NCBI RefSeq assembly: GCF_007197555.1
Contig: NZ_CP041614.1
Location: 1,666,001 to 1,730,000 of the forward strand
Origin: Shewanella psychropiezotolerans
GTDB taxonomy: Bacteria > Pseudomonadota > Gammaproteobacteria > Enterobacterales > Shewanellaceae
Length of the DNA: 64,000 bases
Direction of reading: 5' to 3'
Part shown: positions 1-64,000 of the stretch, piece by piece
Position numbering within the stretch: position 1 is the stretch's first letter
Layout of the letters: the number at the start of each line of letters is the position of its first letter
Made by a program: the position numbers and the translations under genes
The notes under the pieces: generated by a model
Seen by the model: only the letters and a program-made list of their open reading frames with translations
Told to the model about the DNA's origin: nothing
The model's database searches: none

Positions 1-1161
1 ATCATATCTATCTTGATATATGGGTTGTTGAGATGGGTGTTCTATCGACCATTTAAACGAAACTCAGAGGAATTCATTACTGCGTCAGCTAAGGAAGACA
101 GTTTTTTTTTAGAGGGAGTAAGGTCGATTCAAGCAATACGATTAAACGGTCATGAAGATAAGCGTAAAAATGAATGGTTGTCTCTGTATTCTGATGTGGT
201 TAACTTGGGGGTTAGAGGGTCTTTGTGGTCCTTAGGCTTCTCATCTGTTAATACCATTGTGCTTGGTGTTGAGAATATGCTTATTATCTATTTTGCAGCT
301 AACTTTGTCATGGAAGGTTTGTTTTCAATCGGTATGATGATGGCTTTTATTACTTATAAAAGCCAGTTTTCCTCGAGAGTCAGTGGGTTAATAGACAGCT
401 TGGTATCATTTAAAATGTTGGATATTCACTTATCCAGATTGTCGGATATTGCTTTAGAATCACAAGAGGCAAACCGTAAGGGACTAGGATTAATAAGAGA
501 AGTCATTGGACGAATTGAGCTTGAAAACATTAGTTTTAGATATGGGGAGAAATCTCCGGTCTTGTTTTCCAATGTTAATATTGTCATTGAATTTGGAAAA
601 AAAATTGCGATAACGGGGGTTTCTGGTAGCGGTAAAACGACCCTGCTCAAAATAATTTTAGGTCTACTTGAACCGACTTCAGGAAAAGTACTTTTAGATG
701 GTGTTGATATCAGAAAAATCGGCTTGGTAAAGTACAGAGAATTAATTGGTAGCGTCATGCAAAATGACTCTTTGTTAACTGGCACTTTAGCTGAAAATAT
801 TTCGTTTTTCGACGAGGTTCATGATCCCTTTAAAATTGAGCAATCATGCAAGCTAGCTTCAATACATGATGAAATAGAAGCGTTACCCATGGCGTACCAA
901 ACATTGATTGGTGACATGGGGGTTCAGTTATCAGGCGGGCAAGTACAACGTGTTTTACTGGCAAGGGCTGTCTATCAGCAACCCTGTGTATTGGTATTAG
1001 ATGAAGCAACCAGTAATTTGGATATTAACAATGAACACCGCGTGAACACAGGTATAAATCAACTCCTAGTCACAAGGATTATCGTTACTCACAGGGAGTC
1101 CACATTAAAGTATGTTGACACAGTTTATTGCTTAGATAAGCATGGTCTTGAACGTGTTTAA
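1..1161 (+). CDS. Peptide/bacteriocin-type ABC exporter, C-terminal part (5' end outside window)
   Basis: The reading frame is open from base 1, so the N-terminus is missing; the first start-like codon (TTG at 13) is probably internal. The visible 386 residues hold the end of the transmembrane domain (hydrophobic segments at about residues 75-125) and a full ATPase domain: Walker A GVSGSGKTT, Q-loop MQND, signature LSGGQ, Walker B VLVLDEATS, and an H-loop histidine in IVTHRES. The layout matches bacteriocin exporters of the CvaB/RaxB type, which often carry an N-terminal C39 leader peptidase; that part, if present, lies outside the window. The gene is AT-rich compared with the rest of the window, which suggests horizontal acquisition. 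No substrate peptide or membrane-fusion gene follows it here. The ABC exporter call is secure; the peptide substrate is an inference. Confidence 0.85.
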   Translation: MISILIYGLLRWVFYRPFKRNSEEFITASAKEDSFFLEGVRSIQAIRLNGHEDKRKNEWLSLYSDVVNLGVRGSLWSLGFSSVNTIVLGVENMLIIYFAANFVMEGLFSIGMMMAFITYKSQFSSRVSGLIDSLVSFKMLDIHLSRLSDIALESQEANRKGLGLIREVIGRIELENISFRYGEKSPVLFSNVNIVIEFGKKIAITGVSGSGKTTLLKIILGLLEPTSGKVLLDGVDIRKIGLVKYRELIGSVMQNDSLLTGTLAENISFFDEVHDPFKIEQSCKLASIHDEIEALPMAYQTLIGDMGVQLSGGQVQRVLLARAVYQQPCVLVLDEATSNLDINNEHRVNTGINQLLVTRIIVTHRESTLKYVDTVYCLDKHGLERV

Positions 1162-1627
1162 AGAGGAAGTAACCAGAGACAAATTGGTTCATAGGCTTCG
1201 TATTTTAGGATTGAGTGAATGTTTTTCGGATATAGGGGCAATCCATCGGGTTGAAGAATGATGGTCAATGCGCGCACCGGAGCCGCAAAGTCATTTATTC
1301 CTAACAACACCACACCAGTGTCATTTGCACTTTTATGTTGGTGCAAGATAAAAACATAATTGGGTAGCTGGAGGTATCTAACCTCCAACCCAGCATGTGA
1401 CTCCGCGCTCGACAAAATGGATTTAGGAGGTAGGCGAAGCAGGATGCCAGAGCTGAGGGCGGTTCATCTAGAACGCCTAATCCTTTCTGGTTAACTTCTT
1501 TGTTTCGAGAGTGAACTACGATCTATCCTTCTCTCAGTGAATACAATCCTAGTTTCTTAAGATAATCATTACTCAAGATAATGCGAAACGTAGATTTTAG
1601 GACTTTAACTCTAACAAGCTTTTGTCC
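1162..1627. other. Non-coding or decayed accessory DNA between exporter and intron
   Basis: No gene is recognised here. An 85-codon minus-strand frame (1415 to 1158, TTG start) ends against the exporter stop; I do not recognise it and see no good ribosome site. A perfect inverted repeat, TGGAGGT-ATCTA-ACCTCCA, lies at about 1369-1389 and could form a hairpin. The bases just before 1628 form the 5' exon flank of the group II intron. Confidence 0.5.
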
Positions 1628-2197
1628 GTGCGACCTGAGGTCGTATGAAGCGCTGTTCACCGCGAATAAGAGTGAACCATCTGTATCACCAGATGACCCT
1701 AAGACTCTGAATAAAGCAGCGAGTCTGACAATGTAACGAAGTCCATTGGACGGGAACAGAATCGTGAGAGGACGTTCTTCCTGATAACCACAATCGGGTA
1801 AGTGCTAGGGTGTCAGTATGATGAACGTAAGTGAATCCATGTAAGGTGCGTTATGTTTGAAACAGCGGAAGTGGTTTATACGCTGTAGCCAAAAGGCACG
1901 AGAGTTGGAAAGAGATTGGACAGTGCTCTTTCGTGATCAAATAACTCTCCGCACTATAGTGGGCATCTAAACTGACGTTGCGCGACATACGGAACAGGGT
2001 AAGCCTGTATTACTCCCTTTGGGGAAAGTGGCCTGCGAAGGCTGCCGATAGTCATGCAGGTAAAGGAGGCTAGAAAAAGCGAATGCCGTGTTGTAATGAT
2101 GCGGATACTGATTTTATCTGGCGCGAAAGCGAGCTGACTTCTAGCTGGTCTCCCGTTGCAAGATGATTTGAAGAACTTTATTCAAGGAGAAACGCAA

Positions 2198-3670
2198 ATG
2201 ATGGCTTCAATCGAAGTGAGTGCATCCCCTGACAATGCTCAATGGCAATCCATTAACTGGAAAGTGGTTAAGCAACATGTATTAAAGCTTCAAATGCGCA
2301 TTGCAAAAGCAACCCGAGAAGGTAAACACGGCAAGGCGAAAGCATTGCAGTGGATACTTACCCACTCTAAATCAGCAAAATTGCTTGCTGTTAAAAGAGT
2401 TTCTCAAAATAAAGGCAGCAAAACACCAGGGATCGACGGGATCATTTGGAAAAGTGATGCTCGTTGTATGACTGCGGTTAATCAACTGAGTCGAAAAGGC
2501 TATCATGCCAAACCGCTCAGGCGTATCTACATCCCCAAGAAAAACGGCAAACTCAGACCTTTAGGCATTCCCTGCATGATAGACAGAGCGCAACAAGCAC
2601 TGCATCTTCTCGCCTTGGAGCCTATTTCGGAAACTGTGGCCGACCTCAATAGCTATGGCTTTCGACCTAACCGAAGCGCAGCAGATGCAATTGCACAGTG
2701 CTTCAAATGTTTATGTATGAAGCGCTCTAGCCAATGGGTTCTTGAGGGTGATATCAAAGCCTGTTTCGATAAGATTGGTCATCAATGGCTCATCGACAAC
2801 ATTCAATTAGATAAACGAATGCTGAAACAATGGCTTGGGTGCGGTTATGTTGACAAAGGATTGTTCTACAAAACAGCAGAAGGAACACCGCAAGGTGGAA
2901 TAATATCCCCAACGCTTATGTTGCTCACGCTGGCTGGGTTAGAACAATTGGTTAAGTCTATTGCCTGTAAAACAGGTAATAGGGTCAACTTTATCGGATA
3001 TGCAGACGATTTTGTTATCACAGGTTCTTCGAAGGAAGTGCTCGTTAATGAAATCAAGCCGCAACTAATTGGCTTTCTACAGGAAAGAGGCTTAACACTC
3101 TCTGAAGAGAAAACGCATGTCACTCATATTGATGATGGTTTTGACTTTCTGGGATTCAATCTTAGGAAGTACAAAGGCAAACTGCTTATTAAACCGAGCA
3201 AAAGCAACGTTCTATCATTTTTGAGTAATCTACGTGAATTCATCAGAAAACATCCAACAATCCCCGTTAACGATTTAATCAAAATATTGAATCCGAAGCT
3301 GAGAGGATGGGCGAATTATTATCGCCACTGTGTTGCAAAGCAAGTTTTCGGTTATGTAGGGCATCAACTTTTCTGGCTGTTATGGCGATGGGCGGTAAGG
3401 CGTCACCCAACGAAAAGTAAGGACTGGGTGAGGCGTAAATATTATATGAATCGCATAGGTGGATGGCAATTCCACGGCTGGCAGAAAATAGCCAACATGG
3501 ACTGCCATTTTAATCTGGTTCAAATAGCTCAAATGCCAATAAAGAGACATGTGAAAATCAGGAGTGCATCAACGCCATTCGATCCTCAATACCTAGCCTA
3601 TTTGGTTAAGAGGAAACCGAAAAAGCAAAGTCGCAATTCTTGGTTCGATCCTGTTTTGGCTGCTATGTAG
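2198..3670 (+). CDS. ltrA: Group II intron reverse transcriptase/maturase
   Basis: This is the intron-encoded protein, which helps the intron RNA fold and splice and copies it into DNA at new sites. The 490-residue protein shows the RT palm, including RPLGIPCMIDRAQQ, GTPQGGIISP and the catalytic YADD box in FIGYADDFVI. The maturase (X) domain with LRGWANYYRH follows. The C-terminal part, TPFDPQYLAYL, resembles the start of the endonuclease region, but the protein ends without the CxxC/HNH residues, so it looks endonuclease-less. The ATG at 2198 is chosen because AAGGAGA lies 7 bases upstream; an earlier TTG at 2156 has no such site. The frame is intact, so the intron may be active. Confidence 0.95.
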   Translation: MMASIEVSASPDNAQWQSINWKVVKQHVLKLQMRIAKATREGKHGKAKALQWILTHSKSAKLLAVKRVSQNKGSKTPGIDGIIWKSDARCMTAVNQLSRKGYHAKPLRRIYIPKKNGKLRPLGIPCMIDRAQQALHLLALEPISETVADLNSYGFRPNRSAADAIAQCFKCLCMKRSSQWVLEGDIKACFDKIGHQWLIDNIQLDKRMLKQWLGCGYVDKGLFYKTAEGTPQGGIISPTLMLLTLAGLEQLVKSIACKTGNRVNFIGYADDFVITGSSKEVLVNEIKPQLIGFLQERGLTLSEEKTHVTHIDDGFDFLGFNLRKYKGKLLIKPSKSNVLSFLSNLREFIRKHPTIPVNDLIKILNPKLRGWANYYRHCVAKQVFGYVGHQLFWLLWRWAVRRHPTKSKDWVRRKYYMNRIGGWQFHGWQKIANMDCHFNLVQIAQMPIKRHVKIRSASTPFDPQYLAYLVKRKPKKQSRNSWFDPVLAAM

Positions 3671-3706
3671 GGTGCTGGGTAACAGAATACGCCTTAGTGG
3701 AGGCTT

Positions 3707-3781
3707 GAGCCGTATGCAGTGAAAGTTGCACGTCCGGTTCTTAGGAGGGCGGTACTTGGTAACAAGTGCCGCCTATCCGAC
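3707..3781 (+). ncRNA. Group II intron domains V and VI
   Basis: Domain V occupies 3707-3740, beginning GAGCCGTATGC with the AGC catalytic triad, a GAAA tetraloop, and the closing strand GCACGTCCGGTTC. Domain VI follows as a 10-bp hairpin with a candidate branch A at 3775 and the presumed 3' splice site after 3781. These are the catalytic and branch-point parts of the ribozyme. Confidence 0.85.
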
Positions 3782-4070
3782 AAAATGTGTTTAGCTGCAC
3801 ATAAAAGCTCAAATCGAAGAAGTAAACACTCAGGTGCAAACGCGGCTGTGACCTTCGGTTTCAAGGATGAAACCGCAGAGCGTATAGGGACATATTTACA
3901 GCGAGTCACAGAAGCGTTTGTACTTAAGCCCACGGCAGGTGATAGATAAAATTGAAGTAAAATGATTCAGTGAGCGAACCCAACACCAGCCCAATGAACC
4001 CAACTCAAAGGATATTTGAAACTTGTTATCCGACAAGTAAACAACAACCCTACTTGGTAAAAACAAAAAA
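3782..4070. other. Intron 3' flank, no gene recognised
   Basis: About 290 bases between the intron and the ettA terminator. Short frames that run out of domain VI into this stretch (for example 3719-3949) contain ribozyme sequence and are not credible genes. I see no recognisable remnant of an interrupted gene. Confidence 0.5.
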
Positions 4071-4092
4071 AGCCACCCTAAAAAGGGTGGCT
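4071..4092 (-). terminator. Rho-independent terminator of ettA
   Basis: AGCCACCCT and AGGGTGGCT form a 9-bp stem with a short A-rich loop. A run of seven A on the plus strand (4064-4070) gives the T-tract when read on the minus strand, downstream of ettA. Confidence 0.8.
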
Positions 4093-4104
4093 AGTTATTA
4101 TGCT

Positions 4105-4167
4105 GAGCTACGAGCTACGAGCTACGAGCTACGAGCTACGAGCTACGAGCTACGAGCTACGAGCTAG
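4105..4167. repeat. Heptanucleotide tandem repeat (GAGCTAC)8 plus one degenerate unit
   Basis: Eight perfect GAGCTAC units run from 4105 to 4160, followed by GAGCTAG. The last unit overlaps the ettA stop codon (4164-4166, minus strand), so the array forms the ettA 3' UTR between the stop and the terminator. Copy-number change would alter the UTR length but not the protein. Confidence 0.95.
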
Positions 4168-5828
4168 CTCATACGCTTGTACTTCAATCTATGTGGTTCA
4201 ACCACATCGGTACCATAAGTATCTTTGAGCCAAGTCGAATACTCGGTGTAGTTACCCTCGTAGAAACTCACCTGACCTTCGTCGCGGTAATCTAAGATAT
4301 GGGTGGCGACGCGATCGAGGAACCAACGGTCGTGAGAGATGACCATGGCGCAACCCGGGAACTCGAGTATCGCCTCTTCCAGTGCACGTAGGGTCTCGAC
4401 GTCGAGATCGTTGGTAGGCTCATCGAGTAACAAGACGTTGCCGCCTGACTGGATAAGTTTCGCCAAGTGTACTCGGTTACGTTCACCGCCAGATAGGGTG
4501 CCGATGATCTTCTGCTGATCGCCGCCGCGGAAGTTGAAACGGCCCACATAGGCGCGGCTCGGAACCTCTGTGTTGTTGATGCGCATGATGTCATGGCCGC
4601 CGGAGATCTCCTGCCAGACGGTTTTCTTATCATCCATGGAGTCACGGAACTGATCTACAGAAGCCAGTTGTACACTCTCACCGATTTCCACTGTGCCACT
4701 GTCTGGCTGCTCTGCGCCTGTGATCATCTTAAACAGGGTAGATTTACCCGCGCCGTTAGCACCGATAATGCCGACGATGGCACCCTTTGGCACCGAGAAA
4801 CTCAAGTTATCTATGAGTACACGATCGCCATAGGACTTGGTCAGGTTCTTCACTTCGATGACCTTGTCTCCCAGACGCGGTCCGGGTGGAATGAACAGCT
4901 CATTGGTCTCGTTACGTTTCTGATAATCGCTGGTGTTAAGCTCTTCGAAGCGTGCCATACGCGCCTTGCCTTTCGACTGACGGCCCTTGGCACCTTGGCG
5001 TACCCACTCGAGTTCCTTGGCTATGGTCTTCTGGCGAGCACTTTGGGTGGCGGATTCCTGCTTTAGGCGGGCATCTTTCTGCTCAAGCCAAGAGGAGTAG
5101 TTACCTTCCCACGGGATACCTTCACCACGATCCAGTTCTAAGATCCAACCCGCCGCGTTATCGAGGAAATATCTATCGTGGGTGATGGCCACGACTGTAC
5201 CTGTGTAGTCTTTGAGGAAGCGCTCCAGCCAGGCGACAGACTCGGCGTCCAGGTGGTTAGTTGGCTCATCGAGCAGTAACATGTCTGGTTTTTCCAGAAG
5301 CAGGCGACAGATGGCGACGCGTCGACGTTCACCACCGGATAACACTGCAATCTTTTGATCCCAGTCGGGAAGACGCAGAGCATTCGCGGCGCGCTCTAAG
5401 ATGTTATCCAGATTGTGGGCATCTTGAGATTGTATGATGGCTTCCAGTTGACCTTGCTCTTTGGCCAAGGCATCGAAATCGGCATCGGGTTCGGCGTACA
5501 GGGCATAGACTTCATCTAAGCGAGTCAGGGCATTCTTAGCTTCAGAAACCGCTTCCTCGATGGCTTCACGCACGGTTTGAGATTCATCGAGCTTAGGCTC
5601 CTGGGGCAGGTAACCAATTTTAAGATCCTGCATCGGGCGTGCTTCGCCTTCAATCTCAGTGTCGATACCGGCCATGATACGAAGTAGGGTGGACTTACCC
5701 GAGCCGTTGAGGCCCAGGACACCGATTTTGGCGCCGGGAAAGAAGCTAAGAGAAATATCTTTAAGAATTTGCTTTTTCGGCGGCACAATCTTGCCGACTC
5801 TAAGCATGCTATATACGAACTGAGCCAT
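4164..5828 (-). CDS. ettA: Energy-dependent translational throttle protein EttA
   Basis: EttA is a soluble ABC-F ATPase that binds the ribosomal E site and gates the start of elongation according to the ATP/ADP ratio. The 554-residue protein has two ATPase domains without membrane segments: Walker A LGLNGSGKSTLL near residue 40, LSGGERRRVA, LLLDEPTNHLD, then in the second half IGANGAGKSTL, LSGGERNRVH and LLLDEPTNDLD. The N-terminus MAQFVYSMLRVGK and the length match the EttA family closely. It is a single gene, with its terminator about 70 bases beyond the stop and a 7-bp repeat array between. The neighbours are accessory genes on both sides, so it may mark the chromosomal backbone between two insertions. 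Confidence 0.96.
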   Translation of the reverse strand: MAQFVYSMLRVGKIVPPKKQILKDISLSFFPGAKIGVLGLNGSGKSTLLRIMAGIDTEIEGEARPMQDLKIGYLPQEPKLDESQTVREAIEEAVSEAKNALTRLDEVYALYAEPDADFDALAKEQGQLEAIIQSQDAHNLDNILERAANALRLPDWDQKIAVLSGGERRRVAICRLLLEKPDMLLLDEPTNHLDAESVAWLERFLKDYTGTVVAITHDRYFLDNAAGWILELDRGEGIPWEGNYSSWLEQKDARLKQESATQSARQKTIAKELEWVRQGAKGRQSKGKARMARFEELNTSDYQKRNETNELFIPPGPRLGDKVIEVKNLTKSYGDRVLIDNLSFSVPKGAIVGIIGANGAGKSTLFKMITGAEQPDSGTVEIGESVQLASVDQFRDSMDDKKTVWQEISGGHDIMRINNTEVPSRAYVGRFNFRGGDQQKIIGTLSGGERNRVHLAKLIQSGGNVLLLDEPTNDLDVETLRALEEAILEFPGCAMVISHDRWFLDRVATHILDYRDEGQVSFYEGNYTEYSTWLKDTYGTDVVEPHRLKYKRMS

Positions 5829-5981
5829 AATGGTTCTCTGCGAAGCGGAAATTGCAGGCAGTGTACTAAATTGGCTCTGTACTCGCCAGATGCACTGTGG
5901 TTCATCCTGAATTATTTCATCAATCGTATTGTCTTACTTCTGACATATTAGCGTCACACACTTCATTTAATCTCTAAGGAT

Positions 5982-5993
5982 TGGACTAGACCA
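5982..5993. promoter_or_regulatory. Putative GntR-family operator, copy 1
   Basis: TGGACTAGACCA is a near-perfect palindrome (TGG-N-CTAG-N-CCA) lying 24 bases upstream of the GTG start at 6018. The same 12-mer occurs before phnW and before the TonB receptor of this locus. It is probably the binding site of the regulator at 9748. Confidence 0.75.
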
Positions 5994-6017
5994 GTTGTCG
6001 ACTACTTGGAGTGAGTT

Positions 6018-7328
6018 GTGTTTAAGCTAACAGAAAAATTACACCAATCTCAATTTTGGCTGATCGTGTATGCCTCCTCAGCCGCATTTATGACCTATTT
6101 TTGCATGTACGCTTTTCGTAAACCTTTCACCGCTGCGACCTATGAAACAGTCACTGGCTGGGATTTTCAGATAGATTTTAAAGTTGCCCTGGTGCTGGCT
6201 CAGGTATTTGGCTATTTGTTATCTAAAATTATTGGCATCAAGGTGGTGTCCGAGATGAAGGCGTCCCAGCGGGCCTATTGCATCTTCGCCTTGGTGATGT
6301 TCGCTCAGCTGGCCTTGATCATTTTCCCTTTAGTGCCCGCTCCTTATAATCTTATTTTACTCTTCCTTAACGGCTTACCTCTTGGAATGATCTGGGGACT
6401 GGTGTTTAGCTATCTCGAGGGACGACGGGTCTCGGAGATCCTCGGCGCGGCGCTGAGTGTGACTTTTATCGTGGCCTCGGGTTGGGTTCGTACCATAGGC
6501 AAATGGCTGATTGTCGATATGGGGGTGCCCGAGCTCTGGATGCCTGCGTTTACCGGTGGCATATTCATCCTGCCCTTGCTGGTATCTGTGGTGGCGTTGA
6601 GTCAGCTGCCGCCCCCTTCGGCAGCGGATATTGCCCTGAGACAGAAAAGGTTGCCTATGAATGGCAAAGAAAGGTGGCGCTTCTTCTGCCGTTTCGCCCC
6701 AGGCATCACTTTTCTGGTGCTGAGTTTCATGATGTTAACCGGCTTGAGGGATTTCAGAGATAATTTCGAAGCCGAGATCTGGGCCGCCCTGGGTTACGGC
6801 CAAGAGGCGAATATATTTGCTTATACGGGGATCCGTATCGCCTTCATCGTCTTGTTGGCGCTCGGAGCCATGGTACTGATCAAGAATAACGTGAAGGCCT
6901 TTTATGCCAATCATCTGGTGATCCTGTTGGGGATCTGCCTGTTCGGCCTGTCTACCCTGATGTTCGAAGCGGGCATGATCCAAGGTAAGACCTGGATGGT
7001 GGCCTTGGGCGCCGGTGTCTATATTGCCTATATTCCCTATAACTGCTTCCTGTTCGATCGCATGATCTCCGCCCTCGGCGTGAGTGCCAACGCCGGATTT
7101 CTCATCTATATATCGGACTCGGCCGGTTATCTGGGCAGCGTGGGAATATTACTCTATCGCACCTTCGGATCACCTGAATTGAGCTGGCTGACATTTTTCA
7201 TCAATACCACTTATCTGGTCGCCATCGTGGCTGGGACGCTGGTGCTGGCCTCATTGGCCTATTTCTCTAGCTTGTTACGGGGACCTAGCCTTGTACCTGA
7301 GCCGGTTAAGGCTGGCCAGCACATCTAG
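6018..7328 (+). CDS. DUF5690-family MFS-like membrane transporter, probable aminophosphonate uptake
   Basis: The 436-residue protein is strongly hydrophobic, with about 12 membrane segments. Its start, with [18 protein letters not shown] residues (here [16 protein letters not shown]), is typical of the DUF5690 family, which resembles major-facilitator carriers. The start is GTG at 6018, with GGAG eight bases upstream. It is the first gene of a run with phnX (50 bases later) and the FAD oxidase, and a putative operator precedes it. No phosphonate ABC transporter is present in the window, so this is the best candidate for the inner-membrane carrier of 2-aminoethylphosphonate or a derivative. 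Family assignment is good; the substrate is inferred from context only. Confidence 0.8.
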
Positions 7329-7378
7329 CAAATGGGTCTCTTAAATTTAACCTCACCACTCTCAACATAGGATTTAAT

Positions 7379-8188
7379 ATGAATCACATAGAAGCAGTTA
7401 TTTTAGATTGGGCCGGTACAGTCGTCGATTATGGCTCTGTTGCTCCCACGACTATTTTCGTCGAGGCCTTCTCCCAGGCCTTCGATTTCCCAATTACTCT
7501 GGCCGAGGCCAGAGTGCCCATGGGGATGGGAAAGTGGGATCATATTCGTGCCTTGGGGGAACTGGACAGCGTCAATAGCCGCTGGGTAGAGCAATTCGGT
7601 CAGCCCATGAGTCATGAGAATGTGGATCTCATCTATCGGACATTTATGCCCATGCAACAGGCCAAGGTTGTCGAGCATGCCGCGCCTATAAAGGGAGCAT
7701 TGACTGCCATTGCCTGGATGCAGGGTAAGGACATCAAGATTGGCAGCTGCTCGGGTTATCCCAAGGCCGTCATGGATGTGCTGGTTCCCGTTGCCGCCGA
7801 TTTAGGCTATGCGCCGGATTGTGTAGTGGCCAGCGATGAGCTCGCTGCCGGTTCGCGTCCGGGTCCCTGGATGGCGTTGGAGAATGTTAATCGCTTAGGA
7901 ATTCAATCTGTGGCGGCCTGCGTTAAAGTCGATGATTCTGTGCCTGGCATAGAAGAAGGGCTTAACGCTGGCATGTGGACTGTCGGTATAGCAATAACGG
8001 GCAATGCCGTAGGCATGACAGAAGATGAATGGCAGGCATGTAGTGATGAGCAGCGTGAGCAGTTGACTCAAGCTGCCTATGACACCTTGTATGAGGCAGG
8101 TGCTCATTATGTGGTGGATGCCTTAGCCGACATAGTCCCTGTTATGCAGCTGATTAATTCCAGATTGGCGAGGGGAGAGCGCCCTTAG
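7379..8188 (+). CDS. phnX: Phosphonoacetaldehyde hydrolase
   Basis: PhnX cleaves the C-P bond of phosphonoacetaldehyde to give acetaldehyde and phosphate, the second step of 2-aminoethylphosphonate breakdown in the cytoplasm. The 269-residue protein is a HAD-family hydrolase with the nucleophile motif [11 protein letters not shown] near residue 10. The cap-domain motif [10 protein letters not shown] carries the family's Schiff-base lysine, and the motif GSCSGYP is also present. Length and motif order match the family. The stop codon is followed directly by the ATG of the FAD oxidase at 8189, so the two are translationally coupled. Confidence 0.96.
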
Positions 8189-9577
8189 ATGGGTCATCAA
8201 GCATTCTGGTTTGATGATGCCATGGCGGGCGATAAGACTCAGCCCACTGCGCTGAGGGGGGAGCACAGCTCGGATGTGGCTATCGTCGGTGGCGGTTACA
8301 CCGGCCTGTGGACCGGTATCAAGCTGAAATTAGCCCGGCCTGAATTACGGGTGACGCTAGTGGAGAAACACTTGTGTGGCAGTGGCGCCTCGGGTCGCAA
8401 TGGTGGGGCCATGTTGACCTGGTCAAGTAAGTTTCCCAGCCTGTGTCGTCTTTATGGCTTGGAAGAGGCGATACGTTTAGTCAAGGCATCTGAAGCTGGT
8501 GTTGGCGAGATCAGGGATTTTTGTCTCTCTCACGGTCTCGATGCAGATATTAGAGCCGATGGTACTTTCTATACCGCCACGAATCCGTCTCAGCTAGGCG
8601 GAATGAGCTCAATGTTACAGTCATTGAACCGGCATGATATTAATTCATGGCATAGGTGTTCGCCGGAGGAACTCAAGCAGAAAACGGGTTCTGAGGTTCA
8701 TCTGGAGGGGCACTTCTCAGAAGCCGCTGGCAGTTTACATCCGGGGAAATTGGTAAGGGGTTTGCGACGGATCGCAATCAAACTCGGAGTCGAGATCCAT
8801 GAACTAAGCTCGGTTAATAGCATTGACTATGGTAGCTGTAATAGACTCAATTTCGACGAGGGCGAGCTTATCTGCAAGTCATTAGTCTTGGCCACTAATG
8901 CCTGGATGCCTGAGCTGGTTCCCGAGCTTCGCCGCAGTATAATCTTAGTCTCCTCCGATATGGTGATCACCGAACCTGTGCCCGAGTCATTGGCCTCAAT
9001 CGGTCTGAACCACGGAGCCGCAGTGATAGATTCGCGCACTTTCGTGCATTATTATCGTAGCACTCCCGATGGTCGATTGATGTTAGGTAAGGGAGGCAAC
9101 ACCTTCTCATTCGGGAATCGGGTTAGAAACTTTTTTGATGAGCCGAGTGTCTATTCGTCACAATTGTCCGATAAACTGGCCTGGATGTTCCCCGGTATTC
9201 GTCTGCCGCTGGCGCGCAGTTGGACCGGCGCATCGGATCGCTCCGTGACCGGCATGCCCTTCTTTGGTCGATTAACCGAGCATAGTAACGTTTTCTATGG
9301 ACTGGGTTATTCGGGCAACGGTGTGGTGCAGAGCTATCTCGGGGGCGATATTTTATCTTCCTTGGTGCTTGGGTTGGATAATTCATGGACGCGTTCCGGC
9401 TTAGTGACGGGGCCAAGGGGACTGTTTCCCGTTGAGCCGTTTCGCTATCTTGGGGCTAATCTGGTGCGTAACGCGATTCGATATCAGGAGCGTCGCCAAG
9501 ATCAAGATTTATCTGTGCCAGGCGTGATCACCGCTGTGGCAAACCTGGCTGCTTCGGCTGGCAAGGCGGATCATTGA
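8189..9577 (+). CDS. FAD-dependent aminophosphonate oxidoreductase
   Basis: The 462-residue protein belongs to the DAO-type flavoenzymes. A Rossmann dinucleotide site, VAIVGGGYTGLW, lies near residue 30, and GSGASGRNGGAML, typical of this branch, lies near residue 65. Relatives in phosphonate clusters are annotated as putative aminophosphonate oxidoreductases (Phn_aa_oxid type). Some have been reported to oxidise N-methylated 2-aminoethylphosphonate to phosphonoacetaldehyde. That would place this enzyme parallel to PhnW, both feeding PhnX. Its start abuts the phnX stop with no gap, which supports shared expression. The family call is good; the exact substrate is inferred from the family and neighbours. 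Confidence 0.85.
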   Translation: MGHQAFWFDDAMAGDKTQPTALRGEHSSDVAIVGGGYTGLWTGIKLKLARPELRVTLVEKHLCGSGASGRNGGAMLTWSSKFPSLCRLYGLEEAIRLVKASEAGVGEIRDFCLSHGLDADIRADGTFYTATNPSQLGGMSSMLQSLNRHDINSWHRCSPEELKQKTGSEVHLEGHFSEAAGSLHPGKLVRGLRRIAIKLGVEIHELSSVNSIDYGSCNRLNFDEGELICKSLVLATNAWMPELVPELRRSIILVSSDMVITEPVPESLASIGLNHGAAVIDSRTFVHYYRSTPDGRLMLGKGGNTFSFGNRVRNFFDEPSVYSSQLSDKLAWMFPGIRLPLARSWTGASDRSVTGMPFFGRLTEHSNVFYGLGYSGNGVVQSYLGGDILSSLVLGLDNSWTRSGLVTGPRGLFPVEPFRYLGANLVRNAIRYQERRQDQDLSVPGVITAVANLAASAGKADH

Positions 9578-9747
9578 ATCGGTTTTGCATTGCCAGACTT
9601 GAGTCAACTAGATATACAGAATTGAATTTGTCCCCACAGACTTGCATAATCTACTGGTTTTTAACAGAGCGCTTATCGCGCTTCGTTTGTATTTATATGT
9701 CTCCATGTTCGTAATGTGGGGACCATGACCTAAGGAGGTGAACCGCC

Positions 9748-10446
9748 ATGCTCTTGTATCAAAAGATAGCCAAATATATCCAGGATTTGATTCAAGCCGG
9801 CAGTTTCGGTGACGGCGGCAAGTTACCCTCCGAGCGGGAGCTGGTGGAGGTCTTCTCATCATCGAGGATCACGGTGCGCGATGCGCTCTTGAGGTTGGAG
9901 TCCGAGGGACTTATTTATCGTCGGCAACGTAAGGGCTGGTTCGTGTCTCCCAAGCGCTTGAAATGGAACCCAGTGACTAAGGTCAATTTCTATGGCCTGG
10001 CACGGGAGCAGGGCTTCGAGCCCAAAACTCAGGTGCTGTCTATCGGGCCATTCAATGATGATGCAGACTCGAGACTGGATTGGCAGGAGTTTGCTGGCCA
10101 GTCTCTGACTAAGCTGGTGCGCACCCGTTTCTTGGATGGCAGGCCTGTGATGTTGGAAGAGATCCATTTTGCCACCGAGATGTTTCCCGGCATAGAAAAT
10201 AAAGCGCTGGACGCCTCTATCACAGAGATCATGGCCAGTGACTATCACATTCATGTGAGATCTGAAACCAGCTTGGTTTCTGTGACGGCTCTGCCCGATA
10301 TCTTTGCCAACAGTCTGGAGACGGGCAATGGGGCCGCCTGCCTGAAAATTATTCGCCGCCGCTATGATGCGAAGGGCGTCTTGATCGATCTTAATGTCGA
10401 GTACTGGTTACACGGCGCCATAGAGATGTTGGTGACCAGTCATTAA
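9748..10446 (+). CDS. phnR: GntR/HutC-family regulator of the phosphonate locus
   Basis: The 232-residue protein has an N-terminal winged helix (about residues 1-70, with LPSERELVEVF and SRITVRDALLRLESEGLI) and a C-terminal UTRA ligand-binding domain (about 85-225), the HutC-subfamily layout. Members in aminophosphonate clusters act as local repressors or activators responding to the phosphonate or its metabolites. The ribosome site TAAGGAGGTGAA, 7-10 bases before the ATG, is very strong. The repeated TGGACTAGACCA element before the other three units is its probable target. No copy precedes this gene, so no autoregulation through that motif is visible. The symbol is given by context. Confidence 0.85.
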   Translation: MLLYQKIAKYIQDLIQAGSFGDGGKLPSERELVEVFSSSRITVRDALLRLESEGLIYRRQRKGWFVSPKRLKWNPVTKVNFYGLAREQGFEPKTQVLSIGPFNDDADSRLDWQEFAGQSLTKLVRTRFLDGRPVMLEEIHFATEMFPGIENKALDASITEIMASDYHIHVRSETSLVSVTALPDIFANSLETGNGAACLKIIRRRYDAKGVLIDLNVEYWLHGAIEMLVTSH

Positions 10447-10496
10447 TCTCTTTTAGCTTTCTAATTAAGACTCAGTATCCTGCTCTCAGCCATAGG

Positions 10497-10527
10497 GTAG
10501 GAGCCATAGGCAAACTATGACTCCTAC
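10497..10527. terminator. Bidirectional hairpin between phnR and phnW
   Basis: GTAGGAGCCATAG and CTATGACTCCTAC form a 13-bp stem (one G-T wobble) with a 5-base loop between the convergent genes. There is no clear T-tract, so intrinsic termination is plausible but not certain. Confidence 0.55.
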
Positions 10528-10554
10528 ACCCAGTTATGAACTGTCTTCACTTAT

Positions 10555-11676
10555 TTATGCATTTGCCAGTTCCGGCAGGCTGATTTTCATCGCTTCGAGT
10601 AGGCGTTGGATGTCTTCAATGAAAATATGCCCAATATTGCCGATGCGAAAACAATCGGCATTGGATACCTTGCCTGGATAGATGACAAAGCCCTGGCGCT
10701 TTAAATGCTCATAGAAATCACTGAAACAATATCCCGGATGTGTGGGGGAGTGAAACGAGCTGATGATTGGAGATTGCTGTCTGGTGGGCAGCAGCGGCTT
10801 AAAGCCCAACCTCTCCATGCCCGAGACCAGAAGCGCCTGGTTTTCACGGTAACGTTTGGCTCGGGCAGGGACGCCACCTTCCTCATCCAGTTCATTTAAG
10901 GCCTGTTGAAAGGCTCTCACCGTGTGCGTCGGTGAGGTGAAACGCCATTTGCCGTTATTGTCTTCCATGCAGCGCCACTGAGCATAGAGATCCAGACTCA
11001 GCGAACGGGCACGGCCTTTACAGGCGGCGAGTTGACGGGTCTTGGCTATGATAAATCCAAATCCCGGCACCCCTTGAATGCATTTGTTGGCCGAGCTTAT
11101 CAAAAAGTCGACCCCCAACTCGGCGACATCTAGTGGCAGGCCGCCGAAGCTGCTCATGGCATCGAGTATAAGGACTTTACCCTGCTTTTTTATTACCTTA
11201 GCTAAGGATTCGACTGGATTGAGCATGCCTGTTGTTGTCTCACAATGTACCAGAGCCACATGGGTGATGTCTGGATCCGAGGACAAGATTTGCTCCAGAT
11301 CGGCCGTCGTCGGCATCTGAGTCTCTACATAATCTAGGCTAGTGTTATCTATGCCCAGATAGTCGGCTATCTCAGTCATCCTGGCACCATAAGCCCCGTT
11401 ATTGATGACCAGTAGCTTATCCTTGTTACCCAGCGCCGTGCCTATCACAGATTCGACACTGGCCGTTCCGCTGCCCTGCATGAGTACGCAGGTATAGTCA
11501 TGTTGGTGTTTTTCTGTGGTGGCGATGGCAACCAGACGCTGACGAATATCCTGCACGACCCCAGCGTTATATTCATCATCCCAGGTACACCAATCTTTTA
11601 GCATGGTGGCTTTGACTCGATTAGAGGTGGTCAGCGGACCCGGTGTGAGTAATAGATATGCTTCATTTTGTCGCAT
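10555..11676 (-). CDS. phnW: 2-aminoethylphosphonate:pyruvate transaminase
   Basis: PhnW moves the amino group of 2-aminoethylphosphonate to pyruvate, giving phosphonoacetaldehyde and alanine; PhnX then cleaves the product. The 373-residue protein is a fold-type I PLP enzyme. The N-terminus [11 protein letters not shown] is typical, [10 protein letters not shown] contacts the cofactor phosphate, and [12 protein letters not shown] carries the lysine expected to bind PLP. It is transcribed away from the TonB receptor gene. A putative operator (11720-11731) lies 43 bases before its ATG. Length matches characterised PhnW enzymes. Confidence 0.96.
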
Positions 11677-11719
11677 TGTTAAGACCTGACAGAGTAATAG
11701 TTATGCTTAATATAGCATC

Positions 11720-11731
11720 TGGTCTAGTCCA
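11720..11731. promoter_or_regulatory. Putative GntR-family operator, copy 2 (phnW side)
   Basis: TGGTCTAGTCCA is the exact reverse complement of the element at 5982 and 11862. It lies 43 bases upstream of the phnW start on the minus strand. Confidence 0.75.
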
Positions 11732-11861
11732 CATTATTTCATTTCTGTTAAACCTGCCTTCGACTTCAAGATTTAACTTATCCTCATCCCATTCATTACA
11801 AGTTTTAACATTTGTTTCATCTCCCTGTAAGAAATATTGCTTAGGATTTATTCAGTTTATT

Positions 11862-11873
11862 TGGACTAGACCA
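11862..11873. promoter_or_regulatory. Putative GntR-family operator, copy 3 (receptor side)
   Basis: TGGACTAGACCA lies 27 bases upstream of the receptor ATG at 11901. Copies 2 and 3 sit at opposite ends of the 224-base divergent intergenic region, so each promoter appears to have its own site. Confidence 0.75.
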
Positions 11874-11900
11874 GTTAATAAATTCGAGGAGATAATAACA

Positions 11901-14690
11901 ATGAAGCTCAAAGCATTAGTCGTGGCCATCATCTTGTCCCATTCACCTCAGGTATTGGCGCAGACTCACCTGGTGACGGGAACGGTAAAGGACAATCAGT
12001 CGGCTCTGGCCGGAGCGACTGTGGTGGTACTGGGCACAGGGATCAGAGTCGTGACAGATTATAACGGTGACTTTAGCCTTAATCAGCTGGCCGAGGGGGA
12101 GTATCGGCTGGAGATCTCCTATCTGGGTTATCAAAAATACCAGCAGGTACTGAAGATAGAGGGTGAGCAACGTCTTGAGTTAGGCGAGTTAGTGCTGAAT
12201 CTGGACAGTAACACCTTAGAGGTCATTCAGGTGCGTGGAGCGATTCAGCGCGGCGAGATGCTGGCACTCAACACCCAGAAAAACTCCAATACCATAATCA
12301 ATGTAATTTCAGCAAGTGAGATCAGTAAGTTACCCGATAGAAATGCCGCCGAAGCGGTGCAGCGCATCCCAGGTGTATCAATCGAGCGAGATCAGGGAGA
12401 GGGGCGCTTCGTTGCCGTACGCGGACTGCCATCTGAGTGGAACAGTGCCACCATCAATGGCAATCGTATCCCTACCGCCGAAGAGGAAACCACAGGTCGC
12501 TCGACGGCATTCGACTTCTTTCCATCGGAAATGATCGAATACATAGAGGTGACTAAGGCACTGACTCCCGACATAGAGGGAGATGCCATAGGAGGCAGCG
12601 TCAATTTTATCACCCGTAAAGCTGCCAAGGAGCAGACATTTAGCCTCTCAGCCGGAGTCGGGCAACACGCTCAGGCCCAAGATGGCTTGGATTATACTGC
12701 CAATCTGCTCTACGGCGATCGCAGTGCGGACGATAAATTTGGCTTTATCATCAATGCCAATATTTGGTCGAGAGACTGGGCCACGGATAATTATGAACCC
12801 AGACGAGATCAAGATGGTGGGATCTATCGACTCGAATTGAGAGATTACACGGGTACCCGGGAGACCTATGGTTTCAATGGTGCACTCGAGTACCTGCTCG
12901 ACGATGGTAAGCTCTATGCCAGCATGATTTATGGCTCCCTGAGAGATGATGAACTGCATTACAAGCACAGATACCGTTTCGATAAAGACAGGGCCGAAGT
13001 GCAGCATATCAGCAATGAGTTGATCACCGAAATGACGGGATTCGAGCTTGGTGGTGAACATTTTATCGGTGAGGCATCGAGCATAGATTGGCAATTGGCG
13101 AGCTATACCAACGAGTTTCGTTATGGCGACACGCCAAATGGCGATGATGCCAGTTACTTTGTGATGCGCTTCGATCAACAAAATGTGGGTTATACCGGGC
13201 TGGAAGATCGCGGCGAGGGGAACAATGCCTACAATCGGGTCGATGGCGGCCAAGATAGCGCTAACAGGCCAGATACCCATCTGTCAGATGATTTTATCAT
13301 GGATCCCGCTAAGTCTATGTTGTCTTGGGTCGAGTTATACAAGGTCAATGTCAAAGAGAGAGACAAGATAGTCGCTCAGATAAATTTTAATCAGGATATC
13401 AGCTATGAGCTGAACCTGAAGTTAGGGGCTAAGTACCGTAACAAGGAGCGTAATGCGCGATTCTCCGACGAGTTTTACTCCTGGGACCCCAGTGCTGGGC
13501 CAGTGCCGACCCTGAGTGATTTTCCCCTGTCTGGTCAGCCCGGTGGTGCTGATTATCTCGGGGCACTTAATGGTGATTATCATGAGCAATTTTCTCCGGT
13601 GGCGTCACTGCCTGAACTGGCCGATTTCTGGACTCAGAATCGGGATAACTTCATCTTAGATGAGAGTGAATCTCTGCTGGTCTCCAATGGCGGCGCCTTG
13701 GGACGTCACTTCGATGTCAATGAAACTCATATTTCTGCCTACGCCATGGCGAGCTATGAGTTTAATGACATGTGGTTCGTGATGGGGGGCTTGCGTCTGA
13801 CTCAGACTGATACAGAGGTGAAGGGCTATACCTATATTGCCGATGAGGATGCCTTGGTGGCATCCAAAGGCGGCAAGGATTATCTTTCTGTATTGCCCTC
13901 TTTGCACGTTAAATATTCGCCGGATGAGATGACCAATTATCGACTCGCCTTGACCCGGGGTTTTAGTCGTCCCGATTTTGGTGCCTTATCTCCGGGGTCG
14001 ACCTATTTCGAGGCTGACAATGAGCTCAATACGGGGAATCCGGAACTCGAACCTACTTATTCCAATAATCTGGATCTGATGGCGGAATATTATTTCGACA
14101 ATGTGGGCTTGATATCGGCGGGATTCTTCTACAAAGATATCCAAGATCCCATCTTCGAACATACCAGCATAGGGGAATATAAGGGCAAGACTGGCGTGCT
14201 AATCAATCGCCCGGAAAATGGTGATGATGCTCGCTTGTATGGCGCAGAATTATCCCTGAGCCAGAGTTTAGATTTCATCTCTGACTCACTGGAAAGTTTC
14301 GGCATACTGGCCAATTATACCCTGATGGATTCAGAGATGACGGTGCCGGGTCGGGAGGAGAAAACTAAGATCCCCCGTCAGGCCGATAGGCTATATAACC
14401 TGACTGTCTATTATGACGATGACACCTTCTCATTACGTGTTGCGATGAATTACAAGGGAGAATATATCGAGTCTCACGGCAGAAGGTCGGATTCTGATCG
14501 CTACTATGGGTCCTACCAAAGTCTGGACATGTCGGCCTCCTATAACCTGAGCAAGCGTGCTTCGGTATACCTGGAGATGAATAATTTGACCGATGAGCCT
14601 CTGACCTATTATCAAGGCTCGCCAGCCAGGCCGCTACAAGTGGAATATTATGGAGTTAGAGGCATGCTAGGTTTCAGCTATGGCTTTTAA
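11901..14690 (+). CDS. TonB-dependent outer-membrane receptor of the phosphonate locus
   Basis: The 929-residue protein starts with a signal peptide (MKLKALVVAIILSHSPQVLAQ), followed by a CarboxypepD-reg-like domain (about 25-105) and a plug domain with LPDRNAAEAVQRIPGVSIER and a VRGLPSEWN motif. A long beta-barrel ends in phenylalanine (GMLGFSYGF). The plug resembles the TonB-Xanth-Caul group of receptors, many of which import organic molecules rather than iron complexes. The ATG at 11901 is chosen because it begins the signal peptide and has GAGGAGA upstream; the frame is open further upstream but that part is not credible. A putative operator sits just before it. The likely job is outer-membrane uptake of an aminophosphonate or phosphonate-bearing compound, by context only. 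Confidence 0.92.
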   Translation: MKLKALVVAIILSHSPQVLAQTHLVTGTVKDNQSALAGATVVVLGTGIRVVTDYNGDFSLNQLAEGEYRLEISYLGYQKYQQVLKIEGEQRLELGELVLNLDSNTLEVIQVRGAIQRGEMLALNTQKNSNTIINVISASEISKLPDRNAAEAVQRIPGVSIERDQGEGRFVAVRGLPSEWNSATINGNRIPTAEEETTGRSTAFDFFPSEMIEYIEVTKALTPDIEGDAIGGSVNFITRKAAKEQTFSLSAGVGQHAQAQDGLDYTANLLYGDRSADDKFGFIINANIWSRDWATDNYEPRRDQDGGIYRLELRDYTGTRETYGFNGALEYLLDDGKLYASMIYGSLRDDELHYKHRYRFDKDRAEVQHISNELITEMTGFELGGEHFIGEASSIDWQLASYTNEFRYGDTPNGDDASYFVMRFDQQNVGYTGLEDRGEGNNAYNRVDGGQDSANRPDTHLSDDFIMDPAKSMLSWVELYKVNVKERDKIVAQINFNQDISYELNLKLGAKYRNKERNARFSDEFYSWDPSAGPVPTLSDFPLSGQPGGADYLGALNGDYHEQFSPVASLPELADFWTQNRDNFILDESESLLVSNGGALGRHFDVNETHISAYAMASYEFNDMWFVMGGLRLTQTDTEVKGYTYIADEDALVASKGGKDYLSVLPSLHVKYSPDEMTNYRLALTRGFSRPDFGALSPGSTYFEADNELNTGNPELEPTYSNNLDLMAEYYFDNVGLISAGFFYKDIQDPIFEHTSIGEYKGKTGVLINRPENGDDARLYGAELSLSQSLDFISDSLESFGILANYTLMDSEMTVPGREEKTKIPRQADRLYNLTVYYDDDTFSLRVAMNYKGEYIESHGRRSDSDRYYGSYQSLDMSASYNLSKRASVYLEMNNLTDEPLTYYQGSPARPLQVEYYGVRGMLGFSYGF

Positions 14691-15004
14691 ATTCAGTTTT
14701 TAGGTTTAGTCTCTAAAGCTGTGTGGAGATGAATAATCTAATCGATGGGCCTCTGATCCTGTGTAATCGCAAGGCTCGCCAGCCAGGCCGCTACAAGTGG
14801 AATATTATGGAGTTAGAGGCATGCTAGGTTTCAGCTATGGCTTTTAAATTCAGTTTTTAGGTTTAGTTTCTAAAGCTGTGTGGAGATGAATAATCTAATC
14901 GATGGGCCTCTGATCCTGTGTAATCGCAAGGCTCGCCAGCCAGGCCGCTACAAGTGGAATATTATGGAGTTAGAGGCATGCTAGGTTTCAGCTATGGCTT
15001 TTAA
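14572..15004 (+). repeat. Tandem 157-bp repeat of the receptor gene's 3' end (three copies)
   Basis: The last part of the receptor gene plus its 3' flank recurs at an exact 157-base spacing: the marker AAGGCTCGCCAGCC begins at 14614, 14771 and 14928. Copies 2 (14704-14860) and 3 (14861 to about 15004) are almost identical to each other. Copy 1 differs from them in its upstream third but matches in the segment encoding the final barrel strand and stop. The extra copies are not in frame with the gene. Confidence 0.93.
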
Positions 15005-15027
15005 ACTTAGTTTCTACACTTAATCAT

Positions 15028-15050
15028 AAACCCGTGAATGGCACGGGTTT
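15028..15050 (+). terminator. Hairpin after the receptor tail repeats
   Basis: AAACCCGTG and CACGGGTTT form a 9-bp stem with loop AATGG, downstream of the receptor gene and its repeats. Only three T close the stem, so termination is possible rather than proven. Confidence 0.5.
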
Positions 15051-15268
15051 GGGCTGTGGAATCCAGATTCGTGTCTTTGGATATGAATAATCTAGGCCTG
15101 TGATATGGCATAAATATCATACTAACATCTCTGCTTGATGCGCGCGTATTGAGTATAACTAATGAGTAAAGCCAAGGAATTTCATGTTGTAAATACTGGG
15201 ATTGTGATCGATAGCAGAGTAGACTACCGCGCAACCCTACCTATAAGAAATGACAGCTGGAGTGACTA

Positions 15269-16525
15269 ATGCTGAAAAAAGATATGAATATCGCGGACTA
15301 CGATCCACAACTTTTCAAAGCGATTGAAGATGAGACTCGCCGCCAGGAAGAGCATATCGAACTTATCGCTTCAGAAAACTACGCGAGTCCTCGTGTTCTT
15401 GAAGCACAAGGTTCTCAGCTAACCAACAAGTACGCCGAAGGTTACCCAGGTAAGCGTTACTATGGCGGTTGTGAGTATGTAGATATCGCAGAAGACTTGG
15501 CTATCTCTCGCGCTAAAGAGCTTTTCGGTGCCACTTATGCCAACGTGCAGCCACACTCAGGTTCACAGGCAAATGCCGCAGTATTTATGGCTCTGCTTCA
15601 AGGCGGCGACACTGTACTGGGTATGAGTCTGGCTCATGGTGGTCATCTGACTCACGGTTCACACGTTAGCTTCTCAGGTAAACTGTATAATGCGGTTCAA
15701 TACGGTATCGATGAGACTACGGGTAAGATAGATTACGCCGAAGTTGAGCGCCTTGCTATCGAGCATAAGCCTAAGATGATCATCGCAGGTTTTAGTGCTT
15801 ATTCAGGCATCGTCGACTGGAGCAAGTTCCGTGAAATTGCCGATAAAGTTGGTGCTTACCTGTTCGTCGATATGGCACACGTTGCCGGCCTGATTGCTGC
15901 GGGTATCTACCCGAATCCTCTCCCACACGCTCACGTTGTGACTACTACAACCCATAAGACCTTAGCCGGTCCGCGTGGTGGTTTGATCCTTTCGGCTATC
16001 GATGATGAAGCTATCTACAAGAAGCTAAACTCTGCGGTATTCCCTGGTGGTCAAGGTGGTCCTTTGATGCACGTTATCGCTGCTAAAGCGGTTGCATTTA
16101 AAGAAGCGCTAGAGCCTGAGTTTACTGTATATCAGAAGCAAGTCGTTGTTAATGCCAAGGCGATGGCAAAGACCTTCATCGAGCGTGGCTACGATGTGGT
16201 TTCTGGCGGTACCGATAACCATCTATTCTTGCTGGATTTGATCAGCAAAGATATGACGGGTAAAGATGCCGATGCGGCGCTGGGTCTTGCTAACATCACA
16301 GTGAATAAGAATTCGGTACCAAACGATCCACGTTCACCATTTGTGACTTCGGGTCTACGTATAGGTTCTCCTGCCATCACTCGCCGCGGCTTCAAGGAAG
16401 AGCAAGCAGTTGAGCTGACTAACTGGATGTGTGATGTGTTGGATGACATCACTAATGAAGGCACTATCGAGCGTGTTAAGAAGCAGGTTCTGGAACTGTG
16501 TGCTAAGTTCCCTGTTTACGGTTAA
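15269..16525 (+). CDS. glyA: Serine hydroxymethyltransferase
   Basis: GlyA converts serine and tetrahydrofolate to glycine and 5,10-methylene-tetrahydrofolate, the main source of one-carbon units. The 418-residue protein shows the family motifs [11 protein letters not shown], the glycine-rich [11 protein letters not shown], and the PLP lysine in [15 protein letters not shown]. The length is standard. It is a single gene ending in a strong terminator before nrdR. The codon use is clearly that of a highly expressed gene. I looked for a glycine riboswitch upstream and did not recognise one. Confidence 0.97.
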
Positions 16526-16553
16526 CCTTTAAGGTTAATTCAGGTAAACTTCG

Positions 16554-16580
16554 ATGGCCGCTACTTAGCGGCCATTTTTG
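16554..16580 (+). terminator. glyA terminator
   Basis: ATGGCCGCT and AGCGGCCAT form a 9-bp GC-rich stem with a 4-base loop, followed by TTTTTG, just after the glyA stop. Confidence 0.85.
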
Positions 16581-16642
16581 TTGGTTTTTTCGTTAGAGTA
16601 AAAATGCCATTAGTTTTTTTCTCACTTATTTTTGGAGGCTCG

Positions 16643-17092
16643 ATGCATTGTCCTTTCTGTAGCGCAACCGATACTAAGGTGATCGATTCTCGTCTGGTGG
16701 CCGGCGGACATCAGGTAAGACGACGCCGAGAGTGCGTCCAGTGTCACGAGAGATATACCACTTTTGAAGGTGCCGAACTTGTGATGCCCCGAGTGATAAA
16801 GCAAGACGGCAGTCGCCAGCCTTTCGATGAAGAGAAACTCAGGGGCGGCATGCTGAGGGCGGTAGAGAAGCGCCCCGTCTCTATTGATCAGATAGAGCAA
16901 GCCCTGACTAAGATCAAGTCGACCCTGAGGGCAACCGGCGAGCGTGAGGTCAAGTCTGAGCTTATCGGCAATTTGATGATGGATCAGCTGGTGGGCCTGG
17001 ATAAGGTCGCCTATATCCGTTTTGCCTCGGTCTACCGGGCGTTCGAAGATGTTTCCGAGTTTGGTGATGCTATCGCCAAGCTGCAGAAGTAA
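16643..17092 (+). CDS. nrdR: Transcriptional repressor NrdR
   Basis: NrdR senses ATP/dATP and represses ribonucleotide reductase genes. The 149-residue protein has the N-terminal zinc ribbon MHCPFC...RRRRECVQC and an ATP-cone (about residues 50-140, starting [12 protein letters not shown]). The ATG at 16643 is chosen because it begins the zinc ribbon and has TGGAGG upstream; the longer open frame from 16604 adds no domain. It heads the riboflavin cluster, an arrangement common in gammaproteobacteria. Confidence 0.96.
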
Positions 17093-17149
17093 ATAAAGTT
17101 TCAATCCCATCGATTAGTGATTTTTTAAACTTTTTTGGTCTGTGAACTT

Positions 17150-18292
17150 ATGTGGTCAATAGAAGATACTGAATTTATGAGCCGTGCAATCAAACTTGCA
17201 CGTCGAGGTTTATATACCACTCGCCCTAATCCCTGTGTCGGTTGCGTCATCACATTAGATGATAAGATCCTCGGTGAAGGTTTTCATATTCGCGCCGGCG
17301 GCCCTCATGCCGAGGTGCATGCCTTAGCCATGGCCACGGAGCGCGCCGGCGGCCTAGCCGATCTAAAGGGCGCGACAGCTTATGTGACCCTGGAGCCTTG
17401 TAGCCATTATGGCCGCACGCCTCCTTGCGCAGAGGCGCTGATTAAACACGGTATATCCCGTGTCGTGGTGGCCGTAGAAGATCCCAATCCTCAGGTATCG
17501 GGTCGAGGCATTAAGATGCTCAAGGATGCCGGCATAAAGGTCGATGTTGGCCTGCTTGGTGATGAGGCTGCTCAAATTAATCCTGGCTTTATGAAGCGTA
17601 TGCAAAGCGCGCTTCCTTGGGTGACGGTAAAACTTGCCGCTAGCTTAGATGGCAAGACGGCCTTGAGTAACGGCGCATCAAAATGGATCTCCGGCCCTGA
17701 GTCTCGCCGTGATGTGCAGCGCTTAAGAGCGCGGAGCTGCGCCTTGGTGACTGGCATCGAAACCGTATTGTTAGATGACCCATCCCTCAATGTGCGTCAC
17801 AGTGAATTAGGCTTGTTATCGCAGCAAGTCGATGCAGACTCATTGCACCAGCCACTTAGAGTCATACTCGACAGCCGCGCCAGACTCACATCATCAGCGA
17901 AACTGTTTGCTATCACCAGCCCTATCTTACTGGTTTCTTGTGTCGATTATCCTCAGGCTGAACAGGACGCTTGGCCTAAGCATGTCTCCGGGCTCACACT
18001 GGCCCCAGATGATGACGGCAGAGTCGAGTTGACGGCGCTGTTTTCTCACTTAGGTAAAACCTGTAATTCAGTGTTAATCGAAGCAGGAGCAACACTGGCC
18101 GGCAGTGTCATTAGCCAGAATCATGCCGATGAGTTAATCCTCTATCAGGCGATGAAGCTTTTAGGCTCGAACGGACGTAATTTAATCTCTCTGCCTGACT
18201 ATACAGATATGGCAGACATTCCATCCATCGAATTAATCGATGAACGTAAATTGGGTGATGACACCCGTTTGACGTTAAAAATAAGGTCATAA
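17150..18292 (+). CDS. ribD: Riboflavin biosynthesis deaminase/reductase RibD
   Basis: RibD carries out two consecutive steps of riboflavin synthesis: deamination of the pyrimidine product of GTP cyclohydrolase II, then reduction of its ribosyl side chain. The N-terminal half has the zinc-binding deaminase motifs GPHAEVHAL and LEPCSHYGRTPPCA. The C-terminal reductase domain begins near residue 145 with VTVKLAASLDGK. The ATG at 17150 gives about 380 residues, the usual size; the TTG at 17135 is an alternative. It is followed after 3 bases by ribE. Confidence 0.96.
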   Translation: MWSIEDTEFMSRAIKLARRGLYTTRPNPCVGCVITLDDKILGEGFHIRAGGPHAEVHALAMATERAGGLADLKGATAYVTLEPCSHYGRTPPCAEALIKHGISRVVVAVEDPNPQVSGRGIKMLKDAGIKVDVGLLGDEAAQINPGFMKRMQSALPWVTVKLAASLDGKTALSNGASKWISGPESRRDVQRLRARSCALVTGIETVLLDDPSLNVRHSELGLLSQQVDADSLHQPLRVILDSRARLTSSAKLFAITSPILLVSCVDYPQAEQDAWPKHVSGLTLAPDDDGRVELTALFSHLGKTCNSVLIEAGATLAGSVISQNHADELILYQAMKLLGSNGRNLISLPDYTDMADIPSIELIDERKLGDDTRLTLKIRS

Positions 18293-18295
18293 TTC

Positions 18296-18955
18296 ATGTT
18301 TACCGGGATCATAGAGTCAGTTGGAACCTTAAGAAAGATAGAGCGGCTAGGTGATGATATTCGCCTCAACGTGGCGAGTAATAAACTCGACCTGTCCGAT
18401 GTGCGTCTAGGGGATAGCATAGCCACCAATGGCGTCTGTTTGACCGTCGTCGAATGCCTCAGTGATGGTTATGTCGCCGATATCTCGGCTGAAACAGTGA
18501 GCCTGACAGGCTTTGCCAAATACCAGGTGGGTACCAGAGTTAACCTTGAAAAAGCCGTGACGCCAACCACTCGATTAGGTGGACATATGGTTAGCGGTCA
18601 TGTTGATGGCGTGGCGACCGTGGATGACAGGCAATACCGGGGTAAGGCCATCGAGTTCTGGCTGAGCGCACCGGCAGAGTTGGCCCGTTATATCGCCCAC
18701 AAAGGCTCGATCACCATAGATGGGGTGAGCCTGACCGTGAATGAGGTGCAAGACAATCGCTTCAGACTGACTATTGTGCCTCATACCGCCACAGAGACGA
18801 CCCTTGAAAGTCTCAAGGCGGGTGACAAGGTGAATATCGAAGTCGACCTGATTGCCCGTCATTTAGAGCGTTTGATGACATATACCAATAAAGAAACGCA
18901 GCCTGAGTCAAATGTGACCATGGATCTGTTAGCTCGCTCAGGTTTTTTGCGTTAG
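18296..18955 (+). CDS. ribE: Riboflavin synthase alpha subunit
   Basis: The enzyme dismutates two molecules of 6,7-dimethyl-8-ribityllumazine into riboflavin and the pyrimidine precursor. The 219-residue protein begins with the family start MFTGIIESVG. It has two lumazine-binding repeats, each with a G-x-CLTV or GVSLTV motif (IATNGVCLTV near residue 43 and ITIDGVSLTV near 142). It lies 3 bases after ribD and is probably co-transcribed. Confidence 0.97.
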   Translation: MFTGIIESVGTLRKIERLGDDIRLNVASNKLDLSDVRLGDSIATNGVCLTVVECLSDGYVADISAETVSLTGFAKYQVGTRVNLEKAVTPTTRLGGHMVSGHVDGVATVDDRQYRGKAIEFWLSAPAELARYIAHKGSITIDGVSLTVNEVQDNRFRLTIVPHTATETTLESLKAGDKVNIEVDLIARHLERLMTYTNKETQPESNVTMDLLARSGFLR

Positions 18956-19059
18956 ACACTAGAATACCTGTGAATAGAAGATTAAATTGATAATAAAATA
19001 TCGGTTCATAGGTTTTGCCTAAACCAGATACTCGAAACTATAAAATTTAAGGCCTTACA

Positions 19060-20163
19060 ATGTCGTTACACAGTATAGAAGAGATCATCGAAGATATTCG
19101 TCTCGGTAAAATGGTTATCTTGATGGACGATGAAGATCGTGAGAATGAAGGCGATCTGATCATGGCTGCAGACATGATCACGGCACAAGCGATTAACTTT
19201 ATGGCGACCTTCGGCCGCGGATTGATCTGTCAGACATTGACTCAATCACGTTGTCAGCAGCTGAACTTACCTTTGATGGTCGTCAATAATAATGCCCAGT
19301 TTTCGACTAACTTCACTATGTCTATCGAGGCTGCTGAAGGAGTGACTACCGGTATATCGGCGCAAGACAGAGCGGTGACGGTGAAAGCTGCGGTCGCAAA
19401 AGAGGCTAAGGCCAGTGACATAGTGCAGCCGGGTCATATCTTTCCCTTGATGGCGAAAGAGGGCGGAGTGCTTATTCGTGCGGGTCATACCGAGGCGGGT
19501 TGTGATTTAGCCAGGCTGGCAGGTTTTGAAGCGTCATCTGTGATTGTCGAAATATTGAATGACGATGGCACCATGGCTCGACGCCCGGATCTTGAGGTGT
19601 TCGCCGAGAAACATGGTCTTAAGATGGGCACCATCGCCGATCTTATCGAATATCGTAATACCAAAGAGAGCAACGTAGTACGTGAGGCTAAGTGTAAACT
19701 GCCCACACGTTTCGGCGAGTTCGATATGCTGACTTTCAGAGACACTATCGATAATCAGCTCCACTATGTTTTGATCAAGGGTGAAGTTAAAGATGAAGTG
19801 CTGGTGCGCGTGCATCTGCAAAATACCTTCAATGACCTGTTGCACTCGGAACGTGATCAGAAGCGTAGTTGGCCCCTCGAGAAGGCGATGCAACGTATTG
19901 CCGATGAAGGCGGAGTACTGGTACTTCTGGGTAACCAGGAACACAGCAGTGATATTCTTGCCAAAGTAAAAGCATTCGAGCTCGAAGACAGTGGCCAAGC
20001 GCCCACTCCGGCAAAGTGGCAAGGAACGTCTCGTCAAGTGGGTGTCGGCTCGCAGATATTAGCCAATGTGGGGGTGACTAAGATGCGTCTGCTCAGTTCA
20101 CCTAAACGTTATCATTCACTTTCAGGTTTTGGCTTAGAAGTGACCGAGTACATAAGTGAATAG
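19060..20163 (+). CDS. ribBX: 3,4-dihydroxy-2-butanone-4-phosphate synthase with degenerate RibA domain
   Basis: The N-terminal domain (about 1-200) makes the four-carbon riboflavin precursor from ribulose 5-phosphate and keeps the motifs [16 protein letters not shown] and [14 protein letters not shown]. The C-terminal half aligns in place with GTP cyclohydrolase II but lacks its zinc-binding CxxxxxCxC-type cysteines and the RVHSEC motif; the corresponding stretch reads [13 protein letters not shown] RibBA variant with a non-functional RibA part (RibBX) is known from Shewanella, so a separate RibA must exist elsewhere. The 104-base gap after ribE holds no FMN riboswitch that I can recognise. 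Confidence 0.92.
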
Positions 20164-20286
20164 ATAAAATCTGTTCAAATTAAATCAATTCTGGTGATTT
20201 GCATGGAGAACAACGTAGGGGGCTGTGATATCATACCGCCTCTTCCGTGTCCGAGCCGGTTAAATCAGCTAATTTAGGTAAGATAA

Positions 20287-20769
20287 ATGAACATAGTTCA
20301 AGGTAATATCGAGTCGAAAAACGCCAAGGTTGCTATCGTAGTATCTCGCTTCAACAGTTTTCTTGTTGAGAGCTTACTCGAGGGTGCGGTTGATACACTA
20401 AAGCGTTTCGGTCAAGTCGCTGATGATAACATCACAGTCGTACGAGTCCCCGGAGCCGTAGAGCTGCCTTTAGCTGCACGTCGTGTTGCCGCTAGTGGTA
20501 AGTTTGATGGCATTATTGCCCTCGGTGCAATTATCCGTGGCGGTACGCCACACTTTGATTTAGTTGCAGATGTATGTAATAAGGGATTAGGTCAAGTTGC
20601 ACTTGAGTACGATGTTCCTGTTGCATTCGGTGTGTTGACTACCGATACCACAGAGCAAGCGATTGAGCGATCAGGTATTAAAGCGGGCAATAAGGGTGGC
20701 GAAGCTGCACTTAGCCTGATTGAAATGATTAACGTGCTGCAAGAACTAGAACAGCAGTTGCAAGATTAG
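20287..20769 (+). CDS. ribH: 6,7-dimethyl-8-ribityllumazine synthase
   Basis: RibH condenses the RibD-derived pyrimidine with 3,4-dihydroxy-2-butanone 4-phosphate to make lumazine, the substrate of RibE. The 160-residue protein shows [16 protein letters not shown] near the N-terminus, the substrate loop [23 protein letters not shown] with the catalytic histidine, and [12 protein letters not shown]. Size and motifs are standard. It is followed after 8 bases by nusB, which is typical for proteobacteria. Confidence 0.97.
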
Positions 20770-20777
20770 GAAAAAAG

Positions 20778-21182
20778 ATGAAACCTTCTGAGCGCCGCAA
20801 GGCCCGCCGTTTAGCCGTACAAGCCATCTACTCTTGGCAGTTAAGCGGAAATAATATTGCCGATGTGGAGCATGAGTTTCTTACAGAGCAAAAAGTCGAT
20901 GGTATCGATGTCGCATACTTCCGTGAGTTATTCACTGGAACGGCAACGAAACTCGCTCAAATAGATGAACTAATTATTCCTCATGTTGAGCGTCCATTTA
21001 ACGAAGTATCTCCTATCGAGAAAGCGGTACTGAGAATGGCGACCTACGAGCTTACATTCCGCAAGGATGTACCCTATAAGGTTGCGATTAACGAAGCTAT
21101 CGAACTGGCAAAGACCTTTGGTGCAGAAGATGGCCATAAGTTTGTTAACGGTATTCTCGACAAGATAGTGGGTCGTAAGTAA
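20778..21182 (+). CDS. nusB: Transcription antitermination factor NusB
   Basis: NusB with NusE (S10) binds boxA in rRNA leader transcripts and supports antitermination. The 134-residue helical protein starts [21 protein letters not shown] and ends [12 protein letters not shown], both family signatures. It lies 8 bases after ribH and is followed by a strong terminator, so it ends the rib transcript. Confidence 0.97.
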
Positions 21183-21192
21183 TACGAAAAAC

Positions 21193-21217
21193 GGCATCTC
21201 AGGATGCCATTTTTTTT
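21193..21217 (+). terminator. nusB terminator
   Basis: GGCATC and GATGCC form a 6-bp stem with a 4-base loop, followed by eight T, 10 bases after nusB. Confidence 0.9.
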
Positions 21218-21287
21218 GCCTCGCGAACCTAGTATTTATCCTAAAATCAGATGTACTTATCTTACTCAGATACGGGCAGACTAATCC

Positions 21288-22247
21288 TTGAAAGAATTTC
21301 AATTAATCGAACACTTCTTTAATCGCCGTGGTCAAACGCGCCGTGATGTCGAGTTAGGCATAGGTGACGATTGTGCTCTGGTGCAAGTCGCTCCGAATAA
21401 ATCCATCGCTATCTCTTGTGACACCTTAGTCGAGAATGTCCATTTCTATCCCGATATACCACCTCAAGCCTTGGGCTATAAATCCTTAGCCGTTAACCTC
21501 TCCGATCTTGCTTCCATGGGGGCCGAGCCCGCATGGATGACACTGGCATTAACCTTGCCCGATGTGGATGAGACTTGGCTGGAGCAGTTTAGTACCGGTT
21601 TGTTCGATGCCGCCGAGTATTACAGGGTGTCACTCATAGGTGGAGATACGACTCGTGGCCCGCGTGCAATCAGCATTACCATCAACGGATTAGTACCTAC
21701 GGGAACCGCGCTGACGCGAGGTGGTGCTAAAAATGGTGACTGGATCTATGTCACTGGCACCTTAGGTGATTCGGCATTGGGTCTGGATGTGATACGCGGA
21801 AACCGGCGAGTCGATGCCGAATATAACGAATATCTGATTAATCGTCATTATTATCCGACACCGAGAGTGTTGGCGGGGCAAGCACTGCGAAACCTGGCCT
21901 CGAGTGCCATCGATCTCTCCGATGGTCTGGCATCGGATATTTTGCATGTGCTGAAGCGTTCTGAGGTCGGTGCGGTTATCGATGTGGATCTATTGCCGTT
22001 ATCCCAGGCCGTAAAAGACTCAGTATCTGAGCAAGAAGCCTTAAGCTATGCGTTATCTGGCGGTGAGGACTACGAATTGCTCTTTACCGTTCCAGAGGCG
22101 CAAAAAGGCGCTTTGGAGATGGCGTTAGCCCATGCCTGTGTCGAATTTACCCAGGTAGGACAAGTGACGTCAGATAAACAACTGAGATTGATACGCAATG
22201 GAGAGCCATTTAATCTCACCAACATAGGTTTCGAGCATTTCTCCTGA
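21288..22247 (+). CDS. thiL: Thiamine-monophosphate kinase
   Basis: ThiL phosphorylates thiamine monophosphate to the active diphosphate. The 319-residue protein belongs to the PurM-like ATPases and shows GIGDDCALV near residue 24, [37 protein letters not shown] and [11 protein letters not shown]. The start is TTG at 21288: an in-frame stop lies two codons upstream and no ATG is available before the first conserved residues. The stop overlaps the pgpA start by one base, so the two genes are coupled. Confidence 0.95.
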
Positions 22248-22741
22248 TGAACATATTATCTAAAGACAAAGCGTTAACTCATCTCTCCCTGAAGAATCCC
22301 ATTCACTTTTTAGCGCTTGGGTTTGGTTCGGGCTTAGTGGCAAAAGCGCCGGGGACCTTCGGTACCTTGGCCGCTATTCCACTTTTTCTCCTGATGGCAC
22401 CCCTTAGCTTACCTTGGTATCTGGCGCTCACCTTATTGAGTGTGCTCGCTGGTTTTTATATCTGTGATAAGGCCGCTAAAGACATGGGGGTTCACGATCA
22501 TGGTGCTATCGTGTGGGATGAAATTGCCGGATTACTCATTACTATGATTGCCGCGCCTGCGGGTTGGCTCTGGTTAGTCATAGGATTCGCCTTGTTTCGC
22601 TTCTTCGATATTTTGAAACCTTGGCCCATTCGTTGGCTGGATGCCAAGGTACAAGGTGGCTTCGGGATCATGATTGACGATGTGCTGGCAGGTATTTTCT
22701 CGCTGATTTGTCTGCAGGTGTTAGCTTACTATTTCGCTTAA
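22247..22741 (+). CDS. pgpA: Phosphatidylglycerophosphatase A
   Basis: PgpA removes the phosphate from phosphatidylglycerophosphate to form phosphatidylglycerol in the inner membrane. The 164-residue protein has the family motifs GFGSGLVAKAPGTFGTLAAIP, with HDHGAIVWDEIAGLL and RFFDILKPWPI further on. Several hydrophobic segments are present. It shares a one-base overlap with thiL. Its end overlaps the 3' end of the convergent gene at 22738 by four bases, leaving no room for a separate terminator. Confidence 0.95.
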   Translation: MNILSKDKALTHLSLKNPIHFLALGFGSGLVAKAPGTFGTLAAIPLFLLMAPLSLPWYLALTLLSVLAGFYICDKAAKDMGVHDHGAIVWDEIAGLLITMIAAPAGWLWLVIGFALFRFFDILKPWPIRWLDAKVQGGFGIMIDDVLAGIFSLICLQVLAYYFA

Positions 22742-23508
22742 AACACCCAGGTGGCTTTGGCGAAAAAGGTGGGGTCGGCGATATGACCAAACAGGTCTTG
22801 TCCCGCGTTATCGGTACCATTGTAGGTGATACACGCGGTTACCGGACCTATGGGGTAGCTTAAGCCTAAGTTAAAATAGGTATAAGCATCACCTAGGGCC
22901 TCCTCGGTGTCCCACCATCCTAGCTGCATATCTAAACTTACTCCGGTATCCCACAGTGACAGCGACTTGTTGTATTCCACTCGGTAGGCTTTATCTTGAC
23001 TCAAGTCCCCTAAGATATCATTTAAGGTATGGCTAAAAGAGAATTGTCCATAAGGGGTGTACAGGTCAAACATCAACTCGGTAAAGTCCAGACTGATGTC
23101 TGCCGCATTGGAGCCCTGAATAAGATATTGGTAGAGGGTGACCGATAGATACACTTCTTCGTTAAATAGATGACGGTAGCCAACATAAACATCGGTCTCC
23201 AGGTTTTCTCCAGCCTCATAGGGGCTGGCATCATCGATGAAATTGAATGTCGATATGAAGGTGCCCAGGTAAAATCCATTACCGACGTCGTATCCGGCGA
23301 GTACCTGTACGGCTGGATCTGTCTGCGTCAAAGACACCCCATAGGCTCTATGATCTGTAGTAACGGTCGCATGACCATAAAAACTGCCATCCGCCTGGCT
23401 GGGGAGTGTGAAAAAAAGCATCAGATAAGCGAGTAAATGAAGCGTCTTAATGACGACAATGAGAGAGTATTTGGCCGCACTTTTCCATGTGTTCAGTAAA
23501 TAATTCAT
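22738..23508 (-). CDS. TorF-family putative porin
   Basis: The 256-residue protein has a long hydrophobic N-terminus that probably ends in a signal-peptide cleavage after PSQA (about residue 42). Beta-rich sequence follows, starting GHATVTTDHRAYGVSLTQTDPAVQ, which is typical of the TorF/Gcw_chp family of small outer-membrane proteins. It ends in the aromatic residue of ATWVF, as outer-membrane barrels do. The substrate is unknown. The gene converges on pgpA with a four-base overlap and follows recN on the same strand after a hairpin. Confidence 0.85.
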   Translation of the reverse strand: MNYLLNTWKSAAKYSLIVVIKTLHLLAYLMLFFTLPSQADGSFYGHATVTTDHRAYGVSLTQTDPAVQVLAGYDVGNGFYLGTFISTFNFIDDASPYEAGENLETDVYVGYRHLFNEEVYLSVTLYQYLIQGSNAADISLDFTELMFDLYTPYGQFSFSHTLNDILGDLSQDKAYRVEYNKSLSLWDTGVSLDMQLGWWDTEEALGDAYTYFNLGLSYPIGPVTACITYNGTDNAGQDLFGHIADPTFFAKATWVF

Positions 23509-23536
23509 ATCCCTTGCCTTATTACCGATTAGCTCG

Positions 23537-23573
23537 TTTCCTTAGAGCCATTCATCTAATGACTCTAAGGAAA
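23537..23573 (-). terminator. recN terminator hairpin
   Basis: TTTCCTTAGAG and CTCTAAGGAAA form an 11-bp stem between recN and the TorF-like gene. The loop contains a further short TCAT/ATGA pairing. T-rich flanks are present on both strands. Confidence 0.65.
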
Positions 23574-23628
23574 ATATAGACCAAGGGAAGCGCTATATCC
23601 AATATTTAATGAGGTCGGTATATAGAAT

Positions 23629-25290
23629 CTACAATCGCAACAGCTCCTTAGCATTCGCCAATGTATTGTTAGTGATCTCATCACCGCCCAGTAAACGGGC
23701 CAGCTCCTCTATGCGCTGATTTTTGTCCAATGGCGTCATGGACGTCTCTGTCTTTCCTGCCTTACTCTTCTTGTCGACAAACATGTGTTGGTGTCCATTG
23801 CCGGCAACTTGAGGGAGATGGGTCACACACAATACCTGAGTGGAGTCTCCTAGCTTTCTCAGCATTCGTCCAACCACCGCCGCAGTCGCCCCAGAAATAC
23901 CCACATCGACCTCATCAAAAATGAGCGTTGGTGTCGATACTTTTCTGGCGGTAATGACTTGGATACCCAGGCCTATTCTGGATAATTCACCACCCGATGC
24001 GACCTTAGACAGGGGCTGAAGCGGCTGTCCTGGGTTCGTGGTGACGAGAAACTCTATGGTGTCACAGCCATTCGGTGAGCTGAGATCTTCACTGAATGTG
24101 ACCAAAATAGTAAATTTTCCCTTCGGCATGTTCAGTTCATGGATAGATTGAGTGACCTGCTTGTCTAACTCTTTGGCATAACGACAACGGCTCTGACTGA
24201 GCTTCTTGGCATGTACCAGATAGCTGTCTCGACTGGCGGCAACTTGTTGCTTGAGATCGTCCAAGGCTTCCTCGTCAGAATCTAGGTTGCTTAGTTCAGT
24301 TTTAAGTGTGAGATGGTGGGCAGCCAGCTCACTCGGGCTGACGTGATGCTTACGCGCCAGCTGCATGGCTTGGGATAATCTTTGTTCTAAGTGGGCAAAA
24401 TGTTCCGGATCCAGTTCTAATCCTGCTAAGTAATTCTCCAGCTCGCTGCTGCTCTCCTGAACTTGAATAAGGGCTTCATTTAGCATATTAACGACATTCG
24501 TCAGCAGAGGATCATATGACTCGAGCTCCTGGGCTTGAGTGATACCCGCGTTGATCAAGGATTCGACGCTGCCCTGATCATTCTCCTGCAAGATAAACAG
24601 CTCATTTTTACAGGCCTCGACCAGGGCTGTGCCATTGGCGAGTTTCTTATGCTCAGCTTCTATCTGTTCAAATTCACCGGGAGAAAGGCTAAATTCATCG
24701 AGTTCTTCTACTTGGTACTGGAGCAGCTGCTTTCGAGAAATACGTTCATGTTGTGACTGAGTTAAGGCCTTAAGCTCCTTCTCTACCAGCTTGCAGCGTT
24801 GGTAACCGGCGGTGACTGAGTCGAGAAGCATTTTATGATTGGCGTAACTGTCTAACAGAGTCAGCTGATGTTCACTCTTAAGCATGGCATGGTGTGCATG
24901 TTGACCGTGAATACCAATAAGCAGTTGGCCAAGATTTTTAGCCTGTGATAAGGGCACCGGATTGCCATTGATGTATGCCCTGGAGCGACCATCACTGCCA
25001 ACCGTTCGCCTGAGTATACAGTCATTATCGTGGTCGAGATCGTTATCTTCGAGCCAACGTTTGGCAACTGGGATATCATTTAAGGAAAATCTGGCACTCA
25101 CCTCGGCTTTCGTAGCCCCAGGCCTTACCGTGCCAGCATCGGCTCGGTTACCCAGACACAGACCCAGGGCGTCAATTGCAATCGATTTACCCGCACCGGT
25201 TTCACCGGTAATACTGGTCATTCCAGGCTTGAAGTCCAGCTCCAGAAAGCGGACGATGGCGAAATTATTGATGCTGAGTTGGCAGAGCAT
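23629..25290 (-). CDS. recN: DNA repair protein RecN
   Basis: RecN is an SMC-like ATPase that acts early in double-strand-break repair. The 553-residue protein shows Walker A ITGETGAGKSIAID near residue 30, a coiled-coil middle (about 150-380), the signature VASGGELSRIGL and Walker B LIFDEVDVGISG. Two LexA-type boxes lie 20-60 bases upstream of its start, so strong SOS induction is expected. The gene ends in a hairpin before the TorF-like gene. Confidence 0.97.
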   Translation of the reverse strand: MLCQLSINNFAIVRFLELDFKPGMTSITGETGAGKSIAIDALGLCLGNRADAGTVRPGATKAEVSARFSLNDIPVAKRWLEDNDLDHDNDCILRRTVGSDGRSRAYINGNPVPLSQAKNLGQLLIGIHGQHAHHAMLKSEHQLTLLDSYANHKMLLDSVTAGYQRCKLVEKELKALTQSQHERISRKQLLQYQVEELDEFSLSPGEFEQIEAEHKKLANGTALVEACKNELFILQENDQGSVESLINAGITQAQELESYDPLLTNVVNMLNEALIQVQESSSELENYLAGLELDPEHFAHLEQRLSQAMQLARKHHVSPSELAAHHLTLKTELSNLDSDEEALDDLKQQVAASRDSYLVHAKKLSQSRCRYAKELDKQVTQSIHELNMPKGKFTILVTFSEDLSSPNGCDTIEFLVTTNPGQPLQPLSKVASGGELSRIGLGIQVITARKVSTPTLIFDEVDVGISGATAAVVGRMLRKLGDSTQVLCVTHLPQVAGNGHQHMFVDKKSKAGKTETSMTPLDKNQRIEELARLLGGDEITNNTLANAKELLRL

Positions 25291-25308
25291 AATGACATCC
25301 CTTTAATG

Positions 25309-25328
25309 TACTGTGTTTTTAAACAGTA
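25309..25328 (-). promoter_or_regulatory. LexA (SOS) box 1 of recN
   Basis: The core is CTGT-N8-ACAG (25311-25326), flanked by TA on both sides. This is a perfect match to the gammaproteobacterial SOS consensus, 19 bases upstream of the recN start. Confidence 0.9.
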
Positions 25329-25330
25329 TA

Positions 25331-25350
25331 TACTGATTTTATATACAGTA
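25331..25350 (-). promoter_or_regulatory. LexA (SOS) box 2 of recN
   Basis: The core CTGA-N8-ACAG (25333-25348) has one mismatch to CTGT-N8-ACAG and lies 22 bases (about two helical turns) from box 1. Double boxes are known for recN in enterobacteria. Confidence 0.8.
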
Positions 25351-25430
25351 AAGCTCCGAGTGAATAGTGTTCAATATTATTATGACTCAATGGGACACTG
25401 AGTCGCTTGTATCACTCTTTGCTTAACCGA

Positions 25431-26438
25431 TTAACTGCGCAGTAGATAATCTATGCTGGGCAGGGTCACAATACTCAACACTGTCCCTAACATGATAGCT
25501 TGAGCACTGATGCTGGCTTTCACTCGGTACCTTTGTGCCAATAAGAACACACTCGCTGCCGTGGGTAATGAAGCTAGCAGGACCCCCATGATCAGCAAGT
25601 CTCCCTCGATGCCAAAGGCCATTAAGAGTACATAGGCCAGGCCAGGTTGTATAAATAATTTGCACACATTAATCCAGCTCAATTCGGCGATATGCTGAAG
25701 TCTCCCTTGTTTAGCCTTTACTTGAAGAGCCTCACCGGTGGCTGACGACGTCAAAGTGAGTTCTTGCTCTGCGCTCGCTTTGACGAGCACCATGCCTATC
25801 GCGAAGAGGGCACAGGGGCTAGAAGTCATGCCTATCTGACGTAACATAATCGATAACGATTCATTGACTTGAATGTTGAGGGCCGAAATTGCCATGCCGA
25901 TGCTGCTACCAATCACAATAGGGTTCTGTACCAGGGACTGAAGGATGACGACAAGGGGGGATGCCTGCTTCTGCCCTTGATACAACTCGATAGTGACTAA
26001 GACTAGGGCAAAAATAATGACCGATAGAAGCGTCGCGATAGCCGCTGCCGTTAATGCGTTAGCATTATCCGGAAACAGTATGGTGAGTAGCGGCATGCCG
26101 ATAAAAGCACAGTTACCGAATGTGGTGTTTAGCGCCCTGAGTGATGCGATATCTGTGCGGCCTTTGTTGGTGATATAGGACACCAGCATCACCAAAAGAT
26201 AGGTCAGTATCATAGCCAAGCTATAGCCGGCTATAAATCCCCACTGTAAGATCCCTTCGATAGGCGTTTCTGCCAAGGCAATCAGCATGATCGCCGGAAA
26301 AGCGATGTAATAGACATATTGGTTTAATACCTGATCGGTATCTGGTGACAGGATCCTGCTTTTCTGGATAAGCGAGCCTAGCAACATGATCCCAAGTACG
26401 GCAAACAATGGGGTTAAGATAGGTGACATCAATACCAT
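25431..26438 (-). CDS. AEC-family (auxin efflux carrier-like) transporter
   Basis: The 335-residue inner-membrane protein has about ten hydrophobic segments in two halves, with the family features of an N-terminal FAVLGIMLLGSLIQK segment, NTTFGNCAFIGMPLL near residue 110, and a central hydrophilic loop. Bacterial AEC proteins export or exchange small organic acids; the substrate of this one cannot be told. The first ATG (26438) has AGGG upstream; a second in-frame ATG lies three codons later. It stands alone between recN and the yjaG group. Confidence 0.85.
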   Translation of the reverse strand: MVLMSPILTPLFAVLGIMLLGSLIQKSRILSPDTDQVLNQYVYYIAFPAIMLIALAETPIEGILQWGFIAGYSLAMILTYLLVMLVSYITNKGRTDIASLRALNTTFGNCAFIGMPLLTILFPDNANALTAAAIATLLSVIIFALVLVTIELYQGQKQASPLVVILQSLVQNPIVIGSSIGMAISALNIQVNESLSIMLRQIGMTSSPCALFAIGMVLVKASAEQELTLTSSATGEALQVKAKQGRLQHIAELSWINVCKLFIQPGLAYVLLMAFGIEGDLLIMGVLLASLPTAASVFLLAQRYRVKASISAQAIMLGTVLSIVTLPSIDYLLRS

Positions 26439-26516
26439 CCCTTATTTGAGTCGTGTTTTTATACTTTCTTATCAAAGTAACACAGTTTTTCATTGGGATG
26501 GGATTAAGCTAAGGTC

Positions 26517-26756
26517 TTAGGGGGTGTTTCGGTTTTGCTTTGTGGAGTCTCTATTAGAGAGCCTTGCTTTGGGCGCTTGAGCTGGAATATGGCCCTGCAT
26601 TGGTGGGAGAACGCCTAGCTCCTGAAAAAAGTTGATCTGTCTTCTTAATTCAAACAGAGAGCCCACTCTAGTCTGCTCACCTATTGTGAGTTTCCAAGTG
26701 TCTGTTAGGCCCTCTGAATTAATCAGGATATAGCCTTCATAAATCAATTTTCTCAT
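26517..26756 (-). CDS. Small hypothetical protein downstream of yjaG
   Basis: A 79-codon frame begins 14 bases after the yjaG stop on the same strand. The N-terminal part (MRKLIYEGYILINSEGLTDTW to about residue 50) looks like a folded protein and the last 25 residues look disordered. The ribosome site is weak, so it may depend on coupling to yjaG. I do not recognise a family. A palindrome CTAAG-GT-CTTAG lies at its end. Confidence 0.5.
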   Translation of the reverse strand: MRKLIYEGYILINSEGLTDTWKLTIGEQTRVGSLFELRRQINFFQELGVLPPMQGHIPAQAPKARLSNRDSTKQNRNTP

Positions 26757-26770
26757 TGATAGCTTTAGCT

Positions 26771-27376
26771 TTAGCTCTCAGGCAGTCCGATACCTATGTT
26801 TGATACGCCCGCTTCAATGATCTCTTTTCGCAATGATTTTACAAAGTCGGCATTCAACTTAGGATTGTCTTCGATGAGTTGAAGTAGTGTGCCTTGCAGC
26901 TCCTTCTCTTCAACCATGACCTCATGATTAAAGATGTAATCATCGAACGCATCTTCGTCAAGTTCGACATCGGAAATCGCTTCTATGTAGTTGGCGACTG
27001 TGCTCGAAGAGAGTTTACTGATGTTGACGATATCTTCTTCGACTTTACTCTGTATGGCACTCAAGAGGGCAATAATTGCCGTGGTCGCATCCATGGCTGG
27101 ATAGACACCATAGACATCGAAGTCGGCAGGATCTGGAGTGATTAGCTCTAACCTTTCTAGGTAGATATCAATATTGAGCTTTAACTTTTTATCGTAGATA
27201 GATTGCCATAGCAGGCTAAGTGCAGTATCGAGTACTTGTGGATCACCAAACTCACATACCTCTGAAAAAAGTTGATAGTTAGGCAGCATACGTTGGCACA
27301 ATGCGATGGCGAATACTTTTTTCTGTTGCAAGTCTAACGCTTTTACGCGTTTAAAGAAGCCGAGCTTGTTTGTCAT
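26771..27376 (-). CDS. yjaG: YjaG family protein (DUF416)
   Basis: The 201-residue acidic, mostly helical protein matches the YjaG/DUF416 family, whose function is unsettled; the N-terminal region with LGFFKRVKALDLQQKKVFAIALCQR and the conserved YPAMDATTAIIALLSAI segment support this. Its start lies 26 bases inside the 3' end of barA on the same strand, so it is expressed with barA or by coupling from it. No membrane segment or signal peptide is seen. Confidence 0.85.
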   Translation of the reverse strand: MTNKLGFFKRVKALDLQQKKVFAIALCQRMLPNYQLFSEVCEFGDPQVLDTALSLLWQSIYDKKLKLNIDIYLERLELITPDPADFDVYGVYPAMDATTAIIALLSAIQSKVEEDIVNISKLSSSTVANYIEAISDVELDEDAFDDYIFNHEVMVEEKELQGTLLQLIEDNPKLNADFVKSLRKEIIEAGVSNIGIGLPES

Positions 27377-30164
27377 CTAATACATCCGTTGATAACTGTG
27401 ATAACACTTGATTTGCCGCCGATTCTACCTTAGTTAGTTCATCAAGTAACTCTAGTATTTCAGGTTCCACCTCGGCGATACCTATTCCTTGCTTTAACCT
27501 AGATTCTATCTCATGGCAAAGTTTCTGTGTCGTCGGTACGCCGCAGTAACAACTCGCGCCATGTAGCTTATGCACAGTGGTGAGCATCTGTTTTTCATCG
27601 AAGCTATCTAAGGAGTCTTGGAGCTGGTCTGTGGTCTCAGGTAGTGAGTCCACCAACATTTTAAGCATATCCAGGGCTAAGTCAGTCTTATTGTTTGCTT
27701 GGGTTAAACACAGATCCCAATTTAGGGTGAACTGATCGAAGTGGGTGAATCTGGGGCGGGTCTTCCAGCGGCTGATGACACTTCTAAGGGAGGCTTCATC
27801 TATGGGCTTAGGTAAGTAACCGTCCATACCACTGTTTTCGATTCGTTCTCTCTCCTCGGCAATGGTATGTGCCGTCACCGCTATGATAGGAGTGTTACGG
27901 TTGAGGGAGTGTTGACGTATCTGTTTAGTGGCGCTGATGCCATCAGTGCCAGGCATCTGTATATCCATAAATATCAGGTCGAAACTACGCTCCTGAGCCT
28001 GCTTGATGGCGCCCAGGCCGCTATTGACTACCGTGACTTGACTGACGACTTCTTTTAGCAAGGTATCGATGAGCTTTAGGTTTGCCGGATTATCATCGAC
28101 AGCCAATACGCTCATGGCTTCTTTCGAAATAGGCTCGGGAGGCGTGTATTCTTTGAGTAGTTGCTGGCTTTCTGAGTTAGGTTGGGGATCAATCAAGATC
28201 TGAGCCAGTACTTTTTCGCCTATTGGTGCCGGCACCACTTTATCGACAAAGGGTAAGATAAAGTGGAGTTCATGCTCTAGATCTCCGCCGATCAGGATGA
28301 GATAGCGACACCTAGTTTTAATTTTTTTCAGCTGTGAGGCAATATCACAGTCTTGGTCCAGGCCCTTATTGCTGATCAGGGCGTAATCATAAACAGTATC
28401 GTACTGACTGAAATGATGAGCCAGCTGTTCACTGGATCGAATGTTAGTCAGCCGCATTCCCCAATGCCTTATCTGACGATCTAAGGTGTTGTTAGACAGC
28501 TCTCTGGCTTCAAGCAGCAAGATAGTCTTATTGAGCAGTTTATCCACTGACTGGATCTGACCTATTGGATATATGCTGGTGCTGAGAGGAAGGGTGAACC
28601 AGAAGGTTGACCCTGTATTAGGCTTTGAATGACAGCCTATCTGGCCGCCCATACGGTTGATCAGTCGCTTAGTGATGATAAGCCCAAGGCCCGTTCCGCC
28701 AAAGCGACGGGAAATGGATGAGTCTGCCTGGCCAAATGCCTGAAAAAGCAGTTTTTGTTGATCCTCATCGATACCAATACCTGTATCTATCACTTCGCAT
28801 CTTAGGTTGACCTTGTCATCGGTCGCTTCGGTCAGCTGTACTTTTAAATGCACGCTGCCGATATCGGTGAATTTGATGGCATTTCCCACCAGATTAGTGA
28901 TTATCTGGCTAAACCGCATCGCATCGCCGGAGAGATCTTCCGGTATCGCTTGGTCGATATTTACCACTAACTCAATATCCTTGTCACGGGCACTGTTAGA
29001 TAACAAGGTGATGGTATCGTCTAAAGTCTCTCTCAGTGCGAAAGGCATGTTCTCCAACACCATTTTTCCCGCTTCGAGTTTCGAGAAATCTAAGATATCG
29101 TTAATTATCCCCAGCAGGTTAGTCGCGCTTTTTTCTATGGTATTGACATAGTCCTGTTGACTCGAATGCAGAGGCGTTTTGAGTAGCTGTTTGGCAAAGC
29201 CGATGACGCCGTTGAGCGGAGTCCTTAATTCATGGGACATGTTGGCCAGGAATTCTGATTTTATTCGACTCGCCTCTAACGCGCGTTTCTTGGCGAGATC
29301 CAGTTCGACGTTCTGGATCTCGATCTGCTCTAAGGTTTCCCTTAAATCCGAGGTGGCTTGATCGATATTCTGTTGCATCTCATCGTGATATTCGGACAGG
29401 GAGCCTGCCATGGCGTTAATGCCACGTTTGAGCAGATCCAGCTCGCCGATCAGGTTACCATCTACCCGGGTATCTAGCTTGCCTTCACGGATCTTAGCCA
29501 CGACTCGTACCATCTCTGTGATGGGTTGAGTGACGTTTTTAACCAATCTGAAGGTGAAGAGTAAATTCAGCTGAACACCGATTAACACGATAATAAATGC
29601 GGCAACGGCGGCCCTATGTTGTTCGAGTAGTGCATTCTCTTTATTCACTAAGACCGCTATATAGCCGAGCTTAATCGCGATAAGGCGCTCAGTATCTTTG
29701 TTTTCATCGGTATTAAGGTGAAGTTCATTATCGGATGAAAAAATAGGAGTGCGAAGTATTATGCTGTCGCCGACTTGTTCGAGCTGAGTGTTGAGTAGGC
29801 TGGTAAAAGGCTGATCGTAGCGCATCATTTCATGATTTTTATAATGATGTGAGGTGACTATGACACGATTATTGGTATCGAAAATGGCAATAAACTGCAC
29901 TAAAGAAGCTTTATTTAGCTGGATGGCCGTGATCAGTTTTTTAGTACTTTCAAAGTCATTGTTCTCAAGTCCAATGGCAGCAGCAATCGCCAGTGGCTCA
30001 ATAATATTACTGCCTTGCTCTATGAGAGTTTGTTCGAGTTCATAGAAACGATTTATGGTAAAATAGCTGCCCAGTAGAACACCAACGAGAATCGTCGGCG
30101 CTAACGCAAGTACAAGTACCCAAGAGCGGAGACTGTATTTCGTCATGTTATCGGCGTTATTCAT
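27351..30164 (-). CDS. barA: Hybrid sensor histidine kinase BarA
   Basis: BarA signals through UvrY/GacA to the Csr system and controls central metabolism and stationary-phase traits. The 937-residue protein has an N-terminal membrane segment, a periplasmic region of about 130 residues, a second membrane segment near 190, HAMP, HisKA ([16 protein letters not shown]), HATPase (VIDTGIGIDEDQQ, GGTGLGL), a receiver with LIFMDIQMPGTDG, and a C-terminal HPt with KLHGASCYCGV. The second ATG at 30146 (MTKYSLRSW) fits E. coli BarA better than the first at 30164. Its output partner CsrA is encoded in this window at 52441. Confidence 0.95.
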   Translation of the reverse strand: MNNADNMTKYSLRSWVLVLALAPTILVGVLLGSYFTINRFYELEQTLIEQGSNIIEPLAIAAAIGLENNDFESTKKLITAIQLNKASLVQFIAIFDTNNRVIVTSHHYKNHEMMRYDQPFTSLLNTQLEQVGDSIILRTPIFSSDNELHLNTDENKDTERLIAIKLGYIAVLVNKENALLEQHRAAVAAFIIVLIGVQLNLLFTFRLVKNVTQPITEMVRVVAKIREGKLDTRVDGNLIGELDLLKRGINAMAGSLSEYHDEMQQNIDQATSDLRETLEQIEIQNVELDLAKKRALEASRIKSEFLANMSHELRTPLNGVIGFAKQLLKTPLHSSQQDYVNTIEKSATNLLGIINDILDFSKLEAGKMVLENMPFALRETLDDTITLLSNSARDKDIELVVNIDQAIPEDLSGDAMRFSQIITNLVGNAIKFTDIGSVHLKVQLTEATDDKVNLRCEVIDTGIGIDEDQQKLLFQAFGQADSSISRRFGGTGLGLIITKRLINRMGGQIGCHSKPNTGSTFWFTLPLSTSIYPIGQIQSVDKLLNKTILLLEARELSNNTLDRQIRHWGMRLTNIRSSEQLAHHFSQYDTVYDYALISNKGLDQDCDIASQLKKIKTRCRYLILIGGDLEHELHFILPFVDKVVPAPIGEKVLAQILIDPQPNSESQQLLKEYTPPEPISKEAMSVLAVDDNPANLKLIDTLLKEVVSQVTVVNSGLGAIKQAQERSFDLIFMDIQMPGTDGISATKQIRQHSLNRNTPIIAVTAHTIAEERERIENSGMDGYLPKPIDEASLRSVISRWKTRPRFTHFDQFTLNWDLCLTQANNKTDLALDMLKMLVDSLPETTDQLQDSLDSFDEKQMLTTVHKLHGASCYCGVPTTQKLCHEIESRLKQGIGIAEVEPEILELLDELTKVESAANQVLSQLSTDVLDDKQARLL

Positions 30165-30261
30165 TAAGTTAGCTAATCTACCAGTTTGTTGACAAACGTG
30201 TCACTAGACTGCCAGAAAATAGGCGGTCTTGGCCAGTATTATTATCGATTTAGAGGCCTCA

Positions 30262-31617
30262 ATGGCACAGTTTTTTAAAGCAAAACCAAATAGATCTAAG
30301 CAAATATCAGCCAAAATAAGCTTAGAGGTGACTCAGCTCGATCATTTGGGTGCGGGTATTGCTCATCAGGATGGCAAGATTATCTTTGTGCCGGGGGCGT
30401 TACCGGGAGAGAGCGTGAGAGGGCAATTGACCGAACAGAAGAAGCGCCACGCTCGGGCAACATTGCAACAGATAGTCACACAGTCCCCAGATCGAGTCAT
30501 GCCAAAATGTGCTCATTATGACCAGTGTGGTGGCTGTGACCTACAACATCTGGTAATCGATAAACAACGCAGCTATAAACAAGATGCCCTAGTCAGTCTT
30601 ATGGCTAAGCTAGGTCAGGCTGAAGCAGAAACGCTCGCGCCGGCACTGATTGGTCAAGAGTGGGATTATCGACGCCGTGCTAGACTCGCGACTTTCTATG
30701 ATCGAAATACTAAGTACACTACGCTAGGTTTCAGGGCTAAGGCGAGTAAACAAGTCATTAAGATAGCGCATTGTCCTGTGCTGGCGACGCCTTTGTCAGA
30801 CCTCATCTTGCCTTTGTCTAAGCTGCTCAATCAACTCTCGAGTAAAAAGGCCTTGGGTCATGTAGAACTGATTGATGCCAATAATGGACATTTTGTCGTG
30901 ATAAGAATGACAAAAACTATGCCGGATAAAGACACCGATAAGTTGCGAGCATTTGCCCTCAGTCACGGGATTAACTTGATAGTACAAGGCAATGATTCAG
31001 ACTTAACCTTGATTTGTGATGCGCCCAAAACGCTGACCCTTGACTCAGATGAACTGCCCTATTATGAGCTGGATAACGGGGTTAAGCTAAGTTTTACCCC
31101 AGGGAATTTTGTTCAGGTCAACGCCGAAATCAATAATGCCATGGTCAATCAAGCCGTGGACTGGTTATCCGTCGAAGCCAATGAGCGGGTGTTAGATCTC
31201 TTTTGTGGTGTCGGAAATTTCAGTCTGCCATTAGCTAAGAAAGGCGCCGAGGTGATAGGTGTCGAAGGTGTGCCTGAGATGGTGCAACAAGCCAAAATGA
31301 ATGCCACACTGAGTGGGTTAGATAATGTGTCTTTCTTTCATACCGATCTTAGCGCCGACCTCTCTAAAGAGTCCTGGCTAGGTAAAGTGGATAAATTGCT
31401 GTTAGACCCCGCTAGGGCAGGGGCTTTCGAGAGTCTGCAATGGCTGAAGAAGATGAAGCCTAAATCCATCGTCTATGTGTCATGTGATCCGGCGAGCCTG
31501 GCTCGAGACAGTGAGTCTCTGTTAAAACATGGTTACAAGTTAACAAAATTAGGTTTGATCGATATGTTTCCTCAAACCCATCACATCGAAGCCATGGCCT
31601 TGTTTGAGCTGAGTTAA
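30262..31617 (+). CDS. rlmD: 23S rRNA (uracil-1939-C5)-methyltransferase RlmD
   Basis: RlmD methylates U1939 of 23S rRNA with S-adenosylmethionine. The 451-residue protein has an N-terminal TRAM domain, the iron-sulfur cysteines in [14 protein letters not shown], the SAM site [16 protein letters not shown], and the catalytic motif [12 protein letters not shown]. The ATG at 30262 (MAQFFKAK) matches E. coli RlmD; an open stretch upstream to 30229 is not needed. It is divergent from barA and precedes relA, as rlmD does in many gammaproteobacteria. Confidence 0.96.
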
Positions 31618-31759
31618 TTGTTTAATTAGTAACTAATTAACGCTTGAGTCAAGGTTTGTTAATTGACATTAGAAGTGGAATGCTCAAGATGGGCCTTCGG
31701 TGAGAAGGGATTAAGTTCCTGAGCGTACTTTAAGATTTAAAGTTAAGGATGTTATTGAG

Positions 31760-33964
31760 ATGGTATCAGTTCGAGAAGCACATTTTAGTGATCCGGATTT
31801 TCAGTTAGAAGAGTGGGTCAATCGTTACATCAGTGACACTGACGAAGCCCAATCTTTACTCGAACTGCTGCGTCAGATTGAGACCATGGTGTCGGAGCAC
31901 GGCAATGATACTAATTTGCTCCAGCGTGCCAGAGAGTTGATAGAAATTCTCGCGCCTCTGAACATGGACATCGAAACCTTGCAGGCATCCGTCATCTTCG
32001 TGGTCTATGATGCGGGTATTTTATCTAAGGAGTCACTGGAGGAGTCCTTCGGTAAAGGCCTCGCCACCTTAGTGCGCAGTGTTGAAACCATGAATGCCAT
32101 TGGTGCATTGAAAATCAATGACCAGTCCCGCGCCGCAGAGCCTCAGATAGATAACATCCGCCGTATGTTGCTGGCCATGGTGGAAGATGTCCGCGCCGTG
32201 GTGATCAAGCTTGCCGAACGTATCTGTTTGCTCAGAGAAGTGAAAAATGCCGATGAAGAGACGCGAGTGCTTTTGGCCCGTGAAATTGCCGATATCTATG
32301 CCCCACTGGCCAACAGACTCGGAATCGGCCAGCTGAAGTGGGAGCTGGAAGATATTTCATTTCGCTATCTTCATCCTCAAACTTATAAAGATATCGCCAA
32401 ACAGCTCGATGGTAAGCGGCTGGATCGTGAGACATTCATCGATAATTTTGTCGGTCAACTGCAAGCCAGATTAGATAAAGATCACATCAGGGCCAAGGTG
32501 TATGGCCGCCCTAAACATATCTATAGCATCTGGAAGAAGATGAAGGGTAAAGATCTTAAGTTCGATGAACTGTTTGATGTCCGCGCCGTGCGGATTGTCA
32601 CCGATAGACTGCAGGACTGTTATGGCGCCTTAGGTGTGGTGCACACGCTTTGGCATCATATCCCCCGGGAATTCGATGATTATGTCGCTAATCCCAAACC
32701 CAATGGTTATCAGTCTATTCATACCATAGTTGTGGGTCCCGAGGGTAAAACCGTCGAGATCCAGATCCGCACCGAGCAGATGCATGAAGATGCCGAGCTC
32801 GGGGTTGCCGCTCACTGGAAATATAAAGAGGGCACCAGCAGTAGTAAGCAGACTGGTTATGAAGAGAAGATTAATTGGCTGCGTAAGATTTTGCAGTGGC
32901 AAGAGGATGTGGCCGAGAGTGGTAATCTAGTCGAAGAGGTGCGCAGCCAGGTCTTCGAAGACAGGGTTTATGTGTTTACCCCCAGCGGTGAGGTGGTCGA
33001 CCTGCCGCTTGGCTCGACTGTACTCGATTTCGCCTACTATATTCATTCCCATGTGGGACATAAGTGTATAGGGGCAAAAGTAGATGGTCGCATCGTACCT
33101 TTTACCTATCAGGTGGAAACGGGCCAGCGCATCGAGATCATCACTTCTAAGCAGCCTAATCCTAAGCGCGACTGGCTAAATCCACACTTAGGTTACATTC
33201 GTTCATCCCGTGCCCGCTCTAAAATTCAGCACTGGTTTAAACAGCAAGATAGAGATAAGAACAGTGCCGCCGGCCGTGAGATGATGGAAACTGAGCTTTC
33301 ACGTGTGGGACTCAAGCTCAAAGACGCTCAAAGTGCGGTCGAGCGGTTTAATATGGTGAGCATGGATGATCTTTTAGCCGCGATCGGTGGCGGAGATGTC
33401 AGGCTCAATCAGGTGGTTAATCATGTACAGAGCCAGATGCGTAAGCATGAGCTATCCGATGAGGAAGCGGTCGAAGATCTGGTCAAAAAGAGTCAGAGTA
33501 AAGCAGGAAAGAAAGGTAAGGGCCAGGTTGAAGTGAGTGGTGTGGGCAACTTGATGAGTCATATCGCACGTTGTTGCCAGCCGGTACCCGGCGATGAGAT
33601 CTTCGGTTTCATCACTAAGGGCCGCGGGATCTCGGTGCACAGGGCAGATTGTGATCAGGTCAAAGAGTTAATACGCGCCCATCCTGAACGTACTGTCGAT
33701 GTGGTGTGGGGAGAAAACTACTCCGGCGGCTATAAGATCCGCCTGCGTATCATAGCTAATGACCGTTCGGGTCTGTTGCGTGATTTGACCTCAGTACTCG
33801 CCGCCGAGAAAACCCATGTGATGGCGATGAGCACATCATCGGATGTTAAGACACAGACGGCTGCTATCGAACTCGAGTTGGAATTGTATAATCTCGATGG
33901 ACTCTCCAAGGTACTGGCGAAAATTAATCAGGTGGAAGGCGTGAGTGAAGCCAGACGTTTATAA
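31760..33964 (+). CDS. relA: (p)ppGpp synthetase RelA
   Basis: RelA binds stalled ribosomes with uncharged tRNA and makes (p)ppGpp. The 734-residue protein has a degenerate N-terminal hydrolase-like domain without the HD motif, so it is synthetase-only. The synthetase domain carries VYGRPKHIYSIWKKM and the motif FDELFDVRAVRI. A TGS domain (DRVYVFTPSGEVVDLP), a zinc-finger region with HIARCCQPVPGD and a C-terminal ACT domain complete it. A 142-base leader containing the inverted repeat TTAATTAGT/ACTAATTAA separates it from rlmD. Confidence 0.97.
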   Translation: MVSVREAHFSDPDFQLEEWVNRYISDTDEAQSLLELLRQIETMVSEHGNDTNLLQRARELIEILAPLNMDIETLQASVIFVVYDAGILSKESLEESFGKGLATLVRSVETMNAIGALKINDQSRAAEPQIDNIRRMLLAMVEDVRAVVIKLAERICLLREVKNADEETRVLLAREIADIYAPLANRLGIGQLKWELEDISFRYLHPQTYKDIAKQLDGKRLDRETFIDNFVGQLQARLDKDHIRAKVYGRPKHIYSIWKKMKGKDLKFDELFDVRAVRIVTDRLQDCYGALGVVHTLWHHIPREFDDYVANPKPNGYQSIHTIVVGPEGKTVEIQIRTEQMHEDAELGVAAHWKYKEGTSSSKQTGYEEKINWLRKILQWQEDVAESGNLVEEVRSQVFEDRVYVFTPSGEVVDLPLGSTVLDFAYYIHSHVGHKCIGAKVDGRIVPFTYQVETGQRIEIITSKQPNPKRDWLNPHLGYIRSSRARSKIQHWFKQQDRDKNSAAGREMMETELSRVGLKLKDAQSAVERFNMVSMDDLLAAIGGGDVRLNQVVNHVQSQMRKHELSDEEAVEDLVKKSQSKAGKKGKGQVEVSGVGNLMSHIARCCQPVPGDEIFGFITKGRGISVHRADCDQVKELIRAHPERTVDVVWGENYSGGYKIRLRIIANDRSGLLRDLTSVLAAEKTHVMAMSTSSDVKTQTAAIELELELYNLDGLSKVLAKINQVEGVSEARRL

Positions 33965-34000
33965 TCCTGAGGACGTTTAATTTGGGATTATTGACCCATT

Positions 34001-34024
34001 AAGGCGGCTTTTGCCGCCTTTTAT
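34001..34024 (+). terminator. relA terminator
   Basis: AAGGCGGC and GCCGCCTT form an 8-bp stem with a TTTT loop, followed by TTAT, 36 bases after relA and before mazG. Confidence 0.8.
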
Positions 34025-34041
34025 ATGCTTACGGAATTAAG

Positions 34042-34839
34042 ATGAAAAACAGTGAAATTCAACCTCTGCTGGATGTGATGGCAAGGCTCAGAGATCCTCA
34101 ATCGGGTTGTCCCTGGGATCTCGCTCAATCATTTAGCACTATCGTGCCCTTCACATTAGAGGAAGCCTATGAAGTTGCCGATACCATAGAGCGCATGGCC
34201 TTAGACGAGCTTCCCGATGAGCTGGGAGACTTGCTGTTTCAGGTGGTGTTCTATTGTCAGTTGGGTAAAGAGCAAGGCTTGTTCGATTTTGGAGATGTCG
34301 TAGAGAAAATATGCAACAAGCTTACCTCCAGACATCCCCATGTGTTTGGTTCTCTCAAAGAGGCGAGCGCCGAGCAAGTGAAGCAAAATTGGGAAACCAT
34401 AAAAGCCAAAGAGCGAAAGGATAAATCCCTTCACTCGGTATTAGATAACATTCCACTAGCCTTACCAGCACTGACTCGCTCGGTCAAAATTCAGCAACGC
34501 GTCGCGCGAGTCGGATTCGACTGGGATGATCTCGGCCCTGTGGTAGATAAAATTCATGAGGAGATCGGCGAAGTCTTGCATGAGGTCAGGTTAGATAAGC
34601 CTATACAAGAGAAGATACAAGATGAGATGGGCGATCTGCTGTTTGCCGTGACTAATCTGGCACGTCACTTAGGCATTGAACCGGAACAGGCCCTGCGTCA
34701 GGCAAATGCAAAATTTGAACGACGTTTCAGAGGCGTAGAAACCTTAGCGAGCAAGAGCGGTAAGTCGATGCAGGAGCATAGTTTAATCGAACTCGATGGC
34801 TATTGGGATCAAGTCAAGCGTAATGAAGTGCACAAATAG
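34042..34839 (+). CDS. mazG: Nucleoside triphosphate pyrophosphohydrolase MazG
   Basis: MazG hydrolyses NTPs to NMP and pyrophosphate and lowers (p)ppGpp indirectly. The 265-residue protein has two MazG repeats: the first with CPWDLAQSFSTIVPFTLEEAYE and the metal-binding ELPDELGDLLFQVVFY, the second with HEEIGEVLHEV and DEMGDLLFAVTNLARHLG. It follows relA, as in E. coli, though a terminator hairpin separates the two. Confidence 0.95.
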   Translation: MKNSEIQPLLDVMARLRDPQSGCPWDLAQSFSTIVPFTLEEAYEVADTIERMALDELPDELGDLLFQVVFYCQLGKEQGLFDFGDVVEKICNKLTSRHPHVFGSLKEASAEQVKQNWETIKAKERKDKSLHSVLDNIPLALPALTRSVKIQQRVARVGFDWDDLGPVVDKIHEEIGEVLHEVRLDKPIQEKIQDEMGDLLFAVTNLARHLGIEPEQALRQANAKFERRFRGVETLASKSGKSMQEHSLIELDGYWDQVKRNEVHK

Positions 34840-36591
<1,752 letters not shown>

Positions 36592-36605
36592 ATCAGTGAC
36601 GTTAA

Positions 36606-36636
36606 GCCGCTTCCAAAGTTTGGAAGCGGCTTTTTT
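36606..36636 (+). terminator. pyrG terminator
   Basis: GCCGCTTCCAAA and TTTGGAAGCGGC form a near-perfect stem with a minimal loop, followed by six T, 15 bases after pyrG. Confidence 0.92.
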
Positions 36637-36709
36637 GTTTTCTGATGATGTAAATTTGGATGAACAAATTTTAGTTTTATTATATTTTTGATTTTATTTT
36701 TAAACTTAA

Positions 36710-38014
<1,305 letters not shown>

Positions 38015-38102
38015 TAATCGACTCGCTGATCTATTCTGGATTAGAGACATACTCTCCATAGAATGAGTCAGTAAGCCAGATTAAATTGTCGCTATTAATG
38101 AA

Positions 38103-38127
38103 AAGGTCACCACAGGGTGGCCTTTTT
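38103..38127 (+). terminator. eno terminator
   Basis: AAGGTCACC and GGTGGCCTT pair (one wobble) around a short ACA loop, followed by T-rich sequence. It lies between eno and ftsB. Confidence 0.75.
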
Positions 38128-38169
38128 TGTTGTATTATCTCGGCTGAGTGTCGAATAATTGGTATTGCA

Positions 38170-38460
38170 ATGAAACGTTTCCTATTTGTATTGATCGGCT
38201 TGTTAGGCGTACTCCAGTACCAGTTATGGTGTGGGGTAAACAACCTGCCTGGATCTGTTCAACTTCGCGAACAAATAGCGCTTCAGCAAGAAGGCAATGC
38301 CAAGTTAGTTGCACGTAATCAAGTGTTGCGAGAAGAGATAATTGATCTTCGCAGTGGCACTGAAGCACTTGAAGAGCGTGCCCGAAATGAGCTGGGCATG
38401 GTAAAAGAAGGTGAAACATTTTTTCGTGTCGTGGGTGGTAGCCTACAGCCTGCAAACTGA
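38170..38460 (+). CDS. ftsB: Cell division protein FtsB
   Basis: FtsB forms a bitopic membrane complex with FtsL and FtsQ and activates septal wall synthesis. The 96-residue protein has a single N-terminal membrane helix (MKRFLFVLIGLLGVLQYQLW) followed by a periplasmic coiled coil (about 30-75) and ends after VKEGETFFRVV, typical of FtsB. The ATG at 38170 begins the membrane helix; an open frame upstream is not needed. It precedes ispD, the usual arrangement. Confidence 0.95.
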   Translation: MKRFLFVLIGLLGVLQYQLWCGVNNLPGSVQLREQIALQQEGNAKLVARNQVLREEIIDLRSGTEALEERARNELGMVKEGETFFRVVGGSLQPAN

Positions 38461-38496
38461 TTGACCTCCTAATCTTAAAAAAGCAGAAATTTATCC

Positions 38497-39189
38497 ATGA
38501 ATGATTTCCAAGAAAAGATTGTCGCCATAGTCCCTGCTGCCGGTATAGGCAGCCGCATGGGAGCCGATGTTCCTAAGCAGTATCTGAAAGTAGCCGGCAA
38601 GCCAATTCTATCTTTAACTTTACAAGTGCTCCTCACTCATCCCGGAATCGACCGTGTTATCGTAGCGCTTCACCCACAAGATAGTTATTTCTCCTCTCTA
38701 CCTGAGGCTAGACACCCCAAATTACTCAGCGTTGTCGGTGGTGAAGAGCGTGCAGACTCAGTCTTAGCCTGCCTGAATCGGGTCGATGGAGACGATTGGG
38801 CTATGGTTCATGACGCCGCCCGTCCCTGTTTGACTCACGGCGATATCGACAAGCTTATAGATTCGAGAGGCTTATTTCCTCAGGGAGCCATTTTAGCTTC
38901 ACCCGTTCGAGATACCATGAAGAGAGGGAATAAACAGGGCAAAATTGAACAGACAGTATGTCGTGAACAGTTATGGCATGCCCTCACTCCGCAACTTTTT
39001 CCTGTGGTGTCCCTCAGAGATAATTTAGCCAAATCCTTGAAGATGAAAGTAAACATTACCGACGAAGCCTCAGCCATGGAATGGGCCGGAATCGCGCCGG
39101 GACTAGTGACAGGCAGAGCCGATAATATTAAGATCACTCATCCGGACGATCTTCGATTGGCTGAACTCTTTCTGAGCCAGGGTGAATAG
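38497..39189 (+). CDS. ispD: 2-C-methyl-D-erythritol 4-phosphate cytidylyltransferase
   Basis: IspD adds CMP to MEP in the non-mevalonate isoprenoid pathway. The 230-residue protein shows the nucleotide-binding loop VPAAGIGSRMGADVPKQYL, the motif VHDAARPC and the MEP-binding region TDEASAMEW. It is followed by ispF after about 107 bases that include an inverted repeat. Confidence 0.97.
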   Translation: MNDFQEKIVAIVPAAGIGSRMGADVPKQYLKVAGKPILSLTLQVLLTHPGIDRVIVALHPQDSYFSSLPEARHPKLLSVVGGEERADSVLACLNRVDGDDWAMVHDAARPCLTHGDIDKLIDSRGLFPQGAILASPVRDTMKRGNKQGKIEQTVCREQLWHALTPQLFPVVSLRDNLAKSLKMKVNITDEASAMEWAGIAPGLVTGRADNIKITHPDDLRLAELFLSQGE

Positions 39190-39228
39190 AATAACTTAGC
39201 TTGCTAATGGGCTCTGGAAACTGACCGG

Positions 39229-39261
39229 GAGATAATCTCAATTGTTAATCTAGATTATCTC
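39229..39261. repeat. Inverted repeat between ispD and ispF
   Basis: GAGATAATCT and AGATTATCTC form a perfect 10-bp stem with a 13-base loop. It lacks a T-tract, so it is not a standard terminator; its role is unknown. Confidence 0.6.
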
Positions 39262-39296
39262 GTCGTGTTAATTGAATACGCTAAATGGAATAAATA

Positions 39297-39782
39297 ATGA
39301 ATATACGCATAGGCCATGGTTTTGATGTACATAAATTTGGTGGTGATGCCCCATTATTGTTAGGCGGTGTGCATGTCCCCTATGAGCTAGGCTTGATTGC
39401 ACATTCTGATGGCGATGTCGTGCTACACGCCATATCCGATGCTATTTTAGGCTCGGTCGCCTTAGGGGATATCGGCAAGCATTTTCCCGATACCGATGAA
39501 GAATTTAAGGGAGCCGACAGTCGTCATCTTTTGCGCCATTGCTACAAGTTGGCAAGGGATAAAGGCTTCGAGCTTGGCAACCTAGATGTCACCATTATCG
39601 CTCAAGTACCTAAAATGGCGCCCCACATAGCAGCCATTCGTGAAGTGCTAAGCCAAGACTTAGAGACCAATATAGATAATATCAATGTTAAGGCGACCAC
39701 GACCGAGAAGCTAGGCTTTACCGGTCGTAAAGAGGGCATTGCCGTCGAAGCCGTCGTATTGGTCACTAAGATAGCCATATAA
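39297..39782 (+). CDS. ispF: 2-C-methyl-D-erythritol 2,4-cyclodiphosphate synthase
   Basis: IspF cyclises CDP-ME 2-phosphate to MEcPP in isoprenoid synthesis. The 161-residue protein shows [11 protein letters not shown] with the zinc-binding Asp and His, [29 protein letters not shown], and the C-terminal [20 protein letters not shown]. Size is standard. ispD and ispF are adjacent but not fused. Confidence 0.97.
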
Positions 39783-39829
39783 GTTTTTCAAACAGACTCA
39801 ATTGACCCAATTAGAGAATAAGAGTGACC

Positions 39830-40903
39830 ATGATAGAACTGCATTATTTACACGGTAAACCAGCATCCAAGGCCGATCTTCGTACGCAAAATAGCGATTT
39901 CATTGTGCAGGAAATATTGCCTTTTAGCCCGACGGGCGAGGGAGAGCACCACCTTCTGCATATACGTAAAGAGGGGCTAAATACTGCCGATGTGGTTAAG
40001 ATATTATCTGGTTTTGCCCATGTTCACCCTAAAGAGGTGACCTATGCGGGTCAGAAGGATAAGAATGCGGTCACTGAGCAGTGGTTCGGCGTGCGTATTC
40101 CAGGTAAAGAGACTCCGGATTGGGCCAGCTTAAATTGCGATGAACTCACTATCTTGTCTAGTGATCGTCACAGTAAAAAGTTAAGAATAGGTGCCTTGGC
40201 CGGTAACCGCTTTAGTTTGACTCTGCGTAACGTGACCGATATGCAAGATGTACTTACTAGATTAGCGCTAATAAACGAGACCGGGGTGCCGAATTATTTC
40301 GGTGAGCAAAGATTTGGTCATGACGGCAAAAATTTAGTCTTTGGTCGACAGATGTTTACCGGTCGTAAGGTGAAAGACAGGAAAAAACGCAGCATGTATC
40401 TATCTGCCGTTCGCTCCTATCTGTTCAATTACGTTACATCGATGAGGCTGACCGAACACGGCCTCGAGAAACTCGATGGCGACAGTGTGATGTTAGCGGG
40501 AAGTAGAAGTTATTTTGTTGCCGAGCAATGGGATGATGCGTTACTTAAGCGTCTGGACGAAAAAGATATTCAGCTGTCGGCACCTATGTGGGGCAGGGGA
40601 TCGGCATTGCCTCAAGGTAATGCGGCAGATTTCGAGGCTAAGGCGTTAGCCGAGTTTGACACAGATCGTGATGGATTAGAACATGCGGGATTAGAGCAAG
40701 AGCGCCGACCTCTGTTACTAGAGCCTCAGCATTTATCATATCAACAAGAGGGAGACGATGTGATAGTCATTAAATTCGCACTTCCTGCAGGCAGCTTCGC
40801 AACGTCCGTGCTGCGAGAAGTGTTTGATTATGAAGATGTTAGAGAACGGGAATTTCGTCAACGTCAGTTAGAGCGACGTGAGCAAGAGCAAGGCTCAGCA
40901 TAG
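39830..40903 (+). CDS. truD: tRNA pseudouridine(13) synthase
   Basis: TruD makes pseudouridine at position 13 of tRNA-Glu. The 357-residue protein shows YAGQKDKNAVTEQWFG with the catalytic aspartate, and the TRUD-domain motif NYFGEQRFGHDG. The ATG at 39830 (MIELHYLHGKP) matches the E. coli start; a GTG at 39824 is an alternative. The C-terminal region ends with a charged, glutamine-rich tail. Confidence 0.95.
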   Translation: MIELHYLHGKPASKADLRTQNSDFIVQEILPFSPTGEGEHHLLHIRKEGLNTADVVKILSGFAHVHPKEVTYAGQKDKNAVTEQWFGVRIPGKETPDWASLNCDELTILSSDRHSKKLRIGALAGNRFSLTLRNVTDMQDVLTRLALINETGVPNYFGEQRFGHDGKNLVFGRQMFTGRKVKDRKKRSMYLSAVRSYLFNYVTSMRLTEHGLEKLDGDSVMLAGSRSYFVAEQWDDALLKRLDEKDIQLSAPMWGRGSALPQGNAADFEAKALAEFDTDRDGLEHAGLEQERRPLLLEPQHLSYQQEGDDVIVIKFALPAGSFATSVLREVFDYEDVREREFRQRQLERREQEQGSA

Positions 40904-41004
40904 CTAGGAAATATTGGGGTTTTCAGCCTTAAGTTAACACCAAGATTTCAGTGCCATTTTCAGATTTATTAAATATTTGTATAATTATTTATAGCAGGTC
41001 AATA

Positions 41005-41754
41005 ATGATAAAGATCCTAGTAAGTAACGATGATGGTGTCACTGCACCGGGAATTAAGGCGTTATCGGATGCATTATCAGTGTCCTATCAGGTCATGACT
41101 GTGGGGCCTGATCGTAACTGCTCAGGAGCGAGTAGTTCATTAACTTTGACGAACCCTTTACGAATTAATACGTTAAGTAATGGTTTTGTCTCTGTAAGTG
41201 GCACACCAACCGACAGTGTTCATCTTGCAATACGTGAGTTGTATTCCGATGAGCCCGATATGGTGGTAGCTGGGATTAATGCCGGTGCTAATTTAGGTGA
41301 TGACACCTTGTATTCCGGTACCGTAGCGGCAGCAATGGAGGGGCGTTTTCTTGGCTTGCCAGCCGTTGCCGTTTCACTGGTGGGCTCTAAATTGGCACAT
41401 TTCGACACGGCAGCCCATTTTGCTTGTCGAATCATTGCGGGCTTACTGAACAAACCTATTGCTCAGGATCAGATTTTAAATATTAATGTTCCTGATCTAC
41501 CGATTGATGAGATTAAAGGGATTAAGGTCACTCGATTAGGGGCAAGACATAGAGCCGAAGGTATGATTAAGGCTCAAGATCCAGCGGGAAGAGACATCTA
41601 TTGGTTGGGGCCCCCGGGAGATGAGCAGGATGCCAGTGAAGGAACGGACTTTCATGCTGTGAATCATGGCTATGTATCAGTGACCCCTTTAACTGTAGAC
41701 TTGACCGCTTTCGAGAGAATTACACCACTGCAAGAATGGATTGATAAAATATGA
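41005..41754 (+). CDS. surE: 5'/3'-nucleotidase SurE
   Basis: SurE is a metal-dependent nucleotidase and exopolyphosphatase linked to stationary-phase survival. The 249-residue protein shows the metal site [40 protein letters not shown], and [21 protein letters not shown]. The ATG at 41005 begins the metal-binding strand. Its stop overlaps the pcm start by four bases (ATGA), coupling the two repair/survival genes. Confidence 0.97.
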
Positions 41755-42386
41755 ATGGTGTTGCGACGACTTCAGCATTAAATTTAGCCAGAAGTTTACA
41801 TGAGTCCGGTATAGAGAGTGAGAAGGTGTTGCAGGCATTAGCCAATACACCCAGAGAACTCTTTCTGGACGCTGCTTTAGGACATAAAGCTTATGAAAAT
41901 ACTGCTTTACCTATTGGGCAAGGGCAAACAATTTCTCAGCCTTATATCGTTGCAAGAATGACCGAGCTACTTCTGGATCGTAACCCATCTAAGGTGTTGG
42001 AAATCGGTACGGGCTCTGGATATCAGTCAGCCATATTGGCTCAACTTGTGCCAGAGCTATGTACTGTCGAGCGGATCAAGAGTCTACAGATCCAGGCTCG
42101 CCAAAGATTAAAAAAAATCGATCTTCATAATATATCGTTCAAATATGGTGATGGATGGAAAGGCTGGCCCAATAAAGGCCCATTTGATGCCATCATGGTA
42201 ACGGCAGCGGCGAGCAGTGTTCCACAAGCGTTATTGACTCAGTTAGTCGATGGCGGGGTACTGGTTATTCCTGTGGGAGAGGAGTCCCAGCAACTGCTGA
42301 AAGTCGTACGTAAGGGAGAGAGCTTTACTTCAGAAGTGGTCGAAATGGTTCGCTTTGTCCCTCTTATTAATGGGGAGCTGGCTTAA
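41751..42386 (+). CDS. pcm: Protein-L-isoaspartate O-methyltransferase
   Basis: Pcm methylates isoaspartyl residues in damaged proteins to start their repair. The 211-residue protein shows [20 protein letters not shown], the SAM-binding motif [18 protein letters not shown] and the post-motif region [13 protein letters not shown]. It overlaps surE by four bases and precedes nlpD-rpoS, the conserved stationary-phase order. Confidence 0.97.
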
Positions 42387-42502
42387 CCGGCCAAAGCTTG
42401 TTGTTAAGTTTTAAATGTTTTTTAGTTTAGATATTTACTGGGTCTTATATCAGCCTGCTTGGCTGATTATTGTAGGGTGTATTTTTGATTACTGGGTTGA
42501 AG

Positions 42503-43399
42503 ATGAATTGCAAGAATCTACTTCTATTAGCGCTATGCATTTGCTTCGTAGGCTGTAGCTTTCAGTCTGATAGACCCGCTCCAGTGGTGAATGTCACGAC
42601 TCCCGTCATGGCTACTTATAATAAAGGGTCATTAAAATCCGATTCTTATCTCGTTAAGAGAGGGGATACCCTTTACTCTATTGCTTGGGCATCTAACAAT
42701 GACTTCATTGATTTAGCTAAGAAAAATAAGCTTAAAAAGCCATATGTTATCTATCCTGGACAGAAGTTAAACCTTAGTTTGACATCTACTGTTACAAATA
42801 GCCAAACGACTAAAACAGTGCCGAATAATCCTCCAAAAGTCGTATCAACTAAGACCAAAACGAATAAAAAACAAACACATACTCCTGTAGTGACGACCAG
42901 TAAGCAGCCTGAAGTGGCTAAAAAGAAACCACTTGATCCTGTCAAAGAGTCTGCGTATTCTGTAACGACTAGTCAACAAGATATTAACAAATCTGTCCAC
43001 AGGCCGACGACTCAGCTACCCACTAAAGTAAGCAAGTGGTTATGGCCAGTGAGAGGAAAGTTGATTGGTCGATTCTCTGCCAATGAGCAAGGGAATAAAG
43101 GGATTAAGATCGCAGGTAATCGAGGTGAGATAATTAAGTCTGCAGCCGATGGCCGAGTTGTTTATGCTGGCAGTGCCCTTAGAGGGTATGGAAATTTAGT
43201 CATCATTAAACATAGTGACAATTTTCTCAGTGCTTATGCACATGCCGATAAGATCTTAGTCAAAGAAAAACAGTTTGTCTCAATGGGGCAAACGCTTGCA
43301 ACAATGGGTAATACGGGTACCGATCGGGTCATGTTACATTTTGAAATCCGATATCACGGGAAGTCTGTTAACCCACTTAAATATTTACCTAAACAATAA
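42503..43399 (+). CDS. nlpD: Lipoprotein NlpD, activator of cell-wall amidase
   Basis: NlpD activates the amidase AmiC for daughter-cell separation. The 298-residue protein begins with a lipoprotein signal ending in the lipobox FVGC (MNCKNLLLLALCICFVGCS). It has a LysM domain (about 52-97, YLVKRGDTLYSIAW), a Thr/Lys-rich linker and a C-terminal LytM/M23 domain whose metal-binding residues are degenerate (KGIKIAGNRGEI), as in regulatory NlpD proteins. In E. coli the main rpoS promoter lies inside nlpD; the same is likely here but I cannot assign it. Confidence 0.93.
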   Translation: MNCKNLLLLALCICFVGCSFQSDRPAPVVNVTTPVMATYNKGSLKSDSYLVKRGDTLYSIAWASNNDFIDLAKKNKLKKPYVIYPGQKLNLSLTSTVTNSQTTKTVPNNPPKVVSTKTKTNKKQTHTPVVTTSKQPEVAKKKPLDPVKESAYSVTTSQQDINKSVHRPTTQLPTKVSKWLWPVRGKLIGRFSANEQGNKGIKIAGNRGEIIKSAADGRVVYAGSALRGYGNLVIIKHSDNFLSAYAHADKILVKEKQFVSMGQTLATMGNTGTDRVMLHFEIRYHGKSVNPLKYLPKQ

Positions 43400-43474
43400 T
43401 GGTTTAGGAGCCAGTTTGGCATTTGGAGGATAGTAAAGTGCAGTAGTTTAAATTGAAATTTGGGAGATCATTTT

Positions 43475-44446
43475 ATGGGTCGTAGAACTAGTACCGCAAT
43501 AGCGGAGCCTTTAGTGGACTTGTCAAAAAACGAGTCTGACGTAAAAACAAAGAAAGGAAATAAGTTACAAGAAGCAGAGCTTGAACAGCAGGTTCAGGAT
43601 GATCTGCAGAAAAACCTGGACGCAACTCAGTTGTATTTAGGTGAAATTGGTTTTTCCCCTCTACTGAGCGCTGAAGAGGAAGTGTATTTCTCTCGTAAAG
43701 CGTTGAAAGGTTGTGGTAAGTCACGTAACCGCATGATTGAAAGTAATCTTAGACTTGTCGTTAAGATAGCTCGTCGCTATAACAACCGTGGACTCGCATT
43801 ATTAGATCTTATTGAAGAGGGTAATTTAGGCCTGATCCGAGCGGTTGAGAAATTTGATCCTGAAAGAGGATTTAGATTTTCTACCTATGCGACTTGGTGG
43901 ATTAGACAGACCATAGAACGTGCCATCATGAATCAGACCAGAACGATTCGCCTACCTATACATGTGGTTAAAGAACTCAATGTCTATCTGCGTACTGCAA
44001 GAGAATTAGCTCACAAGCTAGATCATGAGCCGACCGCCGAAGAGATAGCGGCTAAACTGGATCTGCCCAGTTCTGATGTCAGTCGTATGTTGAAACTTAA
44101 TGAAAGGATCACTTCGGTCGACACGCCTTTAGGTGGAGATAATGATAAAGCCTTGCTCGATGTACTTGCCGCCGATGATAATGTGGGCCCAGATTACAAG
44201 GTACAAGACGAAGACATGTCAAAGTCCGTGGTTAAATGGCTCGATGAACTCAACACTAAGCAGAGAGAGGTATTAGCGCGCCGTTTTGGCTTGTTGGGGT
44301 ATGAACCATCTACGCTGGAGAATGTGGGTAAAGAGATAGGTCTCACACGAGAGCGTGTACGCCAAATTCAAGTCGAAGCCCTCAAACGCCTTAAAGACTT
44401 ACTCGGTGCCCAGGGTTTATCGGTAGAGGCTATCTTTAAGAGTTAG
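43475..44446 (+). CDS. rpoS: RNA polymerase sigma factor RpoS
   Basis: RpoS directs general stress and stationary-phase transcription. The 323-residue protein has region 1.2 ([21 protein letters not shown]), region 2 with [31 protein letters not shown] and [11 protein letters not shown], region 3 and region 4 with the helix-turn-helix [16 protein letters not shown]. The ATG at 43475 has GGGAGA upstream; a longer frame from 43460 is less likely. Position after nlpD and length agree with the family. Confidence 0.97.
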
Positions 44447-44812
44447 TCGTAACCTGTTTATTTTTACCTTTTATTGTTGGTTAGGGTGTAAATGTAAAGG
44501 CTATCCTCACGCATTATGAGTATGAGAGTATTTTTTGAGCAAGCCTGTCCATCTTTTGGATAACAGTTTCTATTGATGCATTCGTGATTAGATTTTCAAG
44601 TTTAGGCCCAGAAAGTAGACTTAGTCATTTGTTTTAGTGAATGGACTGAGTAAATAGCCTTAACAAATAGCTGTTAGCATCACATATCAATATCACTACA
44701 AAAAAAGCGCACTTTTAGTGCGCTTTTTGTGTCTGGCATCTCTTGTAAAGAGTTATGTCACTCTGTACTGCACAAGCTCTGCAAACCTCCTCTCCTGGAG
44801 GCTTGGTATTTT
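44447..44812. other. Intergenic region between convergent rpoS and mutS
   Basis: About 365 bases without a credible gene. The only clear element is the bidirectional terminator at 44706-44724, close to the mutS end. Confidence 0.6.
44706..44724. terminator. Bidirectional terminator between rpoS and mutS
   Basis: AGCGCAC and GTGCGCT form a stem with loop TTTTA, flanked by six A on the left and TTTTTG on the right, so it can serve both convergent genes. Confidence 0.85.
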
Positions 44813-47380
44813 CTAAGCTAGCTGTTTTAGTCTGTACAATATCTCTAAGGCTTGCTTCGGGCTGAGGTCATCAGGATTAATACCTTGCAATGCATCTTCG
44901 ACTGGCGATATTTGTGGCTCAGGAAAGACCATAGCCTGTTGTGGTGACTCCTGAGTGGACCCCTTGCTATCGCGGCTCTCTAAGTGATGCAGTTTATGCT
45001 TGGCTGCGGCAATGACTCTGGCCGGTACACCTGCCAGAGCGGCAACCTGCAAACCGTAGCTTTTACTTGCGGCGCCTTCTTGTACCGCATGCATGAAGAC
45101 TATGGTGTCTCCATGTTCTATCGCATCAAGATGGACGTTTTCTACATTATCTATGAGATCAGGTAGTTGGGTGAGTTCGAAGTAGTGGGTCGCAAATAGT
45201 GTCATCGCCTCAATTTTTTCTGCCAGGTATTCCGCTGCCGACCAAGCTAGGGAGAGTCCGTCGTATGTCGACGTTCCACGACCTATTTCATCCATCAATA
45301 CCAAACTCTGAGTCGTGGCATTATGGAGAATATTTGCCGTTTCTGTCATCTCCACCATGAAGGTTGAGCGACCGGAAGCGAGATCATCAGATGCGCCTAT
45401 GCGTGTAAAAATGCGATCAACAGGACCAATAATTGCGTCTTGGGCCGGTACATAGGAGCCGATATGTGCCATGAGAGTGATCAAGGCTACTTGTCTCATA
45501 TAGGTTGACTTACCGCCCATATTTGGCCCAGTGACGATCAACATTTTACGCGTCGAATTCAGGGTCACAGGATTCGCGATGAAAGGGCTTTGACTGACTT
45601 GCTCGACCACGGGATGTCGGCCAGATTCTATATGTATACCCGAGGTGTCGGTGAGTGTCGGGCATCGATAGTTTAGCGTTTCGGCGCGTTCGGCAAAATT
45701 ACTGATGACATCAAGCTCTGCCGCACCCTGAGCGAATTGCTGTAACTCATGGAGTTTCGGTAACAGAAGATCGAATAACTGCTCCCAGAGCTGCTTTTCG
45801 AGTGCCAGTGCCTTGCCCTGACTTGAGAGTACCTTCTCTTCATGTTCTTTCAATTCGGCAATGATGTAACGTTCGGTATTCTTCAGGGTCTGTCTTCGTT
45901 GGTAGCTCAGAGGCACCAGATCAGATTCCCGACGGCTGACTTCGATATAGTAACCATGAACCCGGTTATAGCCGACTTTAAGGGTAGATATACCGGTCGA
46001 ATTTTTCTCACGAGCCTCTAACTCTTTGAGGTAATCCGTTGCCCCCTTACTCAAGGCGCGCCATTGATCCAGCTCTTCGTTGTAGCCATCTCGCAAGACG
46101 CCACCATCGCGGATCAGCATAGGCGGATTGTCTATAATTGCTCTGTCGAGGAGCGCGAGCTCATCGGGGAACTCACCGATAATAGTCGCTAAACGCTTGA
46201 GATGTGGTGACTGACAACCAATGAGTAGCTGCTGAATGTCGGGCAAGGTAGATAATGCTTGCTTCAGTCGAGAAAAATCCCTTGGCCTGGCGCTTCTCAG
46301 TGCGAGTCTGGCCGTGATTCGTTCTATGTCGCCCAGTGCTTTTAAATGTGGAGTCAGAGTGTCAAACAGGCCGCTGTCGAGCAACTCGGTGAGTGCACTT
46401 AAGCGAGATTCTATCTGTTGTTTATTTCTCAGCGGTTCGTGGATCCAACGTTGCAACATACGACTGCCCATCGGGGTCGTTGTATTATCTAATATGGCAG
46501 ATAGGGTATTTTCACGCCCACCTTGCAAGTTGATTGTCAGCTCTAAGTTTCTTCTCGTGGCGGCATCGAGCACGATACTGTCATCTTGATTGAATAGCAC
46601 GATAGAGTTGATGTGGGGAAGTGCGGTTCTTTGAGTATCTTTGACGTACTGCATCAGGCATCCAGCCGCTTGCAGTGACAAACGCGCGTTTTCTAGGCCG
46701 AATCCGCGCAGATCTTTAGTCTTAAATTGATCCAAGAGCAGTTTACGGGAGGTATCGAAATCGAATTCCCATTCCGGGCGCCTGCGTTTGCCATTGAATC
46801 CTTTGATGAGAGGCATCTCGCTGAAGTCTTCACTATAGAGAAGCTCGGCTGGATTAGTACGTTGCAGCTCAGCCTCTAATCCTTCTCTTGTCTCTAATTC
46901 ACTGACCACGAAACGGCCGGAGCTTAAGTCTAAGGTGGCATAACCAAAGCCTGCCTTGCCATGGTATACAGCAGCAAGTAGGTTATCTTGTCTCTCTTGC
47001 AGTAAAGCTTCGTCGGTCAGGGTACCTGGGGTGACGAGACGAACGACTTTTCGCTCAACCGGACCCTTAGAGGTAGCTGGATCGCCGATCTGCTCACAAA
47101 TAGCGACAGAGACCCTAAGCTGAACAAGTTTGGCGAGATAACCTTCGACGGCGTGATAGGGCAGTCCCGCCATGGGAATTGGATCGCCGCCACTCTTACC
47201 ACGGGCGGTGAGCGAAATACCTAAGAGTTCGGATGCTCGCTTTGCATCGTCATAGAAGAGTTCGTAGAAGTCACCCATGCGGTAAAATAATAACATTTCT
47301 GGGTTTTCGGCCTTGAGCGTCAAATATTGACGCATCATAGGTGTGTGTTTTTCTAGGTTTTGGGTGTCGATTGCATTCAT
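44813..47380 (-). CDS. mutS: DNA mismatch repair protein MutS
   Basis: MutS recognises mismatches and small loops and starts repair with MutL. The 855-residue protein has the mismatch-binding start [33 protein letters not shown] region (the phenylalanine of the FYxLF motif reads FYELF here), connector and lever domains, and the ATPase domain with Walker [22 protein letters not shown] and the signature [14 protein letters not shown]-terminal tetramerisation tail follows. It is divergent from recA. Confidence 0.97.
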
Positions 47381-47579
47381 CTACAGCTCGTTTCTTCTAT
47401 GGGGTATTGAACAGGCAAGGTGCTCCATTGGAGCCGCCTTAAAAATATGATGCCAATATTAGCAATTTTTCGAGCCAGTTGCGTCTTTAAAGAATAAATA
47501 GTCAGATTGAATTTTTCTTCTGCAACAAGTGCTTCTAATTGAGTGAACACGGCTAGAAAAAAATAATCATGATCAGCAC

Positions 47580-47607
47580 TTGATACTGTATGATTGTACA
47601 GTATACT
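47580..47607 (+). promoter_or_regulatory. recA promoter with embedded LexA box
   Basis: TTGATA (47580-47585) and TATACT (47602-47607) are 16 bases apart, and a perfect SOS core CTGT-N8-ACAG (47586-47601) fills the spacer. LexA would therefore block polymerase directly. Confidence 0.92.
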
Positions 47608-47732
47608 AGTTTGCATATTGAGACCCCTATTCGAGCAGGATAAAGTTTTCCTAAGCTCAAATAGCGGAGTCGCCACGAGTTTATATCGGCGTTGTTGCCG
47701 TGACTTAGATTATGCGCGAAGAGGATATCGGA

Positions 47733-48791
47733 ATGAAGATTGATGCGAACAAAGAGAAAGCACTGAATGCCGTTTTAAGTCAGATTGAGAAACAGTTCGG
47801 TAAAGGCTCTATCATGAAACTGGGCGAGAATCGCTCGATGGATGTTGAGACTATCTCTACCGGATCACTTTCTTTAGATGTTGCACTCGGTGCCGGTGGA
47901 CTTCCTTTAGGACGTATCGTTGAGATTTACGGACCAGAATCTTCGGGTAAGACAACACTGACGTTAGAGGTCATTGCTGCCGCACAACGCCAAGGTAGAG
48001 TATGTGCCTTTATCGATGCAGAGCATGCGTTAGACCCTATATATGCTAAAAAGTTAGGTGTCGATATCGATAACCTACTCTGTTCTCAGCCAGATACTGG
48101 TGAGCAGGCGTTAGAGATCTGTGATGCCTTGACCCGTTCTGGTGCCGTCGATGTCATCGTCGTCGATTCGGTTGCGGCCTTGACACCGAAAGCTGAGATT
48201 GAAGGGGAAATCGGTGATTCACACATGGGGCTTGCGGCCCGTATGATGAGTCAGGCGATGCGTAAGCTTGCCGGTAACCTGAAGCAGACCAATACCATGC
48301 TTATCTTCATCAACCAGATCCGTATGAAGATTGGTGTAATGTTCGGTAACCCTGAAACCACAACCGGTGGTAATGCACTTAAGTTTTACGCTTCTGTTCG
48401 CCTCGATATTCGCCGTATCGGTGCAATCAAAGATCGTGACGAAGTTATCGGTAACGAGACCCGTGTCAAAGTGGTTAAAAACAAGATAGCAGCACCATTT
48501 AAACAGGCTGAATTCCAAATTCTTTATGGAAAAGGCATCAACCGTACTGGTGAACTCGTCGACCTTGGTGTGATACATAAATTAGTCGAGAAAGCGGGTG
48601 CCTGGTACAGCTATAAAGGCAATAAAATTGGTCAGGGCCGTGCAAATGCAGGTAAGTATCTAATTGAACATCCTGAAATTGCGGAAGAAATTGAAACTGC
48701 ACTTCGTGGCATGTTACTCGCATCTCCCGATGCGGCTGAATCAGCGACTGGTGATGAGAATGTGGATCTCGAGACTGGTGAAGTATTCTAG
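47733..48791 (+). CDS. recA: Recombinase RecA
   Basis: RecA forms filaments on single-stranded DNA, drives strand exchange and triggers LexA self-cleavage. The 352-residue protein shows [20 protein letters not shown], Walker [11 protein letters not shown], Walker [11 protein letters not shown], loop L1/L2 regions ([27 protein letters not shown]) and an acidic C-terminal tail. The ATG at 47733 is preceded by AGAGGA; an in-frame ATG at 47712 is less likely. The upstream promoter carries an SOS box. Confidence 0.98.
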
Positions 48792-49218
48792 AGATGTGTT
48801 TAATCACAGGCGATAGAATATAAGTCACTCGGTGGGCCATTCGGCCCACTAGATCGCGGTTTCGCAACTTGCGCGCCGCGACTATTTCTAACCATATCAG
48901 TAAGGGCCATGGCCCAACCCCCATCACGTATCAAACAGGTGATAACTAAAATAGGTTACGTCTAAGATCAAATCCCCTCATACTGGACTAGGATCGCTTT
49001 GACGATTAATCGAGTTCATCCGTTGTAAAGCCCTATTTTTTCACACTCTATCTTCATTTCGCGCAATACCCTCCCTAAAACTCTGGTTGTTATTCTTTAG
49101 ACTGCTTATAATACGGCTCAAAATAGCGCAAGTGTTTTGAATAACGATTGTCAGTTTGATTAATTAATCGTCCAACACAATGCCAATAATTTAAGTAATC
49201 TCAATTCAGGGTGATTTC
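48792..49218. other. Structured recA-alaS intergenic region without recX
   Basis: About 430 bases hold no credible gene, although recX often occupies this place in related genomes. Three inverted repeats cluster just after recA: GTGGGCC-ATTC-GGCCCAC (48832-48849), TCGCGG...CCGCGA (48854-48881) and the perfect palindrome GGGCCATGGCCC (48904-48915). The first may be the recA terminator, though it lacks a T-tract. TATAAT at 49107-49112 may be the -10 element of alaS. Confidence 0.6.
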
Positions 49219-51843
49219 ATGTATCAAAGCACTGCAGCGCTAAGAACTGCTTTCTTGGAGTATTTCCGCAAAAATGGTCATCAGGTTGTGGACAGCAGTT
49301 CACTGGTCCCTGTTAACGATCCTACGTTACTCTTTACTAACGCGGGTATGAACCAGTTCAAAGACGTATTTCTGGGTGAAGATAAACGTAATTACACTCG
49401 TGCTACCTCGTCCCAGCGCTGTGTACGTGCCGGCGGTAAACATAACGATTTAGATAACGTAGGTTACACTGCACGTCATCATACTTTCTTCGAGATGTTA
49501 GGTAACTTCAGCTTCGGTGATTACTTTAAGCGTGAAGCGATCACATTTGCGTGGAACTTCCTGACTCAAGAGCTGAACATTCCTAAAGAGCGTCTGTGCG
49601 TCACCATTTATGATACAGATGATGAAGCCTATGATATCTGGACCAAAGAGATAGGTGTTCCGGCTGAAAACTTGATCCGCATCGGTGATAATAAAGGCGC
49701 TCCATATGCCTCTGACAACTTCTGGCAGATGGGTGACACGGGTCCTTGTGGTCCTTGCTCCGAAATTTTTTATGATCATGGCGAGCATATCTGGGGCGGT
49801 CGTCCTGGTACGCCAGAAGAAGATGGTGACAGATTCATCGAGATCTGGAACATAGTCTTCATGCAGTATAACCGTCAGTCCAATGGCGACATGTTGGCGC
49901 TTCCTAAGCCTTCTGTCGATACAGGTATGGGAATTGAACGTATTGCGGCCATCATGCAGGGTGTGCACTCTAACTATGAGATTGATATTTTTCAGGCGCT
50001 GATCAAGAAGACGGCCGAAATATTAGCTGTGACCGATTTAGAAAACAAATCGTTAAGAGTTATCTCCGATCATATTCGCTCATGCGCATTCTTAATTGCT
50101 GATGGTGTGATGCCATCCAATGAAGGCCGGGGCTATGTACTTCGTCGCATCATACGTCGTGCGGTTCGCCATGGTAATAAGTTAGGTGCAACCGACTCCT
50201 TCTTCTATAAGTTGGTGCCAACCTTAATCGAAGTTATGGGTGATGCGGCTAAGGGGTTAGTAGAAACTCAAGCCATTGTGGTTAAATCATTGAAGGCCGA
50301 AGAGGAGCAGTTTGCGCGTACTCTTGAACGTGGTTTAGGGATCTTAGACAGCGCGCTTAACGCACTTAGCGGTAATGTTCTCGATGGCGAGACAGCTTTC
50401 AAACTCTACGATACTTATGGTTTTCCGGTCGACCTGACAGCAGATGTCTGCCGTGAACGTGAAATAACGGTAGATGAAGCAGGTTTTGAACTTGCTATGT
50501 CAGAGCAAAGAAAACGTGCACAAGCAGCGGGTCAGTTCGATACCGATTACAACGAATCACTTAAGATAGATGAAGAGACTGAATTTTCAGGTTATATCGA
50601 TCTTGTTTCGAACTCAAAAATCACCGCTATATATAAAGAAGGTGGATCTGTTACTGAGATAAATGCCGGCGAAGAGGCCGTTGTTGTGCTCGATACCACG
50701 CCTTTTTACGGTGAGTCAGGTGGTCAATGCGGTGATAGGGGTACGCTAAGTACGGATGGTATAGAGTTTATCGTTAAAGATACTCAGAAGTATGGCCAAG
50801 CCGTCGGTCATCTTGGTGCCTTGAAGACGGGTAGCCTAGTCGTTGGGCAATCGCTAGTGGCGAGTGTCGATAAGACGCTGCGTCAGCGCACCGAGCTTAA
50901 CCATTCTGTGACTCACCTGCTCCACGCGGCGCTGCGTCAGTTACTTGGTACTCATGTGAGCCAGAAAGGTTCATTGGTCGACCCTGAGCGTTTACGCTTC
51001 GATTTCTCACACTTTGAAGGGGTTAAGCCTGAAGAGTTGCAAGCCGTTGAAGACTTAGTGAATACCCAAATTCGTCACAATCATGAATTGACAGCACAAG
51101 TCATGACTATCGATGCGGCGAAAGAGAAGGGCGCTATGGCCTTGTTCGGCGAGAAATATGCCGATGAAGTGCGTGTCGTTACCATGGGAGACTTCTCAAT
51201 CGAGCTCTGTGGTGGTACCCATGTAGGACGCACCGGAGATATAGGTTTATTTAAGATCACCTCGGAAGGCGGCATTGCGGCGGGTATACGCCGTATCGAA
51301 GCTGTGACTGGCGCTGCTGCAATGGCTTATGTGGCTGGTCAAAAATCTGAGTTAGATCAAGCAGCCAAGCTACTCAAGGCCGATACTAGCTCTGTCGTGA
51401 CTAAGCTTAAGGCGCAACTAGAGCGTACGAAACAGCTTGAGAAAGAGTTATCTCAGCTAAAGGATAAGCTTGCGGCTGCCACGAGTGCAGATTTAGCGGG
51501 TGAAGCTCAAGAGATTAACGGCGTTAAAGTCTTAATTAAGAAGCTTGATGGCGTCGAGCCAGGTGCCTTAAGAGGTTTACTGGACGAGTTAAAGCAAAAG
51601 CTGGGATCAGGAATTGTAGTATTGGGTATCGCAGGTGACGCTAAGGTTAACCTGATTGTGGGCGTGACCAAAGATCTGACCTCTAAAGTAAAGGCCGGTG
51701 AATTGGTTGCTAACATCGCTGCACAAGTCGGTGGTAAAGGTGGCGGTCGCCCTGATATGGCTCAGGCTGGCGGAAGTCAGCCTGAGAACTTAGATGCCGC
51801 TCTGGCTCAAGTGTCATCTTGGTTAAAAGAGCGCTTAGATTAA
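49219..51843 (+). CDS. alaS: Alanyl-tRNA synthetase
   Basis: AlaRS charges tRNA-Ala and edits mischarged serine or glycine. The 874-residue protein has the class II catalytic core ([48 protein letters not shown]), the editing domain with [11 protein letters not shown] and the zinc site in ELCGGTHV, and a C-terminal DHHA1-like domain rich in glycine ([15 protein letters not shown]). Length is standard. Confidence 0.98.
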
Positions 51844-51925
51844 GTGAAGACATAGCCGATGCTGATTAGGCCATAAATTTGTATTCGACTAGATAGTTTT
51901 ACAATGTCTTATCTAATGTAAAAAA

Positions 51926-51957
51926 AAGGACGCTATATTTATATAGCGTCCTTTTTT
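51926..51957 (+). terminator. alaS terminator
   Basis: AAGGACGCTATA and TATAGCGTCCTT form a 12-bp stem, preceded by A-run and followed by TTTT, about 80 bases after alaS. Confidence 0.9.
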
Positions 51958-51959
51958 AT

Positions 51960-52440
51960 TGACGTTATATGCATAGAGGCTCCTTTGTTGCTGATGATTA
52001 GTAGACTGAGGCGAGAAGAAAATCTATTATTGCAATGAGATGTATAAAGAATACGCTTTTAGTTTCGTCGACTGTAACCCTTACTAGGTGAAGCTTTCTG
52101 GCTTGTTGTAAGTTCTGTTGAGTTGTTTATGTAAAATTTGTCAAGTTAAATGGTCAATATTTAATGCATTGTGCTTGGGTGCTGCTTTAACCCTTGGTAG
52201 GGCTGGGATTTAATGCTAGTTTAATCTAATGGTTTGATAATAGTTATCCTGCGGGCTCGAGGATCTAGCCATATGGGAGTGCTGTTCGAGGACTAGATCA
52301 CGCTTTTGACTTAAATAAGGTGTATTTTAATGGTGGTTTTCCACTAGGGTACTATTAATTTGTACTAAGCTAACCTTATAATAAGCATATAACGGAATAG
52401 TATCGTATAAAGCTAAATTTGGAACTAAAGGAGTAAACGA
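51960..52440. other. alaS-csrA gap with no gene
   Basis: About 480 bases of AT-rich sequence without a credible frame. In several related genera the aspartokinase gene lysC lies between alaS and csrA; it is not here. The only assigned element is the strong ribosome site AAAGGAG just before csrA. Any csrA promoters in this stretch could not be assigned with confidence. Confidence 0.55.
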
Positions 52441-52638
52441 ATGCTGATATTGACTCGTCGTGTTGGTGAAACACTGATGATTGGTGATGAAGTGACTGTC
52501 ACTGTTTTAGGCGTTAAGGGTAATCAAGTACGTATTGGTGTTAATGCACCTAAAGAAGTATCTGTGCATCGTGAAGAGATCTACCAACGTATTCAGTCTG
52601 AAAAAGCAGGCAATGCGTCTGAGGGTGGAAATTTCTAG
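52441..52638 (+). CDS. csrA: Carbon storage regulator CsrA
   Basis: CsrA is a small dimeric RNA-binding protein that recognises GGA loops in mRNA leaders and represses or stabilises them; it is countered by small RNAs controlled by BarA-UvrY. The 65-residue protein begins [18 protein letters not shown] and contains [19 protein letters not shown], both nearly invariant in the family. AAAGGAG lies 7 bases before the ATG. The gene has its own terminator and precedes the tRNA array, a conserved neighbourhood. Confidence 0.98.
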
Positions 52639-52675
52639 CCTTAAAAGTCTTAAGAGTTACCTCTTAAAATAGAAG

Positions 52676-52699
52676 AGTCAGTTTTTAACTGACTTTTTT
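52676..52699 (+). terminator. csrA terminator
   Basis: AGTCAGTT and AACTGACT form an 8-bp stem with a TTT loop, followed by five to six T. Confidence 0.9.
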
Positions 52700-52910
52700 G
52701 TTTTCTGGCTTTTAGTTTCTCGTTTTTTTTACACTGATAGTCTAAGTGTGTTCCGGTGTTAGAACGACATTTTAATTACATAAATACGATGATTTATACA
52801 GAGTTTGATTGATATCTGACTAATCTGTTTAAAAACAGCTCAAACAGAAAACCTTTATAAGAAATGGTTTGACTTATTTTCGTCAAACAGTAATATGTGC
52901 GCCAAGAAAC

Positions 52911-53004
<94 letters not shown>

Positions 53005-53023
53005 TCTTACTTGCAAAAAAGTT

Positions 53024-53100
53024 GCGGATGTAGCTCAGCTGGATAGAGTACCTGGCTACGAACCAGGCGGTCGGAGGTTCGACTCCTCCCATCCGCACCA
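53024..53100 (+). tRNA. tRNA-Arg(ACG), copy 1
   Basis: The 77-base gene has acceptor stem GCGGATG/CATCCGC, D-arm AGCTCAGCTGGATAGAG, anticodon loop CTACGAA (anticodon ACG, normally edited to ICG), T-arm GGTTCGACTCC and encoded CCA. Confidence 0.97.
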
Positions 53101-53135
53101 TCTTTTGTAAGTTGACGGGAATATTGAGACGCGTT

Positions 53136-53212
53136 GCGGATGTAGCTCAGCTGGATAGAGTACCTGGCTACGAACCAGGCGGTCGGAGGTTCGACTCCTC
53201 CCATCCGCACCA
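53136..53212 (+). tRNA. tRNA-Arg(ACG), copy 2
   Basis: The 77 bases are identical to copy 1 at 53024, including the encoded CCA. The spacer before it is 35 bases long. Confidence 0.97.
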
Positions 53213-53248
53213 TTCAATATAATGTAAAAGTAGTAAAGTTTTATTTGT

Positions 53249-53325
53249 GCGGATGTAGCTCAGCTGGATAGAGTACCTGGCTACGAACCAGGCGGTCGGA
53301 GGTTCGACTCCTCCCATCCGCACCA
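53249..53325 (+). tRNA. tRNA-Arg(ACG), copy 3
   Basis: The 77 bases are identical to copy 1. The 36-base spacer before it has a single AGTAGTAA unit; the matching spacer before copy 7 has three. Confidence 0.97.
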
Positions 53326-53409
53326 TATTTAAATTTCTAGTTGATATATTGACTGGAATTATTGATTTTTCATTGATGTTTGATTGAAAAGTTAAGTAAA
53401 ACGAGATTT

Positions 53410-53486
53410 GCGGATGTAGCTCAGCTGGATAGAGTACCTGGCTACGAACCAGGCGGTCGGAGGTTCGACTCCTCCCATCCGCACCA
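53410..53486 (+). tRNA. tRNA-Arg(ACG), copy 4
   Basis: The 77 bases are identical to copy 1. It is followed 21 bases later by the second tRNA-Ser. Confidence 0.97.
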
Positions 53487-53507
53487 TTTACTCGTTTTGT
53501 GATTTTC

Positions 53508-53601
<94 letters not shown>

Positions 53602-53607
53602 ACAAAT

Positions 53608-53638
53608 AAGCCCGTAGACAACGTCTTCGGGCTTTTTT
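53608..53638 (+). terminator. Terminator within the tRNA array
   Basis: AAGCCCG and CGGGCTT form the outer stem, with GTAGAC/GTCT pairing inside, followed by TTTTTTG. It separates the array into two transcription units. Confidence 0.85.
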
Positions 53639-53716
53639 GTCCCAAATCATTGCTAGTGGTTTATATTCTACTAATAATGTTGTTATCTCTGGCCAGATAG
53701 CAGATATACAAAATAT

Positions 53717-53793
53717 GCGGATGTAGCTCAGCTGGATAGAGTACCTGGCTACGAACCAGGCGGTCGGAGGTTCGACTCCTCCCATCCGCACCA
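53717..53793 (+). tRNA. tRNA-Arg(ACG), copy 5
   Basis: The 77 bases are identical to copy 1. It starts the second half of the array, after the terminator at 53608, so a new promoter is expected in the 78 bases before it. Confidence 0.97.
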
Positions 53794-53823
53794 TTTTGTA
53801 TTAGAATAGTATTGAACAGCGTT

Positions 53824-53900
53824 GCGGATGTAGCTCAGCTGGATAGAGTACCTGGCTACGAACCAGGCGGTCGGAGGTTCGACTCCTCCCATCCGCACCA
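53824..53900 (+). tRNA. tRNA-Arg(ACG), copy 6
   Basis: The 77 bases are identical to copy 1. The sequence just after it (ATTCAATACAATGTAAAA) nearly matches that after copy 2, marking a duplicated unit. Confidence 0.97.
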
Positions 53901-53953
53901 TTCAATACAATGTAAAAAGTAGTAAAGTAGTAAAGTAGTAAAGTTTTATTTAT

Positions 53954-54030
53954 GCGGATGTAGCTCAGCTGGATAGAGTACCTGGCTACGAACCAGGCGG
54001 TCGGAGGTTCGACTCCTCCCATCCGCACCA
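53954..54030 (+). tRNA. tRNA-Arg(ACG), copy 7
   Basis: The 77 bases are identical to copy 1. The spacer before it holds three AGTAGTAA units. This is the last intact tRNA of the array. Confidence 0.97.
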
Positions 54031-54103
54031 TATTCCATTTCTGATTAACGAATGTTAATTGGAAATAGGGTTATCTTGTTTAGATAACCAAGATGACGAG
54101 ATT

Positions 54104-54180
54104 TACCTGTGTAGCTCAGCTGGGTAGAGTTACCGGCTCCAAATCAAGTGTTAGGAGTTCGAATTTCTCTAGCGCTCTGC
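54104..54180 (+). pseudogene. Decayed tRNA, tRNA-Trp(CCA)-like
   Basis: A tRNA-like sequence keeps a D-arm (TAGCTCAGCTGGGTAGAG), an anticodon region CTCCAAA (CCA anticodon) and a T-arm (GGAGTTCGAATTTCTC). The acceptor arms no longer pair (ACCTGTG against CGCTCTGC) and the anticodon stem is broken (ACCGG against CAAGT). It is preceded by a hairpin GGTTATCT/AGATAACC and followed by a terminator at 54195. It is most likely a dead tRNA-Trp copy. Confidence 0.7.
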
Positions 54181-54194
54181 GTCATCACCAATAG

Positions 54195-54225
54195 ACCCGT
54201 CGACTCATGTCCGCGGGTTTTTTTG
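54195..54225 (+). terminator. Terminator at the end of the tRNA array
   Basis: ACCCG and CGGGT close a stem with GTCGAC-type inner pairing, followed by a T-run ending in TTTTTTTG. It closes the second tRNA unit. Confidence 0.8.
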
Positions 54226-54714
54226 TGCCTGATATTTTCTCTTTTATTTATCTATGTTTCAGTAATCTTTTCCTTCTTGCTTATCCCTGCATCAATTTTC
54301 GACTCTAAATTGCATAAATTCTCATTTATGGCTATTTCTGTTCGTTCAGCTGAATTCACTTTCCGAACATTATCTGTTTTTTAATCGTTATTTCCATTCC
54401 ACGGACTTTTCATTGATGAATATTTGGTAGATACCGGTTTTAGTTATTGTATTCTCATTGGTGGGTGTTTGTTTTTACTAATCTTGGTATGACCAATTTA
54501 CAAGTGTCTCGCTATTTTGTTATAGATTGGTTATTGTTTTTCTAGTGATAGACACTTAATGCTTCTTTAGACGACTATATTTTATCTTTTAAATAATGAA
54601 AAATAGCTCGTAAGTGAATAAAAAACTGGAATGGTTCTGTTTGTATTCAATTTTGAATACTTGTGTAGAGAGTGCATACGACGCTAACTAACTTCTGTTA
54701 ATACTGAGGATGAT
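54226..54714. other. AT-rich gap before oadG, no gene seen
   Basis: About 490 bases with no credible coding frame; short frames here show no recognisable protein. It must hold the oadGAB promoter, but I cannot assign one. GAGGATGAT just before 54715 is the oadG ribosome site. Confidence 0.5.
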
Positions 54715-54960
54715 ATGAACTCGATATCTGAGCAAATTGTGCAAGCCGTAGGCATCATGTTTTTAGGCATGGGTCTGGTCTTTGTATTTCTGACAATACT
54801 CATTTTAGGCATTAAATTGGTGGCGATGAAATTTGCCCCTTTGCCCCAAGAGAAAGCAACAAGGACTACAGAGAATAAAAGCACTCAGCCAACAGGAATG
54901 GATCCAAAAATTGTCGCGGTGATCACTTCGGCCATCCATCAATATCGCGCAAAAGCATAA
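54715..54960 (+). CDS. oadG: Oxaloacetate decarboxylase gamma subunit
   Basis: OadG is the small membrane subunit that assembles the Na+-pumping oxaloacetate decarboxylase and holds a zinc ion. The 81-residue protein has one membrane helix near the N-terminus (about residues 10-38, with MFLGMGLVFVFLTILILGIKLV) and a hydrophilic tail ending ITSAIHQYRAKA, typical of the family. It is the first gene of oadGAB, 21 bases before oadA. Confidence 0.93.
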   Translation: MNSISEQIVQAVGIMFLGMGLVFVFLTILILGIKLVAMKFAPLPQEKATRTTENKSTQPTGMDPKIVAVITSAIHQYRAKA

Positions 54961-54981
54961 TAATATTAGTAGGGAGTTTTC

Positions 54982-56784
54982 ATGAGCAATCCACTTGCAT
55001 TAACTGATGTTGTCTTAAGAGATGCACATCAATCAATTCTCGCCACACGTCTTCGACTCGAGGATATGCTCCCCATCGCATCCAAACTAGATAAAGTTGG
55101 TTTCTGGTCTCTGGAGTCATGGGGAGGCGCGACGTTTGACTCTTGTATTCGTTATCTTGGTGAAGATCCCTGGGAGCGATTGCGTGAGCTAAAGAAGGCG
55201 ATGCCAAATACACCTCAGCAGATGCTGTTAAGGGGACAAAATTTACTGGGTTATCGTCATTATGCCGATGATCTGGTGTACAAGTTTGTCGAGAGAGCTC
55301 ATACAAACGGCGTCGATGTGTTTCGAATATTCGATGCCATGAATGATGTACGTAATCTGGAAACATCGGTGAAGGCAGTGGTCGAAGTCGGTGGACACGC
55401 TCAGGGGACTATCTGCTATACCACGAGCCCGGTGCATACCTTAGATTCTTGGGTCGACATGGCAAAACGTCTGGAAGATATGGGTTGCCATTCACTGTGT
55501 ATTAAAGACATGGCTGGCCTATTAAAACCTTATGATGCTTTCGATTTGATTAGCCAAATAAAATCTCAGACAGATCTACTGGTCTCGATGCAGTGTCATG
55601 CTACAACCGGACTCAGTACTGCAACTTATCTTAAAGCCATCGAAGCTGGTATCGACGTGCTCGACACCGCAGTGTCTTCCATGAGTCAGACCTATGGCCA
55701 TAGTGCGACCGAAACCTTAGTTGCCATGCTAGAGGGGACTGACAGGGCTACGGGATACGATATGGCCTTGCTCGAAGAGATTGCCGCCTATTTCAGAGTC
55801 GTACGTAAGAAATATGCGCAATTTGAAGGTGAACTCAAAGGCATTGACTCTCGCATCCTCAGGGCTCAGGTTCCCGGCGGTATGCTGACGAACATGGAGA
55901 TCCAGCTCAAAGAGCAGGGCGCTAGCGACAAGTTAGATCAAGTGCTGGAAGAGATACCTAAGGTGAGGCAAGATCTTGGCTATCTGCCATTAGTCACGCC
56001 AACCTCGCAAATTGTCGGTACTCAAGCGGTTATCAATATATTGACTGGTGAGCGCTACAAGTCGATGACGAAAGAGACTGAAGGTGTGTTAAAAGGCGAG
56101 TATGGCGCCACTCCAGCCCCGGTCAATGCCGAGCTACAAGCGCGCGTGCTTAAGGGGGAGGAGGCGATAACCTGTCGTCCAGCGGATCTGCTTGTTCCTG
56201 AGCTCGATAGGCTTACCGCCGAATTACACCAGAAGGCTGATGCAGAGGGGCTTGAACTTGCGAGTGAGTCGGTCGATGATGTATTGACATATGCGCTATT
56301 TCCGCAAATTGGTCTTAAGTTTATCAAGAATCGTAATAACCCCGATGCATTCGAACCTAAGCCTGGAGAGAGTGTAGCGACTCCTGCTAAGCCTGCAGCT
56401 TCAGTATCTGAACGAGGTTCAGAGACTTACACTGTCAATGTTCAGGGTCAGAGTTATGTGGTGCAGGTCTCACCGGGCGGCGATATCAATCAAATAGTAT
56501 CCAGTGAGAATGTAGTTCCTTTCGTTGCGCCAAATGTGGCTCAAGCCGCTCCTCAAGTTGCAGCAGTGATTAAACTTGAGATGAATGCCCCTCTATCCGG
56601 CAATATCTTTAAAGTGAATGTGGCTCCGGGTGACACGGTCCGAGAGGGAGATGTGGTGATCATCTTAGAGGCGATGAAGATGGAAACAGAAGTTCGCGCT
56701 GAAACCGATGGGGTGATCAGCAAAGTATGGGTCAAAGAAGGTGACTCTGTCGCCGTTGGTCACCAATTACTTGGCATAGCTTAG
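54982..56784 (+). CDS. oadA: Oxaloacetate decarboxylase alpha subunit
   Basis: OadA transfers the carboxyl group of oxaloacetate to its own biotin, producing pyruvate. The 600-residue protein has the carboxyltransferase domain ([34 protein letters not shown]), a linker rich in Ala and Pro, and a C-terminal biotinyl domain with the biotinylated lysine in the motif EAMKMETEV. Length and domain order match the family. It lies between oadG and oadB, 8 bases before the latter. Confidence 0.97.
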
Positions 56785-56792
56785 GAGTCTCA

Positions 56793-57923
56793 ATGGAAGG
56801 ATTAATTGCTTTTTGGGCTGCATCGGGAATTGCTAATTTTACCGGCGGCCAAGTATTGATGATGGCTGTTGGTGCCTTGTTGCTATTTCTGGCGATAGTG
56901 AAGGGATTTGAGCCCCTGTTATTATTGCCGATAGGATTCGGGGCTATCTTGGCCAATATTCCCAATGGTGGCTTCATCGATGAAGGGGGCTTACTGTTTC
57001 TTGCCTATCATGTAGGCATAGAAACCGGGGTGTTCCCTCTGCTTATCTTCATGGGAGTTGGGGCGTTAACCGATTTTGGTGCCTTAATCGCGAATCCTAA
57101 GATGCTATTGTTAGGTGCAGCGGCCCAGTTTGGTATTTTTGCTACCTTAATCGGTGCAATAGCGCTTAACTGGGTACCTGGTTTCGAATTTAGCATGAAA
57201 GACGCGGGCGCCATCGCGATCATAGGAGGTGCCGACGGTCCTACAGCCATCTTCTTAGCCTCTAAACTCGCCCCTGAACTCTTGGGAGCCATTGCGGTAG
57301 CAGCATACTCTTATATGGCCTTGGTTCCTCTGATCCAACCACCTATCATGAGATTGTTAACCACTGAGTCTGAGCGTCAGATAAAGATGGAGCAGCTGCG
57401 TGAAGTGAGCAAGAAAGAAAAGATCATCTTTCCTCTGATGGTGCTGGGATTAACTATCTTGTTCCTGCCTGCTGCGACGCCCCTGGTCGGCATGTTCTGT
57501 CTGGGCAATCTGATGCGGGAATCCGGTGTAGTCGACAGACTGTCGAACACGGCTCAGAACGAGCTTATTAATATTGTGACCATCTTCCTAGGTTTGGCTG
57601 TCGGATCTAAGTTATCTGCCGATAAGTTCCTTCAACTCGAGACCTTAGGGATCTTAATACTCGGCGCGATAGCCTTCGCCATAGGCACGGCTACAGGCGT
57701 CTTGATGGCTAAGCTAATGAGTAAGCTCTCTGGCGGTAAGATTAACCCGCTGATTGGTGCCGCTGGAGTCTCAGCGGTCCCTATGGCTGCGAGGGTGGTC
57801 AATAAGGTGGGGCTGGAAGCGAATCAGCATAATTATCTGTTAATGCATGCCATGGGCCCTAATGTGGCTGGAGTACTTGGCTCCGCCGTAGCCGCAGGTG
57901 TGTTGATTGCTGTGCTTGGTTAA
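56793..57923 (+). CDS. oadB: Oxaloacetate decarboxylase beta subunit, Na+ pump
   Basis: OadB decarboxylates carboxybiotin and couples this to Na+ export across the inner membrane. The 376-residue protein has about nine membrane segments and the conserved motifs [33 protein letters not shown] (with the Na+-binding aspartate) and [15 protein letters not shown]. It closes the oadGAB operon, followed by a terminator. Together with Na+-dependent transport it fits a marine lifestyle. Confidence 0.97.
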
Positions 57924-57960
57924 GCCTTATACCAATTGGTCTTAGAGCCTTATAACATTG

Positions 57961-57984
57961 AGCCCATCATCTGATGGGCTTTTT
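57961..57984 (+). terminator. oadGAB terminator
   Basis: AGCCCATCA and TGATGGGCT form a 9-bp stem with a 2-base loop and are followed by four T. A palindrome ACCAATTGGT lies 22 bases before it. Confidence 0.88.
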
Positions 57985-58112
57985 ATTTCCCCCCGCTTTT
58001 CGTTTGATTCTTATCATTTTACCTTTATGTATCTCTGTTTGACTCTGTTTGTATATCTTCTATTCTCAGTAGAGGGTGGTTTCAAAATTATGTCAATTAA
58101 AAGGACTTTACT

Positions 58113-58475
58113 ATGGCTGAATCTCTGTTCGATAAATATGGAGGGTTCGACACATTTACTCTGGTCGTGAGTCGTTTTTATCAAAAGGTGCTAGATAGCG
58201 ATGAGCTGGAGCATTATTTTAGAAACGTTAATATGGATAATCTGATGGCTCACCAAACTAATTTCATAGCAAAAGCGCTAGGTGGCCCCGATGCTTATGA
58301 AGGCCGCGATCTTCGTCAGGCCCATATCAACCTTGATATTACATTGCCTCATTTTTTGGAAGTTGCTGAACTGCTCCAAGAGTCACTTGAAGAGGCTGGC
58401 GTCGAAGGTGATGATGTCGAGTCTATTATTCAGATAGTAGGCAGCTTACAAGATCAGATTGTAATGCAAACATAG
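58113..58475 (+). CDS. Group I truncated haemoglobin
   Basis: The 120-residue protein is a 2-over-2 globin of the trHbN type, which binds haem and handles oxygen or nitric oxide in the cytoplasm. It shows LFDKYGGFDTFTLVVSRFYQKV, the B/E-helix region with LMAHQTNFIAKALGG, and LRQAHINL with the expected proximal histidine. An AAGGAC ribosome site precedes the ATG. It lies 28 bases before the histidine kinase gene, so the two may share a transcript; a sensory link is possible but unproven. Confidence 0.92.
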   Translation: MAESLFDKYGGFDTFTLVVSRFYQKVLDSDELEHYFRNVNMDNLMAHQTNFIAKALGGPDAYEGRDLRQAHINLDITLPHFLEVAELLQESLEEAGVEGDDVESIIQIVGSLQDQIVMQT

Positions 58476-58503
58476 ATAATCGCACTGAACTTAGGATGAG
58501 TAT

Positions 58504-59703
58504 ATGCGGCCATTAACGTTTGAGCTATTTGACCTTATGGATCATGGCGTCGGCTTGTGTTCTGTGGGAACTCTAGAGGTTTTGGAGGCCAATTCAGCTC
58601 TGATTGCTTGGTTAGAGTTAGGGCCGAACCAAAACTATTTAAGTGATCACATTAACGCTGAGGATATAGTTCGCATTAAGCGTTCGATTGAAAAAAAACG
58701 AAAATATCGCTTTTTCCAAGCGTATTCAATTCATTCTCGTGAGGATACAATAGAATTTATTTGCAGTACCATTTCTCTATTAGATAACCAAGAGTTCTTG
58801 CTTATTCAAGCTTCAGTCAATAATTCTGATAAGCATTTGAAGGCATTAGTTAAAAATCATGCCATTTTATTAGAGAAAAATAACCAGTTACTCTTAGAGG
58901 AAAAGTTAAAGGCGGAAGCGGCAAATAGCGCTAAAGATCAGTTTCTTGCTGCAATGAGCCATGAATTAAGGACCCCGTTGAACGGCATATTAGGTATGGT
59001 GCAGCAACTAGGTAGATCATGCTTAACAAGTTCTCAGAGTCATTATTTGGAGACTATAAACTGTTCAGGACAGCAATTATTGGCAGTGATCAATCAGGTG
59101 CTGGATTATTCAAAAATAGAATCGTCGGAGTTAGTTTTACATCCGGTAGTCACTGATCTGGCATCTATCATGACTCAAGTGTCGAAAATTTGTGGTGATC
59201 AGCTTTTATCTGATCATAATGTCGAGTTCCATACCCAAATGAGTCCTGATATCCCTTTGGTCATGGTCGATGATATTAGGTTAAAGCAGGTCTTAATTAA
59301 CTTAGTTAACAATGCCCTCAAATTTACGCATCAGGGACAGGTTAATTTCATCTTGGAGCTTAGATCAAGGATAAGTAAATCTTGTGAGCTGACATTTAAA
59401 GTGGCTGATACAGGTATCGGTATTTCCGAGGAGAGAATTGAGCATATTTTTGATCCATTTATTCAGCATTCATTTTCTACAACCCGAGAGTATGGTGGAA
59501 CAGGCCTTGGTTTATCGATTTGTAAACACTTGGTAGAAAAAATGGGGGGGACTATTAATGTAACAAGTCTCCCCAATGCAGGCAGTCAGTTTATTATCAA
59601 TTTATCTTTGGATATAAGCCATGACATTGTCGTTGGCAAGGGACACTGTGTAGAAGAAACGCGCAGCCATGATGCTTCTATCATCAAGGGAAAAGTATTC
59701 TGA
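58504..59703 (+). CDS. Histidine kinase, N-terminal part of a frameshifted hybrid kinase
   Basis: The 399-residue product has a PAS-like N-terminus (about 1-105), a coiled coil (about 110-145), HisKA with the phospho-accepting His153 in [14 protein letters not shown], and a HATPase domain ([33 protein letters not shown]). No membrane segment is seen, so it is probably cytoplasmic. The frame ends at 59701, exactly where a receiver domain should begin. The next frame (-1) continues with the missing start of the receiver. The stop follows the heptamer G-GGA-AAA at 59688-59694, in the phase used for -1 slippage. It is either a broken hybrid kinase gene or one expressed by frameshifting. Confidence 0.9.
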
Positions 59704-59705
59704 TC

Positions 59706-60056
59706 GTGGATGATATAGCGCTAAATAGGGAAATAATCAGAATGCCTCTTGAGGAGTTAGATACTCAATTATACCTCGCCGAAAATGGGGCTCAAGCGGT
59801 AGAACTTTTCAAAATGCACGACATTGATTTGATTTTGATGGACTGTCTTATGCCTGTCATGGATGGTTTTGACGCGACAAAAGCAATACGTAAAATGGAA
59901 GTTAATGGCAATCGGGTGCCTATCTTTGCTGTGACGGCGAGTGTCTCTGAGGAGGTAACTCAGACATGTAAGTTAGCAGGTATGGATGAGGTGATGCTTA
60001 AACCCTTCGACTTTGAGCAACTTATCAAAAAAATCTGCTTTAGATTAATGAACTGA
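59706..60056 (+). CDS. Receiver domain, C-terminal part of the frameshifted hybrid kinase
   Basis: The frame encodes a receiver with the acidic pair DD at its start, the phospho-accepting aspartate in LILMDCLMPVMDG (residue 46 from the GTG at 59706), the switch threonine in VFAVTAS-type sequence (IFAVTAS) and the lysine in MLKPFD. Read upstream in the same frame, the bases before 59706 encode SILIV, which completes the first beta-strand. Starting at the GTG would remove that strand, and no ribosome site is visible. The receiver is therefore more likely made as a fusion to the kinase by a -1 shift, or is not made at all. Confidence 0.85.
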   Translation: MDDIALNREIIRMPLEELDTQLYLAENGAQAVELFKMHDIDLILMDCLMPVMDGFDATKAIRKMEVNGNRVPIFAVTASVSEEVTQTCKLAGMDEVMLKPFDFEQLIKKICFRLMN

Positions 60057-60144
60057 TTTTGTTCTTATCTGGAAATATCTCTGGCTAAGTGATTTAAAAT
60101 CAGTGGCTGTAGTAAACGAAAGCATGAGTATGTCCGTGTTATTA

Positions 60145-60160
60145 GGTGATGTAGATCACA
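60145..60160. promoter_or_regulatory. Possible CRP site before the PilZ-like remnant
   Basis: GGTGA-N6-TCACA (60145-60160) matches the CRP consensus TGTGA-N6-TCACA with one mismatch. It lies about 107 bases before the start of the broken gene at 60267. Confidence 0.5.
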
Positions 60161-60266
60161 TAAGTATTAACTCAGATTAAATAATCTCGACTAAAGCTAT
60201 GGTGAGATTGAAGCAAAGGATTGATGGCTTTATAATCAACGCACCTTTTTTTACATCGAAGCAGAT

Positions 60267-60679
60267 ATGGATTTCTCAGCAGATGAATTGGTTTTTTCAA
60301 GGAACTCTTCTCAAATAAACCGACCCAAACCGACGCCGTTAGTTCTCGAACTCTTTCGGTTCAAACGCAGATCCCCAATAGGTTGGCCACTATATTACAA
60401 CATTCTAATTTATCACTATTGGCCGAAGGATAAGGTTATAAGTTATGGATCCCACTGCATCTAGATATTGATGAGTTTGGGGAATTCAAGCCCAATTTGG
60501 GTACCCCAGAAATTATAGACATCAATGGAAGCGATCGTAGTTGGCGTGTACAAACACCGCTCAATGTAACCTTAACAGATCACTCAGATAGACCTGTGGG
60601 AGATATTCTTTCTCTGTCTTCGACAGGACTAACCTTACGTATGCAAGATAAAGATGCTGGTATGAAAACCTTTTTGTAG
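60267..60679 (+). pseudogene. Broken PilZ-like gene
   Basis: Three frames must be joined to read one protein. The ATG at 60267 opens with MDFSADELVF. A run of six T at 60292-60297 needs one more T to continue as FKELFSNKPTQTDAV and on to LATILQHSNLSLLAEG. An in-frame TAA (60431-60433) interrupts it, and the same frame then continues as GYKLWIPLHLDIDEFGEF to IIDINGSDRSWRVQTPL and GDILSLSSTGLTLRM. The last part resembles a PilZ (c-di-GMP-binding) domain, with the R-near-start and D-x-S-x-x-G pattern. The protein then stops early at 60679. One frameshift, one nonsense codon and a shortened end indicate a dead gene. The PilZ assignment is moderate. Confidence 0.7.
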
Positions 60680-60807
60680 CCCCTAATATATTCAGCTATA
60701 AAACGCCTCTTAACTGATGTATCTATCTAAATGTGAACTGATGAAAAATGATTTTTAGTGTTTTATCTATCTGTGATTTTATTTCAAATTCTCTAATGCA
60801 TCCGTGC

Positions 60808-60821
60808 TTGATTTAGATCAA
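60808..60821 (+). promoter_or_regulatory. FNR/EtrA-type site
   Basis: TTGAT-TTAG-ATCAA is a perfect match to the FNR consensus TTGAT-N4-ATCAA. It lies about 132 bases before the small gene at 60954. Confidence 0.75.
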
Positions 60822-60852
60822 GACATCTCTAGGTCATGTGAGGTCTTATAAA

Positions 60853-60868
60853 GGTGATCCAAATCACA
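60853..60868 (+). promoter_or_regulatory. CRP-type site
   Basis: GGTGA-TCCAAA-TCACA matches the CRP consensus with one mismatch. It lies 85 bases before the small gene at 60954 and 31 bases after the FNR-type site. Confidence 0.6.
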
Positions 60869-60953
60869 GTGACAACTTTTAGTTGCTAAGACAGTCTCGA
60901 ATAAAGATGACCAGACGGCAGCCAGATGTCGTAAAACAATAAGAGGTGTACCC

Positions 60954-61151
60954 ATGGAGTTATTGCCGAATTGCTATACAGATCTTTGTATCAACGGGAA
61001 ATGGTTTCATTATGACCATGGAGAGACGGCGGTATTCATGCTTAACGGTAGCAGCCCGCTATCATTTGAATTAGACACTATGCCTACAACGGAAGGTGAA
61101 TTAGAGATGCACTTAACGTGTATCTCAGAAAGCTTGGTCAATAAAGAATAG
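60954..61151 (+). CDS. Small hypothetical protein with anaerobic-type promoter sites
   Basis: The 65-residue acidic protein (MELLPNCYTDLCINGKWF at the start) has three cysteines, no signal peptide and no membrane segment; I do not recognise a family. The ribosome site AAGAGGTG lies 8 bases before the ATG. The region upstream holds a perfect FNR-type site and a good CRP-type site, so expression under low oxygen is likely. The sequence is too short to assign a function. Confidence 0.7.
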   Translation: MELLPNCYTDLCINGKWFHYDHGETAVFMLNGSSPLSFELDTMPTTEGELEMHLTCISESLVNKE

Positions 61152-61266
61152 AAGCGGAATATTCATATGCGATAGTTTTAGAAAGCGATAAGTTGACCGA
61201 TAAAAATAAAGCCACTGTCCCAGAGAGTTCAGTAGCTTTATTGCATTGCTCGGTAGTTAATACGTC

Positions 61267-61602
61267 CTAACCACAGCACTTCTTATATTTCTTACCGCTA
61301 CCACAGGGGCAAGGATCATTCCTGTTGGGTGTTTTCTCGAATCGAGTCGTGACAGGCTTGTTCAAGATGCCATCTAGCTCGATGATATCTTCAACCCCCT
61401 CAGCATTGACCTCTATGTTCGCCAGTAGCCCATGCTGCTCAAGAATGGCCTCTACCTCTGATTTACGCTCATCTGAAACCACGGATAGACTCAGTGGATT
61501 TTGACTGGTGCCAGCTTTTTGGGTGCGTTTAGTGTTAAAGCCATAGCTTTCGTGCTTAGGTTTTGGAGTTTTACGCCCCATGAAGAAAAACTTATCTGAC
61601 AT
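61267..61602 (-). CDS. SWIM/SEC-C metal-binding motif protein, PBPRA1643 family
   Basis: The 111-residue protein starts [23 protein letters not shown], the typical start of the PBPRA1643 family. It ends in a SEC-C zinc motif, [17 protein letters not shown], at the extreme C-terminus. The family is common in marine gammaproteobacteria, and its role is unknown; SEC-C tails bind zinc and often contact ribosomes or partner proteins. It stands alone on the minus strand. Confidence 0.9.
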
Positions 61603-61773
61603 GATTTGTTCCAGAGTTAACGGTTAGAAATGAGATAAAGCAGATTTGTGTGAGCTTATACTATAAACGCGGCAAGATTTCCAATTAATCCCTATTCGAT
61701 AGCGATTATTAGACAGTTAAACGGCGCTAAATACTAAACTGATGAGACAAGGTTATGGGTGTAGAGCAGAAAA

Positions 61774-61959
61774 TTAACTGCGAATATTTTGCTCGGCAGT
61801 CACCCAGAGTAACAGTCCCAGGGAGAGGATCACCGTCGCGCTAATGGCTATGATATAGATGAAACCTTTCTTTCCTTGCTTAATGGGCACACCGTTGAAA
61901 TGCAAAAAAAGTGTCCATAAGAGACAAAGAAAAATAGGGAGCAGAAAGACTTTTGCCAT
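61774..61959 (-). CDS. Small membrane protein of unknown function
   Basis: The 61-residue protein has two hydrophobic helices (about residues 4-20 and 33-53) joined by a short basic loop (PIKQGKKG). The ribosome site AAGGAT lies 7 bases before the ATG, supporting expression. I recognise no family. It is a single gene between the SEC-C protein and the symporter. Confidence 0.7.
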   Translation of the reverse strand: MAKVFLLPIFLCLLWTLFLHFNGVPIKQGKKGFIYIIAISATVILSLGLLLWVTAEQNIRS

Positions 61960-62137
61960 TGTGTATCCTTCAGTGTTGCAAGTCAGGCTTGTAAGCCAAG
62001 ATTAAGATGGGGTAAGTATAATACCAATCCTACTAAATATCTGATCTTTCAGTCGTATCTCTAGAACATCTAACATAGCATAAAGGGCTTTGCCTTTGCT
62101 TCTAATATCAGCAGACGGATTTTGAACAGGCTATTCG

Positions 62138-62165
62138 AAAACAAGCCGCTATCGCGGCTTGTTTT
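62138..62165 (-). terminator. Terminator of the symporter gene
   Basis: AAAACAAGCCGC and GCGGCTTGTTTT form a perfect 12-bp stem with loop TATC. The stem's own A and T runs make it suitable for both strands. It lies 22 bases after the symporter stop. Confidence 0.92.
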
Positions 62166-62186
62166 AACACTGAGGGTTAGCAGGTG

Positions 62187-63440
62187 TTAGCTTCTTGCTT
62201 CTTGCTTTAGGGGCTCATCTTCTGCGGCGTAGAACTGCTCTTCATCAAGTTGCCCTTCAGACTTACCTATGACCACAGCTGTCATCATATCGCCAGTGAC
62301 GTTGGTGCTGGTTCTAATCATATCGATAATACGATCGATGGCAGCGATGAAGGCGATGCCTTCTAATGGTAAACCGACGACACCCAGAGTCACGGATAGC
62401 ATCACCATAGCACTACCTGGTACACCTGCCGTGCCTACTGAGGCTACTGTTGCAGTCACTGCGATAAGCATGTAATCGGTCATATCCAGTGAAATGCCGT
62501 AGATTTGTGCGATAAATATGGCTGCAATCGCAGGATAAATGCCACCACAACCGTCCATGTTCATGGTTGCGCCAAGAGGCAATACGAAGGAGGCATAGCG
62601 TTTCGAAACACCCATGGACTCGGTGCAGCGTGTACTGGCCGGTAGAGTACCGAAGCTGGAAGCTGTGGTAAATGCAACAATTTGTGCCGGCATGGCTTTA
62701 CGGAAAAACTGGAGGGGACTCAGTTTAGCGACAAATTTAATCAAGCCACCATAGACGAAGATGATATGGATAAAGGCTGCGATATAGATGGCGGCGATGA
62801 ACTTACCTAAAGGCAACAGGGTAGACAGACCATATTCGCCCACTACCCAGGCCATCAAGCCAAAGACACCGATAGGAGTCAATTGGAGGACCATACGGGT
62901 CAGCTGGAACATGACTTCTGCACCAGCTTCGAAGGTGCGTTTTAATGGCTCAGCCTTCTCGCCTACCTTGTTGATGGCTATGCCTATCAATGCCGCAAAC
63001 ACTATGATCTGTAATACCTTGCCTTCGGCCAGAGAGGCGAAAGGATTGACCGGGATCATATCCAGCAATACTTGTACAAAGCCGGGAACATGACGCTCTC
63101 TTACTTCCGTTGCAACCAGATCCATGCTGCCGCCCATGTCGATAAGCGAGCCTACGGTTAAGCCTATTAAGGAGGCTAAAGTACCGGTAAACATAAACAT
63201 GGCTAACGTTTTAAAACTTAAACGCTTCAAGCTCACCTGTGAGCCTAGTGCTGTGATGCTAACAACGATGGCACAAAATACCAAAGGTGCCACTAACATC
63301 TTGATGGCGCCGATAAAGAGGTCGCCTAAGGGTTTAAGTACTGTGGCTGACTCGCCAAAGATCACCCCTATCATTGCCCCTAAAAAAAAGCCTGCTAAGA
63401 CTTTCTGCCAAAAAGGGATCTGTTTAATGGTTTGCCACAT
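62187..63440 (-). CDS. Dicarboxylate/amino acid:cation symporter (DAACS family)
   Basis: The 417-residue inner-membrane protein belongs to the GltP/DctA/SstT superfamily, importing glutamate, aspartate or C4-dicarboxylates with H+ or Na+. It shows the serine-rich re-entrant loop AFTTASSFGTLPASTRC, the helix motif GATMNMDGCGGIY and the second re-entrant loop with SVGTAGVPGSAMVM. The ATG at 63440 (MWQTIKQIPFWQKVL) is chosen over the one at 63473 because the family starts there and GGAA precedes it. The exact substrate cannot be read from sequence. Confidence 0.93.
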   Translation of the reverse strand: MWQTIKQIPFWQKVLAGFFLGAMIGVIFGESATVLKPLGDLFIGAIKMLVAPLVFCAIVVSITALGSQVSLKRLSFKTLAMFMFTGTLASLIGLTVGSLIDMGGSMDLVATEVRERHVPGFVQVLLDMIPVNPFASLAEGKVLQIIVFAALIGIAINKVGEKAEPLKRTFEAGAEVMFQLTRMVLQLTPIGVFGLMAWVVGEYGLSTLLPLGKFIAAIYIAAFIHIIFVYGGLIKFVAKLSPLQFFRKAMPAQIVAFTTASSFGTLPASTRCTESMGVSKRYASFVLPLGATMNMDGCGGIYPAIAAIFIAQIYGISLDMTDYMLIAVTATVASVGTAGVPGSAMVMLSVTLGVVGLPLEGIAFIAAIDRIIDMIRTSTNVTGDMMTAVVIGKSEGQLDEEQFYAAEDEPLKQEARS

Positions 63441-63705
63441 TATGTAATTCCAAGTGATTTTTATTATTAACATTCAAAAAAGCGCTGAATACTTGCCTAA
63501 GCCTTTTTAGAACAAAATTAGATCAGACAATTATCCGATGCTGCATTGTATAGACAGAGTGGCTTGCAAAACAAACCGATTTCGTTATAACTTATTGTGA
63601 TAATTAAGTTTGTTTTAATAACTTTAAAGGTTAACACTTGAGTAACATGGTTTTTTTCACTGGGTTTATCACAAAAAATTGCGTTTTTTCATTAGGTAAG
63701 CATTT

Positions 63706-64000
63706 ATGACAGAGTTATGGTTGATGTTTAGTGCGGCGTTTCTTGCTGCAACCTTGTTACCGGGTGGATCAGAAATTTTACTGGTAGCATTACTCAATGA
63801 TGACAGTTCTAACTGGTTGGCTCTCGTTATTCTTGCCAGTGTGGGTAATACATTAGGATCGATAACCAGTTATTATCTGGGGACTTTAGGTCGTTTTGCC
63901 CGCAGTCCGGAGGAGATGGCTAAAGGAAAATATAAGCGCTCTATTGCCCTCATCGAGAAATATGGATATTGGGCCCTATTGTTAGCCTGGACTCCGATTA
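63706..64000 (+). CDS. yqaA: YqaA-family membrane protein (3' end outside window)
   Basis: The visible 98 residues, beginning MTELWLMFSAAFLAATLLPGGSE, match the YqaA branch of the DedA/SNARE-associated membrane proteins. The motif SVGNTLGSITSYYLGTLGRF and the YGYWALLLAWTPI end are typical of this branch. Members are inner-membrane proteins linked to lipid or envelope homeostasis, without a firm function for YqaA. The frame is open to the window edge, so the gene is partial. It is divergent from the symporter, with about 265 bases between the starts. Confidence 0.85.
   Translation, partial: MTELWLMFSAAFLAATLLPGGSEILLVALLNDDSSNWLALVILASVGNTLGSITSYYLGTLGRFARSPEEMAKGKYKRSIALIEKYGYWALLLAWTPI

Follow-up and report, generated by a model that had tools for sequence, protein, structure and literature searches.

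The locus examined here, within a window of 64,000 nucleotides of Shewanella psychropiezotolerans DNA, very probably holds an ordinary hybrid histidine kinase gene whose reading frame has been broken by the loss of one base, with no programmed frameshifting involved (Table 1). This confidence is a joint one, the larger share of it going to an error of sequencing or assembly and the smaller to a recent real deletion. According to the proposed course of events, a gene coding for a kinase with an attached receiver, 517 aa long in the relatives, would have come to lack one base at the joint of its two parts through an indel error of sequencing or assembly, as one of many such losses in the sequence.

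Table 1. Features at the kinase-receiver joint and in its surroundings (positions within the window).
Feature	Position	Strand	Remark
Group 1 truncated hemoglobin (HbN-like)	58113..58475	+	Bac_globin PF01152, E 1.5e-20
Histidine kinase part of the hybrid kinase gene	58504..59703	+	399-aa ORF; stops at the frame break
Receiver (REC) part, -1 frame	59673..60056	+	open from the stop at 59670
GGGAAAA heptamer, phase G_GGA_AAA	59688..59694	+	spells the codons of a conserved Gly-Lys
10-bp stem, 5' arm	59695..59704	+
10-bp stem, 3' arm	59736..59745	+

Pfam searches place a HisKA domain at residues 143-207 and a HATPase_c domain at residues 256-369 of the kinase ORF, and the translated -1 frame (59691-60053) matches Response_reg (PF00072) at residues 3-115 with an E-value of 2e-25, covering nearly the whole model. 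HisKA, HATPase_c and receiver domains thus follow each other in the usual order when the two halves are scanned apart, and the ORFs and domain matches agree with the original prediction that the kinase frame ends at the TGA at 59701-59703 and that the receiver continues in the -1 frame. A hybrid histidine kinase would be expected to occupy one open frame, as it does in all three relatives described below; here the TGA interrupts it. The N-terminal segment of about 140 residues is without any Pfam match in the relatives, and in the NCBIfam comparison of the window halves none of the best 25 of 83 and the best 25 of 89 models reached its curated cut-off.

Orthologs were sought in 129 genomes of the genus, including that of the window itself; each row shown rests on 14 scored candidates, and an E-value of at most 1e-80 was taken to define an ortholog. 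Three of the 128 other genomes possess one: G009, very probably Shewanella psychrophila, MTB7 (G119) and G077, with 88, 80 and 71% identity, respectively, to the kinase part. All three genes run unbroken through kinase and receiver (520 aa between stop codons and 517 aa when counted from the start), and the receiver part of the window is 95% identical to residues 395-517 of the single-frame protein of the closest relative. In a four-way alignment the window is one base short of every relative immediately after the Gly-Lys codons, whereas a pairwise alignment with G009 puts the gap some bases earlier, ahead of GGG, so that its exact place depends on the alignment. These comparisons spoke against the programmed frameshifting that had been suggested for the junction, as they returned three uninterrupted frames out of three, each longer than the window's by a base at the joint, and bore out the alternative that had been offered along with it, namely that a base is missing. 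The more specific version of that alternative, the loss of one A from a run of five, held for the base loss but is not clearly supported as to the run: five consecutive A residues at the joint are not common to the three relatives.

From 7999 candidates scored in a large protein search, 2410 proteins were found at E-values of at most 1e-40, the best 120 of which are listed. The six nearest listed proteins after the window's own (P0002-P0007, 56-89% identity) have 515-517 aa and contain HisKA, HATPase_c and receiver domains, which in P0002-P0005 follow the order seen in the window. Two of the six, P0003 and P0004, very probably represent the G009 and G119 genes a second time. Among the 53 listed proteins P0002-P0054, the receiver model is present in 50 and absent from P0044, P0049 and P0054. 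When 394 genomes sampled from the order were searched with 4 candidates scored per row, only the window's genome and G077 gave matches at E-values of at most 1e-75, and in the best 80 of 121 loci from a scan of genome contigs the kinases had at most 54% identity in their best segment. The closest counterparts, those of S. psychrophila (P0003, 517 aa) and MTB7, have HisKA, HATPase_c and Response_reg in the same order as the window and are likewise preceded by a truncated hemoglobin gene, and they differ from the window copy in being a single frame where that copy is one base short.

The signals that had drawn attention to the junction are nevertheless there as described. The heptamer is found exactly at the predicted position and phase, the kinase frame reading AAG GGA AAA across it, and directly behind it the predicted stem forms with 10 of 10 pairs, one of them G-U, around a 31-nt loop; the spacer, which had been called short, measures zero. 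Folded alone, the stem reaches -10.5 kcal/mol (z -2.24), with 4 of 200 shuffled sequences equally good, whereas two wider stretches around it do not outdo their shuffled versions (z -0.48 and +0.31). The 400 codons of the kinase ORF contain four in-phase X_XXY_YYZ heptamers, the junction one included, so about 0.1 would be expected by chance in an overlap zone of about 10 codons, and we regard the presence of one at the break as a mild coincidence. GGGAAAA also occurs in phase in G119 and is lacking in G009 and G077, while the stem pairs at 10 of 10 positions in G009, 8 of 10 in G119 and 9 of 10 in G077, the lost pairs being uncompensated. Since the intact gene of G119 has the heptamer and the intact gene of G009 the full stem, neither element tracks the split of the frame in this set of sequences.

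It is against this background that a programmed -1 frameshift at G_GGA_AAA, with the stem as stimulator and with kinase alone and kinase-receiver as the two products, has to be weighed. Programmed -1 sites are known from dnaX, copA and IS3-type transposases, and their stimulatory structure sits about 5-9 nt past the heptamer. The window resembles these sites in having an in-phase X_XXY_YYZ heptamer at the frame junction, followed by a stem, and heptamer, phase and stem can all be counted in favor of the programmed reading. Unlike at the known sites, the joint is without a spacer and has a long loop, the stem abutting the heptamer; also in contrast to them, the relatives do not share split, heptamer and stem as a set, none of the three having split frames. 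Among the papers listed for programmed frameshifting with histidine kinases, none had a title or abstract opening that concerned a kinase-receiver frameshift. As the three relatives are unbroken and heptamer and stem are not tied to the split, programmed frameshifting was rejected and is considered extremely improbable. Least credible of all is a truly split gene with a receiver started separately, at ATT 59697 or CTG 59700 after the AAGG at 59686-59689, or re-initiated at GTG 59706. All three codons are in frame, and the AAGG lies 7 or 10 nt upstream of ATT and CTG, respectively. However, ATG, GTG and TTG are all absent from the receiver frame upstream of GTG 59706, and a start at this GTG would lose the first strand, in agreement with the earlier statement that the receiver has no usable start that keeps it; together with the unsplit orthologs (0 of 3 split), this led us to judge a separate start unlikely. 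There is also a very small chance that the base was truly lost and that the heptamer, present by accident, lets some ribosomes slip and partly rescues the broken hybrid kinase, in which case the ratio of kinase to kinase-receiver would be a new, strain-specific trait.

Whether the lost base is an isolated event was addressed by comparing 624 kb of the window's genome (G000:C1:1206001-1830000, window included) with 600 kb of G009, its closest relative. A gene was taken as comparable when its ORF had at least 150 aa and its best piece at least 75% identity, with 90% covered. Among the 306 comparable ORFs of G009 (395 in total), 20 are frameshifted in G000 and 5 have an in-frame stop; conversely, among the 299 comparable ORFs of G000 (413 in total), 5 are frameshifted in G009, two of them at one place, and 4 have an in-frame stop. 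The frameshift counts, 20/306 versus 5/299, differ with a Fisher p of 0.0034. A smaller earlier comparison had given 9/108 frameshifted genes in G000 versus 2/101 in G009; a cruder first count, in which stops had been pooled with frameshifts, showed a smaller imbalance (12/112 versus 8/106) and is superseded by these figures. As G119, fetched over 240 kb to assign the breaks to branches, was comparable at one of 168 ORFs (the kinase; 75% identity, 90% coverage), the polarity of the breaks rests on which genome keeps the long unbroken frame.

The 20 frameshifted genes contain 23 junctions, 22 of which belong to the -1 (or +2) class. At the DNA level, 15 junctions show a lone one-base deletion, one a lone one-base insertion and one a lone five-base insertion, and the remaining six have several gaps each, two with a net change of -1. 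Lone-gap junctions lie beside a run of at least three identical bases in 12 of 17 cases, compared with 20% of random positions, and beside a run of at least four in 6 of 17 cases, compared with 6.8%. In a loose test covering about 10 codons around each break, an in-phase heptamer was found at 5 of the 23 junctions, the kinase-receiver one included; a heptamer near a break is thus not rare where runs are involved. A listing over about 169 kb contains 48 gaps of one or two bases, a good many of which compensate each other in pairs, and does not enter these counts. Elsewhere in the window, at about 23536 (G000 1689536), a further one-base difference from the closest relative lies within a frame that is open for 288 aa there and not in the window.

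One-base losses beside runs, with no matching rise in in-frame stops, resemble the indel errors of long reads. Because the surplus in G000 is of this type while in-frame stops are level, and because genuine decay should raise both, an error is favored, and since the loss at the kinase-receiver joint stands among many others of a single base in the sequence, it too is probably an indel error of sequencing or assembly and less likely a recent real mutation. The latter, which would leave either a young pseudogene or a gene making only a receiver-less kinase, is a possibility to be taken seriously, though we think it the less likely origin. Some real decay exists, as gaps larger than one base in some of the flagged genes and the in-frame stops in five show. 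PMC10059138 (section 3.2) gives coding densities of 77.28% for the matching S. psychropiezotolerans strain, YLB-06, 84.86% for MTB7, 79.61% for S. violacea DSS12 and 78.57% for S. benthica DB21MT-2; the YLB-06 value is low beside that of MTB7, which would be in line with a real deletion, but the other two deep-sea relatives are low as well, so a low value is not peculiar to YLB-06. Searches for the strain and passages of PMC10059138 and PMC9229058 yielded no sequencing platform for it. A real deletion also has to contend with the fact that frameshifts are about fourfold those of the relative and stops are not (20 and 5 versus 5 and 4), the surplus consisting mainly of one-base losses by runs, as in long-read errors.

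Substitutions were counted with G119 as outgroup and the joint codon skipped. Over the 397 kinase codons, synonymous and non-synonymous changes number 21 and 18 on the window branch and 34 and 21 on the G009 branch; over the 119 receiver codons they number 8 and 2 on the window branch and 14 and 1 on the G009 branch. Ambiguous sites number 20 in the kinase and 7 in the receiver, and all of these are small, raw counts. The receiver part still looks constrained, so the break is young or not real. The picture is less clear over the final 120 codons ahead of the joint, where the window branch is rather rich in non-synonymous changes (8 synonymous, 11 non-synonymous) compared with the G009 branch (11 and 5); this excess could hint at relaxed constraint and thereby at real decay.

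The gene upstream bears on what the hybrid kinase might do. Its product has group 1 truncated hemoglobins as its best solved relatives, it ends 28 bases before the kinase, and the pair (58113-59703) is kept in all three relatives, including G119, where the wider neighborhood differs. The two may form a heme-based signaling pair in which a heme protein feeds a kinase. When the main text of PMC11904497, which deals with HbN of Shewanella benthica, was searched for 'histidine kinase' and 'operon', neither term turned up.

With the lost base as the preferred explanation, a false lead is removed, as heptamer, phase and stem can co-occur where a frame is broken although no programmed shift takes place. 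For the genome as a whole, many one-base losses seem to be present, and its other split genes merit a check against relatives first.
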